A DNA stretch of 64,000 nucleotides. It comes from Streptosporangium saharense (lineage in GTDB: Bacteria; Actinomycetota; Actinomycetes; Streptosporangiales; Streptosporangiaceae). Below, piece by piece: positions 1-64,000 of this stretch. The notes beneath the pieces were generated by a model that ran no database searches, was not told the DNA's origin, and saw only the letters and a list, made by a program, of their open reading frames with translations. The DNA lies in NCBI RefSeq assembly GCF_014203715.1, contig NZ_JACHJP010000008.1, positions 1 to 64,000 on the forward strand, read 5' to 3'. A program made the position numbers and the translations under genes. Position 1 is the first letter of the stretch. Each line of letters starts with the position of its first letter.

Positions 1-134
1 TGGATAGGAGCGTCGGGGGTCGGGCATGGGGCCAGCAACGCACACCGGTAGACCGCCGGACAGTTACGCGAACGCCAGCTTTTCAGACACCCTCTGCACG
101 TGGACGCGCGATATGCAATGCCACGAAAGGCGCG

Positions 135-1637
135 TTGTTACGCTATGTCGTGATCACTAGCGTCTCAGGCGTGGTTACACGACGACGATTCCTCGGCACG
201 CTCGGTGCGGGCGCCCTCATTGTCGGCTTCGATCCTGTGGAGCGGGCATGGGCGACCGGACCCGGCTCCGGTGGACTCCAGCGCATCCCTCACCTGGACG
301 GCGTCCTGCTCACCGATCTCGCCACCCGGCAGGCCGACGGCCGTGACCTCGGCAGGATCGTGAAGCGCCTACCCCGCGCGGTGCTTCGACCCGGATCCGT
401 CCGCGACATCCAGAAGATGGTCGAATTCTGCCGCGAGCACCGCATCCAGGTCTCCACCCGCGGCCAGGGGCACTCGACCCACGGTCAGGGCCTCACCGAC
501 GGTCTCGTCATCGAGAACCGTTCACTGTCCGCCATCCACTCGATCGGCGCCGACTCCATCACCGTGGGCTCCGGCGCACTGTGGCGGGAGGCGGCCCACA
601 CCGCCGAGGCCCGTGGCCTCACACCCCCGCTGTTCACCACCTACGTCGGTCTTTCTGTCGGTGGAACGCTCTCGGTCGGCGGCGTCCCCGCGCAGAACAA
701 CCTGGGCGTGCAGATCGACCACGTCCGTGAACTGGAGGTCGTCACCGGCGACGGCCGTCTGCACCGGTGCTCGCTGAACCACGAACGGGACCTGTTCGAG
801 GTGATGCTCGGCGGTCTCGGCCAGTGCGGCGTGATCACCCGCGCCACGCTCGACCTGGTGCCCGCCCGCGCGCTGGCCCGCAACTACATGATCCGCTACC
901 AGGTCACCGAGACCGCGCGGGTTTGGAACGATCTGCACATCCTGCTGGACCGGGGCGAGTTCGACGGCGCCTACCTGCTGATGTCCGTACCCGACGGCAG
1001 GAACATCACCTACCAGCTCAACGCGGTCGTCTTCCACAACGCCGACAACCCGCCCAGTGACCAGCACCTGCTGCGTGACCTGAGCGTCTTCCCGGCCTCC
1101 GCGGAGATCGAGAACAGCACCTACCTGGAGTGGGTGAAGCGCTACGACCCGGTCATCGAGCTGTGGCAGCGGCAGTGCGTCTGGGACGACCTGCTCAAGC
1201 CGTGGTTCGACGTGATGCTCCCGGGGGAGTCGGCCCAGGCCTACGTCTCGGAGGTCATGCCGACGCTCACCGCCCGCGACTACGGCCCCCCGACCGGCAT
1301 CGGCTTTCTGTTCCCGCAGCGACGCGACAAGCTGACCAGGCCGTTCTTCCGGATCCCGCCGGGCAACAGCAAGTACGTCTACCTGTTCGACATCCTCACC
1401 TCCTCGCCCGCACCCGGCCCCGACCCGGCCTTCGCCGCCGAGATGCTGGAGCGCAACCGCCGCCTGCACGCCAAGGCACGGGCGATCGGCGGCACCCGCT
1501 ACCCCATCGGCTCCCAGGACTTCACCAGAGCCGACTGGCGCGCCCAGTACGGCGAGCGGTGGCCTGACCTGGTACGACGCAAGGCGAAGTACGACCCCGA
1601 CAACATCCTGACCCCCGGCCCAGGGATCTTCGGCTGA
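135..1637 (+). CDS. Tat-exported FAD-linked oxidase, cytokinin-dehydrogenase-like
   Basis: A 500-residue flavoprotein. The N-terminus carries a twin-arginine signal (TRRRFLG at about residues 15-21, then a hydrophobic stretch and an AWA-type cleavage site), so it is probably exported folded with FAD bound. The PCMH-type FAD domain contains RGQGHSTHGQ near residue 110. Its histidine is the covalent flavin attachment site in plant cytokinin dehydrogenases. The C-terminus ends YDPDNILTPGPGIF, also typical of that family. The family oxidises N6-side chains of cytokinins, but the substrate here is inferred only. The TTG start at 135 has GAAAGG 4 nt upstream; GTG codons at 150 and 171 are alternatives and keep the Tat signal. 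It stands alone, followed by a hairpin. Confidence 0.8.
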   Translation: MLRYVVITSVSGVVTRRRFLGTLGAGALIVGFDPVERAWATGPGSGGLQRIPHLDGVLLTDLATRQADGRDLGRIVKRLPRAVLRPGSVRDIQKMVEFCREHRIQVSTRGQGHSTHGQGLTDGLVIENRSLSAIHSIGADSITVGSGALWREAAHTAEARGLTPPLFTTYVGLSVGGTLSVGGVPAQNNLGVQIDHVRELEVVTGDGRLHRCSLNHERDLFEVMLGGLGQCGVITRATLDLVPARALARNYMIRYQVTETARVWNDLHILLDRGEFDGAYLLMSVPDGRNITYQLNAVVFHNADNPPSDQHLLRDLSVFPASAEIENSTYLEWVKRYDPVIELWQRQCVWDDLLKPWFDVMLPGESAQAYVSEVMPTLTARDYGPPTGIGFLFPQRRDKLTRPFFRIPPGNSKYVYLFDILTSSPAPGPDPAFAAEMLERNRRLHAKARAIGGTRYPIGSQDFTRADWRAQYGERWPDLVRRKAKYDPDNILTPGPGIFG

Positions 1638-1647
1638 CCACGCCCGA

Positions 1648-1669
1648 GTCCCGCTCTCCGGAGCGGGAC
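1648..1669 (+). terminator. Hairpin after the flavoprotein gene
   Basis: A perfect 9-bp stem (GTCCCGCTC / GAGCGGGAC) with loop TCCG lies 10 nt after the stop codon. No U-tract follows, which is common for actinomycete terminators. Confidence 0.5.
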
Positions 1670-1734
1670 CCAGGCGGCGCCCGTACGGACTCGTGAACGC
1701 GGCCGAGCCGTACCGGATGACCAGGATGCGTCGG

Positions 1735-2460
1735 TCAGCGGTGACGCCTGCGGGCACGTGTGGCCAGGACGGCGGCCGCGGCGAGGAACCACAGTTGGAC
1801 GGCGGCGACGCCGACGCTGGTCAGCGCCCCGGCGTCCACCCCGGCCAGTTCGGCCAGCGGGAGCGCCGATGCCAGGGCGACGGCCGCTCCGAACCAGGTC
1901 AGCCAGGTGGGCGCGAGCTCACGGGTCGCGATCACGGCGCAGGCCACCGCGGCGGAGCCGAGCGCGGAGACGCCGAGCAGCTCGCCGATTCCGCCGCCAT
2001 AGTCGTTCACCGCCTGGAACTGGACGGACAGGACCTGCCGCAGCGCCGGATCGGCCCCGGCCCAGCTCTCCGCCAGCGCCGGCATCACGGTGAGCCAGCG
2101 CAGGATCCCCACTCCCCGGGCGAGCGCGGAGACGGCCGCCAGGATCACCGCGATCCGGGCGACCGGCCGCAGCCGTCCCTCGGGGCCGGTGAGGACGGTG
2201 ACCAGGGCGGCGATCACCGGGAGGAACAGCAGGGAGTAGGCCAGATAGGCCAGATATCCCAGGCGCAGCGCCGTCTCGTTCTCGGCCACCAACGGCAGGG
2301 TGACGGCGGCGGGATCGTCGAGGCCCTGCGGCCAGTTCACGGCCTGGCCCAGCACGACCGCCGGAACGAAGATCAGCAGCCCTTCGACCGCCAGAAGCAC
2401 CGCGGCACCCATGATCCGCCCCGGACCTGTGGCGCCGGGCGAGCCGGCTACGGCGTTCAT
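1735..2460 (-). CDS. DUF4386-type integral membrane protein
   Basis: A 241-residue hydrophobic protein with about six predicted transmembrane segments and short charged loops (ending RARRRHR). Length, segment layout and the N-terminal LLAVEGLLIFVPAVVLG region resemble DUF4386 membrane proteins, whose function is unknown. It is divergent from the TetR gene at 2597, and a perfect palindrome lies between them, so it is probably the regulated target of that repressor. An AGGTAGCGACA-type ribosome site precedes the ATG. No catalytic motif was seen. Confidence 0.7.
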   Translation of the reverse strand: MNAVAGSPGATGPGRIMGAAVLLAVEGLLIFVPAVVLGQAVNWPQGLDDPAAVTLPLVAENETALRLGYLAYLAYSLLFLPVIAALVTVLTGPEGRLRPVARIAVILAAVSALARGVGILRWLTVMPALAESWAGADPALRQVLSVQFQAVNDYGGGIGELLGVSALGSAAVACAVIATRELAPTWLTWFGAAVALASALPLAELAGVDAGALTSVGVAAVQLWFLAAAAVLATRARRRHR

Positions 2461-2508
2461 TGTCGCTACCTCCTGAAGATGCGCCTAGATGCTCGAACAA
2501 CGCTAGTT

Positions 2509-2529
2509 TTGACTAACACTGTTAGTCAA
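2509..2529. promoter_or_regulatory. Perfect palindromic operator between DUF4386 and TetR genes
   Basis: The half-site TTGACTAACA is followed by one central C and then its exact reverse complement, giving a 21-bp perfect palindrome. It lies in the 136-bp divergent intergenic region, the usual place for a TetR autoregulatory operator. Confidence 0.75.
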
Positions 2530-2596
2530 TCCAGATGTTGTTAGACTTCGGGCAGCGCGGGGCATCGGCCCGGGCCTGTTCGAAAGGTGATCGACG

Positions 2597-3322
2597 GTGA
2601 GCGAAGCCCCAGTCCGGCGAGGTTCTCTGCGCGAGAGGAAACGGGCGGCGACGATCGAGGAGATCAAGTCCGTCGCCATCGACCAGCTCGCCGCCGACTC
2701 GGGCCAGATGACGCTGCGCGGGGTCGCGCGCGAGGTGGGCCTGACCGTCCAGTCGCTCTACAACTACTTCCCGAGCAGGGAGGACCTGATCACCGCCCTG
2801 GTCGCCGACGCGCACAACGCGCTGGCGGACGCGGTCCAGACGGCCGCACGGGAGCAGCGGGAGCTGCCCGCGTCCGAGCGGCTGGTACGGGTCGCCCTGG
2901 CCTACCGCCGATGGGCGGTCGAGCACCGGGCCCGCTTCCTGCTGATCTACGGAACGCCTGTCCCCGGCTACCGGGCGCCCGAGGAAGGGCCGACCACCGA
3001 AGCCGCCCGCAGGCTCGGCGCCACGTTGGTCGAGGTGGTCTTCGGCGACTGGAGCGCGGCCGAGCTGGGCGGGGTCCGTCGGCCTGGCGAGGACGACCGG
3101 CCGATCCCGGCGCTCGTCACCGCCGCCGAACTGCTCTCCCCCGGGATGCCGCCCGCCGCGCTCGGGCTCGGCCTCGACCTGTGGGGACGAATCCACGGAC
3201 CGGTGATGCTGGAGATCCTCGGCCACCTGCCGTGGCTGGGCCCAGACGCCGAGGCCAACTACCGCGACACCGTGATCCGGGCCGCGGCCGACGTCCAGCG
3301 CGTCCGCGAGCACGGCGTATAG
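2597..3322 (+). CDS. TetR-family repressor with WHG-type C-terminal domain
   Basis: A 241-residue regulator. The N-terminal helix-turn-helix covers about residues 12-60, with MTLRGVAREVGLTVQSLYNYF as the classic TetR recognition region. The C-terminal helical ligand domain has the RRWAVEHRARFLLIYGTP motif of the WHG group. The start is a GTG preceded by GAAAGGTG. It is transcribed divergently from the DUF4386 membrane gene, with a perfect 21-bp palindrome between them. It therefore probably represses both that gene and itself and responds to an unknown small molecule. A strong hairpin terminator follows. Confidence 0.88.
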   Translation: MSEAPVRRGSLRERKRAATIEEIKSVAIDQLAADSGQMTLRGVAREVGLTVQSLYNYFPSREDLITALVADAHNALADAVQTAAREQRELPASERLVRVALAYRRWAVEHRARFLLIYGTPVPGYRAPEEGPTTEAARRLGATLVEVVFGDWSAAELGGVRRPGEDDRPIPALVTAAELLSPGMPPAALGLGLDLWGRIHGPVMLEILGHLPWLGPDAEANYRDTVIRAAADVQRVREHGV

Positions 3323-3347
3323 CGGGGTCCTGGCAGCGGAGCACCTG

Positions 3348-3381
3348 GACGCTCACCGGGGAGGGCACCCCGGTGAGCGTC
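3348..3381 (+). terminator. Strong hairpin terminator after TetR gene
   Basis: A perfect 14-bp stem, GACGCTCACCGGGG pairing with CCCCGGTGAGCGTC, with loop AGGGCA. It begins 25 nt after the TetR stop codon. Confidence 0.75.
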
Positions 3382-3530
3382 TACGGCTAACCCGCGGAAC
3401 TGGCCCGTTGGCTGACGGGCGGAGGAGGAGCGAAGGCGCTGACCGGGTCGGGAGTCCGGCCGTCCACCCTCACCCCCTGGCTGTGACACTCATCCACGAG
3501 CCGCCCGTGCTGAGGTCGGGCGGAGCGCCG

Positions 3531-3818
3531 TCAGGTGATGAGCCGCCACAGCGCGGAGGCGGACGGTGGATCACCGCCGTCCGCCGACGAATGGGCCTGG
3601 ACACACTTGTAGGTGGTGCCGTCGTAGGTGACCAGGTCCCCGGCGTTGTAGCCGCGTGAGGCCGACCATAACGGCCATACGACACCCGGGTTGGTGATGC
3701 GCGCCGGACGTGAGCCCCCGACGGGAGCGGCCAGGGCAGAGGCCGCGCCGTACAGGATGACGCCCAGGAAGACCACCGCGAAGGACGCGATGGCGGAGAC
3801 CGCGCGGTCTGGTTTCAT
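3531..3818 (-). CDS. Small secreted carbohydrate-binding (CBM5/12-like) protein
   Basis: A 95-residue protein starting at the ATG at 3818, which has GAGGAG about 6 nt upstream; longer readings lack a ribosome site. Residues 1-31 form a signal peptide ending in ALAA. The rest has the CBM5/12 (chitin-binding) layout: W49, W52 and the motif YNAGDLVTYDGTTYKCVQAH, ending SALWRLIT. The aromatic residues of this family stack on chitin or cellulose. There is no catalytic domain, so the gene encodes a bare secreted binding module. The neighbours do not suggest a partner enzyme. Confidence 0.78.
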   Translation of the reverse strand: MKPDRAVSAIASFAVVFLGVILYGAASALAAPVGGSRPARITNPGVVWPLWSASRGYNAGDLVTYDGTTYKCVQAHSSADGGDPPSASALWRLIT

Positions 3819-4247
3819 GTGACTCCTCGGGAGAGGGGGGAGCGAGCGTCCCCACACTGCCCTGGGCCCCGGGGGTATGAGGAGCCATCGCTTTTGCATA
3901 TCCCCGTTGTATGGTTCGCGCACGGTCACGACCATTTGTCCCGTACGGCACGCGCCCGATGGCGCGTGATCGACTCCCGGGGATCATGAACTACCGTTCA
4001 CGCTGGTCACAGCGGTCGCCCCAACCCTCACCGCCTCACCGACCACGCCCCCCTTCCACCTGTGCGGAGCGTTCTCACTCCCCCCAAACACCCACTTCGA
4101 CGGCCATACCGTTTGCCCACTCCCATGAGGGCATTACCCCCCTCACTCCCGACACCGAACCCCGTCTTCAGAGCACCCAGAAACAGATTCCGGGTTATGC
4201 CCCCCACCAAAGCCGGATGCCCGACCCCCCACCGGACGAGGCACCCG
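3819..4247. other. Gene-free spacer
   Basis: No coding signal in 429 bp. It includes a short hairpin at 3949-3968 (CACGCGCC / GGCGCGTG, loop CGAT) and the presumed promoter of the CBM gene. The stretch 4020-4240 is rich in C-runs and has lower G+C than its surroundings. Confidence 0.6.
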
Positions 4248-5357
4248 TTAAGGGCACAGCGCGGAGGTCAGCAGGGACACGGCCGCCTGGTGAGGGTCGC
4301 CGGAGAACGGGGTGATCGACAATGTGACCTGTCGCGAACCGTCGGCTGAGTTGAACGCCACCGTGAGGTAGCCCGGGGCGCCGCCGCCGTGGCCGAACGC
4401 GGTGCCGCAGGGAAGAGGCGCCAGCTCCAGCCCCAGCCCATACCCCCCGGCCGTGCCGGGATCCTTCATCTCCTTCAGCAGACCAGGGCGGAGCAGCTTG
4501 CCCTGGAACAGGGCGCGGTAGAACCGGTTGATGTCCCCGGTGGTGGAGATGATCTCGCCCGCCGCACCGGCCATCGTGGGATTGAACCGTGTGACGTCAA
4601 CGGGGACGACCCTGCCACCCCTGGTGACCGGCACATACGCGTGAGCGTGCGGGCCGTACACCTCCGGCGAGGCTCCCGGCACGCGGGTGTGCCGCAGGCC
4701 GAGCGGTCGCAGGATCCGCTCCCTGACCTCTGTCGCGTACGGCCTGCCGGTGACCCGCTCGATCAGCATGCCGAGCACGATGTAGTTAGTGTTGGAGTAC
4801 CGGTACTCGGACCCGGGTGGGAAGTCGTGCGGGAGCTTCTCTGCTTTTTTCACAAGTTCGCGTGCCGACCAGGTGCGGTAGCGCTCCTTGGGGATGCCCA
4901 CCTCGTCCATCATGTCCGTCGAGTACTCGGGAAGGCCGCTGGTGTGCTGGAGGAGGTGCCTGATCGTGATGTCGGCGCCCTTGTCCACGAGCTCCGGCAG
5001 CCACTGCTCCACACTGTCAGACAGGTGCAGCTTTCCCTCTTCCACAAGTTGGAGCACCACGGTCGCCGTGAACGACTTGGTCACGCTCCCGGCCCGGAAG
5101 CGCCCGTCCACCGGGGCAGGCTGGGCATTGTTCATCCTCACCCTGCCGCTGGCGGCTCGCCAGGTCCTGTCCCCGGCGCGAACCTCGGCGATCGCGGCGA
5201 CCGCACCGCCTGCGACGACCTTGTCCAGCATCGCCTGCAAACTTGGCCGGCCGCTCGGGCTCGCGTCCGCCGCCGCAGTGGCGGTCATGGCAGGCGTTGC
5301 CAGCGACGACACGGTCAAGCACGCCACGACGGCCGCGCTGGTGCGTCTTCCCCTCAC
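4248..5357 (-). CDS. Secreted serine hydrolase, class C beta-lactamase/DD-peptidase fold
   Basis: A 369-residue exported protein of the beta-lactamase-like family. The GTG at 5357 is preferred because GGAGGGG lies 5 nt upstream; an in-frame GTG 18 nt further up lacks one. After a signal peptide (cleavage near residue 30) come the serine nucleophile tetrad SVTK (S91-K94), the YSN triad (Y187-N189) and FGHGGGAPGY near residue 334, which serves as the KTG/HGG equivalent. These support D-alanyl-D-alanine carboxypeptidase, beta-lactamase or esterase chemistry outside the membrane. The substrate is not deducible. It is a single gene. Confidence 0.88.
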   Translation of the reverse strand: MRGRRTSAAVVACLTVSSLATPAMTATAAADASPSGRPSLQAMLDKVVAGGAVAAIAEVRAGDRTWRAASGRVRMNNAQPAPVDGRFRAGSVTKSFTATVVLQLVEEGKLHLSDSVEQWLPELVDKGADITIRHLLQHTSGLPEYSTDMMDEVGIPKERYRTWSARELVKKAEKLPHDFPPGSEYRYSNTNYIVLGMLIERVTGRPYATEVRERILRPLGLRHTRVPGASPEVYGPHAHAYVPVTRGGRVVPVDVTRFNPTMAGAAGEIISTTGDINRFYRALFQGKLLRPGLLKEMKDPGTAGGYGLGLELAPLPCGTAFGHGGGAPGYLTVAFNSADGSRQVTLSITPFSGDPHQAAVSLLTSALCP

Positions 5358-5513
5358 GTTGCCCCTCCGATTCACGGAGCCCGGCTCTCGGCCTCCGCCG
5401 TATCAAGATCCGACACGAGAGGGCGGCACGGCATCGGAGTTGTCCCCTACGGAAACCCTGATCCCACACCGACGACCTCCGACCTGGGAAGGACGTGCCT
5501 CTCTCCTCGACGG

Positions 5514-6257
5514 TCAGTGCAGGCCCCGCTTGTCGGGGGTCCAGAACGGTTTGGTGCTGATCGAGGTCCGTGGCCAGTTGCGTTCGCGGACCAGGAAGTC
5601 GCGTACCAGTTGGACGGTTCTGGCCTCACCGGCCACGTAGGCGGCTCCGGTGTTGTCCGGCAGGTCGAGTTCGGCCACGGCCGCGAGCAGTACCTGGGAG
5701 GCGACGGCGGATGTGCCGTGGCGGTGGACGCGGCGCAGCGTCGGCGCCTCGGGAAGGGGCAGGTCGTGCTCGGGGGACTCGCTCTCCAGTACGCCGTACA
5801 CCTCGGCCGAGGCTCCCAGTGCCCTGATCATCGGCCCGAAGGCGGCGCCGGCGGTCTCCTCCCCGACGAACACGTGATAGGCCGCCTCGCGGGTGAAGAA
5901 GTCGCCCTGCGGCCACCAGAAGGTCACCGGGTCCCCGGGCCGGGCCGTACGCGCCCATCTGAGGCCGATGCCGTCACCCGGGTAGAGGTGGACGCGGAGT
6001 TCGATCGCCTTCCTGTCGGGGGCGAGGTCCCAGATCGTGTAGGTGCGCAGCGTCTCGGACGGGCGCAGGATGCCCGAAACCGACAGCGGGTCCTTCAACT
6101 GGATCCTGACGTGCTGTCCGGGGGTGTAGGGGAAGGCGACGGGCCGGTCGGTCTCCAGCCGGACCCGGCGCATGGCCGGGGTGACCTGCTCGGTGACGGT
6201 GACGGTCGCCTCCATGACGTACTTGCCGAACAGGCGGTCGCGCATCGTGCGGGCCAT
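5514..6257 (-). CDS. Siderophore-interacting FAD-binding reductase
   Basis: A 247-residue cytoplasmic flavoprotein of the SIP/ViuB family. The N-terminal FAD-binding barrel contains TPAMRRVRLETDRPVAF and PYTPGQHVRIQL; the C-terminal NAD(P)H domain has FVGEETAGAAF and ends in WTPDKRGLH. Family members reduce ferric siderophores to release iron. The ATG at 6257 has GAGGAG upstream and overlaps nothing; the longer reading to 6284 lacks a site. It lies one base after the stop of a 34-codon membrane ORF, so the two are translationally coupled. Both diverge from a TetR gene that probably controls them. Confidence 0.87.
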   Translation of the reverse strand: MARTMRDRLFGKYVMEATVTVTEQVTPAMRRVRLETDRPVAFPYTPGQHVRIQLKDPLSVSGILRPSETLRTYTIWDLAPDRKAIELRVHLYPGDGIGLRWARTARPGDPVTFWWPQGDFFTREAAYHVFVGEETAGAAFGPMIRALGASAEVYGVLESESPEHDLPLPEAPTLRRVHRHGTSAVASQVLLAAVAELDLPDNTGAAYVAGEARTVQLVRDFLVRERNWPRTSISTKPFWTPDKRGLH

Positions 6258-6258
6258 C

Positions 6259-6363
6259 TCAGAACTCCTCGCGTCGCCGCACATGGGCCGACCTGGACAT
6301 TCCCCACCACACGGCCGTGACCAGCACCGGAACCGCGAGAACGATCCACCACACGGGTCTCAC
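6259..6363 (-). CDS. 34-residue single-span membrane microprotein
   Basis: A small ORF starting GTG at 6363 with AAGGAG 9 nt upstream and ending TGA one base before the SIP gene ATG. The product begins RPVWWIVLAVPVLVTAVWW, a single transmembrane helix, followed by a basic tail with RRR and ending EEF. The good ribosome site, coupling and clean hydrophobic pattern support a real gene. It is not recognised; it could anchor the reductase or be a leader that couples its translation. Confidence 0.6.
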   Translation of the reverse strand: MRPVWWIVLAVPVLVTAVWWGMSRSAHVRRREEF

Positions 6364-6380
6364 CCCTGTCTCCTTATAGG

Positions 6381-6397
6381 CTCTAACTTACTTAGAG
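6381..6397. promoter_or_regulatory. Candidate TetR operator
   Basis: The inverted repeat CTCTAA-CTTAC-TTAGAG lies in the AT-rich gap between the divergent microprotein/SIP operon and the TetR gene at 6464. Related CTTAGAGGTCTTAAG and CCTAAG words follow immediately. Confidence 0.5.
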
Positions 6398-6463
6398 GTC
6401 TTAAGGAAACATAGATGCCCTAAGATGTCAACGGCGGCAGAGGGGACGACAGGAAGGGTGACG

Positions 6464-7183
6464 ATGTCCGCACACACCAGCAGGCGGCAGAGGCTGCGCC
6501 AGGCCACCCTTGGGGAGATCCACAGCGCCGCGCGCGAACTGCTGGTCGAGCAGGGATCGGCCGCGGTGACCATCAACGCGGTCGCCCGGCGGGTCGGCAT
6601 GAGCGGCCCGGCTCTCTACCACTACTACGCGAGCCACGACGAGCTGGTCGGGGCGGTGACCGCGGACTTCTTCCGCGAGCTGGTCGCGGCCATGGAGCAG
6701 GCGCGCGACGCCCGCGCCGACGCGCCGATCGGCGAACGGCTTCCGGCGGTCTGCCGCGCCATGCGCGCCTGGGCCGTCGCCCATCCGGCCGAGTTCGGCT
6801 GGATCTTCGCCAGCCCCGTCACCGCGCCGAACAGGCGGCCGGACTCGGCGCGTCACCAGGCCGCCCTGCGCTTCGAGCAGGTCCTGCTGGACCTGACGGT
6901 CGAGCTGTGGGGGACACGGCCCTTCCCGGTGCCCGACCTGGCCGAGCTGCCCGCGTCCCTGCGCGAGCAGCTGGCCACCTACTCCGCCGCCATCGACGGA
7001 CGACTGCCCCCCGAAGCCGCCCACGTCTTCCTGTCGTGCTGGATCAGGCTGTACGGCCTGCTGTGCATGGAGGTCCTGCACCAACTGGACTTCGCCTACA
7101 CCGACCTGGAGCCCGTCTTCGAGGAATGCCTGCGCGACCTCGTCACCGCCCTCGGCCTCGACGACACGGCGGCCCGTCAGTAG
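6464..7183 (+). CDS. TetR-family repressor (WHG domain)
   Basis: A 239-residue regulator. The N-terminal HTH has ITINAVARRVGMSGPALYHY-like sequence (VTINAVARRVGMSGPALYHYY), and the helical ligand domain contains RAWAVAHPAEFGWIFASP, typical of the WHG group. The ATG at 6464 has GGAAGGG upstream; in-frame starts at 6425 and 6458 are possible. It is divergent from the microprotein/SIP pair with an inverted repeat between, so it probably represses an iron-related operon. Its 3' end overlaps the convergent trpS stop by 7 bp. Confidence 0.86.
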   Translation: MSAHTSRRQRLRQATLGEIHSAARELLVEQGSAAVTINAVARRVGMSGPALYHYYASHDELVGAVTADFFRELVAAMEQARDARADAPIGERLPAVCRAMRAWAVAHPAEFGWIFASPVTAPNRRPDSARHQAALRFEQVLLDLTVELWGTRPFPVPDLAELPASLREQLATYSAAIDGRLPPEAAHVFLSCWIRLYGLLCMEVLHQLDFAYTDLEPVFEECLRDLVTALGLDDTAARQ

Positions 7184-8265
7184 TGGCTGTTCATGGCGGT
7201 GCGCACTTCGGCGAGGGTGGCGTCGGCCACGGCTCTGGTTCGTTCGTTGCCTTCGCGCAGGGTCTGGCGGAGGTGGGCGCGGTCCTGGGCGTACTCGGCT
7301 CTGCGGGCCCTGATCGGCGCCAGATACTCGTTGACCGCCTCGGTCACCGTCCTTTTCAGCGCGGCGGCCCCCGCGGGACCGATCTCCTCGGCCACCTCCT
7401 GCGGAGGGCGGTTCTGACACAGGGCCGCCAGCAGGACGAGGGAGGACACCTCGGGACGCGTGGCCGGGTCGTAGGTGATGTGCCGTTCGGCGTCGGTCTT
7501 GGCACCCCTGATCAGGCGGGCGGTCTCGTCGGCGTCGGCGGCCAGGGCGATGGCGTTGCCCCGGCTCTTGCTCATCTTGGTGCCGTCCGTCCCGAGCAGC
7601 AGCGGGGCCTTCGACAGCAGCGCCTCGGGCTGGGGGAACACCGTTGTGCCGTTGCCGTACCGGTCGTTGAAGCGGCGGGCGACGGTCCGGGTGAGCTCCA
7701 GGTGGGGGAGCTGGTCCTGCCCGACCGGGACCAGGTTCGCCTTGCAGGAGAGGATGTCGGCGGCCTGATGGACGGGATAGGTGAACATCAGGCCGTTGAC
7801 GGACGACTGGCGCGAGTGGGCGATCTCATCCTTGACCGTGGGGTTGCGGTTGAGCTCGGAGACGGACACCAGGCTGAGAAAGGGCAGCATGAGCTGGTTG
7901 AGAGCGGGGACGGCGCTGTGGGTGAAGATCGTGCTGCGCGCCGGGTCGATGCCGATGGCGAGATAGTCCAGCACCAGCTCCTCGACGTGCTCGGTCAGGT
8001 TGTCCGCGACGTCACGGTCGGTCAGGACCTGGTAGTCCGGGATGATCACGAACAGTTCCACGCCGAGGTTCTGGAGCCGCACCCGGTTGTGCAGCGTGCC
8101 GAAGTAGTGCCCCAGGTGCAGCCGCCCGGTCGGGCGGTCGCCCGTCAGAATCCGGAACCGCCCGGGGTCTTTGAGGATCAACTCTTCCAGTACGGCGCTG
8201 CGGGCCTGTGCGGCGGATGTTCCCAGCGCGTCGCTGGAAGGGGTCATGGTCTGGGTGGTGCTCAT
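7177..8265 (-). CDS. trpS: Tryptophanyl-tRNA synthetase, auxiliary type
   Basis: A 362-residue class I aminoacyl-tRNA synthetase that charges tRNA-Trp. The HIGH-type motif is HLGH (residues 50-53) and KMSKS lies near residue 232, both intact. Bacillus TrpRS has VDQHAIT, whose histidine is linked to indolmycin sensitivity; this protein has IPDYQVLT there. That resembles auxiliary, drug-tolerant TrpRS enzymes (inference). GGGAGAT precedes the ATG. Upstream lie a Trp-Trp leader peptide and a terminator hairpin, so expression should rise when charged tRNA-Trp is scarce. A second housekeeping trpS is expected elsewhere. Confidence 0.93.
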   Translation of the reverse strand: MSTTQTMTPSSDALGTSAAQARSAVLEELILKDPGRFRILTGDRPTGRLHLGHYFGTLHNRVRLQNLGVELFVIIPDYQVLTDRDVADNLTEHVEELVLDYLAIGIDPARSTIFTHSAVPALNQLMLPFLSLVSVSELNRNPTVKDEIAHSRQSSVNGLMFTYPVHQAADILSCKANLVPVGQDQLPHLELTRTVARRFNDRYGNGTTVFPQPEALLSKAPLLLGTDGTKMSKSRGNAIALAADADETARLIRGAKTDAERHITYDPATRPEVSSLVLLAALCQNRPPQEVAEEIGPAGAAALKRTVTEAVNEYLAPIRARRAEYAQDRAHLRQTLREGNERTRAVADATLAEVRTAMNSHY

Positions 8266-8331
8266 GAGATCTCCCGGTAGGTAGGTCGCGCCGTCGAGAT
8301 GACACGAGCCCCCTGGTCCAGGAACGCGAAA

Positions 8332-8353
8332 GGGCCGTTCATCCGAACGGCCC
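8332..8353 (-). terminator. Attenuator hairpin in the trpS leader
   Basis: On the minus strand, a 9-bp stem GGGCCGTTC / GAACGGCCC with loop GGAT is followed by TTTCGCGTT. It lies between the leader peptide and trpS. A competing hairpin (GCTCCT-CGT-AGGAGC, about 8370-8386) overlaps the leader stop codon. Confidence 0.75.
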
Positions 8354-8376
8354 GGTCATGCGTGAGAGTGCCGCTC

Positions 8377-8418
8377 CTACGAGGAGCGCCACCAGCTCAG
8401 ACATGACGAAAAGTACAT
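8377..8418 (-). CDS. Trp leader peptide of trpS (MYFSSCLSWWRSS)
   Basis: A 13-residue ORF with two consecutive Trp codons (TGG TGG) near its end. It starts at the ATG at 8418, six bases after a TATGAT box, so the mRNA may be leaderless. Ribosome stalling at the Trp codons would cover the overlapping hairpin and stop the downstream attenuator from forming. The same mechanism is known for an auxiliary trpS in Streptomyces coelicolor. Confidence 0.8.
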   Translation of the reverse strand: MYFSSCLSWWRSS

Positions 8419-8424
8419 GTCCCC

Positions 8425-8430
8425 ATCATA
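8425..8430 (-). promoter_or_regulatory. Probable -10 box for the trpS leader transcript
   Basis: TATGAT on the minus strand, 6 nt before the leader ATG. No convincing -35 was found at 16-18 nt. The position predicts transcription starting at or within a base of the start codon. Confidence 0.5.
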
Positions 8431-8620
8431 GCTGGCGGCCTGTCGTGCTCCGGGGGCCTGTGGCGGTGGGTCTGGTCTGGAGGTGTGCCGGGGGATGTCG
8501 TCGGGGCTAGCCTGTGATCGATGTCGTTTTTGCGATCCAGCCGGTGCGCCCGAAATGTCCAACTCAACGAAAGTAATGAATTTCGGCCCCCTCCGCCGAC
8601 AAACCCGCAGGTCGGCGAGG

Positions 8621-9015
8621 GTGCTCCCCGCGCGTGCGGGGATGGTCCCGTGGCGCGGCGGCCAAGCGGCGTCAAGCCGGAGTGCTCCCCGCGCGTGCGG
8701 GGATGGTCCCCCCAACAGGCGATCACGATCATCCATCTCAAGGTGCTCCCCGCGCGTGCGGGGATGGTCCCACCGCCTTAAAGTTATCGGCGCTCCACTC
8801 GTAGTGCTCCCCGCGCACGCGGGGATGGTCCCGAGACCGCGAAGTCACTCGCGGGCCGGTAGGGGTGTTCCCCGCGCACGCGGGGATGGTCCGACGACTA
8901 CGTGACCCTGCTGCACGCCGACGCCGTGCTCCCCGCGCACGCGGGGATGGTCCTTCCATACGGTCTTGTGCGACCAGCGCGACCGGGTGCTCTCTGCGCA
9001 TATGGGGGTGTGTGA
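8621..9015 (+). CRISPR. Type I-E-like CRISPR array, 7 repeats, 6 spacers, no cas genes
   Basis: 28-bp repeats start at 8621, 8682, 8743, 8804, 8865, 8926 and 8987 with an exact 61-bp period, so spacers are 33 nt. Each begins GTGCTCCCCGCGC and ends GCGGGGATGGTCC, the I-E palindromic form. Repeats 1-3 carry loop GCGT; repeats 4-6 carry GCAC. Repeat 5 has one C-to-T change. Repeat 7 is degenerate, placing the leader on the left (before 8621), next to the divergent trpS promoter. No cas gene lies within the window. Confidence 0.97.
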
Positions 9016-9064
9016 CATGTGATGTCTATCCCTATAGTGCGGGGGCGCGCTGCCGTACCCCACC

Positions 9065-10018
9065 CTAAAAGTCAGACCCGTGCGGAATGCGGTGGGCCGT
9101 CAACCGTTGGGAAGTGGGCCAGTGGACGTGGGTGGCCCAGCCTGCCTGTTCGAACCAGTGGATGAGGCGGGCGCTTGGGTCGAGTTGGCCCTTGAGGACG
9201 CCGTGGCGGGCGCAGGTGGGTTCGGCGTGGTGCCAGTTGTGCCAGCCCTCGCCGAACGTCAGCATCGCCACCCAGCGGACGTTCGACGAGCGGTCCCTCG
9301 TCGCGAACGGGCGGTCGCCGAAGGTGTGGGAGATGGAGTTCACCGACCACGTGACGTGGTGCACCACGGCGTAGCGGACCAAACCGCCCCAGAACAGCGC
9401 GCTCAGCGCTCCCTGCCATGACATCGACCACAGGCCGCCGACGGCCGTGGGCAGCGCGAACGACAGGGCCACGACGGCGGGGTAGGCGGCGTCGAAGCGC
9501 CGGATGTCGGGGTCGGCGAGCAGGTCGGGCACCCAGTGGGCCCGGCTCGACCGGCTGCGGGCGGTGTAGAACCAGCCGACGTGGGCGTGGACCATGCCGC
9601 GCAGCAGCGCCGGGCCGCTCTCGCCGTACCGCCACGGGGAGTGCGGGTCGCCCTCGCGGTCGGCGTACTTGTGGTGGCGGCGGTGCTCGGCGGCCCAGAG
9701 CGTGACGGGTCCTTCGACGGCCATGCCACCGGCCAGCATCAGCGCGACGCGCAGCGGTCTGCGGCACCGGAACGAGCGGTGGGTGAACAGCCGGTGGTAG
9801 CCGACGGCGATGCCGAAGATGTTGACCGAATACATCACGGCCGCGATGACCAGGTCACGTGGACCGACACCCCACCCCCACGCCGCGGGCACGGCCAGCG
9901 CGAGGAGCACCAGGGGAAGCACCACGAGAACGACGAGGTAGGCGGATCGGCGGCCGACGGTGACCGAGACCGTCTCCGCCGTCCGCTGGCCGGGCCGTGG
10001 GTCGGGCGACAGGGACAC
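9065..10018 (-). CDS. Membrane fatty acyl-CoA/lipid delta-9-type desaturase
   Basis: A 317-residue integral membrane di-iron desaturase with the three histidine boxes HRLFTH, HRRHH and HNWHH and four hydrophobic segments. The family introduces a cis double bond into saturated acyl chains using O2. The GTG at 10018 with GGGAGAAA upstream is preferred; the longer reading to 10111 is proline/arginine rich and lacks a site. It diverges from the P450-dioxygenase-lipase operon. Its unsaturated products would suit the dioxygenase next door (inference). Confidence 0.88.
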   Translation of the reverse strand: MSLSPDPRPGQRTAETVSVTVGRRSAYLVVLVVLPLVLLALAVPAAWGWGVGPRDLVIAAVMYSVNIFGIAVGYHRLFTHRSFRCRRPLRVALMLAGGMAVEGPVTLWAAEHRRHHKYADREGDPHSPWRYGESGPALLRGMVHAHVGWFYTARSRSSRAHWVPDLLADPDIRRFDAAYPAVVALSFALPTAVGGLWSMSWQGALSALFWGGLVRYAVVHHVTWSVNSISHTFGDRPFATRDRSSNVRWVAMLTFGEGWHNWHHAEPTCARHGVLKGQLDPSARLIHWFEQAGWATHVHWPTSQRLTAHRIPHGSDF

Positions 10019-10109
10019 GGTTTCTCCCGCGGTTGGCGGAGGCGGTTTCGGACCCCTTATTGAACGTCCGTATTTCCACGGCGGGGCAGTCGCCCGAAAG
10101 TGACATGAC

Positions 10110-10163
10110 AATCACTCAGTGGCAGCAAAACACTCCATAGAGTAGCCATCGGTGAATCACTCA
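10110..10163. promoter_or_regulatory. Direct repeats in the desaturase/P450 divergent promoter region
   Basis: AATCACTCA occurs at 10110-10118 and again at 10155-10163. An ACTC-CATA-GAGT inverted element lies between them (about 10131-10142). This AT-rich block is the likely shared control region of both divergent units. Confidence 0.4.
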
Positions 10164-10274
10164 CCTCCCTCCTAAATTGTTGGGGCCACCCGATGTGATG
10201 ACCCGTGTTCGCTCCGGCTTTCGATGGGCCGCGGAGGTCCGGAAAGGGGCGACCGGGGGAGAAAGGGCCACAAC

Positions 10275-11573
10275 ATGGGCGTTGTCGACCAGTCGACCAC
10301 CGGTGACCATCTGAGGAGATACGACGAGATCCTGGCCGACGACCCGGTTGCCGCCCTCGCCCTTGTTCTGCGGTGGTTACGCACTGACTGGCGTGTCTTC
10401 CTCGCCGAACTGCGCGAGCACAGGCCGGTCCTCGTCACCCCCGCCTTCACGGTGGTGACCAAACACGCCGACGTCGTCGAGGTGCTCTCCCACGAGGAGG
10501 TCTTCACGGTCCGTTCCTTCGGCCCGCGCCTTGAGGCCGCACTCGGCGCGCCCTTCATGCTCTCCAGGGACGCGACCCCAATGAACTGGCGTGACAAGGG
10601 GCTGATGCGGGTCATGCTCGCCCAGGGCGACGTGGCCCGGGTGCGCGACCTGGCCGGACGGCTGGCGGACGAGGCGCTCGACGCCGCCCAGCCTGGGGGC
10701 CGGGTCGAGGCGGTCCACGGGCTGTTCCGGCACGTCGCCCTCGGGGTCTGCGCCGAGTACTTCGGCCTGCCAGGACCCGACCCGGCGACCCTGTCCCGCT
10801 GGACCAGGGCCGTCATCGTGGACGGCTTCGCCAACTTCCAGGGCGACCCGGAGATACAGGCGGCCGCCGTCGCCGCGGGCGCCGAGCTGACGTCCCACCT
10901 GCACGGCAGGCTCGCCGAGCGCAGGGCCGCGCTGCGGGCCGGGCTCGACCTGCCCGACGACGTCTTCACCCGGCTCGTCGGCACCGTCCTGCCCCCCGGC
11001 ACCGGGTTCGACGACGAGCGCGTAGTGATCAACATGGCCGGGCTGCCCCTGGGGTTCGTCGAGAGCGGTCCCGGTGCCATGGTCGAGGCGGTCGAGCAGC
11101 TCATGCTGCGTCCCGAGGTGTACGGCGAGGCGGTCGGGGCGGCGGCCGAGCCTGATCCCGCCCGGTTCGACTCCTATGTCTGGGAGGCGCTGCGGTTCAA
11201 CCCGTTCTTCAAGCTGCTGCCCCGGGTGTGTGAGCGTGACCACGTCCTGGCCGCGGGCACGCCGCGCCGTACGGTGATCCCGGCGGGCACGTTCGTGCTG
11301 GCCGCGCCCGCGTCCGCGATGTTCGACCCCGACGTGGTCGAGGCGCCCGAAGAGTTCCGTACCGACCGGCCCGCGCACCACCGGTTGTTCTTCGGCCACG
11401 GTCACCACGCCTGCCTGGGCGTCCACCCCGCGAAGGCGATCATCTGCGAGGCCGTACGACGACTGCTGCTGAGACCGGGGGTGCGGCGGCTGCCGGGACC
11501 GGAGGGAGAGATCGTCCGCGCGCACGGCATCTTCCCGGACAGGTTCGTGCTGGGCCTGGGGGAGGCCGGATGA
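10275..11573 (+). CDS. Cytochrome P450, probable hydroperoxide-rearranging type
   Basis: A 432-residue P450 starting at the ATG at 10275 (AAAGGG upstream). The haem-thiolate loop is FFGHGHHACLG (Cys380) and the ExxR motif is EALR (304-307). The I-helix region, about residues 246-275, reads NMAGLPLGFVESGPGAMVEA and lacks the (A/G)Gx(D/E)T acid-alcohol pair that monooxygenases use to split O2. That loss is typical of P450s that rearrange fatty-acid hydroperoxides (CYP74, fungal Ppo P450 domains). It overlaps the next gene by ATGA, so the two are coupled. Function as hydroperoxide isomerase is inferred. Confidence 0.85.
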   Translation: MGVVDQSTTGDHLRRYDEILADDPVAALALVLRWLRTDWRVFLAELREHRPVLVTPAFTVVTKHADVVEVLSHEEVFTVRSFGPRLEAALGAPFMLSRDATPMNWRDKGLMRVMLAQGDVARVRDLAGRLADEALDAAQPGGRVEAVHGLFRHVALGVCAEYFGLPGPDPATLSRWTRAVIVDGFANFQGDPEIQAAAVAAGAELTSHLHGRLAERRAALRAGLDLPDDVFTRLVGTVLPPGTGFDDERVVINMAGLPLGFVESGPGAMVEAVEQLMLRPEVYGEAVGAAAEPDPARFDSYVWEALRFNPFFKLLPRVCERDHVLAAGTPRRTVIPAGTFVLAAPASAMFDPDVVEAPEEFRTDRPAHHRLFFGHGHHACLGVHPAKAIICEAVRRLLLRPGVRRLPGPEGEIVRAHGIFPDRFVLGLGEAG

Positions 11574-13141
11574 GAGCGCGCTGTGTCGCCACGGACGGGC
11601 TCTCCAACCGGTTGCGCTTCCTCGCCCTGACCAGCGGGCGTCCCCTGTGGAAGGCGGCCCAGGCCCTTCCTCCCGTACGGCGCCGCCTCAACGCCACCCT
11701 GATCGACCTCGCGGTCCGCGAGATGCCCCCGAGGCCGGAGCCGCTCAGCGCCATGGCCGACTACACCTCGTGGACCTCGCTGACCGACCGGACCTACAGC
11801 GGCAGGCACCTGCCTCCGGCCGCCGGGGACGACAGTCGCAGGCCGCCCCCCGAGCGGGCCGCCGACCTGTTCGCCCGGGGCGACGTCATGATCCCCTGTC
11901 CGCGTTCGACCGTGTTGTTCGCCTATTTCGCCCAGTGGTTCACCGACGGCTTCCTGCGCGGCGACAGCAACGTGCCGCGTGACCCGCGCAGGAACACCTC
12001 CAACCACCACATCGACCTCAACCAGCTCTACGGCCTGACCCCGGCGGCGACCACGGCCCTGCGCGCCTTCGAGGGCGGGCGGCTGAAGAGCCAGGTCATC
12101 GACGGCGGCGAGTTCCCGCCCTACCTGTGCGAGAACGGCGAGGTCAGGCCGGAGTTCGCCCCGCTGCGGGTTGTCCGCTTCGCGGAGCTCGACACCGTAC
12201 GGCGCGACACCCTCTTCGCCGTCGGCAGCGACCGGGGCAACATCCAGGTCGGCTTCACGATGCTCACTGTGCTGTTCCTGCGCGAGCACAACAGGGTGGC
12301 CGGACTGCTGGCCGAGGACAACCCGCGCTGGGACGACGAACGGCTGTTCCAGACGGCGAGGAACATCCTCATCGTGCTGTTGATCAAGCTGGTCGTGGAG
12401 GAGTACGTCAACCACATCACGCCCTACCACTTCCGCTTCACCCTCGACTCCCGGCTTTCGGCGCGGCTGGCCCACGCGCCCTGGCAGCGGGAGAACTGGG
12501 CGTCTGTCGAGTTCAACCTCGTCTACCGCTGGCACGGGCTCATCCCCTCCAGGCTCTCGGTCGGCAACGCGGACCTCCCGCTGGCCGAGACCCTGTTCGG
12601 CGCCGGGCTGATCCCCGGTCCCGGGCTCGGCAGGGTCTTCGAGGACGCCTCCCGGCAGCGCGCCGGACGGATCGGCCTGTTCAACACCGACCCCGGCCTG
12701 CGGGAGGTGGACGTGGCGAGCGTCGCCGAGTCACGCGCCCTGAACCTCGCCCCCTACAACGCCTACCGCGAGCACTGCCGTTTCCCCAGGGTGCGCCACT
12801 TCGAGCAGATCACCGGCGACCGCAGGGCCGTCGAGGGGCTGCGCGAGCTGTACGGCGGGGCCGACGACGTGGACCTCTACGTCGGCCTGTTCGCCGAGGA
12901 GCCCGCCTCCTCCGACGCCATCCTCCCGCCGCTGCTGACGAAGATCATCGCTATCGACGCCTTCTCCCAGGCGCTCACCAACCCGCTGCTGGCCCCGAGG
13001 GTGTTCAACGCCGCGACCTTCTCCCCGCTCGGCCTGCGGGTCATCGCGGCAACCAGGACGCTGTCCGACGTGCTCAACCGCAACATCCCGGAGGACCCAC
13101 GACCCCGCTACGTCAGCATGAGCCGTGGGGTGGGGCGATGA
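11570..13141 (+). CDS. Cyclooxygenase-like haem fatty-acid dioxygenase
   Basis: A 523-residue animal-haem-peroxidase-family protein. Its core matches prostaglandin synthases closely: FLREHNRVAGLL (237-248), RLFQTARNILI, LVVEEYVNHITPYHF, and YRWHGLIP with catalytic Tyr319 and proximal His322 spaced as in COX Tyr385/His388. The distal segment, FAQHFTHQF in COX, is FAQWFTDGF here: Gln122 is kept, but the distal histidine is Asp126. The radical dioxygenase chemistry should therefore remain while peroxidase activity should be lost. The EGF and membrane-binding domains of animal COX are absent. It is coupled by ATGA overlaps on both sides. Confidence 0.87.
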   Translation: MRARCVATDGLSNRLRFLALTSGRPLWKAAQALPPVRRRLNATLIDLAVREMPPRPEPLSAMADYTSWTSLTDRTYSGRHLPPAAGDDSRRPPPERAADLFARGDVMIPCPRSTVLFAYFAQWFTDGFLRGDSNVPRDPRRNTSNHHIDLNQLYGLTPAATTALRAFEGGRLKSQVIDGGEFPPYLCENGEVRPEFAPLRVVRFAELDTVRRDTLFAVGSDRGNIQVGFTMLTVLFLREHNRVAGLLAEDNPRWDDERLFQTARNILIVLLIKLVVEEYVNHITPYHFRFTLDSRLSARLAHAPWQRENWASVEFNLVYRWHGLIPSRLSVGNADLPLAETLFGAGLIPGPGLGRVFEDASRQRAGRIGLFNTDPGLREVDVASVAESRALNLAPYNAYREHCRFPRVRHFEQITGDRRAVEGLRELYGGADDVDLYVGLFAEEPASSDAILPPLLTKIIAIDAFSQALTNPLLAPRVFNAATFSPLGLRVIAATRTLSDVLNRNIPEDPRPRYVSMSRGVGR

Positions 13142-15282
13142 GCGGGCAGGCCCGTGAGCGCGCCACGCTGCTGCGCGCCGCGGCCTGCGAGGTCGTGGAC
13201 ATCGGCGTCACGATCCAGGAGGTGTCGGCCCACGCGACCGCGGCGCTCTCCGAGAGCGTCGCGCCGGGCGCCGTGGCCCGCGCGCCCGCCGTCGCCTACC
13301 GGGCCGAACGCGCGTTGATCCACGCCGTCACCAACGACCAGGGGCTCGGACACGCCTTCGTCGGCGGGCCGCTCGGCGGTCTGGCCGCCAAGCTCGGCGT
13401 GATGGCGGGTGGAGAGAGCCTCACCGTCCGCGTCCTGGCCACCTCGCTGCGGCTGCGCATCGCCGCCGCGGCCGTCGAGCACCCGGAACTCGGCGACGAC
13501 CCCATGCTGACCAGGCTCGTCGCGGCCGCGGCGGCCGACCACGACATCGAGGCGGTGCGCGCGCTGCGGGCCCTGCTCAAGGACCGGGGCGCGGTGCGCA
13601 CGCTCAGCACGCTCGCCCCGATCTTCGGCGAGGTGCTCGCCCTGCGGGCCCTGCTGGACGAGAACCCGTTCAACGACGAGGCCGCCTGGCTGATCGCGAC
13701 GGGCCGGGGCTTCGCCTCCGCCGACCCGATCACCGGGATGAGCAACAGGGCCTTCGCGGTCCTCGACACCGGCGAGGGAGCCGCCCGCCGCGTCGATCTG
13801 GCCACGGTCGAGGCCGTACGGCTCAGCCAGCGCGGTTCGCTGCTCGGCTTCCTGCGCAACATCGGCCTGCTCGGTACCACGGGCCGGGTGCTCATCCAGA
13901 GCGTCGAGGACGACGAGGGAGTGGTGCGCCACGTCGTCCAGGCGCCGGGCATGCGGCTCGGCCTGCCGGACGACAAGTCGCCGCAGGACCTGCTCGGCGC
14001 CTTCAGCAGCGCCGTACTCGACAGCAGCCCCTACAGCCGCGCGCTGGTCAGGGCCATCGAGGACTACGGTGTGCCGCGCGGTGAGGAACTGGCGCTCATC
14101 GGGCACAGCGCGGGCGGCGCGGTCGTGATGAACCTCGTGCAGGACGCCGGGTTCTGCTCCCGCCACACCGTCACCCACGTCGTGGCGGTCGGCTCGCCCG
14201 TCGACTTCAAACGGCCCGCCGACCCGGACGTCTGGGTCGCCAGCGTCACCAACCAGCACGACATCATCCCCAGCCTCGACGGGCAGGGCGGGAACACGTG
14301 CTTCGACCTGCATCCCGGCTGGTACGTCGTCGACTACTCCGACCCGACCCACCTGTTTCCGCGCTGCCACAGCGTGGAGCACTACATCGCGAACCTCGCC
14401 GACGACCTGCCCGAGGAGCGGGAGCGGATCGACGACGAGCTGGCCCGCTACCGGGGGCGGGTCGTGCGCTCGCAGGCCTACCAGTTGTTCGACAGGGCGC
14501 CCTGCCCCGAGGGGTTCCCGTTCCTGACGGTGCCCACCTATCTCGCCGAGACGTCGGAGGGGACGGTCGAGCTGCCGGTCAGGTGCCAGGACGGCGGCAC
14601 CCTGACCGCCTACTTCGCCGCCGACCCGGACGCCACGGCCGCCCTGCTCGCGGGCACCGGGCTCGGCCCCGCCGTACGGGTCGGCAGGCACGCCCTGGTC
14701 GCGGTGCACGCCTCGTGGAACCGGCGGACCAGCCTGGGTGAATACCACGAGGTCCACCTCGGCGTCGTCGTGCCCGACCCGTGGCACCCGCGTCCGCTGC
14801 GGGCCTGGCCCGACCTGCCGCGCAGCGCCGACCGGAGGCGCTCCGGCAGCTTCCTTGCCGGTTCCGTGGTGGACACCGCCGCCGTCCGGGCTGTCGCGCC
14901 CCGGCTGTGGGGCGGTGAGCCGTACGTCATGCCGGTCGAGTTCGACCTGACCGGAGGGGCGGTGCGGGTCACGGTCGGTGGGCTCGACGACCGGGTTCTC
15001 ACCCTGACCGGCTCGCTCGGCCCGTGGCTGCCCGCGGGGGACCGCGACCTGGTCGCCTACGCGCGCCGGGCGGAGGCGACGCTGCGCTCGTGCGTGCGGA
15101 CCCGCGGTCTCGGCCGGGTGCATCTCGCCCCCCGGGTACGGCTGGCCGTCGGGCGCTCGGCCAACCCGTTGACGGGGCGGCTGCGTGAGCTGGGGCTCGA
15201 CGGCGCCCGCCCGCTGCTGTGCCTGTCCACGATCACCCGGCGGACGCTCCAGGAGGCGTGCGTCCCGGTGCGGACGGTCTGA
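13138..15282 (+). CDS. Large lipase-like alpha/beta-hydrolase
   Basis: A 714-residue protein whose ATG overlaps the dioxygenase stop (ATGA). The central region has the nucleophile elbow LIGHSAGGAV (Ser near 323) and, further on, TNQHDIIPSLDG as the likely Asp region, with HSVEHY supplying a possible His. The N-terminal 250 residues are helical and the C-terminal 250 form no family I recognise. Class-3-lipase-like proteins release fatty acids from lipids. Here it would supply substrate to, or free products from, the neighbouring dioxygenase and P450 (inference). No signal peptide was seen. Confidence 0.72.
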   Translation: MSGQARERATLLRAAACEVVDIGVTIQEVSAHATAALSESVAPGAVARAPAVAYRAERALIHAVTNDQGLGHAFVGGPLGGLAAKLGVMAGGESLTVRVLATSLRLRIAAAAVEHPELGDDPMLTRLVAAAAADHDIEAVRALRALLKDRGAVRTLSTLAPIFGEVLALRALLDENPFNDEAAWLIATGRGFASADPITGMSNRAFAVLDTGEGAARRVDLATVEAVRLSQRGSLLGFLRNIGLLGTTGRVLIQSVEDDEGVVRHVVQAPGMRLGLPDDKSPQDLLGAFSSAVLDSSPYSRALVRAIEDYGVPRGEELALIGHSAGGAVVMNLVQDAGFCSRHTVTHVVAVGSPVDFKRPADPDVWVASVTNQHDIIPSLDGQGGNTCFDLHPGWYVVDYSDPTHLFPRCHSVEHYIANLADDLPEERERIDDELARYRGRVVRSQAYQLFDRAPCPEGFPFLTVPTYLAETSEGTVELPVRCQDGGTLTAYFAADPDATAALLAGTGLGPAVRVGRHALVAVHASWNRRTSLGEYHEVHLGVVVPDPWHPRPLRAWPDLPRSADRRRSGSFLAGSVVDTAAVRAVAPRLWGGEPYVMPVEFDLTGGAVRVTVGGLDDRVLTLTGSLGPWLPAGDRDLVAYARRAEATLRSCVRTRGLGRVHLAPRVRLAVGRSANPLTGRLRELGLDGARPLLCLSTITRRTLQEACVPVRTV

Positions 15283-15313
15283 CCGCGCCGAGACCGGAGA
15301 AGCGGAGGAACGG

Positions 15314-15574
15314 ATGTCATCTTCCCCCGACAAACAGGACGCGCCGGAGAGGATCGCCGCGCGGGTCGAGCTGTTGCGATCCGACGTCCGCAGGCTCGCC
15401 GACTGCGCGGAACGCCTGCGCAGGGTCGAGGCGGAGCTCGACGCGGGCGGCGCGGCGCCGCCGTGGTTGCGTGAGACGGTGCGTGCACATCTGGAGGCGT
15501 GCGCGGTGGCCGCCGCCGACCTGGCGGAGGCGGAGGCCAGACTGAGCCGCTACGCCGAACGCCTCGGCGCCTGA
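15314..15574 (+). CDS. Small coiled-coil protein, last gene of oxylipin operon
   Basis: An 86-residue charged helical protein beginning at the ATG at 15314 with GGAGGAACGG upstream, 31 nt after the lipase stop. Heptad-like leucines and alternating Arg/Glu (RVELLRSDVRRLADCAERLR and LAEAEARLSRYAERLG) predict a two-helix coiled coil around a PPW turn. No family is recognised. Its place suggests an accessory or assembly role for the operon's enzymes. Confidence 0.65.
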   Translation: MSSSPDKQDAPERIAARVELLRSDVRRLADCAERLRRVEAELDAGGAAPPWLRETVRAHLEACAVAAADLAEAEARLSRYAERLGA

Positions 15575-15653
15575 CCATCCGGTACGGCGTGCGCGCCTTG
15601 GACGCCGTGGGTTCCCGGTGGTGTGGGCCTTGAAGGCTGTGGGGTTGGACGCT

Positions 15654-15752
15654 GTGGGAAGGCGTGTGGCCTTGTGGGAAGCGCTGATGCCTGGATTCGG
15701 TGTGTGGGAAGGCGGTTCGGGGTTGTGGGAAGACGCGTGACGGGGTGGGAAG
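15654..15752 (+). repeat. Five phased GTGGGAAG repeats
   Basis: GTGGGAAG occurs at 15654, 15674, 15704, 15725 and 15745, at spacings of 20, 30, 21 and 20 bp. All lie on one helix face, between the convergent ends of the coiled-coil and amine-oxidase genes. A GC-rich block of about 2.5 units of 21 bp (GAGAGCGCCGGGCGCCGGAG) follows at 15784-15827 and could terminate transcription from both sides. Confidence 0.7.
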
Positions 15753-15827
15753 CGGCTGGTACGGCGGAGCGCCCGGCGCCGGAGGGAGAGCGCCGGGCGC
15801 CGGAGGGAGAGCGCCGGGCGCCGGGGG

Positions 15828-17294
15828 TCAGGCCGCCTCGTGGATGGCCTGGGCCGCCTTGAGCCCTGACTCCAGGGCTCCCTCGATCCAGGCGTGCCAC
15901 AGCGAGCAGTGCTCACCGGCGAAGTGCACGCGACCCTCGGGGGCGATGATCGCGTCGTGCAGGCTCGTCTGCTGGTGCGGCTCGAACAGGGCGAAGGCCC
16001 CCGCCGCGTAGGGGTCGTCGTACCACGCGTGCGTGACGCCGAACTCGAAGTGGTCGTGGATCTCGGGGTGGATCTTGGCGACGTCCTCAAGGGCCTGCTC
16101 GACCCGCTTCTGCGGCGACATCGCGCCCCAGCGCAGGGCGTCCTGTCCCCAGGTGTAGCTGGCGAGCAGGACCGAGCGCTCCTCGTCGTGGGCGCCGTGC
16201 GAGGGGTAGCAGATGCGGCGGATCGGCAGGTCGGTGACCGTGGTGCCGCCGACGATGCCCTCCGTCTGCTCCCAGAACGGCCGCCGCACCTGGAAGAGGA
16301 TCTTGGTCGAGGCGTTGTAGTTCAGCTCGCGGATGGCGCGCTGCTTGCGGCGGGAGAAGGCGGGCCTGGTCTCCACGTCGCGCAGCACCGAGAACGGGAT
16401 CGTGCAGATCGCGTAGTCGCCGGTCAGCGTCGTCCTGCCGGAGGCCGTCCTGACGTGCAGGGTGACCGAGTTGTCGTTCTGCTCGATGGCGGTGACCTCG
16501 TGGCCGAACCTGATGTGGTTCCTCAGCTCGCGGTAGAAGGCGGTCGGCAGCCGGTCGGTGCCGCCCTCGATCTCCTGCATGTCCTCGAACGCCCGCCCGA
16601 CGATCTCGCGGAACTGCTCGATGACCGCCGCGTTCAGGTTGGACTCCCTGAAGCTCATGACGCCGTACAGCTCGATGGCGCCCTCGGAGAAGCCGCGCTC
16701 GCGCAGGAACCCTCGGATGGAGTAGCGGTCGTACTCGGCGCAGATGCGGTCGAGCGCGGCCTCACCCTCCTGGGCGTACAGGTCGTGGATCTCCTGGGTG
16801 GCGGTGCGCCACAGGTCCTCGTAGGTCCGGCCGCGCTCGTGCTCGGCCAGCTCGAAGTCGATGACGCCGGGGTTGTCGTTCAGCTCCCTGACGGTGGTCC
16901 TGACGCCCTGGATGTAGGCCAGGGTGTTGGGGTTGCCCATCACGAAGGGGCGCAGGGTGAGCCCGAACCGCTCGCAGTAGGCAAGGGTGAGGTCGTGCAC
17001 GCGCGGGATGCGCATCGCTCCGGCCTCGGCGTACAGGCCGGGGGCGAAGTCCCGCAGGGTGAGCACCCGCCCGCCGACCCGCTGCTGGGCTTCGAGGACG
17101 ACGGGCTCGTGCCCCTGACGCATCAGCTCGTAGGCGGCGACGAGACCGGCCATCCCACCGCCGATGACCAGAACCCGCTTGCGCGGGGTGCCGCCGGAGG
17201 TCAGGCCGTGCTCGGCGGTCGCGACCAGGGCGGCGGGGACTCGCAGCTCGTGACTCGGTCTCGGGGCTCCCGCCTCGATCAGCTCTTCGGGCAT
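15828..17294 (-). CDS. Flavin amine/L-amino-acid oxidase
   Basis: A 488-residue FAD enzyme of the monoamine-oxidase superfamily. The Rossmann motif VLVIGGGMAGLVAAYEL is followed by VLEAQQRVGGRVLTLRDF and AEAGAMRIP, and the C-terminal FAD motif is VHFAGEHCSLWHAWIEGALESG. These fit L-amino-acid oxidases and related enzymes that oxidise a C-N bond to yield imine, ammonia and H2O2. The ATG at 17294 fits the family N-terminus; the upstream reading to 17423 is weak. It diverges from a D-aminopeptidase gene with an inverted repeat between, which suggests shared control of amino-acid or peptide catabolism. Confidence 0.85.
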   Translation of the reverse strand: MPEELIEAGAPRPSHELRVPAALVATAEHGLTSGGTPRKRVLVIGGGMAGLVAAYELMRQGHEPVVLEAQQRVGGRVLTLRDFAPGLYAEAGAMRIPRVHDLTLAYCERFGLTLRPFVMGNPNTLAYIQGVRTTVRELNDNPGVIDFELAEHERGRTYEDLWRTATQEIHDLYAQEGEAALDRICAEYDRYSIRGFLRERGFSEGAIELYGVMSFRESNLNAAVIEQFREIVGRAFEDMQEIEGGTDRLPTAFYRELRNHIRFGHEVTAIEQNDNSVTLHVRTASGRTTLTGDYAICTIPFSVLRDVETRPAFSRRKQRAIRELNYNASTKILFQVRRPFWEQTEGIVGGTTVTDLPIRRICYPSHGAHDEERSVLLASYTWGQDALRWGAMSPQKRVEQALEDVAKIHPEIHDHFEFGVTHAWYDDPYAAGAFALFEPHQQTSLHDAIIAPEGRVHFAGEHCSLWHAWIEGALESGLKAAQAIHEAA

Positions 17295-17357
17295 CGCCGT
17301 ACCTGAGATCGGCGATTTGTTGGTGTTCAGAGCGTCACACCCCCTATGTTCACGTAA

Positions 17358-17375
17358 AGCGACTGTAGTGTCGCT
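17358..17375. promoter_or_regulatory. Inverted repeat in amine-oxidase/dppA divergent region
   Basis: AGCGAC-TGTAGT-GTCGCT: perfect 6-bp arms around a 6-bp centre, 64 bp before the amine-oxidase start. It is a plausible operator for an unlinked regulator. Confidence 0.45.
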
Positions 17376-17552
17376 GTCAGTAATCTCACCTGTTGGGGAG
17401 AACGTCAAGACGATCCGGAACATCCGTCACGCGAAGGAGCAACGGAGTCATCTCCAAATGCGAGCCGTACGGCTTGGCGGGCGGAACGTAGCCCGAGCTG
17501 CCGTTCCCGGGGAGGCTGGACGGTGTCGTCCGCCAAGCGTGAGGAGTCCCGG

Positions 17553-18395
17553 ATGAGGGTCTATGTGTCGATCGACATGGAGGGCGTCGCCGGGATCGCG
17601 ACCATGGACCAGGTGGTCCGGGGCGGACACGGCTACCCGGCCGCGCAGCGCCTGATGACCGCGGAGGCCAACGCCGCCATCGCGGGCGCCTTCGACGCGG
17701 GTGCGGAGAGCGTCCTGGTCAACGACAGCCACGGCACCATGGACAACCTCATCCACGAGGACCTCGACCCCAGGGCCAGGCTCATCTTCGGCTCACCCAA
17801 GCTCGACTGCATGGCCGAGGGCATCAGCGAGGACCACGACGTCGCGCTCTTCCTCGGCTACCACGCGGCGGCGGGGGAGCCGGGCGTGCTCGCGCACACC
17901 TACTCCTCGCACTTCACCGAGGTCCGCCTCAACGGCGTCGTCGTCTCCGAGGCCGAGATCAACGCGCTGCGGGCCGCCTCGGTCGGCGTGCCGGTCGGAC
18001 TCGTCACCGGTGACGACGTCATCTGCGCCACCATCAGGGACCGGCTGCCCGGCGCGCGGACCGTCGAGGTGAAGACCGCCCACGGCTACTTCGCCGCCGA
18101 CAGCCTCTCGCCCACGGTGGCACGCGAGCACATCAGGGCCGCCGCCGCCGAGACCGTCGAGAAGGCCGGGGAACTGCCGACCGTCCAGGTGCCCGAGGAA
18201 CTACGCCTGGAGATCGACATGCCGGGTCCGGCGGCGGCCGAACAGGGCGCGATGATCCCCGGGATGACACGCACCGGCGACCGCACGGTCGAGGGCAGCC
18301 TGGCCAACCCCCGCGAGGTGCTGGGGGTCGTCACGGTCTGCTACCAACTGGCCGCAGCCGTAGCCAAATCACGTGCTCGCCTTTACGACGCCTAG
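17553..18395 (+). CDS. dppA: D-aminopeptidase, M55 (DppA) family
   Basis: A 280-residue zinc peptidase beginning MRVYVSIDMEGVAGIA, the M55 signature in which the SxDxEG acids bind metal. NDSHGTMDNL, FLGYHA and HTYSSHF supply further metal and catalytic residues. Bacillus DppA, of similar length, releases D-Ala from D-amino-acid peptides. The ATG at 17553 has AGGAG 7 nt upstream and matches the usual N-terminus; an in-frame GTG at 17523 with GGAGG is the alternative. It probably acts on D-amino-acid peptides from cell-wall turnover, beside an amino-acid oxidase. Confidence 0.87.
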   Translation: MRVYVSIDMEGVAGIATMDQVVRGGHGYPAAQRLMTAEANAAIAGAFDAGAESVLVNDSHGTMDNLIHEDLDPRARLIFGSPKLDCMAEGISEDHDVALFLGYHAAAGEPGVLAHTYSSHFTEVRLNGVVVSEAEINALRAASVGVPVGLVTGDDVICATIRDRLPGARTVEVKTAHGYFAADSLSPTVAREHIRAAAAETVEKAGELPTVQVPEELRLEIDMPGPAAAEQGAMIPGMTRTGDRTVEGSLANPREVLGVVTVCYQLAAAVAKSRARLYDA

Positions 18396-18577
18396 CGGCG
18401 TCGTGGGGGCTTGGGCGCTGCGGGTCGGTGCTTTCCCTCGTCGTTCGTCCGCTGTGTTTGCTTTGCGCCGCCTGGCGGCGTCGCGGGGCTTGGGCGCCTG
18501 AAGTCGGTGCTTTCCCTCGTCGCTCCTCCGCTGCGCTCCGTCGCTCCTCAGTCCAGCTCACCGACGCGCCCAAGCCA
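18391..18577. repeat. 80-bp direct repeat with inverted tail
   Basis: Two copies of about 64 bp (18391-18454 and 18471-18534) share GGCTTGGGCGC and GTCGGTGCTTTCCCTCGTCG. The inverse GCGCCCAAGCC at about 18567-18577 closes the block. It lies between the dppA stop and the convergent NUDIX gene. It looks like an interspersed intergenic element, and could also act as a terminator. Confidence 0.65.
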
Positions 18578-18584
18578 AAACTCC

Positions 18585-19121
18585 TCAGGACAACCGACCC
18601 ACATGGGCTAGGGCCTGCTTGAGGAGGGTGCCGTGGCCGCCTTCCATTTCCTGTTGGACCAGGGGGGAGGCCGCCTCCTCGGGGGTGAACCAGACCAGGT
18701 CGAGGGCGTCCTGGCGGGGGCGGCAGTCGCCGGCGACCGGGACGACGTAGGCGAGCGAGACCGCGTGCTGCCGGGGGTCGTGGTAGGGCGTGACGCCCGG
18801 GGTCGGGAAGTACTCGGCGATGGTGAACGGCTGCGGGGAGGTGGGCACGCGCGGCAGCGCCACCGGGCCGAGATCCTTCTCCAGGTGGCGGATGAGCGCG
18901 TCGCGGACCCGTTCGTGGAGGAGTACGCGGCCGGAGACGAGGGCACGGCTGACCGTGCCGTCGGCTCCGATGCGCAGCAGCAGGCCGACGTGCGTGACCG
19001 TCCCCGTGTCGTCTACCCGCACGGGGACGGCGTCGACGTAGAGGATCGGCATCCGGGCGCGAGCGGCCTCAAGCTCGTTGGGAGAGAGCCATCCGGGCGC
19101 GGTATCGGTCATTTCGGTCAT
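18585..19121 (-). CDS. DUF4916-type NUDIX-fold protein
   Basis: A 178-residue protein with a NUDIX-like core: PILYVDAVPVRVDDTGTVTHVGLLLR, then GRVLLHERVRDALIRHLEKDLG in the position of the NUDIX box. The canonical REUXEEXGU acids are degenerate, as in the DUF4916 group. It may hydrolyse or merely bind a nucleoside diphosphate derivative. In-frame ATGs at 19121 and 19112 are both possible starts. It is a single gene. Confidence 0.7.
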   Translation of the reverse strand: MTEMTDTAPGWLSPNELEAARARMPILYVDAVPVRVDDTGTVTHVGLLLRIGADGTVSRALVSGRVLLHERVRDALIRHLEKDLGPVALPRVPTSPQPFTIAEYFPTPGVTPYHDPRQHAVSLAYVVPVAGDCRPRQDALDLVWFTPEEAASPLVQQEMEGGHGTLLKQALAHVGRLS

Positions 19122-19196
19122 TGATCGATCGTACTTCGCGGTCGCCGTGTGGACACGCAGGCACCCTGGGGCGTCGCGGAGAGAAACGGATCCGGG

Positions 19197-19943
19197 TCAC
19201 GACGCCTGGGCCTCGGCCAGCCAGGCTCTCGCCTCGGGGCCGCTGGCCAGGACGTCGGTGGCCTGGTGTCCGTGGCCGGTCACCAGGAGGCAGAAGTCCT
19301 CGGCGGCGCCGACGACCTGCTCGCGTGAGCCGGCGGGGCCGTACTCCCAGAGGGCTCCCGAGGGGGCGGTGAGGAAGACATGGAGGTTGGGGCCGGGCGG
19401 GGTCCAGCCGGTGGGGCGGTAGCGGGCGCTCTCCGGCAGCAGGCCGAACTCGATCGCGTGCCTGACGCGGTCCGTCCGCTTCCTGCTCAGCCCGAGCGCG
19501 TCCGCGATGTCCTGGTCGTGGCGGAACAGCTCGGTGATCGCGGCGCCCGCGAGCGCCGACGCCTCAAGGGAACCGCCCAGCCATGGCACCGTACGGCCAG
19601 GCGGAAGTGAGGCGAGCACGGCGGCGGTGTTGTGGCGCTCGGTGTGCCAGCGGGGGAACAGCGCTCCCGGGGGTTCGAGCAGGTAGCCGGACAGCGACGC
19701 GCGCAGTCTCGCCTCCAGGTCGAACCTGGGCTGCGTGGTGAGCGCGGTGAACGCCACCGGGTCGGAGGCCGCGAGGCCGATCAGCCGGTAGAGGGCGGCG
19801 AGGTGGGCGATCTGGTGCCCGACCGTCCAGCCGGGCACGGCGGTCGGCGCCGCCCACCCGTCGGCGTCGAGATCGACGACAGTCCGGTCGAGCTCCTCGG
19901 CCTCGGAACGCAGGTCGTCGATCACATCCCGCAGGTCGCTCAT
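19197..19943 (-). CDS. DinB/maleylpyruvate-isomerase-like protein (TIGR03084 type)
   Basis: A 248-residue protein with the mycothiol-dependent metalloenzyme N-terminus: VDLDADGWAAPTAVPGWTVGHQIAHLAALYRL, whose H and D/E residues bind metal in the DinB-like four-helix bundle. FRHDQDIADALG supplies the second histidine region. The actinobacterial TIGR03084 group is of unknown function. AAAGGACC precedes the ATG. The gene begins 36 nt after the multicopper oxidase stop, so it may be the last gene of the 28-to-19 kb operon. Confidence 0.75.
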   Translation of the reverse strand: MSDLRDVIDDLRSEAEELDRTVVDLDADGWAAPTAVPGWTVGHQIAHLAALYRLIGLAASDPVAFTALTTQPRFDLEARLRASLSGYLLEPPGALFPRWHTERHNTAAVLASLPPGRTVPWLGGSLEASALAGAAITELFRHDQDIADALGLSRKRTDRVRHAIEFGLLPESARYRPTGWTPPGPNLHVFLTAPSGALWEYGPAGSREQVVGAAEDFCLLVTGHGHQATDVLASGPEARAWLAEAQAS

Positions 19944-19979
19944 GGCAGGGGTCCTTTCGGAGTGAAGCGTGGAACAGGG

Positions 19980-21440
19980 TCAGGGGACGATCTCCATCTG
20001 CGCCATCATTCCGCCGACCGAGTGTTCGAGCATGTGGCAGTGGTAGAGGTAGCGCCCCAAGAAGTCGCCGAAGGTGACCTGGATCCTGACCGAGGCGCCC
20101 GCGGGCACCAGCACCGTGTCCTTCAGCCCCGACTCGCCGGGCAGCGGAGGGGCGCCGTCGCGGTCCAGGATCCTGAACTGCACCAGGTGCAGGTGGAGGT
20201 TGTGGTCCAGGGCGATGTCGGTGTCGAGGTTGGTGATGCGCCAGATCTCGGTGCTTCTCCGCCTGACGCGGATGTCCACCCGATTGGGGTCGAAGACCCG
20301 GTCGTTGATGTAGGCGGCGCCGCGGACCATGTCCACCTTGAGGGTGATCTCCCGGTCTGTCTTCCCGCTGCCGAGGGCGGGCAGCGGCGGCAGCGGGCGC
20401 AGCACGTCGGGTACCCGGCTGTCGTCGGCGGCCTTCGCGACCACGTCGAAGCGCAGGACGGGGCCGCTGACGTCGTTGAGCACGACCCGGTCACCGAGTT
20501 TGCAGGGGCCGAAGTCCACGACCACCTCGGCCCGTTCGCCGGGGGAGAGCACCACGGACTCCCGCCGCACCGGGGCGGGCAGCAGGCCGCCGTCCGAGGC
20601 GATCTGGACCATCGTCATGTCGTGGTCGAGGCTCAGGTGGAAGGTGCGGAAGTTGGACACGTTGAGCAGCCGGAACCGGTAGCGGCGCGCGGACACCGGG
20701 AAGTACGGCTGCGGCCGTCCGTTGGCCAGCAGCGTCGTGCGGTTCGGGGTGTCCTCGGGGGCGTAGACGAGAGAGCCGTCGGCCGCGAAGTGGGCGTCGG
20801 TGAGCATGATCGGCACGTCGTAGTCCCTGGCGGGCAGCCTCAGGCGCTTCTCGTCACCGCCCTCGATCAGGTAGAACCCGTGCATGCCCCGGTAGACGTG
20901 TTCGGCCTCCATGTGGTGGGTGTGGTCGTGGTACCAGAGCGTCGCCCCCGGCTGGCCGTTCGGATACTCGTAGTAGCGCGTCCTGCCGGGCTCGATGAGG
21001 TCCATGGGGTAGCCGTCGCTGTCGGCCGCGACGTGGCCGCCGTGCAGGTGGGTGTTGACGGCCCGGTCGAGCCCGTTGCGGTAGCGGACGACGACCCGCC
21101 TTCCCTGCCTGACGCGCAGGGTCGGTCCCACGAAGGCGCCGCCGTACCCCAGGACCTCGGTGCGCACGCCGGGAAGCATCTCCACCCGGGAGGCCCGGAT
21201 GTCCTGGTGGTAGACGTCCACGTCGCGGTGGGAGGAGACCGGGCTGAGCACGCGGGGCACGGGCATCCGCACCCGGAACGGCGCCGGGGAGCGCGAGGTC
21301 CCCGAGGGAGTCATGTGCATCCGGCGGTGGCCTTCGGCCATGGCGGGGGCGGCCTCCTGCCTGGGCAGCAGCAGCGTCCCCCCGACCAGTCCGCCGAGCG
21401 TGAGGCCCCCGGCCGTCAGCAGGCGTCGTCTGTTCAGCAT
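19980..21440 (-). CDS. Tat-exported multicopper oxidase
   Basis: A 486-residue laccase/bilirubin-oxidase-like protein. The Tat signal is NRRRLLTAGG, and the copper ligand motifs are all visible: NTHLHGGH, WYHDHTHH, HNLHLHLVQF and YHCHMLEHSVGGMM. It oxidises phenolic or aminophenolic substrates with four copper ions and reduces O2 to water. The ATG at 21440 lies inside the end of the upstream flavoenzyme gene (7-nt overlap), so the two are coupled. In a biosynthetic operon it may perform oxidative coupling, as phenoxazinone synthase does (inference). Confidence 0.9.
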   Translation of the reverse strand: MLNRRRLLTAGGLTLGGLVGGTLLLPRQEAAPAMAEGHRRMHMTPSGTSRSPAPFRVRMPVPRVLSPVSSHRDVDVYHQDIRASRVEMLPGVRTEVLGYGGAFVGPTLRVRQGRRVVVRYRNGLDRAVNTHLHGGHVAADSDGYPMDLIEPGRTRYYEYPNGQPGATLWYHDHTHHMEAEHVYRGMHGFYLIEGGDEKRLRLPARDYDVPIMLTDAHFAADGSLVYAPEDTPNRTTLLANGRPQPYFPVSARRYRFRLLNVSNFRTFHLSLDHDMTMVQIASDGGLLPAPVRRESVVLSPGERAEVVVDFGPCKLGDRVVLNDVSGPVLRFDVVAKAADDSRVPDVLRPLPPLPALGSGKTDREITLKVDMVRGAAYINDRVFDPNRVDIRVRRRSTEIWRITNLDTDIALDHNLHLHLVQFRILDRDGAPPLPGESGLKDTVLVPAGASVRIQVTFGDFLGRYLYHCHMLEHSVGGMMAQMEIVP

Positions 21441-22774
21441 TCCTCTTTCCAATCGGTGTGGGGGGCGACGTCGTCGCGGAACAGGCCGGAGGGATCGACC
21501 CTGGCCCTGACCCGCTCGACGGCGGCGGCCCGCTCCGGGCTCAGGTGCCGCTGGGGCTGGGAGAGGCTCTCCACGAACGAGGGCGCGGTCAGGCCGGTGT
21601 CCCACGGTTCGAGCGCGGCCCGCACCCGCGCGCAGTGGCCGAGGAGGTCCTCCGGGGTGAGGCCGCCGAACGGCACGCCCCCGCCCATGTAGGCGAAGCT
21701 CGCGTCGAGCCGGTCGAGCGCCCCACCCTCCCGGTCAGGTACGGCCAGCGCCCCGCCGAGCTGGCGGAGTTCGGCGTTGGTCAGCGGCGACCCCTCCCCG
21801 GCCACCTTGAGGAACGCCTCGGCGGGCAGGTCGCCGAGCAGCATGTGGTCGCCGAAGATGGGGAACGGCTCCGTGGGGTCCATGTGGGTCAGCGTCACCT
21901 GGCGGGGCGGGGCCGTACCCCAGGTGTCGAGGATCGGCGGGGCGAGCGCGCGCAGCGGCCCGAGCAGGTCGTCGGCGACCGCCGCGTCCCCGGGGCCGCC
22001 GAGCACGACGCCGTCGACGCACAGCACACTCCGCCCGCGCAGTGGCTCGGGGACCTCGGGCAGCGGTGGCAGGTTCATCAGCCGCAGCGTCGTGGTCACC
22101 TCGCGCGGCGCCTTGCGCGTCCAGTCCAGCCACACCGGCAGCAGCCGTTCGGCGTGTACGGCGGGCCAGTACGCGGCGCCGGTGATCACCTGGTCCAGCA
22201 GGAACAGGTCGAACTCGACAGCGGTGACGACGCCGAAGCCGCCCCCGCCGCCGCGCAGCGCCCACAGCAGCTCGGGATCGGACGAGGCGTCGGCCCTGCG
22301 CAGTCCGCCGTCCGCGGTGACCAGCTCGACCGCCCTGACGGAGTTGGCGGCCAGCCCGGTGTGCCGCCCGTAGAGGCTCACCCCGCCGCGCAGCAGGTAG
22401 CCGACGACGCCGACGAGCGGGGAGGAGCCGTGCGGGGCGGCCAGGCCGTACGGCGCGGCGGCCTCGACGACCTGACCCCAGCGCGTCCCCGCGGACACCC
22501 GCGCGACGCGGGCCATGGAGTCGATCTCGACGCCGCCGGACAGTTCGGTCCTGACCAGCAGCGCGTTCCCCATCGGGCGGGCGGTGGCCGAGCCGTGCCC
22601 GGTGGTGTGCGTGCGCACCCGCAGGCCCTCCGCGACGGCGTGGGCGAGTGCGGCCCTGATCTCTCCGACGTCGCGCGCCGTCGTCGCCACGGCGGGTTCG
22701 GCGGGAGCGGCCAGGTTGAAGACGCGCGTCGCCTCCGCGTAGCCCGGCTCGCCGGGACGGGCAAGGCGTGTCAT
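21434..22774 (-). CDS. FAD-linked oxidase, berberine-bridge/6-hydroxynicotine-oxidase type
   Basis: A 446-residue flavoprotein. The PCMH FAD domain has RTHTTGHGSA in the histidyl-flavin region and SSPLVGVVGYLLRGG further on; WALRGGGGGFGVVTAVEFDLF is the conserved core. The C-terminal VDPSGLFRDDVAPH is a variant of the BBE motif NPxxLFxxNxNI. The equivalent of the second covalent Cys is not seen. The ATG overlaps the preceding gene's TGA (ATGA). It probably oxidises a pathway intermediate. Confidence 0.85.
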   Translation of the reverse strand: MTRLARPGEPGYAEATRVFNLAAPAEPAVATTARDVGEIRAALAHAVAEGLRVRTHTTGHGSATARPMGNALLVRTELSGGVEIDSMARVARVSAGTRWGQVVEAAAPYGLAAPHGSSPLVGVVGYLLRGGVSLYGRHTGLAANSVRAVELVTADGGLRRADASSDPELLWALRGGGGGFGVVTAVEFDLFLLDQVITGAAYWPAVHAERLLPVWLDWTRKAPREVTTTLRLMNLPPLPEVPEPLRGRSVLCVDGVVLGGPGDAAVADDLLGPLRALAPPILDTWGTAPPRQVTLTHMDPTEPFPIFGDHMLLGDLPAEAFLKVAGEGSPLTNAELRQLGGALAVPDREGGALDRLDASFAYMGGGVPFGGLTPEDLLGHCARVRAALEPWDTGLTAPSFVESLSQPQRHLSPERAAAVERVRARVDPSGLFRDDVAPHTDWKEEC

Positions 22775-24009
22775 GGCGCCGTGAAGTGGACGCGGGTGAA
22801 CTCGCGGTTCGCCACGGTCGGCAGGAAGACCGCGAATCCGGCATGGCTGTGCAGCATGGACATGTCCCGCCACACGCGTTCGAGGCGTTCGCCCTGGCGG
22901 ACCGAGCTGGACCCGGCCGTGGGGAACAGGTAGCTCTCGACCGCCGTCCAGCACAGCCGGATCGTGTGGCGGCAGATCGTGGTGATCCGCAGGTCCTGCT
23001 CCCTGGTGAACCCCTCGGGGCCGAGCTCGCACAGCTCCTGCCACTGCCGGATCGCGCCCTGCACCCCGGCCTCGGCGGCGGCGATCATGCCCGCGGCCTC
23101 GGCGTACCAGAACTGGTAATCGGGGTCCTCGGCGCGGCCGACGACGGGCGGCAGCAGCGTTCGCCTCGACCGCATCAGGTCGCCGTAGACGTCGAGGGCG
23201 CCCTGGGCGATGCCCACGGCCAGGGAGGCGATCTCCAGGACCATGTAGCTGAGCGGGCCGCCGCCGTACTGGGGGTTGCCGTGCAGCTCACGGCCGGGCG
23301 TCCCGTCGGCGACGGTGGCCTCGCTCAGGTGGGTGCCCGGCAGCGCGAAGGAGGCCGGGATGCGGCCGTTCTCGACGGTGACGCTGTGCGACCCGCTGCC
23401 CTTGAGACCGAGCTGGCGCCCCCAGTCGTCGAGCAGCCGCCACTGGTCGCGGGGGGCGACGAACAGCATCGGCGCGGGCGGCCCGTCCCCGCCCTGGACC
23501 ATGGCGTGCCCGATGAAGTGGGTCGCGTACGGCGCGCCCGAGCAGTAGTTCCAGGTGCCGTTGAGCACCCACCCCCCGTCGGCGGCCGGTACGGCGGAGC
23601 CGCTGGGTACGATCGTCGCCGGGCAGATGAAGTCGCCGTCGCGGAAGATCTCGGCCTGGGCCTCCTCCCCGAAGAGCGTGGCGGCGGCGATGGCGTGGGT
23701 CGCGCCCAGGCAGTACATCCAGGCCGTCGAGGGGCAGCCACGGGCGAGCGTCGTCACCACGCGCATGAAGGTGTCGATCCCGAACTCGTAGCCGCCGTAG
23801 CGGCGGGGCACCAGAAGCCGGTAGAAACCGGCCCTGGCGAACTCCTCGTGCGTCTGCCGGGAGTAGTGGGTGCGCTGCTCGGTCTCGGCCTGGAGGCCGA
23901 CCAGCGTGGGCGCGATCGCCTCGGCCCTGTCCAGCACCTCGTTCGGCGTGAGGCCGGGTTCCGGCGGCGCGGGGAAGCCCTGTCCCGGGGCGTTCGTGAC
24001 GGCCGTCAT
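22771..24009 (-). CDS. Acyl-CoA-dehydrogenase-fold flavin monooxygenase (group D type)
   Basis: A 412-residue protein with the acyl-CoA dehydrogenase fold but of the HsaA/DszC/XiaF-like class. YGGYEFGIDTFMRVVTTLARGCPSTAW and WVLNGTWNYCSGAPYATHFIGHA are typical. The catalytic Glu of true dehydrogenases is not evident. Such enzymes use reduced flavin and O2 to hydroxylate aromatics or amines, which needs a separate flavin reductase. AAGGAAGGAG precedes the ATG. It is part of the minus-strand operon; a second paralogue lies at 29041. Confidence 0.83.
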   Translation of the reverse strand: MTAVTNAPGQGFPAPPEPGLTPNEVLDRAEAIAPTLVGLQAETEQRTHYSRQTHEEFARAGFYRLLVPRRYGGYEFGIDTFMRVVTTLARGCPSTAWMYCLGATHAIAAATLFGEEAQAEIFRDGDFICPATIVPSGSAVPAADGGWVLNGTWNYCSGAPYATHFIGHAMVQGGDGPPAPMLFVAPRDQWRLLDDWGRQLGLKGSGSHSVTVENGRIPASFALPGTHLSEATVADGTPGRELHGNPQYGGGPLSYMVLEIASLAVGIAQGALDVYGDLMRSRRTLLPPVVGRAEDPDYQFWYAEAAGMIAAAEAGVQGAIRQWQELCELGPEGFTREQDLRITTICRHTIRLCWTAVESYLFPTAGSSSVRQGERLERVWRDMSMLHSHAGFAVFLPTVANREFTRVHFTAP

Positions 24010-24039
24010 CGCTGATCGGCTCCTTCCTTCGTGAGGGGG

Positions 24040-25407
24040 TCAGTCCCGTGGGAGCGGGACGTCGGGGGCGGCGACGGCCTCGGAGAGCAGGCGGGCGTAC
24101 TCGGCGACCAGGCCGGTGATGGTGTCGTGGTCGTAGAGGGCGTTCTTGTACTGGACGCTGCCGACCATCTCGCCGGTCGGGTGGAGGTTGAGCGTCCACA
24201 GCGCGCCGTCGGGCACGTCGGAGCCCACGGCCTGGTCGAGCAGGCGCAGCCGTACCTCGGTGTACTCCAGGTCGCCGATCACCTCACCGTCGAGCACGAA
24301 CGGGAACGGGAAGACCTGGAAGACCCACGGCGCCCGGTCGGCCTCCATCGCGGGCCGCATCAGCTCGGGCGCCTGCCCGAAGATCCGCAGTGTCGGGATG
24401 TCGTGCGAGTAGCCCTCAAGACAGGTCGTCCTGGTCCTTTCGAGAACCTGCCGGAACGTACGGCAGGCGGCCACGTCCGTCCGCAGCGGCAGGAAGTTGA
24501 AGCAGGAGCCGACCATGTCCCCGAAGCCGTCCCGCTCCCGGCCACGGCCGGGGGTGAAGGTCGGCACGGTGATGTCGGAGCGGCCGGTCTCCCGGTGTTC
24601 GAGCAGGTAGAAGGCGGACAGCAGCACCATGAAGAGGGTGCCGCGCACCGACCTGGCCAGCGCCGTCGCCCTGGAGATCGTCTCGGCGCCGATCAGGAAA
24701 CGATGCACCGACGTCTCCTGCCCGGCCTCGGCCGACCTGGGCCGGTCGGTGCGCACGGTGAAGATCTCCGCGCCGCGCAGCTTCTCCCGCCAGTAGTCGT
24801 GCTCGGCCTCCGCGCCCCCCTCCTGCGCGGAGGCGAGCTGCCAGTGCGCGTACTCCCGGTAGGGACGCGTCTCGGGCAGCGCGGCGGGGACGCCCTCGCG
24901 CCGCGCCGCGTAGTACTGGGCGACGTCCCTGATGATCAGCCGCATGGACCATCCGTCGGTCGCCGTGTGGTGCGTGATGATCACCAGGATCGCGTCCTGG
25001 TCGTCGAACCGGCCGAGCACGGCCCGCAGGTGGGGAACCGTGCCCGAGGGGATCGTGGACGCCTCGACCTCGTCGAGCAGGGCGTCCACCACCTCGTCCC
25101 GCCGCTCCTTGGCGGTCGCCGACAGGTCCCTGACGTCGAGTTCGACCGGGCAGGGCGGCAGGATCTCCTGGTGGCGGGAGCCGTCCCGCCTGACGATCCT
25201 GGTGCGCAGCGCCTCGTGCCTGACGACGACGTCGTCGAGGGCGCCCCGCAGGGTCTCCTCGTCGATCGCGCCCCGCACCCGCCAGCCGTGGACGAGGTGG
25301 TAGCGCGGGCCGAACGGGCCGCCGTCGTCTCCCTGGTCGAAGACGCAGACGAACTCCTGGTTGAGGGAGAGCGGCGCGGTCGTGGTGAAGGTCTCCGAAG
25401 TGGTCAT
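24040..25407 (-). CDS. Free-standing NRPS condensation-domain enzyme
   Basis: A 455-residue stand-alone C domain. The core motif HHxxxDG is intact as HHTATDGWS, with supporting motifs RHEALRTRIV, YREYAHWQ and GDMVGSCFNFLPLRT. Such enzymes join an acyl or aminoacyl group, usually from a carrier protein, to an amine or alcohol. No adenylation or carrier domain lies in the window, so the donor must come from elsewhere or be a CoA thioester. It starts 7 nt after the epoxide hydrolase stop, with GGTGAGGA in that gap. It is the strongest sign that this operon makes a specialised metabolite. Confidence 0.9.
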   Translation of the reverse strand: MTTSETFTTTAPLSLNQEFVCVFDQGDDGGPFGPRYHLVHGWRVRGAIDEETLRGALDDVVVRHEALRTRIVRRDGSRHQEILPPCPVELDVRDLSATAKERRDEVVDALLDEVEASTIPSGTVPHLRAVLGRFDDQDAILVIITHHTATDGWSMRLIIRDVAQYYAARREGVPAALPETRPYREYAHWQLASAQEGGAEAEHDYWREKLRGAEIFTVRTDRPRSAEAGQETSVHRFLIGAETISRATALARSVRGTLFMVLLSAFYLLEHRETGRSDITVPTFTPGRGRERDGFGDMVGSCFNFLPLRTDVAACRTFRQVLERTRTTCLEGYSHDIPTLRIFGQAPELMRPAMEADRAPWVFQVFPFPFVLDGEVIGDLEYTEVRLRLLDQAVGSDVPDGALWTLNLHPTGEMVGSVQYKNALYDHDTITGLVAEYARLLSEAVAAPDVPLPRD

Positions 25408-25414
25408 GTCGTCC

Positions 25415-26572
25415 TCACCGCAGCGGGCGGGTGAAGGCCCGCACGTCCTCGACGAACAGCCCCGGCTGCTCCATGGCCGCGAAGTGGCCGCCCCGGTCGA
25501 ACTCCGACCAGTGCGACAGCGTCGGCAGCACCCGCTCGGCGAACGAGCGGACCGGCAACACCACGTCGGAGGGGAAGACCGCCACCCCCACGGGGGCGTT
25601 CAACGGCCAGGGACCGCCCCAGGTCCGCAGGAAGTCGGCGGTCAGGTGGTTGGACTCGTAGTAGAGCTGCGCGCTCGACCCCGCGGAGGCGGTGAGCCAG
25701 TAGATCGAGGCGATGGTCAGCAGGTGGTCGCGTTCGACGGCGTCCTCCGGCGTCTTCGCCGAGTCGGTCCACTCCTTGTACTTCTCCACGATCCAGGCGA
25801 GCTGGCCCACGGGGGAGTCGGTCAGCGCGTAGGCCAGCGTCTGCGGCCTGGTGGACTGGATGAACCGCCAGCCCGCCCCGTCCTGCTCGAACCGCGCCGC
25901 GAAGTCGAGGCGCGCCAGGTCGGTCTCGCCCAGCTCGCCCCAGTCGGCCGGGTCCTGCGGCGGGAACGCGGCGAACATGTTCACGTGGACGCCCAGCACG
26001 TGGTCCGGGTCGGCCAGCCCGACCTCCAGCGAGATCGGCATGCCCCAGTCGCCGCCCTGCGTGAGGTAGCGGTCGTAGCCGAGGCGCCGCATCAGCTCCG
26101 CCCACGCCCGCGCCACCCTGCGCGTCGACCATCCCGGCTCGCCCGGGTGACCGGAGAAGCCGTACCCGGGGATGGACGGGACCACGACGTGGAAGGCGTC
26201 GGCCGGGTCGCCGCCGTGGCTCGCCGGGTCGGTCAGCGGCCCCACCACGTCGAGGAACTCGGCGTAGGAGCCGGGCCAGCCGTGCGTGATGACCAGCGGT
26301 ACGGCGTCGCGCTCCGGGGAGCGGGCGTGCAGGAAGTGCACGTCGACGCCGTCGATCTCGGTGACGAACTGGGGGTGGCGGTTCAGCCGCTCCTGCGCCG
26401 CCCGCCAGTCGAAGCCGGTGCGCCAGTACTCGGCCAGTTCCCTGAGGTAGTCCGGGGGGACGCCGCGTTCCCACCCGGGGCTCGGCGGTTCGCCGGGCCA
26501 GCGGGTCCCGGCCAGTCTCCGGTTCAGGTCGTCGATGTCCGCCTGGGGGAACTCGACTCGGAAGGGACGCAT
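25415..26572 (-). CDS. Epoxide hydrolase (EHN-type)
   Basis: A 385-residue alpha/beta-hydrolase with the N-terminal EHN lid (RPFRVEFPQADIDDLNRRL), oxyanion motif HGWPGS, nucleophile motif GGDWG (Asp) and Tyr residues in the cap. These open epoxides to vicinal diols through an aspartyl-ester intermediate. AAAGG precedes the ATG. It follows the FAD-dependent epoxidase-like gene by 24 nt, so the pair may make and then open an epoxide. Confidence 0.88.
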   Translation of the reverse strand: MRPFRVEFPQADIDDLNRRLAGTRWPGEPPSPGWERGVPPDYLRELAEYWRTGFDWRAAQERLNRHPQFVTEIDGVDVHFLHARSPERDAVPLVITHGWPGSYAEFLDVVGPLTDPASHGGDPADAFHVVVPSIPGYGFSGHPGEPGWSTRRVARAWAELMRRLGYDRYLTQGGDWGMPISLEVGLADPDHVLGVHVNMFAAFPPQDPADWGELGETDLARLDFAARFEQDGAGWRFIQSTRPQTLAYALTDSPVGQLAWIVEKYKEWTDSAKTPEDAVERDHLLTIASIYWLTASAGSSAQLYYESNHLTADFLRTWGGPWPLNAPVGVAVFPSDVVLPVRSFAERVLPTLSHWSEFDRGGHFAAMEQPGLFVEDVRAFTRPLR

Positions 26573-26596
26573 CGAAGGGCCTTTCGGTCGGTACGG

Positions 26597-27976
26597 CTAG
26601 CGCCGTGACTCCTGGAGGTCGGCGGGGGTGGCGGGGGCCGAGGACCGCCGTGACGCACGCAGCACCCGGACGACGTGCCGGGGCAGCATGAGGGAGGCGG
26701 GAGAGTCGATGAGCCCGGCGACCCTGATGAAGGCGTTGGCGAGGGCGGGGTCGTTGACCGCGGCGTCCTGGAGCCTGGCCACGTAGGCGTTGACGAACCT
26801 CACCTTCGCCGACCGTTTGCCCTGGACCCCGGGGTAGCCGAGGTCCGACCCGGCCGCCAGCTCCCACGGGGAGTCGATCTCCCGGGAGAGGTCCTTGAAG
26901 AACGCCTTCGCGTCCGGCTCGCCCCCCTGGTCGAGGTGGCGCCGCAGCACGAGGGACCCGAGCGCGGAGACCGTCATGCCCTGGGCGTAGACCGGGTTGA
27001 ACGTGCACACCGCGTCGCCCATGACGAGCAGGCCCCCGGGGAAGTCGGTAAGCCGCTCGTAGTGGCGCCGCACGCTGGCCGGATACTTGAACGTCACCGG
27101 GTCGTCGAGCGGCTCGGCGTCCTTGATCGACTGGTAAATGTCCGGGATGGGCAGGGACCTGGCGAAGTCGAGGAAGCCGTCGGGGTCGGTCGGGGGATGG
27201 TCGCCGAGGATGCCGGTGAGCGACAGCTCGACCAGGCCCTCACCCCCCGAGATGGGGAAGAAGAACGCCCCGCGCGGCGTCTTCGGGGTGGCGGCGGGGA
27301 TGATCGCCAGGTCGCCGCCGAACGGGTCGGTGCGCAGCCGGTAGTGCCTGGTCGTGTAGGCCAGGTCTATCTTGATGCGCTCCTCCTCGGGGCGCCCGTA
27401 GCCCAGCTCCTCAAGCCACAGCGGGGTGCGTGAGCCCCGGCCCGTGGTGTCGAGCACCAGGTCGGCGTGGAGGGTCTCTGGCGGCGCGCTTCCGTCGTGC
27501 CGCTGCACCCGCGCCCCGGTCACACGGGTCCGGTTGGCGCTCGTCTCAAGGCCCAGCACGTCGTGGCCCTCGACGAAGCGCACGTTGGGGATGGCCTGCA
27601 CCCGCAGCCGCACCTGGTTCTCCAGCACCGGCCTGGTCGCCGGGACGCACCCGAGGCCCGAGTGGGACGGGGCGATCCGCCGGCCGTTGAACAGCCAGCG
27701 GATGTCGCCGTTGAAGTCGCCGGGCCGTACGCCGACAGAGACCAGGTTCTGGGTGAGGCCGGGGAAGTGCTCCTCAAGGATCTGGTGGCCACGGGCGACC
27801 AGGCCGTGCGCGTGCCGCCCGTGCGGAACCCCCGGCCGGTAGGTCGTCACCCCGGTCAGCCGGTCGCGATCGACGAGCAGCACCTCGGTGAACCGCTCCG
27901 AGAGCACCCGCGCGGCCAGCAGCCCCGCCATGCTCCCGCCGAGCACCACCGCGCGGGTTCCCTCTCCACCGGCCAT
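26597..27976 (-). CDS. FAD-dependent monooxygenase, polyether-epoxidase-like
   Basis: A 459-residue class A flavoprotein and the first gene of the minus-strand operon. The Rossmann motif is VVLGGSMAGLLAARVL; GVPHGRHAHGL and LVLDTTGRGSRTPLWL match the epoxidase group of LasC/MonCI as I remember it; GDAVCTFNPVYAQGM is the second FAD motif. The chemistry is NAD(P)H- and O2-dependent epoxidation or hydroxylation. The epoxide hydrolase immediately downstream supports epoxidation. GAGGTGAA precedes the ATG. The divergent partner is a DUF2306 membrane protein. Confidence 0.84.
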   Translation of the reverse strand: MAGGEGTRAVVLGGSMAGLLAARVLSERFTEVLLVDRDRLTGVTTYRPGVPHGRHAHGLVARGHQILEEHFPGLTQNLVSVGVRPGDFNGDIRWLFNGRRIAPSHSGLGCVPATRPVLENQVRLRVQAIPNVRFVEGHDVLGLETSANRTRVTGARVQRHDGSAPPETLHADLVLDTTGRGSRTPLWLEELGYGRPEEERIKIDLAYTTRHYRLRTDPFGGDLAIIPAATPKTPRGAFFFPISGGEGLVELSLTGILGDHPPTDPDGFLDFARSLPIPDIYQSIKDAEPLDDPVTFKYPASVRRHYERLTDFPGGLLVMGDAVCTFNPVYAQGMTVSALGSLVLRRHLDQGGEPDAKAFFKDLSREIDSPWELAAGSDLGYPGVQGKRSAKVRFVNAYVARLQDAAVNDPALANAFIRVAGLIDSPASLMLPRHVVRVLRASRRSSAPATPADLQESRR

Positions 27977-28299
27977 CAGGGGTTCACCTCACAGTTCTGA
28001 ACAGGTTCGACTCCGTGGCCGCCGTACGGCCGGGCACGCGGAAGGGACAACCAAAATTGATTTCCTTCACGCCCTCTCCGCCACTGCATGGTCGCACCGG
28101 GAAGACGGCTCGGACATCTTCTGAATTGCTTCGTGCCGTCGATTCCCAGGTTGTGCCGACGAACATGGCAATACGGGAGATGCGTATTCCGCCGCGCGGA
28201 CGTGAAACTCCCATTGGCGCCTTCAGCCGCGATCTTTCTCTCCCCCGGACGACGTTTTCGGCCCTGGGCGGGGCCGCCTAGGAAAAAGGTGGAAAAGCA
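27977..28299. promoter_or_regulatory. Divergent control region of the biosynthetic island
   Basis: A 323-bp spacer of lower G+C with no ORF of good codon use. It contains the inverted repeat AATACG-N7-CGTATT at 28170-28188 and a GTTCTGAAC palindrome near 27994. It must hold promoters for the flavin operon (minus) and the DUF2306 gene (plus), but no canonical -10/-35 pair was clear. Confidence 0.5.
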
Positions 28300-28989
28300 G
28301 TGACGAAGAAATCCGAAGGGACCCTGGTCGGCGGCCTTGAGGACAGGGAGGCGGCCCTCAGCACACGTGCCCCCTGGCCGTGGTGGCGCAGCCCGTGGCT
28401 CTACGGGCTCGGCGCGCTCGTCGTGTTCAACCTGATCTACGCGCTGCCGCGCTACCTGAGCCTCAACCCGACCCTGTCGCGCACCCAGATCGACCCGAGC
28501 TTCGCCCTGCACTACCCGGTGGTCGTGGCGCACGTCGTCACGGGCAACATCGCGCTGGTGACGGTCTTCATCCAGTTGCTTCCGTGGGTACGGCGCCACC
28601 GCCCCGGCCTGCACCGGCTCTCGGGGCGGGTCTACGTCTTCGCCGGGGCGCTGCCCGCCTCACTGCTGTCGCTGGTGCTGCTGCCGTACTCGACGGCACC
28701 GATGGGCAAACTCGGTCTCGCCACGATGGCCGTGCTGTGGATCGCGACCTCGCTGGCCGGGCTGCGGGCGGCGCGTCAGCGTCGTTACATGGACCACCGG
28801 CGCTGGATGGTCTACAGCTTCGCGCTGGCCATGGGCACCTCGTGGGGCCGGGTCATCACCCAGTTCGCCATCCCGGGCAACGGCATCGACGTGGCGGTCT
28901 TCTTCGACATCTCCTCGTGGATGGGCTGGGTGGTCAGCCTCGTCGCCGCCTACCTGTGGCTTGAGCGGACCACTCCCGCCCGGCGGTAG
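28300..28989 (+). CDS. DUF2306 membrane protein (copy 1)
   Basis: A 229-residue protein with about six transmembrane helices. The family hallmarks are the paired HYPVVVAHVVTGNIALVTVFIQLLP helix, PGLHRLSGRVYVFAG and MDHRRWMVYSFAL, with conserved histidines that could bind haem or metal. Function is unknown. The GTG start has GGTGG upstream. Two further DUF2306 genes lie at 33323 and 41789, and all three sit beside oxidoreductase genes. Confidence 0.82.
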   Translation: MTKKSEGTLVGGLEDREAALSTRAPWPWWRSPWLYGLGALVVFNLIYALPRYLSLNPTLSRTQIDPSFALHYPVVVAHVVTGNIALVTVFIQLLPWVRRHRPGLHRLSGRVYVFAGALPASLLSLVLLPYSTAPMGKLGLATMAVLWIATSLAGLRAARQRRYMDHRRWMVYSFALAMGTSWGRVITQFAIPGNGIDVAVFFDISSWMGWVVSLVAAYLWLERTTPARR

Positions 28990-28999
28990 GACGGAAAGA

Positions 29000-29024
29000 G
29001 GCCCCCACGAAGGACGTGGGGGCC
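29000..29024. terminator. Bidirectional terminator
   Basis: A 10-bp perfect stem GGCCCCCACG / CGTGGGGGCC with loop AAGGA, followed by TTCTTC on the plus strand. It lies between the convergent DUF2306 and monooxygenase genes. Confidence 0.85.
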
Positions 29025-29040
29025 TTCTTCGCGGCCGGGG

Positions 29041-30222
29041 TCAGAGGTAGACCGTGTTGGGTTCGAGGCCGCACAGGATGCGGCCGTACAGCTCCAGGTT
29101 GGTGTTGGGGTGCATGATGGCGTGCAGGTTGAGGGTCTGCACGTCACGCTCGATGCGCTGGATCGGGACCGAGCTGTAGATCGACGAGCCGCCGCTGGCG
29201 GTGTTGAGGATGTCCACGGCCTCCTTGGCCCGCTGGCACACCGCCCCCAGGTCGAGCCGGATGCGGGCGCGCTCCTCAAGCGTCCACGGCTCGCCGGTGG
29301 GTCCCTTGGTGTCGACCAGGCTCGCCGCGCGGAAGGCGTGGAACTCGGCCTCGTCGATCTTCGTGACGGCCTCGGCGACCTGCAGGTGGGTGAGCGGGGC
29401 GTCCTTCTGGCTGTCGTAGGCGGTGTAGCTGATCTTCCTACCGGGCAGCCGCTCGAAGAAGGCGTCCCTGGCGGCCTTGGCCAGGCCGAGCGCTGTCGCG
29501 CCGACCGTGGTGCAGGCGGTCGGCATGAACGGCGCGCGGAAGATCGGGGAGTTGGCGTTCAGCTTCGACGAGATCCGTCCCTGGAGCACCGGCCCCATCG
29601 ACAGCACCCGCTGCTGGGGGATGAACAGGTCCTGGGCGACGGTGGTGACGCTGCCCGAGCCGCGCAGCCCCGAGGTGTACCAGTCGTCGATGACCCGCAG
29701 GTCGGGCAGCGGGATCGCGACCATGATCGGCTCATAGCCGCCGTCCCCGGTGGCCAGGACCGCGGCGTTGGTGTTCCAGTGGCTCTGCTGGGACCCGGTG
29801 TTGAACGACCACTTGCCGTTGAGCACCACGCCGCCGTCAACGGGCACGGCGACCGCCGTCGGGCTCAGGATGCCGCTGACGCGGACGTCGGGGGTGGAGA
29901 AGACCTCGTCCTGGACCTCGTCGGGGAACAGTCCGACCATCCAGGTGCTGATCGCCCAGACCGCGACGGTCCAGGAGTGCGAGCCGTCGCCCCTGGCCAG
30001 CTCGGCGAGCACCTCGACCACGGTGCCCATGTCGGACTCGTGGCCGCCGTACCGGGTGGGGACGCGCATCTTCAGGATGCCCGCCTCCGTCAGGGCCTCG
30101 ATCGACTCCTCGGGCAGGCGCCTGTTCTCCTCGGCCCACAGGGCGTTCTTCTGGAGCAGGGGCACCAGTTCGGACGCCCGGCGGACGAGCTCCTCCCTCG
30201 ACGGCGCCTCGGTGATTTCCAT
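29041..30222 (-). CDS. Acyl-CoA-dehydrogenase-fold flavin monooxygenase (second copy)
   Basis: A 393-residue group D-type flavoenzyme. MRVPTRYGGHESDMGTVVEVLAELARGDGSHSWTVAVW and VVLNGKWSFNTGSQQSHW align with the protein encoded at 22771. The ATG at 30222 has GAGGAGGACC upstream; the reading to 30525 is not favoured. It is monocistronic and divergent from the solute-binding-like gene. It probably uses reduced flavin to hydroxylate a pathway compound; no dedicated flavin reductase was identified in the window. Confidence 0.83.
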   Translation of the reverse strand: MEITEAPSREELVRRASELVPLLQKNALWAEENRRLPEESIEALTEAGILKMRVPTRYGGHESDMGTVVEVLAELARGDGSHSWTVAVWAISTWMVGLFPDEVQDEVFSTPDVRVSGILSPTAVAVPVDGGVVLNGKWSFNTGSQQSHWNTNAAVLATGDGGYEPIMVAIPLPDLRVIDDWYTSGLRGSGSVTTVAQDLFIPQQRVLSMGPVLQGRISSKLNANSPIFRAPFMPTACTTVGATALGLAKAARDAFFERLPGRKISYTAYDSQKDAPLTHLQVAEAVTKIDEAEFHAFRAASLVDTKGPTGEPWTLEERARIRLDLGAVCQRAKEAVDILNTASGGSSIYSSVPIQRIERDVQTLNLHAIMHPNTNLELYGRILCGLEPNTVYL

Positions 30223-30397
30223 CGGTCCTCCTCGGGAAAACTGCGGCAGGTTTCGGTGCACGTTGACCCTGACAGCCGACTTCGCCACGACGCATCTCCC
30301 TGATTGCGCACCACGCCCACCGCGCGCACGGAAAACAAACGCCGCAACCAGGAAGATGCCTTTTTTTCGACCGGCCCGCATCATTGGCTTCGAGTTT

Positions 30398-30431
30398 GTT
30401 TTCCCCGCGATTCTGGCCGTTCCGGGAAAAC
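30398..30431. promoter_or_regulatory. Inverted repeat in divergent spacer
   Basis: GTTTTCCC and GGGAAAAC, perfect 8-bp arms 18 bp apart, about 80 bp before the 30512 start. A further GGGAAAAC-type word lies near 30234, beside the divergent gene's ribosome site. The spacer (30223-30511) is AT-rich with T-runs. Confidence 0.4.
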
Positions 30432-30511
30432 CTCTGCCACGGGGCCGCACGCGGAATCCTCCGCCCAGAGACCGTCCCCGAAGACCGCCCAGAGATGAGG
30501 GAGCACGCCGG

Positions 30512-31828
30512 ATGAGGATCGTCATCGACGCGTGGCTGCACTACTACAAGACCCCGCGCTTCCTGGACAGCACCAGGGACGCGATCAAAGGCTTCAACGA
30601 GGCGCACCCCGACTACGAGGTCAGGCTGCACGAACACGACTACGTCCAGATGCCCCTGGAGATCGCCCGTGCGGTCGAGCGGGGTGTCGTCCCGGCCCTC
30701 GGCCAGTACTACTCGACGTCGAGCGGCGTCGCCTTCGACATGGTCAAGAACGACGGCTCACCGCTGTACACCTCGGTCGCCGACGCCATCGGGGGCCGTA
30801 CGGAGATCCTCGGCGAACCGGTCGTGGACCACGACGTGCTCTCGCACGCCCGCCACTACTTCACCGCCCCCGACGGGCGGACCGGCCTCTCCCCGCTGTC
30901 CTCGACGACCCTGCTGTACGCCAACATGACCCTGCTCGAAGCCGCGGGCATCACCGAGGTGCCGCGGACCTGGGCCGGGATCGACGCCGCCTGCCGGGCC
31001 GTGGCCAAGCTGCCCAACCCGCCCGCGCACGCGATCACCTGGTGCAACCATGGCTGGATGTTCATGCAGGCGGTCGCCGCGCAGGGCGGGCACCTCGTCA
31101 ACCGGGAGAACGGCAGGGCGGGCGTCCCCGACACCGTCCACCTCGACTCCGACGAGATGCTGGCCTTCGTCACCTGGTGGCAGCGCCTGCACAAGGACGG
31201 CTACTACCACTACACCGGCACCCGGATGGACTGGGTCGGCAGCTTCGGGGTCTTCGCCGAGCAGCAGGTGGCCTTCATGTTCACCTCCTCGGTGGACGCG
31301 CACCGGCTGGTGCAGGTCGGAAAGGACCGGGGGTTCGTCGTCAGGGCGAGCCGCCTGCCGTACAACGACGACGTGCCCTATGTGGGAAACGTGCTCGGGG
31401 GCGACGGGATCTTCCTGGCGGACGGGCTCGACGAGGCGACCAGGGACGGCGCGCTGGCCTTCCTGCAGTACCTCAACAACCCGGCCAACGCGATCGACAG
31501 GCACCGGCGGACCAACTACATGCCGATCACCTACTCTGCGGTCGAGCTGCTCCAGGAGCAGGGCTGGTTCGAGGAGTACCCGCACCGGCGGGTCGCCATC
31601 GACCAGCTCGAAGGCTCCGACGACTCGCCCGCGGCGCTGGGCGCGCTGGTGGGGGAGCTGCCCAGGCTCCAGGACGTGATGACCTACGCCATGCACGACG
31701 TGCTGCTGTCCGGGGCCGACCCGGTGGCCCGCTTCGCCCAGGCCAACGCGGAGGGACAGCGGCTCGTCGAGGACTACAACGCGCACCGCGGACCGGGCCG
31801 GGACCCCGGCAGCTACCGCGTGCACTGA
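30512..31828 (+). CDS. Family 1 solute-binding-protein fold, without signal peptide
   Basis: A 438-residue UgpB-like protein: the N-terminal lobe starts directly MRIVIDAWLHYYKTPRFLDS, with STTLLYANMTLLEAAGITEVPRTW and WCNHGWMFMQAVAAQGG as typical cluster 1 binding-protein motifs. There is no signal peptide, lipobox or Tat motif, although the ATG has GAGGGAG upstream, and no ABC permease or ATPase neighbours it. It is therefore probably a cytoplasmic binding or chaperone protein, or an enzyme recruited from this fold, within the biosynthetic island. It precedes the LLM gene by 25 nt. Confidence 0.72.
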   Translation: MRIVIDAWLHYYKTPRFLDSTRDAIKGFNEAHPDYEVRLHEHDYVQMPLEIARAVERGVVPALGQYYSTSSGVAFDMVKNDGSPLYTSVADAIGGRTEILGEPVVDHDVLSHARHYFTAPDGRTGLSPLSSTTLLYANMTLLEAAGITEVPRTWAGIDAACRAVAKLPNPPAHAITWCNHGWMFMQAVAAQGGHLVNRENGRAGVPDTVHLDSDEMLAFVTWWQRLHKDGYYHYTGTRMDWVGSFGVFAEQQVAFMFTSSVDAHRLVQVGKDRGFVVRASRLPYNDDVPYVGNVLGGDGIFLADGLDEATRDGALAFLQYLNNPANAIDRHRRTNYMPITYSAVELLQEQGWFEEYPHRRVAIDQLEGSDDSPAALGALVGELPRLQDVMTYAMHDVLLSGADPVARFAQANAEGQRLVEDYNAHRGPGRDPGSYRVH

Positions 31829-31853
31829 CCCCCGACGACCGGAAGGGAACACC

Positions 31854-32774
31854 GTGAGGTTCGGCTTGGGACTGCCGCAGAGCAGCGGCTTCGATCTCCG
31901 CTTCGACGTCGCGAGGATCGCGCGGGGAGCCGAGGGGGCCGGTTACTCCAGCCTCTGGGTCTACGAGCGGGTGCTCTACCCGCTCGAACCCGCCGAGGGC
32001 ATGCACGGCGTGCCCGGCCTGCCGTGGATCGACCACTACCGGGAGTGCGCGGACGCGCTGACCGTGCTCACCCTCGCCGCCGCGGTCACCGACACCGTAC
32101 GGCTCGGCACCAGCATTCTGGTGGCGCCGCTGTACCGCTCGCTGCACCTGGCGCGGGCGCTGGCGACGCTCGACCGGGCCAGCGGGGGCCGGGTCGTCGC
32201 CGGGTTCGGCAGCGGCTGGTCCTCCGACGAGTACCGGGGGATGGAGGCCGACTTCGGCGCGCGGGGCCGTACGCTCGACGAGACCATCGACGCCTGCCGC
32301 GCCTTCTGGGGCCAGAACCCGGTCTCCCACCGGGACTCACGGCTCAGCGTCGAGGGCGCCCTGGTCAGCCCGAAGCCGGTCTCGCGGATTCCGGTGATGC
32401 TGGGCGGCCGTTCCGTCAGGGCCGTCGAGCGGGCCGCGCGCAAGGCGGACGGATGGCTGCCCTCGGGGCTGCCCGCGCCCGTGGTGGCCGAGCTGTGGGC
32501 CAGGATCAGGCAGCGGGCCGCCGAGCACGGCAGGGACGCCGCCGCGCTCGAACTCATCCCCAGGGCCGCCGTCGTGCTGTCGGACAAACCCGCCCCCGAG
32601 GGGCGCAGGCCGTTCCAGGGGTCGATCGGGCAGGTGGTCGAGGACGTGGCGGCGCTGGCGGAGGCCGGGGCCACCGAGATCCTGCTCGACCTGGCGCCCT
32701 CGGCGAAGGGCGGCGAGGAACTGCTCGACAGGGCCCTTGAGGTGTTCGAGGCGGTCTCAGAGGCCGGGTTCTGA
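31854..32774 (+). CDS. LLM-class (F420-dependent) oxidoreductase
   Basis: A 306-residue TIM-barrel luciferase-like protein beginning RFGLGLPQSSGFD. VRLGTSILVAPLYRSLHLARALATLDRASGGRVVAGFGSGW is the family core, and the LGGRSVRAVERAARKADGWLPSG region is the phosphate-binding end. Actinobacterial members of this length usually use F420H2 to reduce enones or imines. The GTG start has AAGGGAAC upstream. It is co-transcribed with the solute-binding-like gene. Confidence 0.86.
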   Translation: MRFGLGLPQSSGFDLRFDVARIARGAEGAGYSSLWVYERVLYPLEPAEGMHGVPGLPWIDHYRECADALTVLTLAAAVTDTVRLGTSILVAPLYRSLHLARALATLDRASGGRVVAGFGSGWSSDEYRGMEADFGARGRTLDETIDACRAFWGQNPVSHRDSRLSVEGALVSPKPVSRIPVMLGGRSVRAVERAARKADGWLPSGLPAPVVAELWARIRQRAAEHGRDAAALELIPRAAVVLSDKPAPEGRRPFQGSIGQVVEDVAALAEAGATEILLDLAPSAKGGEELLDRALEVFEAVSEAGF

Positions 32775-32848
32775 GGGCTTCGTTTTGAGCCGGGTCACGG
32801 GATGCGTCCCCGAGGCCCGGCTTTCCCGATGATCCGTGCGGCGCCGGA

Positions 32849-32875
32849 TGTCAAGGATCGGCCCTCGGCTCCGAC
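32849..32875 (+). promoter_or_regulatory. ECF-type promoter, copy B (VOC gene)
   Basis: TGTCAA - 14 nt - CTCCGAC, with GGA before the first box. It lies 44 nt before the VOC gene start. The same boxes and exact spacer occur at three other sites in the window. Confidence 0.7.
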
Positions 32876-32919
32876 CCAAGGACAGAGGGGCCCGCAGGGG
32901 GCCGCACTGAGGAGGGAAC

Positions 32920-33261
32920 ATGTCCGCACAGAGCTTCGCCGGCATTCTGCTGGGTACGGCTGACGCCGAGCGGCTTCGCGAATGGTACGTCAAGGTCTTC
33001 AACCCCAGGACCGAGGGGCCCGCGCTGTTCTTCGGCGACGTCGCCCTGTTCTGCGACCAGCGTGACGACGTCGCGGAGAAGAACTCCGAGGCCGGCAGGC
33101 ACATTCTCAACTTCAACGTCGAGAACGCCACCGAGACCGCCGAGCGGCTCAACGAGCTGGGGGTGACGTGGCTGTCCGAGCTGAGCGAGAACGACCACGG
33201 GTGGATCGGCACGCTGATCGACCCCGACGGCAACTACGTCCAGATCATGCAGCAGAAGTAA
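32920..33261 (+). CDS. VOC (glyoxalase-fold) protein
   Basis: A 113-residue single-domain vicinal-oxygen-chelate protein. AGILLGTADAERLREWYVKVF opens the first beta-alpha-beta unit and GTLIDPDGNYVQIMQQ closes the second. Family members bind metal and act as lyases, dioxygenases or drug-binding proteins; the metal ligands cannot be assigned securely. GAGGAGGGAAC precedes the ATG. An ECF-type promoter shared with the YCII and exporter genes lies just upstream. Confidence 0.82.
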   Translation: MSAQSFAGILLGTADAERLREWYVKVFNPRTEGPALFFGDVALFCDQRDDVAEKNSEAGRHILNFNVENATETAERLNELGVTWLSELSENDHGWIGTLIDPDGNYVQIMQQK

Positions 33262-33268
33262 CGAAGAC

Positions 33269-33310
33269 GGACCCCGGCCGGTCACCCGTGGCGTGACCGG
33301 TCCGGGGTCC
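33269..33310. terminator. Long hairpin between convergent VOC and DUF2306 genes
   Basis: GGACCCCGG then CCGGTCAC pair with GTGACCGG then CCGGGGTCC, with one bulged T: about 17 bp of stem and a short loop. Confidence 0.8.
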
Positions 33311-33322
33311 TGCGGGGGTGGC

Positions 33323-34099
33323 TCAGCTCCGTGACGGTACGGCGCGCCTGGTCCTGCGACGGCCTCCCCACGGCAGGCCGGAGGTCCGGTCGAGCCACCA
33401 CTGGGCGATGCCGAGGTGCACGATGAAGGGCAGCCAGCCGATCAGCTCGAAGCACAGGTTCATGTTGGCGCCGGGGATGCCCGACACGTAGATCGCGATG
33501 GGCCTGCTGTAGATGTTCGTCAGCGACAGGGCGAAGCTGTAGGTCATCCAGCGGCGGTGCTCCGCCCACCGGTGCTTGCGGCCCATCCGGTAGCCGACGA
33601 GCGTGATGACCAGCCACAACGCGGCGGTGATGTACAGACCCGAGCTGCCCGGCTGGACGCCGCCGTCGCGGTCGTTGCGGATGCGCATCAGGACGATGGC
33701 GACGATCGAGGTGGGGACCGCGCCCGCGAAGACGAACAGGCGTCCGCTGATCCGGTGCACGGCCGGGTAGCGTCTGCGGATCATCGGCCACACCTGCAGG
33801 CAGGCCGTCGCCATCGCGACGCTGGCGGTCACGATGTGGGTGACCACCAGCGCGTAGTGCCAGGGGATGGTCCTGACCAGGTTCACGGTCGCCGTGCTCG
33901 GGTCCAGCCTGATGTAGGGGCCCCAGATGTAGGTCAGGAACACCCCGACCAGGATGACCAGCGGGATCATCCACGGCCTTCGCCACCACCGCGGTTTCGG
34001 CGAGATCCGCCTCGCCCGTTCGGTCAGTCTCCGGTCCAGCTCGGTCATCTCGTCCGGCGCGTCGTGGACGTCGAATGCCTTCTCCGGTGATTGCGTCAC
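33323..34099 (-). CDS. DUF2306 membrane protein (copy 2)
   Basis: A 258-residue protein with a cytoplasmic, charged N-terminus (about 50 residues) and six or so helices. The motifs WHYALVVTHIVTASVAMATACLQVWP, PAVHRISGRLFVFAGA and AEHRRWMTYSFALSL match the protein at 28300. The GTG at 34099 has AGAGGGAACC upstream. Function is unknown; the histidine pattern suggests cofactor binding in the membrane. It may be associated with the redox genes of the island. Confidence 0.82.
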   Translation of the reverse strand: MTQSPEKAFDVHDAPDEMTELDRRLTERARRISPKPRWWRRPWMIPLVILVGVFLTYIWGPYIRLDPSTATVNLVRTIPWHYALVVTHIVTASVAMATACLQVWPMIRRRYPAVHRISGRLFVFAGAVPTSIVAIVLMRIRNDRDGGVQPGSSGLYITAALWLVITLVGYRMGRKHRWAEHRRWMTYSFALSLTNIYSRPIAIYVSGIPGANMNLCFELIGWLPFIVHLGIAQWWLDRTSGLPWGGRRRTRRAVPSRS

Positions 34100-34359
34100 A
34101 GTCGGTTCCCTCTCTGACAGATCTTGGCGGCGGGGGACACGGACGGCCTTTCGGCCGGAGGCGTGAATCCTTCCGAGGCCGCTCACGATCGCACGCCGAA
34201 AAAACCGTGCCGTGCGTTTTCTCGGCGCTCAAACGCGGCATGGGAATGTCGCGCCTCGATGGTCCCATCGGGACCGGGGCGGGGTTTCTCTGAAATTGCG
34301 GAGTTGTGTTCACCCGGCGCCGTGGAAATTCAGATCGTTTTCCACGGCGCCGGGGGCGG

Positions 34360-35913
34360 TCAGTTCTTGGCGGGTACCGGGGTTTTCGCGGGGGCCGGGC
34401 GGCGCAGGGTGGCCGCCGTCAGGGCCGCGAGACCGACGAAGACGACGACGCCGATGACGCCGACGGTGTTGAGCCCCGAGGTGAAGGCCTCCCTGGCGAC
34501 GGTCAGCAGCCGGGCGGCGGGTTCCGCGGGCAGCTCCGAGGCGACGGAGACGGCCCCGGCGAGGGTCTCTCCCGCCTGTTTGTCGAGCCCGGGGGGCAGC
34601 GCGCCCGCGAGGTGCGAGCGGTAGACGGCGGCGCCGATCGTGCCCATGAGGGCCATGCCCAGCGTCCCGCCGAAGTGCAGGCTGGTCTCGGAGATTGAGG
34701 CGGCCGAACCCGCCCGCTCCGGAGGCACCGAGCCGACGACCAGGCCCGTCCCCAGCGAGACCAGCGGGCCGTCGCCGAGCGCGAGTACGGCGATGCCGAG
34801 TACGGCGAGGGCCAGCCCGCCCGCGCCCCCGGCGTCGGTCAGGGCGACGAGCGCGAAACCCACGGCGGACAGCGCCAGGCCGCCCGCGATGGCCGTCCCC
34901 GGCCTCATCCAGCGGACCAGGGCGGGGGAGAGCATGGCGCCCACGGCCAGCGCCAGCCCCATGGGCGCGTACCACAGGGCCGCCATCGCGGGAGACAGGC
35001 CGAGCACCGACTGGAGATACTGGCTGACCAGCAGTCCCGTCCCGGCGATCGTCGCGCCGCCCAGCAGCATCGTCACCAGGACGACGCCGAAGGAGCGCTC
35101 GGCGAACAGCCTCAGGTCGAGCAGGGGATGCTCAAGGCGGAGCTGGCGCCGTACGAAAAGGAACCCGAGGAGCAGGCCGACGGCCAGTGCGGCGAGCGGT
35201 ACGGCGGGCGCGGTGCCGTCACCGACGGCCAGCTCCTTGACGCCGTAGACGAGGGGCAGCACGGTCGCCAGCGACAGGGCGACGCTGACCAGGTCGAGGC
35301 GCCCGGCCTGCGGGTTGCGGTACTCCGGCAGCAGCGGCGGGGCCAGCACCAGCAGCAACGCCATGACCGGGACGCCGAGCAGGAAGACCGACCCCCACCA
35401 GAAGCGTTCGAGCAGGATGCCGCCGACGACGGGGCCGAGCGCCGCGCCGCCGAACTGGCAGGCCGCCCAGAGCGAGATGGCCAGGCCGCGCTGCCTGGCG
35501 TCGGCGAACATGTTGCTGATCAGGGCCAGGGTCGAGGGCATGAGGGTCGCGCCCGCGACGCCGAGCACGGCGCGGGCGACGATGAGCATGCCGGGGCTGC
35601 CCGAGTAGGCGGCGAGCACCGAGGCCAGGCCGAAGGCGGCCCCGCCGACGAGCAGCAGTCTCCTGCGGCCGACGCGGTCGCCGAGGGTGCCCATGGTGAT
35701 CAGGAACCCGGCCAGGAAGAAGCCGTAGACGTCGGCGATCCAGAGCTGCTCGACGCTGCTGGTTCCCAGGTCGGCGCTGAGGTGGGGCACCGCGAGGAAC
35801 AGGACGCCGATGTCCAGCGCGACCAGCAGGGTGGGCAGGGCCAGCACCGCGAGCCCGATCCACTCCCTGCGCCCGGCCCTGGGTGGTGCCTCCTTCGTCG
35901 TCTCGTCATGCAT
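34360..35913 (-). CDS. MFS exporter, DHA2 (14-helix) family
   Basis: A 517-residue transporter with about 14 transmembrane helices. LDIGVLFLAVPHLSADL in helix 1, GDRVGRRRLLLVG in the loop 2-3 motif and the antiporter motif C-like GVAGATLMPSTLALI are typical of proton-coupled drug exporters. The ATG at 35913 follows GAGGAG. Upstream on the same strand is promoter copy D. It is the likely export or self-protection pump for the island's product. Confidence 0.88.
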   Translation of the reverse strand: MHDETTKEAPPRAGRREWIGLAVLALPTLLVALDIGVLFLAVPHLSADLGTSSVEQLWIADVYGFFLAGFLITMGTLGDRVGRRRLLLVGGAAFGLASVLAAYSGSPGMLIVARAVLGVAGATLMPSTLALISNMFADARQRGLAISLWAACQFGGAALGPVVGGILLERFWWGSVFLLGVPVMALLLVLAPPLLPEYRNPQAGRLDLVSVALSLATVLPLVYGVKELAVGDGTAPAVPLAALAVGLLLGFLFVRRQLRLEHPLLDLRLFAERSFGVVLVTMLLGGATIAGTGLLVSQYLQSVLGLSPAMAALWYAPMGLALAVGAMLSPALVRWMRPGTAIAGGLALSAVGFALVALTDAGGAGGLALAVLGIAVLALGDGPLVSLGTGLVVGSVPPERAGSAASISETSLHFGGTLGMALMGTIGAAVYRSHLAGALPPGLDKQAGETLAGAVSVASELPAEPAARLLTVAREAFTSGLNTVGVIGVVVFVGLAALTAATLRRPAPAKTPVPAKN

Positions 35914-35973
35914 GGGAGCTTCCACTCCTCGCTCAGTCGGATGTCGGTGCCGGGAGGCACCTCTCATGGACAG

Positions 35974-36000
35974 ATCGGAGCCGGTTCGGCTTTCTCGACG
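35974..36000 (-). promoter_or_regulatory. ECF-type promoter, copy D (MFS exporter)
   Basis: On the minus strand CGTCGA - 14 nt - CTCCGAT, preceded by GGA, 60 nt before the exporter start. It is the most divergent of the four copies but has the same spacer length. Confidence 0.6.
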
Positions 36001-36090
36001 TCCTCCTTCGAGGTTCTTCGAGAGATTTGCCGGGTTTGGTGGGTCGGCGGGGGCCGGATGCCTCGATGCCGGAAGTCGGCAGGCTTCGGA

Positions 36091-36117
36091 TGACAAGAAC
36101 GGCATGTCCGCTCCGAC
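36091..36117 (+). promoter_or_regulatory. ECF-type promoter, copy C (YCII gene 1)
   Basis: TGACAA - 14 nt - CTCCGAC, preceded by GGA. Its position means the ATG at 36118 would not be in the transcript, which supports the GTG start at 36169. It forms a divergent pair with copy D. Confidence 0.65.
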
Positions 36118-36168
36118 ATGTCTACGGGACCGGTGCGAACCGGACACGGCAAGGCTTGGAGCGAAGAC

Positions 36169-36528
36169 GTGAAGTACCTGCTGGCGATCTACGAGAACCC
36201 CGGCGTCTGGGACGGCGTGCCGGAACGGGTCCGTGACGAGGCGCGGCACCGGTTCGTCGAGGCGATCAGCGCGAGTGGGGAGGTCCTCGGCAGGGTCGTG
36301 CTTGGGGACTTCTCGCACGGCGCCGTCGTCCAGGTCCGTGACGGGCTGGTCTGGATCACCGGCTGCCCCCTGGCCGGGCGTGAGGAGCATCTCGTCGGCT
36401 GCTACGTCGTCGAGTGCGAGAGCAGGGAACGCGCGCACGCCATCGCCGCGATGATCGCGGGCGCCGGGGGCGGGGGACTGGGCGTCGAGGTACGGCCGAT
36501 CGTCTCCTCTGCGGGCGCGGGCGTCTGA
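36169..36528 (+). CDS. YCII/DGPF-family protein 1
   Basis: A 119-residue small protein starting VKYLLAIYENPG, the usual YCII N-terminus (MKYLLLIY). The GTG at 36169 with GGAG upstream is chosen over the ATG at 36118, which lies ahead of the predicted transcription start. It has the conserved GCYVVECESRERAHAIAAMI and VEVRPI end. The biochemical role of DGPF proteins is unknown, but they are standard targets of ECF42 sigma factors. A paralogue lies at 37744. Confidence 0.82.
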   Translation: MKYLLAIYENPGVWDGVPERVRDEARHRFVEAISASGEVLGRVVLGDFSHGAVVQVRDGLVWITGCPLAGREEHLVGCYVVECESRERAHAIAAMIAGAGGGGLGVEVRPIVSSAGAGV

Positions 36529-36542
36529 ACCGTTGTATGGCA

Positions 36543-36800
36543 ACGGGAAAGGCGGGTTTCCGCTTTGGTGCCGTCCGGGTGCCGGGGCGGAGAAAGGCTG
36601 GTCTTCGGGCTGGAGAAAGGCCGGATTCCGGGCTGGGAAAGCCCGGCCTGCGGGTTTGGGAAACGCCGGATTCCGGGTCGGGGAAATCTGGCCTTAGGGC
36701 CGGGAAAGCCAGGTTGTCCGGGTGGGGAAACCCGGCCTTCGGGCCGGAGAGGCTCGGTCCTTTAGGTCGGGAAATCCCGGTCTTCTGGCCGGGAAAACGT
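36543..36800. repeat. Degenerate 22-bp tandem array of hairpin-forming units
   Basis: About ten units with a GGGAAA-type core (AAA at about 36594, 36617, 36639, 36662, 36685, 36706, 36729, 36773 and 36795; one GGAGAG variant near 36749), mean period about 22 bp. Each unit reads roughly CGGGYYGGGAAANCCCGG; several are perfect stem-loops, such as CCGGGCT-GGGAA-AGCCCGG. It fills the gap between YCII gene 1 and the SDR gene. Multiple frames stay open through it, so ORFs crossing it are not trusted. Confidence 0.85.
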
Positions 36801-36844
36801 CGAGGAAGGACCCCTGTCCCGGGTCCTTGACCGGAGGTGGAACC

Positions 36845-37633
36845 GTGAACGTCCCTGAACTGTTGCCGGGGAAGGTGGTCCTGGTCGCCGGGGTCGGCCC
36901 GGGGCTCGGGCGGGAGCTGGCCGTACGGTGTGCCCGTGCCGGGGCCGATCTCGTGCTGGCCGCGCGCACCGCGTCCCGGCTTGAGGAGGTGGCCGACGAG
37001 GTCAAGCAGCTCGGCCGCCGGGCGCTGGCCGTACCGACCGATCTGACCGACGAGGAGGAGACCGCGAGCCTGGTGCGGGCGGCGGTCGAGACCTACGGGC
37101 GGGTGGACACGCTCATCCACAACGCCTTCGCGGCGCCGCAGCACCTGACGATGGTCGAGGTCGGCCTCGACGAGGTCCGCGAGGGGTTCGAGATCAACGT
37201 CTACGCGGCGTTGCGCCTGGCCCGGCTGCTCGCGCCGACGCTGGTGGAGAGCAGGGGCTCCATCGTCATGATCAACTCCTCGGTCCTGCGGCACTCGATC
37301 GAGCGTTGCGGCTCCTACAAGATGGCCAAGGCCGGGCTGCTCGCGCTCGCCCAGATGCTCTCCACCGAACTCGGTCCGCAGGGGGTGCGCGTCAACACCG
37401 TCGCCCCGGGGCCGATTCTGATCGACACGGTGAAGGCGTTCGTCGAGGAGATCGCCGCCGCCCGTGGCGTCCCCGCGCAGACGGTCTACGACGAGATGAC
37501 GAGCAGCATCGACCGCCGCAGGCTCCAGGACCCCGACGAGGTCGCCGACGCCGTGATCTTCCTGGCCTCCGACCTGGCGCGGGCGATCACCGGACACTGC
37601 CTCGACGTCAACGGCGGCGAGTACCACAGCTGA
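36845..37633 (+). CDS. Short-chain dehydrogenase/reductase
   Basis: A 262-residue classical SDR. The cofactor motif is VAGVGPGLGRE (GxxxGxG), NAF replaces the usual NAG, and the catalytic triad is visible as INSS (Ser), then SYKMAKAG (Tyr and Lys). Basic residues after beta-2 (AARTASR) suggest NADP(H). It oxidises or reduces an alcohol/ketone of unknown nature. The GTG start follows GGAGG, directly after the 22-bp repeat array, which forms its 5' region. Confidence 0.88.
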   Translation: MNVPELLPGKVVLVAGVGPGLGRELAVRCARAGADLVLAARTASRLEEVADEVKQLGRRALAVPTDLTDEEETASLVRAAVETYGRVDTLIHNAFAAPQHLTMVEVGLDEVREGFEINVYAALRLARLLAPTLVESRGSIVMINSSVLRHSIERCGSYKMAKAGLLALAQMLSTELGPQGVRVNTVAPGPILIDTVKAFVEEIAAARGVPAQTVYDEMTSSIDRRRLQDPDEVADAVIFLASDLARAITGHCLDVNGGEYHS

Positions 37634-37671
37634 GCCCCGCGGAGAGGTCGTCGAACTCGTCGGCCGGAGGA

Positions 37672-37698
37672 TGTCAAAACCCCGGCCCCGGCTCCGAC
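37672..37698 (+). promoter_or_regulatory. ECF-type promoter, copy A (YCII gene 2)
   Basis: TGTCAA - 14 nt - CTCCGAC, preceded by GGA, 45 nt before the start of YCII gene 2. It is nearly identical to copy B, including CGG before the second box. Confidence 0.75.
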
Positions 37699-37743
37699 CT
37701 CTCCATGGAAGGCACGAAAACTCGATTCGGAGGAGCGAGTCAT

Positions 37744-38115
37744 ATGTCGAAGTTCATGCTGATCATGCACACCAGCCCCGCGGTCATGGAGAAGCTGTCC
37801 GAGGCCGAACTCAACGAGATCATGAGCGGTCACGGGGCGTTCCAGGAGAAGATCAAGGAGACCGGGGAGTTCGTCTCGACGCACGCCCTCGGCGACCCGT
37901 CCAACAGCGCGGTGGTCAGCGTCGCCGACGGGACCACCACCGTCAAGGACGGCCCGGTCACGGTGAGCGAGCTGGGCATCGGCGGCTACTACATCGTCGA
38001 GTGCGAGAGCAAGGACCGCGCCTACGAGGTCGCCGCGCTGATCCCGGACGCGAAGATCGACGGTCTTGCCGTCGAGGTCAGGCCCATCCTGTTCTCGGCC
38101 GGCGCCAACCTCTGA
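37744..38115 (+). CDS. YCII/DGPF-family protein 2
   Basis: A 123-residue protein beginning KFMLIMHTSPAVMEKLSEAELNEIM, with the DGPV motif (a DGPF variant) near residue 76, GGYYIVECESKDRAYEVAALIP and a VEVRPI end. GGAGGAG lies before the ATG. It is close to the 36169 protein but better conserved. It has its own ECF-type promoter (copy A) and two strong terminators, so it is a separate transcription unit. Confidence 0.85.
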   Translation: MSKFMLIMHTSPAVMEKLSEAELNEIMSGHGAFQEKIKETGEFVSTHALGDPSNSAVVSVADGTTTVKDGPVTVSELGIGGYYIVECESKDRAYEVAALIPDAKIDGLAVEVRPILFSAGANL

Positions 38116-38135
38116 GCACCCGGGTCCACTGAACT

Positions 38136-38160
38136 CGGGACCGGTCGCGTACCGGTCCCG
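38136..38160 (+). terminator. Terminator hairpin 1 after YCII gene 2
   Basis: A perfect 10-bp stem CGGGACCGGT / ACCGGTCCCG with loop CGCGT, 20 nt after the stop codon. Confidence 0.8.
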
Positions 38161-38172
38161 GAGGCACGTGCC

Positions 38173-38208
38173 CCCGTTCCCACCCGGCTCGGGGCGGGTG
38201 GGAACGGG
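38173..38208. terminator. Terminator hairpin 2
   Basis: A perfect 14-bp stem CCCGTTCCCACCCG / CGGGTGGGAACGGG with an 8-nt loop. It insulates YCII gene 2 from the convergent DoxX operon. Confidence 0.75.
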
Positions 38209-38310
38209 CCGTGCCGTTTCAGAGGGCTTCACGAGGCCGGGTCGCGTGCCGTACCCCGTGAGGGATCACCGCCGGTCGCGAAGCCGGTGCGTCGCCGCCT
38301 CTCCGAGCCG

Positions 38311-38679
38311 TTACGCGGCGGCGAGTGCGAAGTGAGCTGTCGCGCCTGCCGCGAGTGCCAGGAAGAGCAGCGGGAACGCGATGTTGTGCAGGACCGATGC
38401 CCGTAGGTGTGCCCCGACCGCGACCAGGTAGAACAGGACCAGCCCGATCGCGGCCGCGAGCCCGAGGGGCGTGATACCGGCCAGCCCGACGACCAGGCCA
38501 AGTGCTCCGGCGCCCTTGAGCGCCGCGAGACAGGGCAGAAGCTCGGGGCGCAACCCGACCTCGGCCGAGTTCGCGAGGACGAATCCGGCCCGGAACAGGT
38601 CCGCGGCGACGATGAGGGCGTTGGCCGCGACGCACGCCACGGTGACGGTCACCAGCGCTGTCAGGACGAAGTCGTTCAT
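38311..38679 (-). CDS. DoxX-like four-helix membrane protein
   Basis: A 122-residue protein with four hydrophobic helices. LPCLAALKGAGALGLVVGLAGITPLGLAAAIGLVLFYLVAVGAHLRA is the DoxX_2 core. Its ATG overlaps the TGA of the 40-codon gene upstream. DoxX-type proteins are frequent targets beside ECF41 sigma genes and are thought to help handle redox stress. The divergent neighbour is exactly such a sigma gene. Confidence 0.8.
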   Translation of the reverse strand: MNDFVLTALVTVTVACVAANALIVAADLFRAGFVLANSAEVGLRPELLPCLAALKGAGALGLVVGLAGITPLGLAAAIGLVLFYLVAVGAHLRASVLHNIAFPLLFLALAAGATAHFALAAA

Positions 38680-38798
38680 GACGCGTACCGGAGCCCTGAG
38701 CCGTCGCCGACGTGGGCTGCGGTACGTTCGACGTCCGTGGGCGCCACCTTTTCGAACCGCTGGGGGTCGAGGTGAGACCGGGCGGTTTCCACGCTCAT
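38676..38798 (-). CDS. 40-residue hypothetical protein coupled to DoxX gene
   Basis: A small ORF with a strong GGAGGAG ribosome site and an ATG at 38798, ending in a TGA that overlaps the DoxX ATG. The product starts MSVETARSHLDPQRFEKV, continues VAPTDVERTAAHVGD, and is soluble and charged. It is not recognised. The ribosome site, coupling and matching ECF41 promoter upstream argue that it is translated. Confidence 0.6.
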   Translation of the reverse strand: MSVETARSHLDPQRFEKVAPTDVERTAAHVGDGSGLRYAS

Positions 38799-38852
38799 GG
38801 TGGGTCTCCTCCGTGCGGGGTCGGTTTGTTGGCCTGGTCGGCCGCCCTTCAT

Positions 38853-38879
38853 GACGCCCGGCACGTCCGAAAGGTGACC
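38853..38879 (-). promoter_or_regulatory. ECF41-type promoter of the DoxX operon
   Basis: On the minus strand GGTCACC - 16 nt - CGTC, close to the known ECF41 consensus TGTCACA-N16-CGTC. It faces the 40-codon/DoxX operon and sits immediately upstream of the sigma gene. Confidence 0.7.
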
Positions 38880-38884
38880 GCCCC

Positions 38885-39760
38885 GTGGAACTGATCGAAG
38901 AGTTCGAGGCGGAACGCGCGCGGCTTCTCTCCCTCGCCCACCGGATCCTCGGGTCCGCCGAGGACGCCGAGGACGCCGTGCAGACCGCCTGGGTTCGCCT
39001 CCAGGCGGCGGACCACACACGGATTCGGACGCCTGCGGCGTGGTTCACCACGGTGACCGCACGTCTGTGCCTTGACCAGTTGCGAGCACGTGAACGACGC
39101 GGAGAGACGCCGCTCTTCGCCGAGATGCTTCCCGGCGATCGGATCGCCGTGGACGAGGAGTTCCTGCGCCGCGACAAGGTCTCCCGCGCGCTCATGGTGC
39201 TGCTCGACAAGCTCACTCCCACCCAGCGGGTCGCCTACGTGCTGCATGACCTCTTCGGCGTGCCGTTCCGCGAGATCGCCGACGTACTGGACACCACACC
39301 GACGAACGCGAAGAAGCTGGCCAGTCGTGCGCGGCAACGCCTCGAAGGGACAGATCCGGCGTCCGCAGAAGAGGCCCCGCGGACATCGGGCCACTGGCGG
39401 ATCGTTGACGCCTTCCTCTCCGCCGCTCGTGGAGGGCACATCGACACGCTCATCACCCTGATGGCGCCCGAGGTCGTCCGGGCCGCCGACCCGGCCCTGC
39501 TCCCCGAGGGCGGCGCCGTCGAGGTCGTCGGGAACCACGCGGTGGCGGAGGAGACCCGTCACTTCGCCGATCGGGTCCACGCGAGCATCCCGATGCTCGT
39601 CAACGGCGCCGTCGCCGCGGTCATAGCCCCCGGGGGTCACCCGATCGCGGCCATCACCTTCACGTTCGAGGACGACAGGATCGCCCGTATCTCGATCGCT
39701 CGTCTGAAGCCGACCGACGAGGTGCGCCCGGTACGGCCCGGCGGCCTTCGAACGCTCTGA
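38885..39760 (+). CDS. ECF41/SigJ-type sigma factor with SnoaL-like C-terminus
   Basis: A 291-residue sigma factor. Region 2 is FEAERARLLSLAHRILGSAEDAEDAVQTAWVRL and region 4 is LTPTQRVAYVLHDLFGVPFREIADVLDTTPTNAKKLASRARQRL. Residues after about 165 form a SnoaL_2-like domain, which regulates activity in ECF41 factors in place of an anti-sigma factor. The GTG start has GAAAGGTG upstream. The divergent operon carries a matching promoter, so this factor is its probable direct activator. Confidence 0.88.
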   Translation: MELIEEFEAERARLLSLAHRILGSAEDAEDAVQTAWVRLQAADHTRIRTPAAWFTTVTARLCLDQLRARERRGETPLFAEMLPGDRIAVDEEFLRRDKVSRALMVLLDKLTPTQRVAYVLHDLFGVPFREIADVLDTTPTNAKKLASRARQRLEGTDPASAEEAPRTSGHWRIVDAFLSAARGGHIDTLITLMAPEVVRAADPALLPEGGAVEVVGNHAVAEETRHFADRVHASIPMLVNGAVAAVIAPGGHPIAAITFTFEDDRIARISIARLKPTDEVRPVRPGGLRTL

Positions 39761-39805
39761 CCCTTGGCCGGTGCCGCGTTCCGGCCGGCTCGCGGATCGT
39801 GAGGT

Positions 39806-40462
39806 TCATTTTCTGTCGGTGAAGCCGGTGCGGTAGGCCCAGACGACAGCCTGGGTGCGGTCGCGGACCTGGAGTTTGCCCAGGATGTGTTTGATGTGGG
39901 TCTTCACGGTCTCCGGGGAGACGTGCATCGAGCGGGCGATCTCGACGTTCGACAGGCCCTCGGCGAGGGCGCGCAGCACGTCGGCCTCCCGTTCGGTCAG
40001 CCGGGCCGCGCGGGTGGCGTCCCCGCCGCCCGCGCCGCGCCGGGCGGCCAGCGTCTCCAGCAGCCTGCGGGTCACCGAGGGCGCCACGAGCGCGTCCCCA
40101 CCCGCGACCGTGCGGATGCCCTCGACCACCTGCTCCGGGGTCGCCCGTTTGAGCAGGAAACCGTCCGCCCCCGCCGCGATGGCGTCGTCCACGATCTCGT
40201 CGAGGTCGAAGGTGGTGAGCACCAGCACCCGGGGCCTGGGCTGCGGCCAGGAGGTGATCTCCCGGGTGGCGCGGACGCCGTCGTGGCCGGGCATCCGCAC
40301 GTCCATCAGCACGACGTCCGGCCTGCTCTTCCTGACTCCGTGTACGGCCTGCGTCCCGTTGGCCGCCTCACCCACCACGACGATGTCCCGCTCGGCGCCG
40401 AGCAGGGCCCGCAGGCCACCCCTGACCAGCGCGTCGTCGTCGGCGAGGAACACCCTGATCAT
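39806..40462 (-). CDS. NarL/LuxR-type response regulator
   Basis: A 218-residue regulator. The receiver domain has acidic pocket DDD (residues 8-10) and phospho-acceptor Asp54 in VVLMDVRMPG; the LuxR HTH is LTEREADVLRALAEGLSNVEIARSMHVSPETVKTHI. Its ATG overlaps the kinase TGA (ATGA). The cognate kinase upstream is split by an 11-bp duplication, so signalling through this regulator may be altered. Confidence 0.92.
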   Translation of the reverse strand: MIRVFLADDDALVRGGLRALLGAERDIVVVGEAANGTQAVHGVRKSRPDVVLMDVRMPGHDGVRATREITSWPQPRPRVLVLTTFDLDEIVDDAIAAGADGFLLKRATPEQVVEGIRTVAGGDALVAPSVTRRLLETLAARRGAGGGDATRAARLTEREADVLRALAEGLSNVEIARSMHVSPETVKTHIKHILGKLQVRDRTQAVVWAYRTGFTDRK

Positions 40463-41106
40463 GACCGGGCCACCGGCAGGACCGCCCTGACGCCGAAGCC
40501 GCCCGCGACGGGACCCGCCTCAAGGTCGCCGCCTTCGAGCCGGGCCCGTTCCCTCATGTTGACCAGGCCGCGTCCCGGCACCGGCTCGGGGAAGCCGTCG
40601 CCCTCGTTGGTCACCTCAAGCAGCACCCTGTCCCCGGTCTGCGTCAGGTCGATCCTGATGCGTCCCTCGGCGGTGTGCCGCAGCGCGTTGGTCACGGCCT
40701 CCTGGGTGATCCGGTAGACGGCCCGCGCCCCGCTGGCGGGCAGGTCCACCTCGCCGATGTCGAGGTCGAGCTCCCGCCCCGCGGCACGGACCCACCCGGC
40801 GAGCTGGGCGAGGTCGGCCGTCGTGGGATCGACGTCCGCCCGGTCCGTGCCGTCGCGGACCGGGTCGAGGACGCGCAGCAGGCGGTCCAGTTCGTCGAGC
40901 GCGCCCCTGCCGAGCGTCTCGATGTGCCCGAGCGCCTCGTGGCCGAAGGCGGGGTTCTCCGCGAAGACCCGCCTACCCACCCCGGCCTGCATGACCATCA
41001 CGTTGACCGCGTGGCCGAGCGCGTCGTGCAGCTCCCCGGCCAGCCGGGCACGCTCCTGGAGCAGGACCTGTTCGGCGAGCGCGACCCGCTCCCTGGCCTC
41101 GCTCAC
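40459..41106 (-). CDS. Histidine kinase, C-terminal catalytic half (split gene)
   Basis: A 215-residue HisKA_3/HATPase protein: the H-box is LAGELHDALGHAVNVMVMQAG, the N-box region ITQEAVTNALRHT and the G-box RGLVNMRERARLEGG. The GTG at 41106 overlaps the TGA of the membrane half (GTGA) but has only a weak AGGCC site. Removing one copy of an 11-bp duplication at 41107-41128 joins both halves in a single ORF of about 385 residues, the normal length for this family. It is either a broken kinase or a functional split one coupled by the overlap. Confidence 0.8.
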   Translation of the reverse strand: MSEARERVALAEQVLLQERARLAGELHDALGHAVNVMVMQAGVGRRVFAENPAFGHEALGHIETLGRGALDELDRLLRVLDPVRDGTDRADVDPTTADLAQLAGWVRAAGRELDLDIGEVDLPASGARAVYRITQEAVTNALRHTAEGRIRIDLTQTGDRVLLEVTNEGDGFPEPVPGRGLVNMRERARLEGGDLEAGPVAGGFGVRAVLPVARS

Positions 41107-41624
41107 GGCACGGGCCTGGCACGGGCCTCGGCCGCGGCGGCGTAGGCGCGGCGGCTCAGCGCGGCGTCGCCCCCGATGGTCGCGATCAGGAAGCACATGG
41201 TGATCCCCGACAGTTCGAGCAGGCTCACCTGGCCACGGTCCAGCACCAGGTATCCGACGACCGCGAGCCCGGCGGCCACGGCGGCCACCAGCCTGCGCGG
41301 CCAGTCGCGGTACACGGAGAAGCAGGTGAACAGGGCGATCCAGGCGGGCCACTGCACCACGGTCACCGCGTATCCCGCCGCCTCGTTGACCACCAGCAGC
41401 GCCGAGACGACGCCGACCACCGGCAACGGGAAGACCTGCCGCCACAGCAGGGTCAGCGCGGCGACCGTGATCAGGGCGAGCCCGGGAAGGTCGGGCTCCC
41501 GGTAGGGCGGTCCGGCGGCGGCCAGCACGCTCGCGACAACGGACCCGACGGCCAGCGCACCCGCCAGCCAGCGGTCGGCCCTGGTGGGCCGGGTACGGCG
41601 AAAGCCGCCTGGAGGAGTACGCAT
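41103..41624 (-). CDS. Histidine kinase, N-terminal membrane half (split gene)
   Basis: A 173-residue membrane fragment with about five transmembrane helices (GLALITVAALTLLWRQVFPLPVVGVVSALL), ending AAAAEARARPVP at a premature TGA. The ATG at 41624 has AAGGATGGGGG upstream; an ATG at 41639 is also in frame. It is the sensor half of the kinase encoded next. The break coincides with the end of an 11-bp tandem duplication. Confidence 0.78.
   Translation of the reverse strand: MRTPPGGFRRTRPTRADRWLAGALAVGSVVASVLAAAGPPYREPDLPGLALITVAALTLLWRQVFPLPVVGVVSALLVVNEAAGYAVTVVQWPAWIALFTCFSVYRDWPRRLVAAVAAGLAVVGYLVLDRGQVSLLELSGITMCFLIATIGGDAALSRRAYAAAAEARARPVP
41107..41128. repeat. 11-bp tandem duplication splitting the kinase gene
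   Basis: GGCACGGGCCT occurs twice in a row, perfectly. Because 11 is not a multiple of three, it shifts the reading frame between the membrane and kinase halves. Confidence 0.95.
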
Positions 41625-41788
41625 ACCCCCATCCTTCACCGAACCAGGGCAAGCAGGTCAACCGGTCTCCCTCGGATGAGGGAGGCTCCCTCCCCAGGCA
41701 GGGGGGCGACCGCCGTACCCGGGCGACCCTACGTTGTGGACAACCTTGGACGGCCCTTACGGACGGCCGATCGACGATGGGGGCGTTC

Positions 41789-42508
41789 ATGAGAAGGACA
41801 GTCGGGCTGTGGTGGGTCGTCCTCACCGCGGTGGGAATCGCGGTGTACGCGCCGCTGCCGTACCTGACGGAGACGCTGCGGCAGCTCGCGCGGACCGAGG
41901 TCGGGATCGCGGCCAACTACGTCGACCAGCCGGGCTGGGCGCAGGCGGCCCTGTACGTGCACATCTGCTTCGGTGCCCTGGCGCTGCTGATCTCACCCAC
42001 CCAGTTCGTCGTACGGCTGCGCACCCGCTTTCCCGGGTTCCACCGGGTCTGCGGGCGGGTCGCGATCGTCTCCATGATCGTGGCCGGGGTGGCGGGGCTG
42101 GTGATGGCCCCGGCCAACATGGCGGGTCCGGTGGGCACGGTCGGCTTCGGGACGCTGGCCGTACTGTGGACGACCTTCGCCGTTGCGGCCTACCGGGCGA
42201 TCAGGCGCGGTGACGTCGCCACGCACCGCCGCTGGGCGACGCGGGCGTTCGCGCTGACGTACGCCGCGGTGATGCTCAGGACGTGGCCGCTCGTCCTCGT
42301 CCCGCTCCAGGTCGCGTTCGGCGTGGACGAGGTCACCGCCTTCGACCGCTCCTACCTGGCCAACTCCTTCCTGAGCTGGGTGCCGAACCTGCTGCTCGTG
42401 GAGATCATGCTTCGGCGGATCCCGCGACGGGCCGCCCACGCCGCGAACCGCGCCGTGAACCAGGAGGTCGCCGCGTCCGTTTCCGGATCGCCGGGACCAT
42501 CCCGGTAG
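41789..42508 (+). CDS. DUF2306 membrane protein (copy 3)
   Basis: A 239-residue protein with six or seven helices. YVHICFGALALLISPTQFVVRLRTRFPGFHRVCGRVAIVSM and ATHRRWATRAFALTYAAVML carry the family's His motifs. The ATG at 41789 has GGGGG upstream; an ATG at 41777 is in frame but lacks a site. It lies divergently beside the two-component system, which may control it, and 20 nt before a serine-hydrolase gene. Function is unknown. Confidence 0.8.
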   Translation: MRRTVGLWWVVLTAVGIAVYAPLPYLTETLRQLARTEVGIAANYVDQPGWAQAALYVHICFGALALLISPTQFVVRLRTRFPGFHRVCGRVAIVSMIVAGVAGLVMAPANMAGPVGTVGFGTLAVLWTTFAVAAYRAIRRGDVATHRRWATRAFALTYAAVMLRTWPLVLVPLQVAFGVDEVTAFDRSYLANSFLSWVPNLLLVEIMLRRIPRRAAHAANRAVNQEVAASVSGSPGPSR

Positions 42509-42527
42509 GAACCGAGAAAGGCATGCG

Positions 42528-43688
42528 ATGCGTCGAGGAACGAGCCGGAAGATCGCCCTGCTGACCGGTGCGGCCACCGTCGTGGCCGCCTGCGGTCTGT
42601 CGGGAGCGGGTCCGGCGCTGGCCGACGTCCCCCAGCCGGACTGCGGAAAGATCTACCAGCGGAAGGGCGCCGGGTTCTACGAGGACAACCCGGTCTACGT
42701 CGACCGGCGGAACGACTCCGCCGACTGGAAGGTGTCCACCCCGAAAGCCGAGGGCCTGGACGGGAAGCGGATCAAGGCCGGGGTCGCCTATTTAGCGCGT
42801 ACCTCCTCGCTCACCAGCGTCATCGTGATGCGCCACGGCAAACTGGTCACCGAGTCCTACTTCCACGGCGGCGCCGTGAACAGGGCGCGGAACATCCACT
42901 CCTCGTCGAAGGGCGTCATCCAGGCCCTCGTCGGCATCGCCGTCAGCGAGAGGCGCATCGGCAGCCTGAACGACCCGATCAGCAAGTATCTCCCCGCCAC
43001 CTACTTCACCGGCCCCGGCGCCGACAAGAAGAACATCACCGTCAGGCACCTCCTCACCATGTCCTCCGGGATCGCCTGGAAGGAGGACAAGTCGGAGAAG
43101 CTGATCGAGAAGCAGCCGGACTGGGTCCGGGCCATCCTCGCCCGGCCCCTGGCACACCGGCCGGGGACGACCTTCAATTACGGCAGCGACAACACCCACC
43201 TGCTGTCGGCCATCCTGCAGCGGGCCACCGGCATGAACACCTGCCGCTACGCCGAGACCCGGCTTTTCAGCAAGATCGGCATCACCCCCGAGCACTGGGG
43301 CAGGGACCCGCAGGGGATCTACTCCGGTGGCTACAACCTCTATCTCACGCCTCGCGAGATGGCGAAGTTCGGCCAGCTCTACCTCAACGGCGGACGCTGG
43401 AACGGCAGGCAGGTCGTCCCCAAAGTGACCGTCCAGCAGGCCGCGACCACGGTCCTCAAGGCCGACAGGACCTACTCGTACTCCTCGGGCTGGTGGAAGC
43501 AGAAGATCCGGGGCGTGGACATCTTCTTCGGCTGGGGCTTCGGCGGGCAGTTCCTCTACGTCATCCCGTCCCTCGACGTCGTCTTCGCCACCACCCAGGA
43601 CACCTCGCCGAGCGCCGACGGCCAGGAGGTGGACGAGGTGACCTTCGTCAGGGACTATCTGCTGCCCGCCGTACAGAAGAAGAAGTAG
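42528..43688 (+). CDS. Exported serine hydrolase (beta-lactamase family)
   Basis: A 386-residue protein with a signal peptide; VVAAC looks like a lipobox, so it may be a lipoprotein, although an ALA cleavage site follows. The catalytic SxxK is SSSK in HSSSKGVIQALVG, the YxN position reads NYGSDNTHL, and WGFGGQFLYV takes the KTG place. AGAAAGG lies before the ATG. Related enzymes are esterases, DD-peptidases or 6-aminohexanoate-dimer hydrolases. It probably forms an operon with the DUF2306 gene. Confidence 0.85.
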   Translation: MRRGTSRKIALLTGAATVVAACGLSGAGPALADVPQPDCGKIYQRKGAGFYEDNPVYVDRRNDSADWKVSTPKAEGLDGKRIKAGVAYLARTSSLTSVIVMRHGKLVTESYFHGGAVNRARNIHSSSKGVIQALVGIAVSERRIGSLNDPISKYLPATYFTGPGADKKNITVRHLLTMSSGIAWKEDKSEKLIEKQPDWVRAILARPLAHRPGTTFNYGSDNTHLLSAILQRATGMNTCRYAETRLFSKIGITPEHWGRDPQGIYSGGYNLYLTPREMAKFGQLYLNGGRWNGRQVVPKVTVQQAATTVLKADRTYSYSSGWWKQKIRGVDIFFGWGFGGQFLYVIPSLDVVFATTQDTSPSADGQEVDEVTFVRDYLLPAVQKKK

Positions 43689-43691
43689 GGG

Positions 43692-44552
43692 TCAGCGGAC
43701 CCCGGCGCGTTGGGAGGCGGCGGCGTCGGGGCGCAGGTCCGCAAGGGTGAGCGGGTGCGCGGGCGGGTCGGGCAGGAGCATCGTGCGGACGAGGCCCAGG
43801 TCGGGGCCGTTGTGCACGAGTTCGCCTGGTTCGAGTAGCCGCCAGCCGGGGTCGTCGTCCATCCGCTCGCTGGCCACGACCAGCGCGGGCACCGTGGACA
43901 GGTCGTCGGAGCGCACCCGCATGTGCCCGCCCGTTCCCCGGTGGTCGAGGTGGCCGCCGGGGGTGCGTTCGAGCACGTAGAGCTCGTGGGTGTCGGGGTA
44001 GCGCAGCGCCCACAGCTCGTCGGGGGTGGCGAGGACGATGTTGAGCGCGTACAGCGGCAGGTTCTCCGCGACCCACCGTACGGCCCGGCCAAGCCCCTCG
44101 GCCACGTCCCCGCCGTTCGCCCTGATCTCCTTGGTGACCAGGGCGAACACCCGTTCCGAGTCGGTCTCGCCCTTGACCAGGGAGAGCGCGTCCCCCAAAT
44201 GCTTGTCGAGCAGGTCGAGGCCCTCGACGACGCCGTTGTGCGCGAACAGCCGTCCGTCCTGCTCGAAGGGGTGGGTGTTGCGGACGTCGAGGCCCCCGGT
44301 CGAGGCGAACCTGATGTGGGCCACGAAGGTGGTTGACCGCACGTCCCTGGCCTCCTCGGCGAAGTGCCGGTCGGCGTAGGCGGCGATGGGCGCCTTGTGC
44401 ACCCGCGGCGTGCCGTCCTCCTCGAAGTAGCCGAGCCCGGTCCCGTCGGGGTCGCGGTGCCCCTGGACGCTGAGGCTGTCCGGAGCGTCGAGCAGCCAGA
44501 ACGTGGCCCGGGTGCGTCGCGGCGCACCGGTCATCCCGAACAGACGGCACAT
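43692..44552 (-). CDS. Class II glutamine amidotransferase (YafJ-like)
   Basis: A 286-residue Ntn hydrolase beginning MCRLFG, so Cys2 becomes the N-terminal nucleophile. HRDPDGTGLGYF, AHIRFASTGGLDVRNTHPF and FAHNGVVEG are the glutamine-binding motifs. There is no synthetase domain. Such stand-alone glutaminase domains supply ammonia or act on gamma-glutamyl compounds. GGAGGCGGA lies before the ATG. It converges on the serine-hydrolase gene with a 3-nt gap. Confidence 0.9.
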   Translation of the reverse strand: MCRLFGMTGAPRRTRATFWLLDAPDSLSVQGHRDPDGTGLGYFEEDGTPRVHKAPIAAYADRHFAEEARDVRSTTFVAHIRFASTGGLDVRNTHPFEQDGRLFAHNGVVEGLDLLDKHLGDALSLVKGETDSERVFALVTKEIRANGGDVAEGLGRAVRWVAENLPLYALNIVLATPDELWALRYPDTHELYVLERTPGGHLDHRGTGGHMRVRSDDLSTVPALVVASERMDDDPGWRLLEPGELVHNGPDLGLVRTMLLPDPPAHPLTLADLRPDAAASQRAGVR

Positions 44553-44696
44553 TCCGCCTCCCCTCCTCGGGAGAGTCCTTCCCCGGGCGTGGCAGATCTT
44601 GCTCGGTTTGCGGTGAAAGTCCAGGTCGGGAGGTGTCCTGGGTGGCGCAATCTGACCGTTATGCCATTTTCCCTACTCGTTTAATAGGCTTTTTCC

Positions 44697-45467
44697 GTGA
44701 GACAGTCCGACCGCCGCGGAAGAGCGGCAGCGTCCCGGAGCAGGGCCGACCGCGCGAGGCAGGTGGCCGACCTGCTGCGGCGGGAGATCGTGCACGGCGG
44801 GTACGGCGTGGGGCGGCTCCCGCTCGAAGCCGCCCTCGCCCGCGAGTTCGGGACCTCGCGCAACGCCATCCGTGAGGCCCTGGACCTGCTGCGCGGCGAG
44901 GGGCTCGTCGAACGCTGCCCCGGCGTCGGCACCACGGTCGCCGCGGAGAAGTATCCCCACGACCTGCACCGCCTGCTCGGCCTCGCCGAGACCCTCCACG
45001 AACACGGCCGGGTCACCAACGAGGTCCGCACGATGAGCCTCATCGCGCCGCCCGCCGCGGTCGCGCGCAGGCTCGGCCTCGCGGCGGGGGAGCAGGTCGT
45101 CTTCCTCGAACGGCTGCGCAGCCTCAACGGCCTGCCGCTCTCCCTCGACCTGACCTATCTCGTCCGCGACGTCGGCGAACCGCTGTTCGACGCCGACCTC
45201 GAAGGCAACGACATCTTCGTGCTGCTCGAACACATCACCGGCCAGCCTCTTGGTACGGCGGAGCTGACCATGGAGGCCGTCAACGCCGACGCCCACACCG
45301 CCGCCGTGCTCGACGCCCCGCGCGGAGCCGCCCTGCTCATGATCGAGCGGCTCACCCACCTGTCGGACGGACGCCCCGTCGACCTGGAGTACGTCCGCTT
45401 CCGCGGGGACCGCCTGACCATGCGCGGCCACCTGCACCGCGGCCGGGAGGAGGACACATGCCCCTGA
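44697..45467 (+). CDS. GntR/HutC-type regulator (UTRA domain)
   Basis: A 256-residue regulator starting with GTG. The winged HTH is QVADLLRREIVHGGYGVGRLPLEAALAREFGTSRNAIREALDLLRGEGLVERCPGVGT, and residues 90-250 form a UTRA ligand domain (FLERLRSLNGLPLSLDLTYL). It heads the operon, and the ferredoxin ATG lies inside its 3' end. It is the likely ligand-responsive regulator of the uptake/redox operon. The AT-rich CGTTTAATAGGCTTTTT just upstream probably holds the promoter. Confidence 0.88.
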   Translation: MRQSDRRGRAAASRSRADRARQVADLLRREIVHGGYGVGRLPLEAALAREFGTSRNAIREALDLLRGEGLVERCPGVGTTVAAEKYPHDLHRLLGLAETLHEHGRVTNEVRTMSLIAPPAAVARRLGLAAGEQVVFLERLRSLNGLPLSLDLTYLVRDVGEPLFDADLEGNDIFVLLEHITGQPLGTAELTMEAVNADAHTAAVLDAPRGAALLMIERLTHLSDGRPVDLEYVRFRGDRLTMRGHLHRGREEDTCP

Positions 45468-45685
45468 TCAACCAGCGCGTCGAGGTCCCGGTGACCATCG
45501 ACGAGGCCCTGTGCATCGACGGCTGCACGCTCTGCGTCGAGGCCTGCCCACTGGACTCCCTCGCCATCAGCGACGAGACCGGCAAGGCCTACATGTACGT
45601 CGACGAGTGCTGGTACTGCGGCCCCTGCGCCGCCCGCTGTCCCGTGGACGCGGTCACCATCAACATCCCCTACCTGCTCCGCTGA
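45458..45685 (+). CDS. AprB-like 2[4Fe-4S] ferredoxin
   Basis: A 75-residue ferredoxin with two cluster motifs: CIDGCTLCVEACP (first spacing CxxxC rather than CxxC) and CWYCGPCAARCP, ending IPYLLR. It overlaps the GntR gene by 10 nt. This form usually accompanies AprA/fumarate-reductase-type flavoproteins and passes electrons to or from the FAD. Here the flavoprotein is the last gene of the same operon. Confidence 0.87.
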   Translation: MPLINQRVEVPVTIDEALCIDGCTLCVEACPLDSLAISDETGKAYMYVDECWYCGPCAARCPVDAVTINIPYLLR

Positions 45686-45701
45686 AGGACGTGCCCCGGA
45701 G

Positions 45702-47123
45702 ATGAGATCCCTCCGTACGGCGGCGCTGGCCGCCCTGTCGCTCCTGCTCACCGGCTGCTCGGTCGCCGGTGCCGGTGCCGGTGTCCCCGACGGCTCCGAG
45801 GGCGGGAAGATCCGCCTCGTCGTCGGATACCAGTCGAAGACGATCAACACCGTGACCGCCGGGACGCTGCTGCGCTCGCTCGGCTACCTGGAGAAGCGGC
45901 TCGGCGACCGCTACACCGTCGAGTGGCAGGACCACGACACCGGCGCCCCCATCACCGCGAAGATGGTGGCCGGGAAGATAGACATTGGCTCGATGGGTGA
46001 CTACCCCCTGCTGATCAACGCCTCCCGCACCCAGCAGACCCCTTCGGCCCGCACCGAACTGGTCTCCGTCACCGGCTACAACCTGCGCGGCGCGCTCAAC
46101 ATGGTCGTCGTCGCCAAGGACTCGCCCGCCAGGACGCTGGCCGACCTGAAGGGGAAGAAGATCTCCGCCAGCGTCGGCTCCGCCGGGCACGGCACCCTGG
46201 TCCAGGCGCTGGAGAAGGCGGGCATCGACCCGACGACCGGCGTCGAGACCGTCAACCAGCAACCCCCGGTCGGCGCCTCGGCGCTTGAGTCGGGCGGCGT
46301 CCAGGGCTACGCCCAGTTCGTGGCCTGGCCGGGCCTGCTCGTCTTCCAGGACAAGGCACGCCTGCTCTACGACGGCGCCGCCCTCGACGTGCCGACCTTC
46401 CACGGCGTCGTGCTGCGCCAGGCCTACGCCAAGGAGCACCCCGAGGTTGTCGACGCCTTCCTCAAGGCGCAGCTCGACGCCACCACCTACCTGCACGAAC
46501 ACCCGCTCCAGGCCGCGCTGACCGTGGCCGACCAGACCGGGCTGCCCGCCGAGGTCGTCTACCTCTACAACGGCCCCGGCGGCATCTCGACCTTCGACGC
46601 CACCCTCAAGCCGCAGCTCAAGGCCGCCCACGAGCACGACGTGCCCTATCTCAGGCGCATCGGCGACGGCTTCTCCGGCGTGGACCTCACGACGTTCGTC
46701 AACGACACCTATCTCCGCAGGGCGTACGGCCCGGCCTACGAGACCGACCTCGCCTCGACCGCCAACCCCGCGAAGATCACCGGCACCGACCCCGTCTGCG
46801 ACGTCCCCGTCGACGACCCGGCGACCGCCTCCGAGCTGTGGCTGTCCGGCCAGGAGACCACCAGGCCCGCCGCGACCCCCACCTGCCTGCTGCGGCAGAT
46901 CGCCGGGGCGGGCTCGGCGAAGGTCCGCGCCGCCTACGTTCCCGACACGGCCACCGGGACCCGCTGGTTCGCCGACCGGTCCGTCTGGCTCAGGGACCCG
47001 GAGGGGAAGAAGAACGCCGAGTTCCTGCCCTTCACCACCGAGGACGGCGCCAGGGCCTACCGCGAGGCCCACCCGAAGACCGAGATCGTCACCTACGACG
47101 CCGCCCTCAAGGCCGCCCTGTGA
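45702..47123 (+). CDS. SsuA/NMT1-like substrate-binding lipoprotein fused to NosL-like domain
   Basis: A 473-residue lipoprotein: lipobox LLLTGC with Cys19. Residues 35-355 are a type 2 periplasmic binding protein (LVVGYQSKTINTVTAGTLLRSLGY, DIGSMGDYPLLINAS, LADLKGKKISASVGSAGHG) as in sulfonate, taurine or nitrate uptake. Residues 360-473 resemble NosL: CDVPVDDPATASEL, KVRAAYVPDTATGTRWF, FLPFTTEDGARAYREAHP, VTYDAAL. NosL binds Cu(I) through a CxM motif; here it is CDV, so metal binding is uncertain. Its stop overlaps the permease GTG. Confidence 0.82.
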   Translation: MRSLRTAALAALSLLLTGCSVAGAGAGVPDGSEGGKIRLVVGYQSKTINTVTAGTLLRSLGYLEKRLGDRYTVEWQDHDTGAPITAKMVAGKIDIGSMGDYPLLINASRTQQTPSARTELVSVTGYNLRGALNMVVVAKDSPARTLADLKGKKISASVGSAGHGTLVQALEKAGIDPTTGVETVNQQPPVGASALESGGVQGYAQFVAWPGLLVFQDKARLLYDGAALDVPTFHGVVLRQAYAKEHPEVVDAFLKAQLDATTYLHEHPLQAALTVADQTGLPAEVVYLYNGPGGISTFDATLKPQLKAAHEHDVPYLRRIGDGFSGVDLTTFVNDTYLRRAYGPAYETDLASTANPAKITGTDPVCDVPVDDPATASELWLSGQETTRPAATPTCLLRQIAGAGSAKVRAAYVPDTATGTRWFADRSVWLRDPEGKKNAEFLPFTTEDGARAYREAHPKTEIVTYDAALKAAL

Positions 47124-47989
47124 CGGGGGGCTCCGCCGTACGGCATCGGCGCTCCCAAGGCCGCTCGGTGAGTGGCGGCCTCGCCGTACGGCATCGGCGG
47201 GTTGAGGGCCGTTCGGTTCTGCGGTGGGTGACCAGGGTGGGGTGTCTGGTGGCGGCGGCCGGGTTGTGGCAGGTGCTCACCGCGACCGACGCCCACCTGT
47301 GGTTGCGGTTCGACCGGCTGCCGGGCCCCGGCGAGGTCGCCGCCCGCTTCGCCACCCAGCTCACGACCCGGCTGTACTACCTCGACCTGCTGCAGAGTCT
47401 CATCCGCATCCTCACCGGCTTCGCGCTCGCCGCGGTCGCCGGGATCACCGTCGGCGTCCTGATCGCCCGCTCCCGTAGCGCGGGCGACGTGCTGCTGCCG
47501 CTCCTTGAGGCCGTACGGCCCATCCCCGCCATCGCCCTGGTGCCCATCGCGATCCTGCTGTTCCCCACCGACGAGCAGGGCATCGTGTTCATCACCTTCA
47601 CCGCCGCCTTCTTCCCCGTCATGGTCAGCACCCGGCACGCCGTACGGGCACTGCCCACGCTGTGGGAGGACGCGGTCAGGACACTCGGCGGGAGCCGTCG
47701 CCACGTGCTGTGGAACGTCGTGCTCCCCGGCACCCTGCCCGGCGTCTTCGGCGGCCTGTCGGTCGGCATGGGCGTCGCGTGGATCTGTGTGATCTCCGCG
47801 GAGATGATCTCCGGCGAGTTCGGGGTCGGCTACCGGACCTGGCACGCCTACACGATCGTCGACTACCCCGGGGTGATCGTCGGGATGGTCACCATCGGCG
47901 CCCTCGGGTGGCTGACCTCCTCCGTTGTCGAACTGGTCGGCAGACGCGTCACCCGCTGGCTGCCGCGAGGAGAGGGGAGTGGCGCATGA
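47120..47989 (+). CDS. ABC permease, SsuC/TauC type
   Basis: A 289-residue inner-membrane permease with six helices. The EAA loop is WEDAVRTLGGSRRHVLWNVVLPGTLPGVFGGLSVGMG. The GTG at 47120 overlaps the binding-protein stop (GTGA). The N-terminus holds an in-frame 48-nt duplication starting at 47120 and 47168 (GGxAVRHRR twice), so GTG 47168 is a second possible start. It works with the ATPase that follows (ATGA overlap). Confidence 0.9.
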   Translation: MTGGSAVRHRRSQGRSVSGGLAVRHRRVEGRSVLRWVTRVGCLVAAAGLWQVLTATDAHLWLRFDRLPGPGEVAARFATQLTTRLYYLDLLQSLIRILTGFALAAVAGITVGVLIARSRSAGDVLLPLLEAVRPIPAIALVPIAILLFPTDEQGIVFITFTAAFFPVMVSTRHAVRALPTLWEDAVRTLGGSRRHVLWNVVLPGTLPGVFGGLSVGMGVAWICVISAEMISGEFGVGYRTWHAYTIVDYPGVIVGMVTIGALGWLTSSVVELVGRRVTRWLPRGEGSGA

Positions 47990-48720
47990 CGCTCACCGGA
48001 CAGCGTGTGGAGGCGGGCCGTACCGGACTGTCGTTCCGGCTCGACGGGGCCGGGTTCGGGTACGGGAACACGACAGTGCTGCGGGATGTCGCCCTCGACG
48101 TCGCGCCCGGCGAGGTCATGGTGGTCGTCGGGGCCTCCGGTTCCGGCAAGTCCACGCTGCTGCGCGCCCTGGCGGGACTGCTGGCCGCCCGCGAGGGACG
48201 CGTCCTGGCCGGGGAGGAACCGGTCACCGGCCCGGGCGCCGAGCGCGCCATGGTCTTCCAGGACGACGGCCTGCTGCCGTGGCGCACCGTACGGCGTAAC
48301 GTCGAACTCCCGCTGGCCATCAGGAAGGTCTCCCGGCGCGAGCGCGCGCTGGCCGCCACCGAGTGGATCGAACGGGTCGGCCTGACCGAGGCCGCCGAGC
48401 GGCTGCCCAGGGAGCTGTCCGGCGGCATGCGCCAGCGGGTGCAACTCGCCCGCGCCCTGGTCGGCGCGCCCCGGGCCGTGCTGATGGACGAGCCCTTCGG
48501 CGCCCTGGACGCCCAGACCAGGGCCGACATGCAACGCCTGCTGCTGGACGTGCTGCGCGACACCTCGGCGACCGTCGTCTTCGTCACCCACGACGTGGAC
48601 GAGGCGCTGCTGCTGGCCGACCGCGTCGCCGTGCTGGGCCGTACCGGCGTCAAGACCGTCCTGGAGACGCGGGGCGGGCCCAGGGAGGCCCTGCGCGAAC
48701 GCATCCTGAAGGAGCTGTAG
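47986..48720 (+). CDS. ABC ATPase, SsuB/TauB type
   Basis: A 244-residue nucleotide-binding subunit with Walker A GASGSGKST, Q-loop VFQDDGLLPW, signature LSGGMRQR, Walker B AVLMDEPFGALD and H-loop VTHDVDEALLLADR. It powers uptake of the ligand carried by the lipoprotein at 45702. The LLPW after the Q-loop is typical of nitrate/sulfonate/taurine importers. Its stop overlaps the next start by one base (TAGTG). Confidence 0.93.
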   Translation: MTLTGQRVEAGRTGLSFRLDGAGFGYGNTTVLRDVALDVAPGEVMVVVGASGSGKSTLLRALAGLLAAREGRVLAGEEPVTGPGAERAMVFQDDGLLPWRTVRRNVELPLAIRKVSRRERALAATEWIERVGLTEAAERLPRELSGGMRQRVQLARALVGAPRAVLMDEPFGALDAQTRADMQRLLLDVLRDTSATVVFVTHDVDEALLLADRVAVLGRTGVKTVLETRGGPREALRERILKEL

Positions 48721-51371
48721 TGGACATTCCCCCCGTCGAGGACCGCCTCGACCTGGAGTGCGAGGTGCTCGTCGTAGGTGGCGGGACCGCGGGCACGATG
48801 GCCGCGATCACCGCCGCCGAGCGCGGCGCCCGCGTGCTGCTGCTGGAGAAGGCCCACGTACGGCACAGCGGCGCCCTGGCCATGGGCATGGACGGGGTCA
48901 ACAACGCCGTCATCCCCGGCAAGGCCACCCCAGAGGACTACGTCGCCGAGATCACCAGGGCCAACGACGGCATCGTCAACCAGCGGACCATCCACCAGAC
49001 CGCGACCCGTGGCCACGACATGGTCCGCAGGCTCGAACGCTACGGCGTGAAGTTCGAGAAGGACGAGTACGGCGAGTACGCCGTCCGCAGGGTGCACCGC
49101 TCGGGCAGTTACGTGCTGCCCATGCCCGAGGGCAAGGACGTCAAGAAGGTCCTCTACCGGGTGCTCCGCCGCCGCGACATCAGGGAGAAGGTCAGGATCG
49201 AGAACCGCGTCATGCCGGTGCGCGTCCTGACCGAGGGTGGCAGGGCGGTCGGTATCGCCGGGTTCGACACCCGCAGCGGCGCCTTCGTCGTGGTGCGGGC
49301 CGGGGCGGTCATCCTGGCCACCGGCGCCTGCGGACGGCTCGGCCTGCCCGCCAGCGGCTACCTCTACGGCACCTACGAGAACCCGGCCAACGCGGGGGAC
49401 GGCTACGCCATGGCCTACCACGCGGGGGCCGAACTGAGTGGCATCGAGTGTTTCCAGATCAACCCGTTGATCAAGGACTACAACGGCCCCGCCTGCGCGT
49501 ACGTGGCGAACCCGTTCGGTGGCTACCAGGTCAACAGCGAGGGCGAACGGTTCGTCGACTCCGACTACTGGTCGGGCCAGATGATGGCCGAGGTCGCCGC
49601 CGAGATCGACTCCGCCCGGGGGCCGATCTATCTCAAGCTCACCCACCTGCCGGACGAGACCGTCTCGGCCCTTGAGACCATCCTGCACTCCACGGAGCGG
49701 CCGACCCGGGGCACCTTCCACGCCGGGCGGGGTCACGACTACCGGACCCACGACGTGGAGATGCACATCTCCGAGATCGGGCTGTGCGGCGGCCACTCCG
49801 CCTCCGGCGTCTGGGTGGACGAGAACGGCGCCACCACCGTCCCCGGCCTGTACGCCGCGGGGGACCTGGCGTGCGTCCCGCACAACTACATGATCGGCGC
49901 CTTCGTCTTCGGCGACCTCGCCGGGGCGCATGCCGCCGCCAACCACCGCGTCCCCGAGACGCTCCCCGAGGACCAGGTCACCGCCGCCCACGAACTGGTC
50001 TACCGGCCGCTGCGCAACCCCGAAGGGCCGCCGCAGCCCCAGGTGGAGTACAAGCTGCGCCGCTTCGTCAACGACTACGTGGCGCCGCCGAAGACCGGCG
50101 CCAAGCTGGAGATCGCGCTTGAGTCCTTCGAGCGGATGCGCCAGGAGATCGCCGCGATGGGCGCGCACACCCCGCACGAACTGATGCGCTGCGTCGAGGT
50201 GGACTTCATCCGCGACTGCGCCGAGATGGCCGCCCGCTCCTCCCTGGTGCGCACCGAGAGCCGCTGGGGCCTCTACCACGACCGCGCCGACCTGCCGGAA
50301 CGCGACGACGAGAGCTGGCTGTTCCACCTGAACCTGCGCCGCCGCCCCGACGGCGCCATGGAGTTTCTCAAGCGTCCCGTCGAGCCGTACATCGTGCCCG
50401 TCGAGGAGTTCCAGCCGGTCCAGGCCGAGCCCGTGCTCATCGGCGCCCACACCAGCGCCCCGGTGCGCACGGTCGAGGAGACCCGCGCCACCGGGACCGC
50501 CGTGGGCCGCTCGCCCCGCATCCTGGAGCTGCACCGCCTCGCCGAGGAACAGCCCCCGGTCGAACGGCTCGCCCCCTATCTCGCCGACCCCGACCCCAAG
50601 GTGCGCAGGGCGGCCATCGCGGTGCTCACCGAGACCGTTCCCGACGGCGCCGGACACGCGCTGGTCGCCGCCCTGGCAGACGACCACGGCATGGTACGGC
50701 GGGCCGCCGCCAACGGCCTGCGGGAACTCGTCGAGGTGCTGCCCGCAGAGCCCGGGCTCGGCGCCGGGCTGACCACCCAGGCGGGCAGCGCCGACGCCGT
50801 GGTCAGGGCGAGCGCGCTTGACCTGCTGCGCGCCCTGCGCCTGGGCGGCGCGGAGATCTTCGCGGCGGGCACCGGGGACCCCGACCACCGGGTGCGCATC
50901 GAGGCCATCCGCGGCCTGGTCTCCCTCGACGAGTCCGGTCTCGTCGCCGAGGCCGCGGGCGACGCCTCCCGGGAGGTCCGCGTCCGGGTGGCCACCGGTC
51001 TGGGCACCATCGGCAAACCGTCCGCCGCCCTGGAGACGCTCGCCGACGACCCCGACCCGCTCGTCAGGGCCGCCGCCCTCGAATCGTCCGGCGCCACCGG
51101 TTCCCCGCTGACGGCCCTGGCCGTACGGGGGCTGGGGGACGACGCCTGGCAGGTGCGGGTTGGCGCGGCCCGCTGCCTGGGCGCCTGCGACCCAGAGACC
51201 GCCGTCCCCCTCCTCGCCGAGGCCGTGACCGACCCCAACCTCGACGTGCGCAAGGCCGCCGTCCTCGCCTTGGCTCCGTGGGGCGGTCGGCCGGAGGTGG
51301 CCGCCGTGCTGCGGGCCGTACTGTCCGACCCCGACGCCGACGTCCGCGCCCACGCCCGCCGGGCGCTGTGA
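48720..51371 (+). CDS. AprA/fumarate-reductase-like flavoprotein with C-terminal HEAT repeats
   Basis: An 883-residue fusion starting at GTG 48720. Residues 15-600 are an FAD oxidoreductase: Rossmann VLVVGGGTAGTMAAITAAERG, HSGALAMGMDGVNNAV as in AprA, and the second FAD motif GLYAAGDLACVPHNYMIGAF. From about residue 613 there are at least six HEAT-type repeats (DPDPKVRRAAIAVL, DPDHRVRIEAIRGL, DPDPLVRAAALESS, DPNLDVRKAAVLAL, DPDADVRAHARRAL). The ferredoxin of the same operon is its likely redox partner. Chemistry on a sulfur compound is inferred from the transporter type only. Confidence 0.85.
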   Translation: MDIPPVEDRLDLECEVLVVGGGTAGTMAAITAAERGARVLLLEKAHVRHSGALAMGMDGVNNAVIPGKATPEDYVAEITRANDGIVNQRTIHQTATRGHDMVRRLERYGVKFEKDEYGEYAVRRVHRSGSYVLPMPEGKDVKKVLYRVLRRRDIREKVRIENRVMPVRVLTEGGRAVGIAGFDTRSGAFVVVRAGAVILATGACGRLGLPASGYLYGTYENPANAGDGYAMAYHAGAELSGIECFQINPLIKDYNGPACAYVANPFGGYQVNSEGERFVDSDYWSGQMMAEVAAEIDSARGPIYLKLTHLPDETVSALETILHSTERPTRGTFHAGRGHDYRTHDVEMHISEIGLCGGHSASGVWVDENGATTVPGLYAAGDLACVPHNYMIGAFVFGDLAGAHAAANHRVPETLPEDQVTAAHELVYRPLRNPEGPPQPQVEYKLRRFVNDYVAPPKTGAKLEIALESFERMRQEIAAMGAHTPHELMRCVEVDFIRDCAEMAARSSLVRTESRWGLYHDRADLPERDDESWLFHLNLRRRPDGAMEFLKRPVEPYIVPVEEFQPVQAEPVLIGAHTSAPVRTVEETRATGTAVGRSPRILELHRLAEEQPPVERLAPYLADPDPKVRRAAIAVLTETVPDGAGHALVAALADDHGMVRRAAANGLRELVEVLPAEPGLGAGLTTQAGSADAVVRASALDLLRALRLGGAEIFAAGTGDPDHRVRIEAIRGLVSLDESGLVAEAAGDASREVRVRVATGLGTIGKPSAALETLADDPDPLVRAAALESSGATGSPLTALAVRGLGDDAWQVRVGAARCLGACDPETAVPLLAEAVTDPNLDVRKAAVLALAPWGGRPEVAAVLRAVLSDPDADVRAHARRAL

Positions 51372-51382
51372 CACTTTTCCCG

Positions 51383-51416
51383 AAGGGCCGTCCATCCCGG
51401 GCGGCCCTTCTTTTTG
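51383..51416 (+). terminator. Terminator of the uptake/redox operon
   Basis: An 8-bp stem AAGGGCCG / CGGCCCTT around an 11-nt loop, followed by CTTTTTG. Confidence 0.8.
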
Positions 51417-52738
51417 TTTCCGGTGCCGGTGTGCAACCGCTCATCTGGCGCGGTCGCACAGTCATGCCTTCCGCGTTCTCCCAGGTGGTGGCCGTGCGCC
51501 ACGGTCCTTCACCGTCCTGGGGAGCGGGTTCCGACGCGACCGTATCCGGTTGACAGTGCGTTGGGAAGGCTGTTTTCATTCGACATCCCGCATATGGTCG
51601 GTGCCTTTCCAGGGCATTTCCGATTACCGGTGTGCCATGCGCGCGGAAGGTGACGGCGGACATCGGGGGCCGGGATCTTCCGGCCGCTGGAAGTCGTAGA
51701 GGGGGCGGCGTGTCCGTCACGGGCCGCCGCCACCCTCTCGAAATGTGAGACGTTCTCGAATCCGAGCCGGACAGGCCGGGCCTTTCATCGGCGAAAGGTG
51801 CCGGTCGGCCTGTTGCGCCCCCGGTGTCCCTCCCGGGAGTGTATTGTCCGCCCTTCGCCCCGCCGGGCGGCACCGTGAAATCCCGATCCCTTCGCTCTTC
51901 TATTGTGATCGGTCGGTATTGTTGAGACGGTGTCAATCCACCGCGCTCTTTCCGCTGGCCGCCGGAGCGTGATCCCCCCGTTTCCGTACGGCACCGCCCC
52001 CGGCGTGTCCCCTCCGCCGCGTGAATAAGTAACCCGCATAGATGCCGAAGCCGGTGAGATTAGGATTACTCATCGAATAATAGTTGACAGGCGCTCTTGT
52101 CGGCTGACATATTGTTTGCCGATGTCAACTGGGGGATGTTTGCCCAGGAAATATGAATCAGCCGGTTTGCGTGATCTTCGCGTTTCGGGGAGTGAAGGTC
52201 TTCCTGTGCTGTCAAGGGGCGCTGAAAGTGAGAGCGATGTGCGGCGGGCCGAGGCGGGCCCAGCGTGAGGCGGTAACGGTCATGTCGATATTCGTTGTGA
52301 GTGTGCTCCGTTCCGTCCTGTCGTGACGGTCCTTTCCGGCCTGTCAGCCGGGGCGGCGGGGGACGAGGGGAAGTCGATTCGGCGGGAAGAGGGAAAACGC
52401 CGCGTCGGCCTGTTCGGTTTTCGTGGACTTCGACGTTGAGGACGCGCTTTCGGGGCGGGGGAAGCACCGGGGCGCGACCGTCGGCGGTCGGGCGAGGGAT
52501 GAGAGACGCAGGGACGATCCGGAATCGACGTGGGGGCGACGTCGTCGCTGGATCGTCCTTTTCTCGGTCATGACGTCCTCTGGAACGGGGAAGCGATAAA
52601 GGCGGTGGCCACTTCGGTCACACCTGTCGGTGGGGTTCCCTTCTTTCGGGGCGCACGGCGTTGGAACACATGATCGACGTATTGGACAACCTGGTTCAGG
52701 AACGGGGAGAGGGCACCCTTCGCTGAGGGAGAAAAGAA
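51417..52738. other. 1.3-kb non-coding region ahead of StrR-like gene
   Basis: No ORF here has actinomycete codon bias, and G+C is lower than in the flanks. TTGACA occurs at 51550 and 52084. A 48-codon ORF at 52122-52268 (starting MSTGGCLPRKYE) follows the second promoter-like site but has atypical codons, so it is not called. The rest shows no recognisable element and is probably a long 5' control region. Confidence 0.55.
52082..52130 (+). promoter_or_regulatory. Promoter-like site flanked by inverted AGTTGACA / TGTCAACT
   Basis: TTGACA (52084) - 18 nt - CATATT (52108). AGTTGACA overlaps the -35 and its reverse complement TGTCAACT lies at 52123-52130, just past the expected start point. TGTC-GGCT-GACA at about 52099-52110 adds a third pair. 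The arrangement suggests repressor or looping control. Confidence 0.45.
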
Positions 52739-53821
52739 TTGACTGTTCGGGCCAGAGAGACAACGTTGTCAGTCGGAACTCACACGAGGGGGCCAAAGGA
52801 CGGGGAGGGGTACCACCTCGAACTTTCCACGGTTGAGACGGTCCCCGTCAGCTCGCTCCTTCCCGCGGACTCCCCACGGCGTCTCGGGGAGAGCGCCCAG
52901 CACATCCGTATGCTCTCCGACACGGAGGACACCCTCCCCCCGGTGATCGTGCACCGGGCCACCAGGCGGGTCATCGACGGGATGCACCGGCTGCAGGCGG
53001 CGATGGCACGCGGGGAGGAGAACATCCGCGTGCGGTTCTTCGACGGTGACGAGCACGACGCCTTCGTGGTCGCCGTCAAGGAGAACACCGTGCACGGCCT
53101 CCCGCTCTCCACCGCGGACCGGGTCGCCGCGGCCGCCAGGATCCTCCGCTCACACCCGCACTGGTCGGACAGGGCGATCGCCAAGATCTCCGGGCTGTCC
53201 GCGCGGAAGGTGGCCGACATCCGCCGCGCCGTACTCCCGCAGGACGCGCAGCCTACGGCGCGGCTGGGCCGTGACGGCAGGACGCGTCCGCTGGACGGCT
53301 CCGCGGGCCGGATCCGCGCCGCCGAACTGATCGTCAAGGAGCCACACGCCTCCCTGCGGAAGATCGCGCAGCAGGCGGGCATCTCACCCGGCACCGTACG
53401 GGACGTCCGTGACCGGCTGCGGCGTGGAGAGGACCCCCTTCCCCGGACACTGCGCCCGCGGACGGCCGAGGAGTTCGACGTCACGCCCGACGACTGGACG
53501 GGCGTGCAGACCAGGCCCTCCCCGAGCAGGTCACCCCTGCCTTCGGCCCCCGGCCCCGAGCGTGCCCACGGCCGCAGGTCGCCCCTGAACACCCTGATGA
53601 AGGACCCCTCCCTCAGGTCCGCGGAACGCGGCAGGCACCTCCTTCGCCTGCTCAGCGTCAGCGCCTCGCTCACCCAGTCGTCGGAGTGGCTGGTCGGCGT
53701 CGTCCCCGAGCACTGCGTCAACCTGGTCTGCCAGGTGGCCATGGAGAACGTGGCCGTGTGGGAGAAGTTCGTCGAGGACCTCCAGCGGCGAACCGTACGC
53801 TCTGGCTCCCGGACGTCGTAG
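52739..53821 (+). CDS. StrR/NovG-type ParB-like pathway regulator
   Basis: A 360-residue DNA-binding protein. Residues 33-115 are the ParB/Srx-like domain (VSSLLPADSPRRLGESAQHIRML, PPVIVHRATRRVIDGMHRLQAA, VRFFDGDEHDAFVVAVKENTVHGLPL), followed by WSDRAIAKISGLSARKVADIRR, an HTH. A second HTH (SLRKIAQQAGISPGTVRDVRDRL) lies near residue 205. This matches StrR-type activators of antibiotic clusters. The TTG start has GAGGGAGAAA upstream. It may control a cluster in this neighbourhood or elsewhere. Confidence 0.85.
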   Translation: MTVRARETTLSVGTHTRGPKDGEGYHLELSTVETVPVSSLLPADSPRRLGESAQHIRMLSDTEDTLPPVIVHRATRRVIDGMHRLQAAMARGEENIRVRFFDGDEHDAFVVAVKENTVHGLPLSTADRVAAAARILRSHPHWSDRAIAKISGLSARKVADIRRAVLPQDAQPTARLGRDGRTRPLDGSAGRIRAAELIVKEPHASLRKIAQQAGISPGTVRDVRDRLRRGEDPLPRTLRPRTAEEFDVTPDDWTGVQTRPSPSRSPLPSAPGPERAHGRRSPLNTLMKDPSLRSAERGRHLLRLLSVSASLTQSSEWLVGVVPEHCVNLVCQVAMENVAVWEKFVEDLQRRTVRSGSRTS

Positions 53822-53829
53822 CCCACTTT

Positions 53830-53863
53830 CCCCGGAGCGCCCCGATTATGGAGCGCTCCGGGG
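53830..53863 (+). terminator. Terminator after the StrR-like gene
   Basis: A perfect 11-bp stem CCCCGGAGCGC / GCGCTCCGGGG with a 12-nt loop. Confidence 0.8.
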
Positions 53864-53891
53864 CTTCGGGCGGGCCCTGGAGAATCGTCCT

Positions 53892-54383
53892 ATGGCTTCC
53901 CCAACGGTTCCGGTGCTGAGGCGGGTGCGCACCCTCGCGATCCTGGAGTGGGTCAACATCCCCCTCATCTCCTGGGTGCTGGTCGGCGTGCTGGGAGTGC
54001 CCCCGAGCCCAGCCAACCTGACCGGGCTTCTGCTGGTCCTGGTCGTGCTGGCCGAGGGCGGTGCGTACTGGTGGCTGAAGTTCGCCCAACTGACCTCGCG
54101 GTCGCCGGTTCCCCGTGGGATGGGCGCGTACCGCGTCCTGGCCCGCGTCAACCTCGCCCTGCTGGCGGGCGGAGCCGTCGTGGTCGGGGCGAGTCTCGCG
54201 GGTGGCGCTTCCGGGACCCGGATGTGGCCGGGGCTGGCGCTGTGGGTGTTCGCGGTGCTGGAGCACGTGAACTACTTCCACGTGCAACTCATGCACGACA
54301 CCCGCGCCGACCTGGCCCGCCTGGTGAGAACCCGCCGCCTGCACCGCTCCCACCTGGCCCGCGACCTCGCCCGCCGAATTTGA
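53892..54383 (+). CDS. Four-helix hypothetical membrane protein
   Basis: A 163-residue protein with about four transmembrane segments (NLTGLLLVLVVLAEGGAYWWLKF, VNLALLAGGAVVVGASLAG, MWPGLALWVFAVLEHVNYFHVQLMHD) and a basic C-tail rich in Arg. No family is recognised. The conserved-looking EHVNYFHVQLMHD could be a metal or haem site. It is a single gene between two terminator-like regions. Confidence 0.72.
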   Translation: MASPTVPVLRRVRTLAILEWVNIPLISWVLVGVLGVPPSPANLTGLLLVLVVLAEGGAYWWLKFAQLTSRSPVPRGMGAYRVLARVNLALLAGGAVVVGASLAGGASGTRMWPGLALWVFAVLEHVNYFHVQLMHDTRADLARLVRTRRLHRSHLARDLARRI

Positions 54384-54501
54384 TTACCGGATATTTCCGG
54401 ATATACGAATACGGGCACCCAAAAAACCGGCTTCTTTTGTTGATGATGATCGTTATACATTTCCGGGGCAATGTTGTTTTTCTTCCCCCGGAGGTTGTTT
54501 C

Positions 54502-55236
54502 ATGTTTTTCCGCCCATCCAGTACGGCCGGCGCGGGTGCCTCCGCATACGCGCAGTATCGGGTGAAACTCGCCGAGGGGCGGACCCGGCGGCTGACACTG
54601 CGGGCGGGGCTCGTGCTGGCGAGCGCGATCGTGGTGGGCTGGCTGTGGGGCTGGCTGGCGGCCCTGGTGGTGGCGATCGTGGTCGGGGTCGTCGACACGG
54701 TCTACCGCTGGCGTCAGCATGAGGCCGTACGAACCTGGAGAAAGGGAGCGATCGGGGAGCGGCGCACCGCCAGAATGCTGCGCCCGCTCGGGCGGCGCGG
54801 ATACACCGTGCTGCACGACCGCGCGCTCCCCAGCGGCAGGGCCAACGTCGACCACCTGGTGATCGGGACGACGGGCGTGTTCGTGGTGGACAGCAAGAAC
54901 TGGCACCGGGGAAAGCGCCTGGTCAGACGCGGAAGGTCGGTCAGGGTCGGCGGCGCCTCCGGCGCGCAGATCGTCAGGTCCGTGGTCTACGAGGCGGGCC
55001 GGGTGTCCGAGACCCTAACCCGGAGCCTCGGCCGCCCCGTCACCGTCATCCCCGTGGTGGCCGTCCACGGAGCCGACATGCCACTGGTGCGGGTGGCGAA
55101 GGCGTCGGGCGTGCCGCTGTTGCGTGCCTCCCAGGTGCGTGGCTGGATCACCAGCCAACCGACGAAACTGAGCGTCGCCGAGGTCGCCGAAGTAAGCGCC
55201 ACCGCCACCCGCCTCCTCCCGCCGTACATCACCTGA
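54502..55236 (+). CDS. Membrane-anchored NERD-domain protein
   Basis: A 244-residue protein. Residues 30-70 form two membrane helices, and residues 85-190 are a NERD (nuclease-related) domain: GAIGERRTARML, then HDRALPSGRANVDHLVIGTTGVFVVDSKNW, in which the D...D-x-K arrangement is nuclease-like. GGAGG lies before the ATG. NERD proteins are presumed to process nucleic acids; no partner helicase or kinase domain is fused. It is a single gene. Confidence 0.86.
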   Translation: MFFRPSSTAGAGASAYAQYRVKLAEGRTRRLTLRAGLVLASAIVVGWLWGWLAALVVAIVVGVVDTVYRWRQHEAVRTWRKGAIGERRTARMLRPLGRRGYTVLHDRALPSGRANVDHLVIGTTGVFVVDSKNWHRGKRLVRRGRSVRVGGASGAQIVRSVVYEAGRVSETLTRSLGRPVTVIPVVAVHGADMPLVRVAKASGVPLLRASQVRGWITSQPTKLSVAEVAEVSATATRLLPPYIT

Positions 55237-55260
55237 CCTCCCACCCCGGCGGACACGCGC

Positions 55261-55485
55261 AGAAAGCCCGTGCCCGCCGTACGACACCTGGCCGTGTCCT
55301 CTCAGTGGGCACGGGTATCCCATCCGGGGCCTTCTCAGTCAGGCGCATGGGACTCAGCCGGGCGGATTCACGGACCCGTGCCCGCCGGGTGCCACCTGAT
55401 CCCATCCGCGGCCTTCTCCGTCAGGCGCACCCGAGAAGCCCGCGCCAGCCGTACCTCACCTGGCGCTCTCAGCCGAGCAGGTCGC
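55261..55485. repeat. Degenerate intergenic direct repeats
   Basis: CCCATCCGGGGCCTTCTC-type words recur at 55319 and 55401 (29 bp with two or three mismatches, 82 bp apart). A second pair, AAGCCCGTGCCCGCCGTAC and AAGCCCGCGCCAGCCGTAC, flanks them at about 55264 and 55436. It lies between the convergent NERD and DUF6493-like genes and runs into the latter's 3' end. Confidence 0.6.
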
Positions 55486-58279
55486 GGAGCCGGGCGCACT
55501 CGCGGACGAAGCGGCTTCTGCCACCTCGCGCCGCGTGGGCCGTGACGGCCGGGATCTCGCCCTTGGCGCCGGTCCGAACCGCCAGGTCGGCGGTGAAGGC
55601 CACCAGTTCGGAGTGGACGACGGTCGGCCGTTCCCCCTCGTCCGGCAGCAGCATCGGCGTCATGACCCTGAGGATCTCCCAGACCTGCTCGTGCGCGCCC
55701 TGGTGGGCGGCCTCGGTGAGAACCTTCAGCAACGGACGGGTCTCGAACCAGGTGCGCCGGACCAGGTATCCGAGCTGACGGCCGACCGCCTCACCGTCCA
55801 GGTCTTCCCTGGCGGCCATCAACAGCAGCGACCGCACCGCCTCCTGGCGCTCGGCGGCCAGGAAGTAGGCCAGGACGAGCGCGGTCGCCTCCCCGACGGG
55901 GCCGTTCGCCTGGGTCAGGGCCACGAGGTGCGCTGGATACACCCCCGCGCGGTTCCACTGGTAGAGCAGGTGGGGCAGGTAGTTGACGGCGACGACCTCG
56001 CGGTGCGACGGCAGCGTCGCGGGCCACCAGTCGACGGCGTAACCGTGGCCGTCCCCGCGCCGGGACGACGGCTCGCGGAGCAGCTCGTCGATGAGGTCGT
56101 GCCCGGTCGGCTTGGCACGCAACACGGGTATCAGCCGGGCAGTCGCCTCGTATCTCAGCTCGTCCTCGCGGAAGTCGTGATCCCTCGCGTGCTTGCCGTA
56201 CCCCCACTTCAGGCCCGTCTCGGGGTCGGGCAGACCGCCCTCGGCCAGCCAGGTGGCGACGGACGCCGCAGCCCGCGACCCCACCCGGGCGGCCCGCTCC
56301 GCGGCCTCGGCGTCGCGTCTTCTCGGCAGCCGCAGCAGCGCCTGCTGCAGGTCGGCGGAGAGCGGTTCGACCCCCGCCGCCGCGCAGATCTCCAGCCGCT
56401 CGATCAGCACGTCGGGGGAGAGGTGCCCGGTCATCGACGTGGGCGTCGCCAGCAGCACGGGCGGCAACGTCCCCTCCCGCAGCGCGACGTACAGCTCGCT
56501 GAGCCGTCGCAGCAGGAACATGTGCGGCCCCGAGACGCTCCGAGGATCGGGCAACCGGCGCTCGACCCGCTCGGGCGGGGACGCGGGCAGCCCGTCACGG
56601 ACCGCCGCCACCAGCTCCTCCGAGGCTCCGAGCTTCGAGATCTGGCGGAAGAGGTTATTCCACACCTGTTTGGTCAGGTCGGTGAACGCCCGTCCGGGAA
56701 CGTCGGTCTCCTTCTCGCCGGTCACGGAGAAGCCTGTGCCCTCAGGAACGTCGGGGTCGCTTCCTGAGGCGATGACCTCCTTGGCGAGGGCGGCGATCCA
56801 CTGGGGAGCGTCGCGCCACCGCTTCATCTCATGCAACTGGGAGAAGACATCGCCGAAGACGGGTTCCAGCCGCGCGCGCAGGGCCGTACGGTCGCCCCCC
56901 GCCTGCTCGACGAAGGCGGCGAGCCACTGCTCGCTCTTCACCCAGTCGTGGAGATCCCATTCGTTCACCTCCAGAGAGGGGGCGGGGAAGGGGCCGGGCT
57001 TCTCGACGACGGGCAACGCCACGGGGACGAACGGTTCTGGCGCCTCCGGCTCCGCGACTTCGCCGCCGAACACCGCTGCCACCTGCGCACCGAGTTCGGC
57101 GGGCAGCAGCCCGACGGCCTCGGTGATCACCGCGGCTCCGGCCTCGAAGGCGGCGGCGTGCTTGACGGCGATCCGGGCCGCGCGGCGCTGGACGTCGTAG
57201 GAGGTGTGCGCGAACGCCGTGGCCAGCGCGGAGGCCGTCTCCCCGACCAGCGTCGGCGCCCGCCGTACCTCCTGGTCGAGCCAGCGCAGGCCCGCCTCGG
57301 CCAGCTTGGTCTCGGAACGGAAGATCAGCGCGTCGACCGCCTCGGCGACGTCGGCCTCGTCGTGCGGGCCGCTCCGGCGGACCTGGTCGAGCGCCAGCGT
57401 GGCGACCGTGCTGGGAGCGGTGGGCAGCAGCCGCAGGTAGTCACGCGTCCGCGCGGCGACCTCGTGCGGCTCCGGCGCGAGGAGTTCGTGCAACCGTACG
57501 AAGAACCGCAGGTCAACGGCATCGCCACCCCGCAGGAAGCGGCTCACACAGCCGTCGATGACCTCGGCGCGCGACAGCCGCCCGTCCGCGAGCAACTGCT
57601 TGAACAGGGCGAGCCACGGCGTGGGCGTGGGCGTCGCCCGCTCCTCCATGAGCGTACGGCCCGCACCCTGCGCCTCGAAGATCCTGGGAAGCAGCGGACC
57701 GACCAGCGGATCGTCGTCCACCACCCCCGCGAAGAGCCAGGCCACCACGAGCGGATCGTGGTTGGGCGGCTCCCCCTGGACAGCGCGCAGCAGGGCCAAC
57801 GCCAGCGGGGCGATCGGGTCGTTCGCCCTGCGGATCTTCTTGGCGAGCCGGGCCGCCACATCGGCGCGCCAGGCCTCGGGCCTGCCGGCCAGCGCCGTGA
57901 CCAGGTGGCCGGGTTCCAACTGCGGCCCCCACCGTACGGCGAACTCGCGGCGGGTCAGCCAGGCGACCGCGGCGGCGGCACCCGAGATCGTGCCCACCCC
58001 CACGATCCGCAGCGACGGCCCCAACGGGAGGAGCACGTCACCGACCGCCTCGCGCTCCTCCCACGGCTGGGGTTCCCCCTGCTTCGCACGGACCCGCTCC
58101 ACGGCGACCTGCCGCACCTCATCGAGGAACTCCGGCAACCTACGAGCCACCTCAGCCCGCTCCGCCTCCCCCAGAGCCCCCACCCGCTCAGCCAACTCCC
58201 GAGCCCTCCGCCTGGCGACAAGCCCCCGAACCTCCCCCCAAACACCCTCGTCCCCACCCGACCGCCGCACACTCGTCAT
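55469..58279 (-). CDS. Large helical-repeat protein, DUF6493-like
   Basis: A 936-residue soluble protein built of alpha-helical repeats. The N-terminal third (ARELAERVGALGEAERAEVARRLPEFLDEVR; RLAKKIRRANDPIAPLALALLRAVQ) and the C-terminal third (GYAVDWWPATLPSHREVVAVNYLPHLLYQW; VRRTWFETRPLLKVLTEAAHQGAHEQVWEILR) resemble DUF6493 proteins. Those often sit beside SWIM-domain and MoxR/VWA genes, which are absent here. No catalytic motif is visible. The start at 58279 is the only good one; codon use is native. Confidence 0.68.
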   Translation of the reverse strand: MTSVRRSGGDEGVWGEVRGLVARRRARELAERVGALGEAERAEVARRLPEFLDEVRQVAVERVRAKQGEPQPWEEREAVGDVLLPLGPSLRIVGVGTISGAAAAVAWLTRREFAVRWGPQLEPGHLVTALAGRPEAWRADVAARLAKKIRRANDPIAPLALALLRAVQGEPPNHDPLVVAWLFAGVVDDDPLVGPLLPRIFEAQGAGRTLMEERATPTPTPWLALFKQLLADGRLSRAEVIDGCVSRFLRGGDAVDLRFFVRLHELLAPEPHEVAARTRDYLRLLPTAPSTVATLALDQVRRSGPHDEADVAEAVDALIFRSETKLAEAGLRWLDQEVRRAPTLVGETASALATAFAHTSYDVQRRAARIAVKHAAAFEAGAAVITEAVGLLPAELGAQVAAVFGGEVAEPEAPEPFVPVALPVVEKPGPFPAPSLEVNEWDLHDWVKSEQWLAAFVEQAGGDRTALRARLEPVFGDVFSQLHEMKRWRDAPQWIAALAKEVIASGSDPDVPEGTGFSVTGEKETDVPGRAFTDLTKQVWNNLFRQISKLGASEELVAAVRDGLPASPPERVERRLPDPRSVSGPHMFLLRRLSELYVALREGTLPPVLLATPTSMTGHLSPDVLIERLEICAAAGVEPLSADLQQALLRLPRRRDAEAAERAARVGSRAAASVATWLAEGGLPDPETGLKWGYGKHARDHDFREDELRYEATARLIPVLRAKPTGHDLIDELLREPSSRRGDGHGYAVDWWPATLPSHREVVAVNYLPHLLYQWNRAGVYPAHLVALTQANGPVGEATALVLAYFLAAERQEAVRSLLLMAAREDLDGEAVGRQLGYLVRRTWFETRPLLKVLTEAAHQGAHEQVWEILRVMTPMLLPDEGERPTVVHSELVAFTADLAVRTGAKGEIPAVTAHAARGGRSRFVRECARLRDLLG

Positions 58280-58315
58280 AGCCAGGACCCTAGAGATCGT
58301 CCCCGACAGATTTCG

Positions 58316-58984
58316 TCACGTGACCTTCCAACCTGGTCGTACCAGGCCCGCCTCGTAGGCGGTGATGACGAGTTGGATCCGGTCGCGGGCTTCGAGCTTG
58401 GTCATGACACGGCTGACATGCGTTTTGGCGGTCGCGGGACTGCAGTGGACGTAATCGGCGATCTCGTGGTTGGACAGCCCCCGTGCCACCAGGACGAGCA
58501 CCTCGCGCTCGCGGTCGGTGAGCCGCTCCAGCGCGGGAAAGGAGACGGGGTCACCGCTGCGGTTGACGTACTCCTCGATGAGCCGCCGTGTCACCGTCGG
58601 CGCCAGCAGGGCCTCACCCGCCGCGACCACGCGCACCGCCTCCAGCAGTTTCGGCGGCTCTATGTCCTTGACGAGGAACCCGACGGCCCCGGCACGCAGG
58701 CCCTTGAAGACGTAGTCGTCGTTCTCGAACGTGGTCAGGAGGGCGACACGGACGCGGTCGAGGCGTTGGTCGCCGGTGATTCTCCGGGTCGCCTCGATAC
58801 CGTCCAGGCCGGGCATGCGGATGTCCATGAGGACGACGTGCGGCCGGAGCGCGTCTGCCATCTCAACGGCATGGTCGCCACGGCCCGCCTCCCCGATCAC
58901 CTCCATGCCCTCTTCGGAGTCGAGCAGTGCGCGCAGGCCCATGCGAACCAGTGGTTGGTCGTCGGCGAGCAGGACGCGGATCAT
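58316..58984 (-). CDS. NarL/LuxR-type response regulator
   Basis: A 222-residue regulator: receiver with phospho-Asp near residue 54 in VVLMDIRMPG and DNA-binding domain LTDREREVLVLVARGLSNHEIADYVHCSPATAKTHV. Its ATG overlaps the kinase stop (ATGA). The pair diverges from cydAB, so control of the oxidase by this system is plausible (inference from position). Confidence 0.93.
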   Translation of the reverse strand: MIRVLLADDQPLVRMGLRALLDSEEGMEVIGEAGRGDHAVEMADALRPHVVLMDIRMPGLDGIEATRRITGDQRLDRVRVALLTTFENDDYVFKGLRAGAVGFLVKDIEPPKLLEAVRVVAAGEALLAPTVTRRLIEEYVNRSGDPVSFPALERLTDREREVLVLVARGLSNHEIADYVHCSPATAKTHVSRVMTKLEARDRIQLVITAYEAGLVRPGWKVT

Positions 58985-60219
58985 GTTTCGTGCCGTCTCA
59001 GCGGGAGGTGGGCCTCCACCACGAAACCTCGTTCGCGACCCGGGGCCGCCGTGAACCGGCCGGAGACGGCCATCGCTCTCTCCCGCATCCCCACCAGTCC
59101 GTTTCCCGGCGTGTGGCCGGTCTCCGGGACGCCCCGTCCGTCGTCCTCTATCCGTACCAGCAGGTCGTGGTCGCCGAAGCGCAGGCTGACCCGGGCGCTC
59201 TCCGCGCCGGAGTGGCGGATCACGTTGGTGAGCGATTCCTGCACGATGCGGTAGGCCGTGAGGTCGATGTCCGGGGGAAGGTCGGCGATCGGTTCCCGGA
59301 CGTCCAGTTCGACACGCACCTGTCCGGCCACGGTCCTGCGCACCAGGTCGTCGAGGTGCCGGATCGTCGGAGGGGGTGTCATCGGGGATTCCTCGTCCAC
59401 GCGGCGGAGTACGTCGAGGATCGAGCGTATTTCGACGAACACGTCCTTGGTCGCCTGTCTGATCGTGGTCACCGCGATCCGGGCCTGCTCGGGATTCCTG
59501 TCGAGAAGATGAGCGGCCACACCTGCCTGCACATTGATCACCGAGATGCTGTGCGCCAGCACGTCATGGAGTTCACGGGCGATGCGCAGCCGCTCCTCGT
59601 CCGCCCGGCGCCGTGCCTCCCGCTCACGGTCGATCTCGGCGTGGCGGGCCCGTTCGCGGGCCACCTCAAGCTGCTCCGTCCGGCTGCGTGACACCTCACC
59701 GACCACGATGATCACCAGGATCCAGACGACCAGCCAGACACTTCCCTCGCGGCTGGCGCTCTCCTGCCCGTACCGGCCGACGAGGAAGACCCCGGCGAGA
59801 TAGGCGCCCGCACCGAGGAGCCCGGCGGCCCGGCGCCCACTCGCCGTCGCCGTGTAGACCGCCAGGGCCGGGGCGACGGTGAAGGCTCCGCTGGCGTAGC
59901 CGAGACGGTAGTAGACAAGCGAGCAGAGCATGGTCAGCACCATGACCCGTACCGGGAAGCGCCGCCGGAACGTCAGGAACGCCGCGCTGAGCGTCAGCAG
60001 CAGACAGCCGAACCACCCCGGTGGGCTGCCGCCGATGAAGGTCCCGGCCATGACGGTGGAGACGGCGACAACGAGCGCCAGGACGCCGTCGAGGCGGAGG
60101 TCCCGTGGCACACGGCGCCAATGCGTACGACCCACCTGGACCACGGTACGCGGTGGAGCGGGACGTTCCACGAGGAGCAGGAGGCCGTACATCCCGGGGT
60201 GCGAAAAGGACATCCGCAT
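58981..60219 (-). CDS. Sensor histidine kinase (HisKA_3)
   Basis: A 412-residue kinase from the ATG at 60219 (an ATG at 60213 is also possible; the reading to 60504 covers the cydA start and is rejected). Four or five transmembrane helices lead to a coiled linker, the H-box IARELHDVLAHSISVINVQAG, N-box IVQESLTNVIRHSGA and G-box GNGLVGMRERA. The sensed signal is unknown. It is intact, unlike the kinase at 40.5-41.6 kb, and is coupled to the response regulator. Confidence 0.9.
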   Translation of the reverse strand: MRMSFSHPGMYGLLLLVERPAPPRTVVQVGRTHWRRVPRDLRLDGVLALVVAVSTVMAGTFIGGSPPGWFGCLLLTLSAAFLTFRRRFPVRVMVLTMLCSLVYYRLGYASGAFTVAPALAVYTATASGRRAAGLLGAGAYLAGVFLVGRYGQESASREGSVWLVVWILVIIVVGEVSRSRTEQLEVARERARHAEIDREREARRRADEERLRIARELHDVLAHSISVINVQAGVAAHLLDRNPEQARIAVTTIRQATKDVFVEIRSILDVLRRVDEESPMTPPPTIRHLDDLVRRTVAGQVRVELDVREPIADLPPDIDLTAYRIVQESLTNVIRHSGAESARVSLRFGDHDLLVRIEDDGRGVPETGHTPGNGLVGMRERAMAVSGRFTAAPGRERGFVVEAHLPLRRHET

Positions 60220-60322
60220 CGGCCCAGGGGTGTAGGCGACGAGCACCCCAGGACCGATGACGCGGGACGCGGGGGCCGGGCAGCCTGGGCCGTACATGAG
60301 ACATTCCGACATCGGGGAAGAG

Positions 60323-61561
60323 ATGGACACCCTGCTGCTCGCCAGACTCCAGTTCGCCACCACGGCGTCGACGCACTTCCTGTTCGTCTCCCTGTCGCTC
60401 GGGCTCGTGGTGTTCGTCGTCGCCATGGAGACGGCGTACGTGGTCACCGGACGTGCGCTGTTCGAGCGCATGACGAAGTTCTGGGGACGGTTGTACGTCG
60501 TCAACTACGGCGTGGGCATCATCGGCGGCATCGTCATGGAACTACAGCTCGGACTGAACTGGAGCGGCCTGACGCAAGCCTTCGGCGACGCTTTCGGCGG
60601 CGCTCTGGCGATGGAGACCCTGGTCGCCTTCTTCGTCGAGGCGACCCTGCTGGGGGCCTGGATCTTCGGGTGGGGAGTGCTGGGCAGGAAGACGCATCTC
60701 GTCCTGATCTGGCTCGTGGCGATCACCGCCTACGTGTCGGCGATGTGGATCCTCGCCGCGAACGCGTTCCTCCAGCATCCGATCGGCGACACCCATCTCA
60801 CCGGCTTCGGCGCGCTGCTGAGCAATCCGAACCTGTGGGACGCCTTCCTGCACGTCGCCGCCGCATCACTGGTCGTCGGCTCGGTGTTCGTCGCCGGTGT
60901 GAGCGCCTGGCACCTCATCAGGCGCACCGAAGAGGCGACGTTCTTCAGGCGGTCACTCCGTATGGCCGTCGCGGTCCTGCCGGTCGGAACGTTCGCCGCC
61001 GTCCACTGGGGCATGCTGCAGATCCTGGTCATCACGGCGAACCAGCCGATGAAGCTCGCGGTCATGGAGGGCGATCCGGCACGGATGGCGAACCTCCAAC
61101 GACAGCTCACCGAGGCGTACGGCCCCGGCGACTACGTGCCACCGCAGTGGATCGAGACCGCCTTCCAGGTGATGACGCAGGCGGGCTTCGGACTGGTGCT
61201 CCTGTCCGTCGTCCTGGTGGTGCTGCTCCGTCGCGACTGGCTGATCCGGCTCAGGGTTCCCCTCTACGCACTGGTCGCCGTGATCCCGGTGCCCTTCGCG
61301 CTGGTCGTCCTCGGATGGCTGGTGCGCGAGGTGGGCCGTCAGCCCTGGACTGTTTACGGCCTGCTCAGCACCGGGGAGGCGGTGACGGACGTGCCCGCCG
61401 GTGCCGTTCTTGTGTCCTTCGTCGCGACCACCCTGGTGATGCTCGCGCTGGTCGTGACCGGTTACTGGCTGATCGCCCGGTTGGCCCGCAGAGGACCGGA
61501 GGACGACACCTTCGGCTCGCGGCTCGAAACCCTCGAACCGGTCGGCACGACCGCCCTCTGA
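60323..61561 (+). CDS. cydA: Cytochrome bd-type oxidase subunit I, short Q-loop
   Basis: A 412-residue membrane protein. Haem ligands equivalent to those of E. coli are present: His18 (b595), His177 in FLHVAAAS and Met284 in FQVMTQAGFG (b558), Glu98 and Glu106 (haem d side), and VREVGRQPW. The loop between helices 6 and 7, where the quinol binds, is only about 35 residues (QPMKLAVMEGDPARMANLQR...), versus well over 100 in E. coli (522 residues in total). GGGGAAGAG precedes the ATG at 60323. It reduces O2 to water with quinol. Confidence 0.93.
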   Translation: MDTLLLARLQFATTASTHFLFVSLSLGLVVFVVAMETAYVVTGRALFERMTKFWGRLYVVNYGVGIIGGIVMELQLGLNWSGLTQAFGDAFGGALAMETLVAFFVEATLLGAWIFGWGVLGRKTHLVLIWLVAITAYVSAMWILAANAFLQHPIGDTHLTGFGALLSNPNLWDAFLHVAAASLVVGSVFVAGVSAWHLIRRTEEATFFRRSLRMAVAVLPVGTFAAVHWGMLQILVITANQPMKLAVMEGDPARMANLQRQLTEAYGPGDYVPPQWIETAFQVMTQAGFGLVLLSVVLVVLLRRDWLIRLRVPLYALVAVIPVPFALVVLGWLVREVGRQPWTVYGLLSTGEAVTDVPAGAVLVSFVATTLVMLALVVTGYWLIARLARRGPEDDTFGSRLETLEPVGTTAL

Positions 61562-61598
61562 CACCGCTCATCCCGGAGCCTCATCTCAGGAGCCGAAC

Positions 61599-62531
61599 AT
61601 GGACCTCGCCTGGTACGGCCTGCTTGGCACGCTCTTCGGGGGCTATCTGGCGCTCGACGGAACCGCCATCGGTGCGGGCATACTGCTCCGTGCGAGCGGG
61701 TACGGCGAGCGGGCCCGACGTGCGACGATCACCTCGTTCGGACCGTTCTTCCTCGGCAACGAAGTGTGGCTGGTGATGACCGTCGCGACACTGCTGGCGG
61801 TGTTCCCCCGTCTGGAGGGCCTCCTTTTCCACGGCCACTACCCCCTGATCGTCGCCGTGCTGCTGATATGGCTGGTCAGGGATGGTTCGGTCTGGTTCCG
61901 CAGCCGGGTGGAGCGGCCGGGCTGGCGCAGGGGTTGGGACCGTGTTCTGGTCGGGACGAGCGTCGCCTTCGCCGCCGGTCTCGGTCTTCTCGTCGGCAAC
62001 CTGCTGGTCGCGGTTCCCGGCGCGGGGACGGTCTGGATGCCTTTCGGGTGGTACCCCCTTCTGTGGGCGTTGACGACGGTCAGCGTTTTCACCGTCCACG
62101 GGGCGTCGTTCCTGGCGGTACGGATGCCGGACGATCTCGCGAGGGCATCTGTACGGACAGTCCGGCGATGGGCTTCTCCCGCTGCGGCACTGACCGCCGT
62201 CGCAGTGGTCTTGGGGGGTGTGATCCAGTCAGGGGCAGTTACGGTCGTCACCGGGGCGCCGGCCGTACTGGCACTGTTCGCCGCAGGCAGGGTCGTCACC
62301 GGCCGTCCGCGCTTCGCGCTGCTCCTGACCGCCCTGGCGGCGGCGACTCCCGCCGCACTCGTCGGCGTCCGGCTGCTACCGGCCGCCGAACGCTCATTCG
62401 CCACCGAAGCCGCGTTGGCGACCCTGGAAGGCCCTCTCACAATCGTTTTGCCAGCCGTCGCGGCACTGCAACTGTGGACCTGGTGGGTGTTCCTGCGACG
62501 GATCGACTCCCGCACGACGGTCTTCTTCTGA
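61599..62531 (+). CDS. cydB: Cytochrome bd-type oxidase subunit II
   Basis: A 310-residue protein with about eight helices. YLALDGTAIGAGILLRASG stands in the place of the usual DGFDLGVG-type N-terminal motif, and FGPFFLGNEVWLVMTVATLLAVFP is the conserved NEVWL region. CAGGAG precedes the ATG, 37 nt after cydA. No cydCD exporter genes follow in the window. Confidence 0.9.
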   Translation: MDLAWYGLLGTLFGGYLALDGTAIGAGILLRASGYGERARRATITSFGPFFLGNEVWLVMTVATLLAVFPRLEGLLFHGHYPLIVAVLLIWLVRDGSVWFRSRVERPGWRRGWDRVLVGTSVAFAAGLGLLVGNLLVAVPGAGTVWMPFGWYPLLWALTTVSVFTVHGASFLAVRMPDDLARASVRTVRRWASPAAALTAVAVVLGGVIQSGAVTVVTGAPAVLALFAAGRVVTGRPRFALLLTALAAATPAALVGVRLLPAAERSFATEAALATLEGPLTIVLPAVAALQLWTWWVFLRRIDSRTTVFF

Positions 62532-63537
62532 CAGCCGGTCGTGGACCGGGGGAGCGGGGCACTGCCCACGCGTGGAAGCCGACATTCCTCGGAATGTGCT
62601 CAGGGGAGGCGATGCCGCCTTTCAGAGGCTGCCCGCCGATTCCTTGGTGAGAGGCGGAAACGGGACACCTTTCCGAGCCTTCTTGCTGCTGTGTCCAGGG
62701 AATAATAGAGCGCGTTTTCGGCCACTTGGACTCAGCGGTAAGCATGTTGCCTCTATGGCCAGACTGCCCTGTCCTGGCTGGTTAACTGTATTCTGGGCGG
62801 CCTGATCTCAGTGAATCCGAGGTGTTGAGAGCCCCTCTCCATTGCTTCTCCGCCTGACATCTTTCTCCGGCCTGGTTGAGTGTCGTCAAGAAGTTCTTCT
62901 TTCATTTTCCACCGAGTACGCGCGCCCACAATTCCGGTAGGCCCGTCAGCGGTTCCCCCCGGCACAGTGGCCCGCCTCACGATGGGTGCACAGAGCCTGT
63001 TCGGCGTTCGGCTTCCCCTGACCTGTGCGAAGCCTGGGGAACCACACCGTCTCAAGGAAATAGGCTCGGCGTGTTGTCGCAGGTGAACAGCGTCTCCGAT
63101 GTCGTTGAGACGGTCTCTCGGCCGAGCGGTGTGACTGTATGGCGGGTCCCTGACCATGGGTGGCGGTTTCGTCCCATATCCTGCCGACGAGTGGCTTCAC
63201 GGTTACCGGTTTTCCGGGAACCGTGAGGAGAAAGGCCAAAAGACGCTGTTCCCTGACCTGCCTAAAGTCGTGACGTTGTTCGCTGGGCCATAGCCCAACT
63301 GAGCCAAGAATGCGAAGTTCAATTCGAGCATCTTTTTGGAGCGTCGGTGTAAATATGAGATTTTTTCATTGGAGTTTGAGGAATCCGGGCATAGCAAACC
63401 GATTCCGCATCTCATCTTTTCCCCAGTGGGCCCTTACGGGATCACGCAGGTTTCCGCAAGGTCGGACGGTGAAGCTCTGGTTGATGAGCTCCGTCCGCCG
63501 CGAAGACCGGATGAATCCAAGAGGGTGAAGCAGGAAA
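62532..63537. other. 1-kb gene-poor stretch after cydB
   Basis: No ORF has actinomycete codon bias; G+C is lower and T-runs are frequent toward 63360. There is a small hairpin TGGGC-CATA-GCCCA near 63284. No inverted terminal repeats or transposase remnant could be shown. It may be decayed DNA or a long 5' region for the next gene. Confidence 0.5.
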
Positions 63538-64000
63538 ATGTCCGATCGTGAATGGAACAGGGTCACCATCGGGCTCGACGCCCATCGATGGGTGACGCGC
63601 AGAGACTGCAAGACAATCCTGGCGGTCGTCCACACCGTAACCTCGGGACAGCGTCTGCTGGATACGATTCGCCTGATCGAGTCGGATCTGAGGGTTCAGG
63701 TCGTCTTCACCATGGCCCCAGACGTCTTCAACAATGGGGTGGAACAGTTCATCGAAGGGCTGGGCGGTGTCGTGATTCCCTGGCTGCAGGCCACACAGCA
63801 GCGTTTCGACCTCGCTCTCTCCGCGAGCCTCGGATCGATCCACGAGATCCACGCGCCGCTGGTCGTCATGCCGCACGGCGCGGGCTTCAACAAGCTGGTG
63901 CCTGCCAGGAACGGAGCAAAGGCGGAGGACCGCGCGCCGTACGGGCTCGATGCCCAGCGGTTGATGCGCGACGGCGTCGTACTGCCCACGGCGATCACCC
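63538..64000 (+). CDS. Unfinished gene, probable GT-B-fold transferase-like protein
   Basis: Starts at the ATG at 63538 with CAGGAAA upstream and runs off the window end (154 codons visible). ILAVVHTVTSGQRLLDTIRLIESDLRVQVVFTMAPD opens like an N-terminal Rossmann half of a GT-B protein, and HAPLVVMPHGAGFNKLVP resembles the loop of CDP-glycerol or other glycosyl/phosphotransferases. The family is common in actinomycetes but I cannot name a function. The catalytic C-terminal half is not visible. Confidence 0.6.
   Translation, partial: MSDREWNRVTIGLDAHRWVTRRDCKTILAVVHTVTSGQRLLDTIRLIESDLRVQVVFTMAPDVFNNGVEQFIEGLGGVVIPWLQATQQRFDLALSASLGSIHEIHAPLVVMPHGAGFNKLVPARNGAKAEDRAPYGLDAQRLMRDGVVLPTAIT

Follow-up and report, generated by a model that had tools for sequence, protein, structure and literature searches.

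A gene set in the window, the whole 64,000-nucleotide stretch of Streptosporangium saharense DNA analyzed here, probably specifies a modular bacterial oxylipin pathway, judging from sequence comparisons, and would be an unfused counterpart of the fungal dioxygenase-P450 fusions. Chance assembly of this locus is ruled out, because its genes and their couplings recur in dozens of species. To our knowledge, the pathways that couple a COX-like dioxygenase to a P450 are the fungal fusions and those of mammals, where prostacyclin and thromboxane synthases work with COX, and we found no report of an actinobacterial or rhizobial P450-dioxygenase operon in the open-access literature. If the reading is true, such a bacterial set, unfused and equipped with its own supply genes, would be a simple system for peroxide ignition without a distal histidine and for how the P450 I helix selects among diol, epoxy alcohol, allene oxide, and lyase products; it would also bear on the origin of the fungal fusion and on whether soil actinomycetes and root-nodule rhizobia produce oxylipins perceived by plants or fungi.

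Gene order and recurrence of the set

Checking the open reading frames confirmed the layout given in a preliminary description of this DNA, namely, four plus-strand genes and a diverging desaturase (Table 1), with ATGA overlaps at 11570-11573 (P450/dioxygenase) and 13138-13141 (dioxygenase/hydrolase) and a 31-nt gap (15283-15313) between the hydrolase and small-protein genes. The extent proposed for the operon stood for these genes but left out a flavin L-amino-acid oxidase (LAAO) beyond its end, and in one relative (L088/L137) all six genes, LAAO included, form a compact cassette on a single strand. The P450 could start at ATG 10224 or, more likely, at ATG 10275 behind a GGAGAAAGG-like site. 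Sequence comparison suggests that the true desaturase start probably lies downstream of the TTG at 10111; alignments of its homologues mostly begin at residue ~14 to 47 of the listed ORF. The palindrome AGTGA-N8-TCACT is kept in most of 19 aligned Streptosporangium/Nonomuraea-type upstream regions.

Table 1. Features of the locus, with coordinates in the window
Feature	Position	Strand	Remarks
Membrane fatty-acyl desaturase	9065..10111	-	PF00487 E=4e-21; diverges from operon
Palindrome, candidate operator	10099..10116	.	Divergent promoter region, conserved
Cytochrome P450, dioxygenase partner	10275..11573	+	PF00067 (p450) E=1e-8
COX-like heme dioxygenase, putative fatty-acid substrate	11570..13141	+	An_peroxidase E=2e-47
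Hydrolase, 714 aa	13138..15282	+	Abhydrolase_1 E=0.004, PGAP1 E=0.008 (weak Pfam matches)
Small helical/coiled-coil protein, 86 aa	15314..15574	+	Homologues behind hydrolase in other loci
Flavin L-amino-acid oxidase, convergent	15828..17423	-	LAAO relatives E=3e-95

The genome comparison that the preliminary description called for was run, and the P450, lipase-like hydrolase, and dioxygenase do co-occur. Among 201 Streptosporangiaceae genomes, 35 have the dioxygenase, 34 the P450, and 34 the hydrolase, with overlaps of 33 to 34 (Fisher p = 1e-34 to 1e-37, without phylogeny correction). Gene spacing is also conserved: the P450-dioxygenase gap lies between -4 and +3 nt in 50 of 72 cases, and the dioxygenase-hydrolase gap is -4 in 30 of 58. 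Across 80 dioxygenase loci, the P450 is present in 71, the desaturase in 67 (it is divergent, and remote or absent in some), and a small-protein homologue behind the hydrolase in 44. Dioxygenase and P450 distances are strongly correlated (r = 0.90; permutation maximum, 0.30), showing that the two co-evolve, and in Streptomyces the genes are rearranged yet still neighbors. The set is common in Streptosporangiaceae and rare across the phylum, since a phylum-wide sample of 296 genomes contained the hydrolase in the window's own genome only. LAAO occurs in 14 of the 201 Streptosporangiaceae genomes, all 14 of them dioxygenase positive (p = 2e-12); it is missing from 21 of the 35 dioxygenase genomes and is therefore not essential.

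That unrelated genes have become neighbors by accident is scarcely credible. The divergent and sometimes missing desaturase and the small protein, which is often not found, fit such a reading, but co-occurrence, co-evolution, and the neighborhood retained in Streptomyces despite rearrangement stand against it, and on these grounds a chance neighborhood was rejected for the dioxygenase, P450, and hydrolase.

A COX-like dioxygenase with aspartate at the distal site

The COX-like identity first proposed for the dioxygenase was borne out, its best solved relatives being COX-2 and COX-1. The match to COX-2 covers residues 20 to 506 (E = 4e-65, 224 bits), compared with E values of 6e-22 for peroxinectin and 9e-17 (64 bits) for alpha-dioxygenase; the COX-like catalytic domain thus outscores other members of the peroxidase-cyclooxygenase superfamily, placing the protein in the COX/10S-DOX branch. 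The plant and bacterial fatty-acid alpha-dioxygenases belong to the same superfamily, and an alpha-dioxygenase identity was rejected on these bit scores and the distal residue; a mammalian-type peroxidase identity was likewise rejected on scores and distal residue. The match to COX-1 and COX-2 spans the whole catalytic domain and keeps the positions of Tyr385, His388, Gln203, and Tyr348, whereas distal His207 is replaced by Asp126 and Ser530 by Ala464. The key residues Gln122, Asp126 (distal His position), catalytic Tyr319, and proximal His322, the last two within a YxWH motif, recur as Q/D/Y/H in 91 of 91 relatives, a count that for the distal Asp is partly biased because the pattern used to find the relatives, FAQWFTD, favors Asp. 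Asp at this site (Q[WY][FL]TD) is also present in Acaryochloris, Paracoccus, rhizobial, Methylobacterium, and Ruegeria proteins recovered without that pattern. Loss of the distal histidine might impair activation of the dioxygenase, which counts against the pathway reading.

A close known parallel lies in cyanobacteria. The window dioxygenase carries the F-T-D-x-F distal and I-P-...-DAF-x-Q-A terminal motifs of cyanobacterial-type 10S-DOX, as published for B2J5P4, and is ~43% identical to a Scytonema protein bearing the same motifs. With the Nostoc punctiforme linoleate 10S-dioxygenase (B2J5P4), a member of the same COX-like family, it shares the distal Asp (FTDxF), Tyr, and proximal His as well as the terminal motif (I/L-P-...-DAF-x-Q/E-A). 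In both organisms the hydroperoxide-converting heme partner would be a separate gene, a catalase-related lyase in N. punctiforme and a putative P450 counterpart here; the window set differs in adding a hydrolase, a desaturase, and LAAO. The characterized cyanobacterial 10S-DOX oxidizes oleate and linoleate (PMC13049297).

It is improbable that the COX-like protein is instead a peroxidase or acts on a nonfatty substrate such as a polyketide, isoprenoid, or aromatic compound. Peroxidases belong to the superfamily too, but the distal His is missing from every one of the 91 relatives, which argues against peroxidase function, COX and the fatty-acid 10S-DOX are the closest relatives, the cluster contains a desaturase, and the hydrolase module is found beside an alpha-dioxygenase as well.

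The parallel with fungal Ppo enzymes drawn in the preliminary description held at its core: sequence and co-occurrence strongly favor a separate COX-like dioxygenase and P450, with a lipid hydrolase and a desaturase, as a bacterial counterpart, but the dioxygenase resembles cyanobacterial 10S-DOX and COX more than it does published Ppo features. The fungal fusions (Ppo, linoleate diol synthases, and epoxy alcohol and allene oxide synthases) likewise combine a COX-like dioxygenase with a dedicated P450. They are single polypeptides that retain the distal His, whereas the window encodes two ATGA-coupled proteins, P450 then dioxygenase, with Asp at that site.

The P450 and its catalase-related alternative

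In the P450, the ExxR motif (E304, R307) and heme Cys380 are invariant in 29 homologues, and the AF2 model (pLDDT, 92) has a P450 fold with Z scores of ~40 to bacterial P450s. The PDB fold comparison placed P450BioI with acyl-ACP at the top (Z = 39.8), with CYP134 and others within about 1 Z, and no oxylipin P450 was among the matches listed. The I helix reads G260-F-V-E263-S264 (in G260FVESGPGAM) and is broken in the model between helices 247-261 and 264-277. Membership in the CYP74 clan, whose I-helix motif is of the FNxxGG type (PMC13049297), was rejected given LGFVESGPG in its place. A P450 devoid of any acid-alcohol pair was also rejected, with Glu263-Ser264 at the helix break and Glu-Thr at the same position in rhizobial partner P450s. 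The window P450 shares the HxC heme motif of the fungal fusions, and deeper bacterial partners share their Asn-x-x-Gln I helix: Asn replaces the I-helix Thr in partner P450s of Actinomadura, Acrocarpospora, and Streptomyces, and in the last two genera it is followed by Gln at +3. The window P450 lacks this NQxQ feature of fungal LDS-type P450s, the Asn and Gln sites being Ser264 and Gly267 (S264-G-P-G). One I-helix site thus varies naturally among Asn, Ser, and Thr.

Because the window P450 has Glu-Ser rather than Asn at the I-helix Thr position, its sequence alone is compatible with an ordinary monooxygenase. The dioxygenase would then yield a hydroperoxide or hydroxy acid, which a redox-partner-dependent P450 would hydroxylate or epoxidize. 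We consider this unlikely, if the most plausible of the alternatives: the acid-alcohol-like pairs in the window and in rhizobial partners, together with nearest folds among class I bacterial P450s (the fatty-acyl-ACP enzyme P450BioI top but tied with others), speak for it, but the Asn found in the three actinomycete genera does not, the window has Phe261 where a helix Gly would precede the acid, ferredoxin and reductase are absent from the six-gene cassette and none is annotated beside the rhizobial pairs, and sister dioxygenases have a catalase-related protein in the P450's stead.

Very improbable is a reading in which LAAO-derived H2O2 drives the P450 as a CYP152-like fatty-acid peroxygenase, with the dioxygenase working alongside. 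The nesting of the LAAO distribution within that of the dioxygenase/P450 set speaks for it, but most P450-bearing genomes have no LAAO, and the I-helix Arg that CYP152 P450s carry is absent from the window protein.

The two kinds of heme partner exclude one another. Across 91 dioxygenase loci, 74 have a P450, 6 have a catalase-related gene, none has both, and in 11 neither adjoins the dioxygenase. A plasmid search added dioxygenase relatives from alphaproteobacteria and cyanobacteria; the P450 adjoins the dioxygenase in rhizobia, and a catalase-related gene takes its place in cyanobacteria, Paracoccus, Methylobacterium, and Ruegeria.

Putative supply genes and a proposed pathway

The GHSAGG hydrolase recognized earlier proved sound, with a GxSxG motif in which Ser324, together with Asp375 and His411, is invariant in 32 sequences. 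It comprises a helical N terminus, an alpha/beta-hydrolase core, and an acetoacetate-decarboxylase-like (ADC-like) C-terminal domain (Foldseek match to ADC 3bgt, E = 2e-10), and Lipase_3, Abhydrolase, and ADC matches occur across its homologues. The C-terminal domain contains no Lys at all, and hence no Schiff-base Lys, and is entirely absent from several ~460-aa hydrolases; a decarboxylase or aldolase role for it was rejected. The weak Pfam match of the hydrolase counts against the pathway reading. The small protein matched no family in the Pfam search. Homologues of both proteins flank a fatty-acid alpha-dioxygenase in three other loci, a second cluster type that ties them to fatty-acid substrates. 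The desaturase is a relative of the acyl-CoA (stearoyl-CoA) desaturase structures 4zyo and 4ymk (E = 3e-30), and LAAO is similar over its full length to an LAAO structure.

From these identities we infer the substrate, regiochemistry, P450 reaction, and hydrolase and oxidase roles of the favored oxylipin pathway. The hydrolase would act on a lipid or thioester to release a fatty acid, whose double bond would come wholly or partly from the desaturase. LAAO probably supplies the H2O2 that ignites the dioxygenase heme. A Tyr319 radical would then abstract an allylic hydrogen, and the dioxygenase would add O2 to form a fatty-acid hydroperoxide; its relationship to 10S-DOX makes a monounsaturated or 18:2 acid oxygenated at C-10 the likeliest product. 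Loss of the distal histidine probably leaves the dioxygenase with little peroxidase activity, and the hydroperoxide would therefore be released intact. The co-translated P450 could isomerize or cleave it at its heme, taking the role of the P450 half of the fungal fusions or of the cyanobacterial catalase-related lyase. Polyunsaturated acids are not abundant in actinomycetes, which weighs against the pathway.

More tentatively, with a chance that we place slightly short of even, the locus may represent a widespread modular system built on a peroxidase-less COX/10S-DOX-type dioxygenase, ignited by a dedicated LAAO, fed by its own hydrolase and desaturase, and served by a heme partner of either of two interchangeable kinds, the P450 of actinomycetes and rhizobia or the catalase-related lyase of cyanobacteria and other alphaproteobacteria. 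In that case, the fungal fusions could have descended from the unfused state that the P450 form would represent. The oleate 10S-DOX and 7,10-diol synthase of Pseudomonas aeruginosa likewise form a two-step bacterial oxylipin pathway, but these enzymes are of the di-heme cytochrome c peroxidase type and unrelated to the window dioxygenase (PMC4496055).

Gene set and co-occurrence

The five genes of the oxylipin operon proposed in the preliminary description are coupled as it had them, with ATGA overlaps joining the P450 to the cyclooxygenase-like dioxygenase (DOX) and DOX to the hydrolase, a 31-nt gap before the small protein, and a divergent desaturase. The genome is 8.5 Mb; among named species, the closest relatives belong to Streptosporangium, Nonomuraea, and Actinomadura.

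Features of the window and of related loci
Feature	Position	Observation
Desaturase	9065-10111	divergent from the other four; FA_desaturase clear in Pfam
P450	10275-11573	start possibly 10224; p450 clear in Pfam
DOX	11570-13141	An_peroxidase clear in Pfam
Hydrolase	13138-15282	Pfam match weak
Small protein (86 aa)	15314-15574	no Pfam assignment
L-amino-acid oxidase (LAAO)	15828-17423	flavin gene, beyond the operon first proposed
AGTGA-N8-TCACT palindrome	10099-10116	divergent promoter region; in most relatives
GCGCCGGGCGCCGGAGGGAGA repeats	15740-15830	between small protein and convergent LAAO gene
CRISPR array	8621-8953	between TrpRS-like gene and desaturase
Alpha-dioxygenase/small protein/hydrolase homologue	L112:6639-11226, L111:8727-12964, L115:6902-11199	P450 absent
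Rhizobial P450-DOX pairs	L126:3703-6620, L129:3712-6614, L130:3721-6617	plasmids of nodule rhizobia
P450 and DOX remnant	L113:7733-9228	genome G005

Near DOX in 80 genome loci, all brought in by DOX itself, we found the P450 in 71, the hydrolase and the desaturase in 67 each, and the small protein in 44. In Streptomyces, gene order and strands are altered, with the hydrolase inverted or moved and the desaturase at the other side; the rearranged set still lies within about 8 kb. Across 201 Streptosporangiaceae genomes, the refuting condition set in the preliminary description, a lack of co-occurrence, does not hold: the P450, hydrolase, and DOX have a near-identical distribution (DOX in 35, P450 in 34, hydrolase in 34; overlaps of 33, 34, and 33; Fisher p = 3e-34, 1e-37, and 2e-35, ignoring phylogeny), the exceptions being divergent DOXs (47-48%; G005, G165) and a contig-edge hydrolase (G018). 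The P450-DOX gap is between -4 and +3 nt in 50 of 72 cases, and the DOX-hydrolase gap is -4 in 30 of 58. Pairwise distances of DOX and P450 correlate at 0.90 over 74 loci (at most 0.30 in 2,000 label permutations). The pair in G005 is apparently decaying: an intact P450 precedes only a ~60-aa N-terminal remnant of DOX.

Dioxygenase and its heme partner

The best solved relatives of DOX are COX-2 (E = 4e-65, residues 20 to 506) and COX-1; matches to peroxinectin (6e-22), alpha-dioxygenase (9e-17), and mammalian peroxidases are far weaker. COX residues Gln203, Tyr385, and His388 correspond to Gln122, Tyr319, and His322, each conserved in 91 of 91 DOX proteins. The distal His207 of COX is replaced by Asp126, also in 91/91, a count biased because the set was gathered partly with a search pattern that included this Asp; it also occurs in plasmid-derived relatives found without that pattern. 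In the cyanobacterial linoleate 10S-dioxygenase (10S-DOX), the distal His position is likewise unlike that of COX; the enzyme carries the motifs F143-t-d-s-F and a terminal one ending DA487-F-x-Q490-A, and converts oleate and linoleate to 10S-hydroperoxides, which a separate catalase-related lyase then transforms (2026 review, PMC13049297). The window DOX shares the distal Asp (FTD, within FTDGF) and the terminal DAFxQA-type motif (I460-A-I-D-A464-F-S-Q467-A). One Scytonema protein, ~43% identical to it, has the motifs quoted for 10S-DOX, and a catalase-related gene begins no more than about 150 nt behind it; such a gene likewise follows a different Scytonema DOX (48%).

Among 91 DOX loci, 74 have a P450, 6 a catalase-related gene, none both, and 11 neither. 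Catalase-family genes adjoin DOX in plasmid relatives from Paracoccus yeei and Methylobacterium, and a Ruegeria "hypothetical protein" beside DOX is homologous to this partner. The catalase-related counterpart is reported to work as a lyase on the hydroperoxide made by 10S-DOX (PMC13049297), so the DOX hydroperoxide is most likely the substrate of the P450 too. DOXs of Solirubrobacter, Frankia, and others (L082, L087, L090, L094, L095) have neither neighbor; in L087, an 816-aa ORF without a Pfam match overlaps DOX.

ExxR and the heme Cys are invariant among P450 homologues, and the AF2 model of the window P450 is confident (pLDDT 92), with the I helix broken at 262-263. At the acid-alcohol position, the window P450 has Glu263-Ser264, those of Actinomadura and Acrocarpospora have Glu-Asn, those of Streptomyces Gln-Asn, and those of rhizobia Glu-Thr, with Gln at +3 in Acrocarpospora, Streptomyces, and rhizobial P450s. 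Fungal diol synthases have NQxQ here, and in fungal 8R/9R allene oxide synthases the Asn site is Thr (PMC13049297); the deeper bacterial partners therefore resemble the hydroperoxide isomerases of fungi, but the form found in the window is ambiguous. Plasmid-borne P450-DOX pairs occur in Rhizobium etli, R. gallicum, and Sinorhizobium medicae (window P450 36-39% identical to those of R. etli and S. medicae), which points to possible oxylipin production during symbiosis.

Hydrolase module, candidate peroxide source, and proposed pathway

Hydrolase homologues match Lipase_3 and Abhydrolase, with Ser324, Asp375, and His411 invariant. A C-terminal acetoacetate decarboxylase match appears in 13 of 32 (best E = 2e-9), and Foldseek groups this region with acetoacetate decarboxylases (3bgt, E = 2e-10); in the window this domain contains no Lys, and some homologues miss it altogether. 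Two Sinosporangium genomes and Rhizohabitans carry a fatty-acid alpha-dioxygenase (PDB 4kvj, E = 7e-119) flanked by hydrolase and small-protein homologues. One hydrolase and small-protein module therefore serves two kinds of heme dioxygenase, and because one of these is a fatty-acid enzyme, the arrangement lends independent support to fatty acyl substrates.

The LAAO relative (E = 3e-95) occurs in 14 of the 201 genomes, in every case together with DOX (p = 2e-12), including genomes in which it is on a separate contig; in locus L088/L137, all six genes share one strand, in the order hydrolase, small protein, LAAO, P450, DOX, desaturase. Because peroxide ignites heme dioxygenases of this type (PMC13049297), LAAO is plausible as a dedicated H2O2 source for DOX.

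In the most likely order, the hydrolase would release a fatty acid, the acyl-CoA-type desaturase would unsaturate it (the genome has three other desaturases), DOX, primed by LAAO-derived H2O2, would insert O2, and the P450 would isomerize or cleave the product. What the analysis shows is the identity of the genes, their key residues, and the way they co-occur and co-evolve; oxygenation at the 10-position, the fatty acid used, and the end product are extrapolations. The operon first proposed is real and more general than described. The set is a new bacterial variant, unfused and modular, of the COX-like dioxygenase and P450 theme; we found no report of such an operon in the open-access papers searched.

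Regulatory and neighboring sequence

The palindrome is followed by a conserved CTAGATTGTGG stretch, and together they are a candidate operator and promoter. The short GCGCCGGGCGCCGGAGGGAGA repeats are perhaps a bidirectional terminator. In the small CRISPR array, which accounts for long false ORFs there, the 28-nt repeat GTGCTCCCCGCGCGTGCGGGGATGGTCC occurs six times with a spacing of 61 nt.
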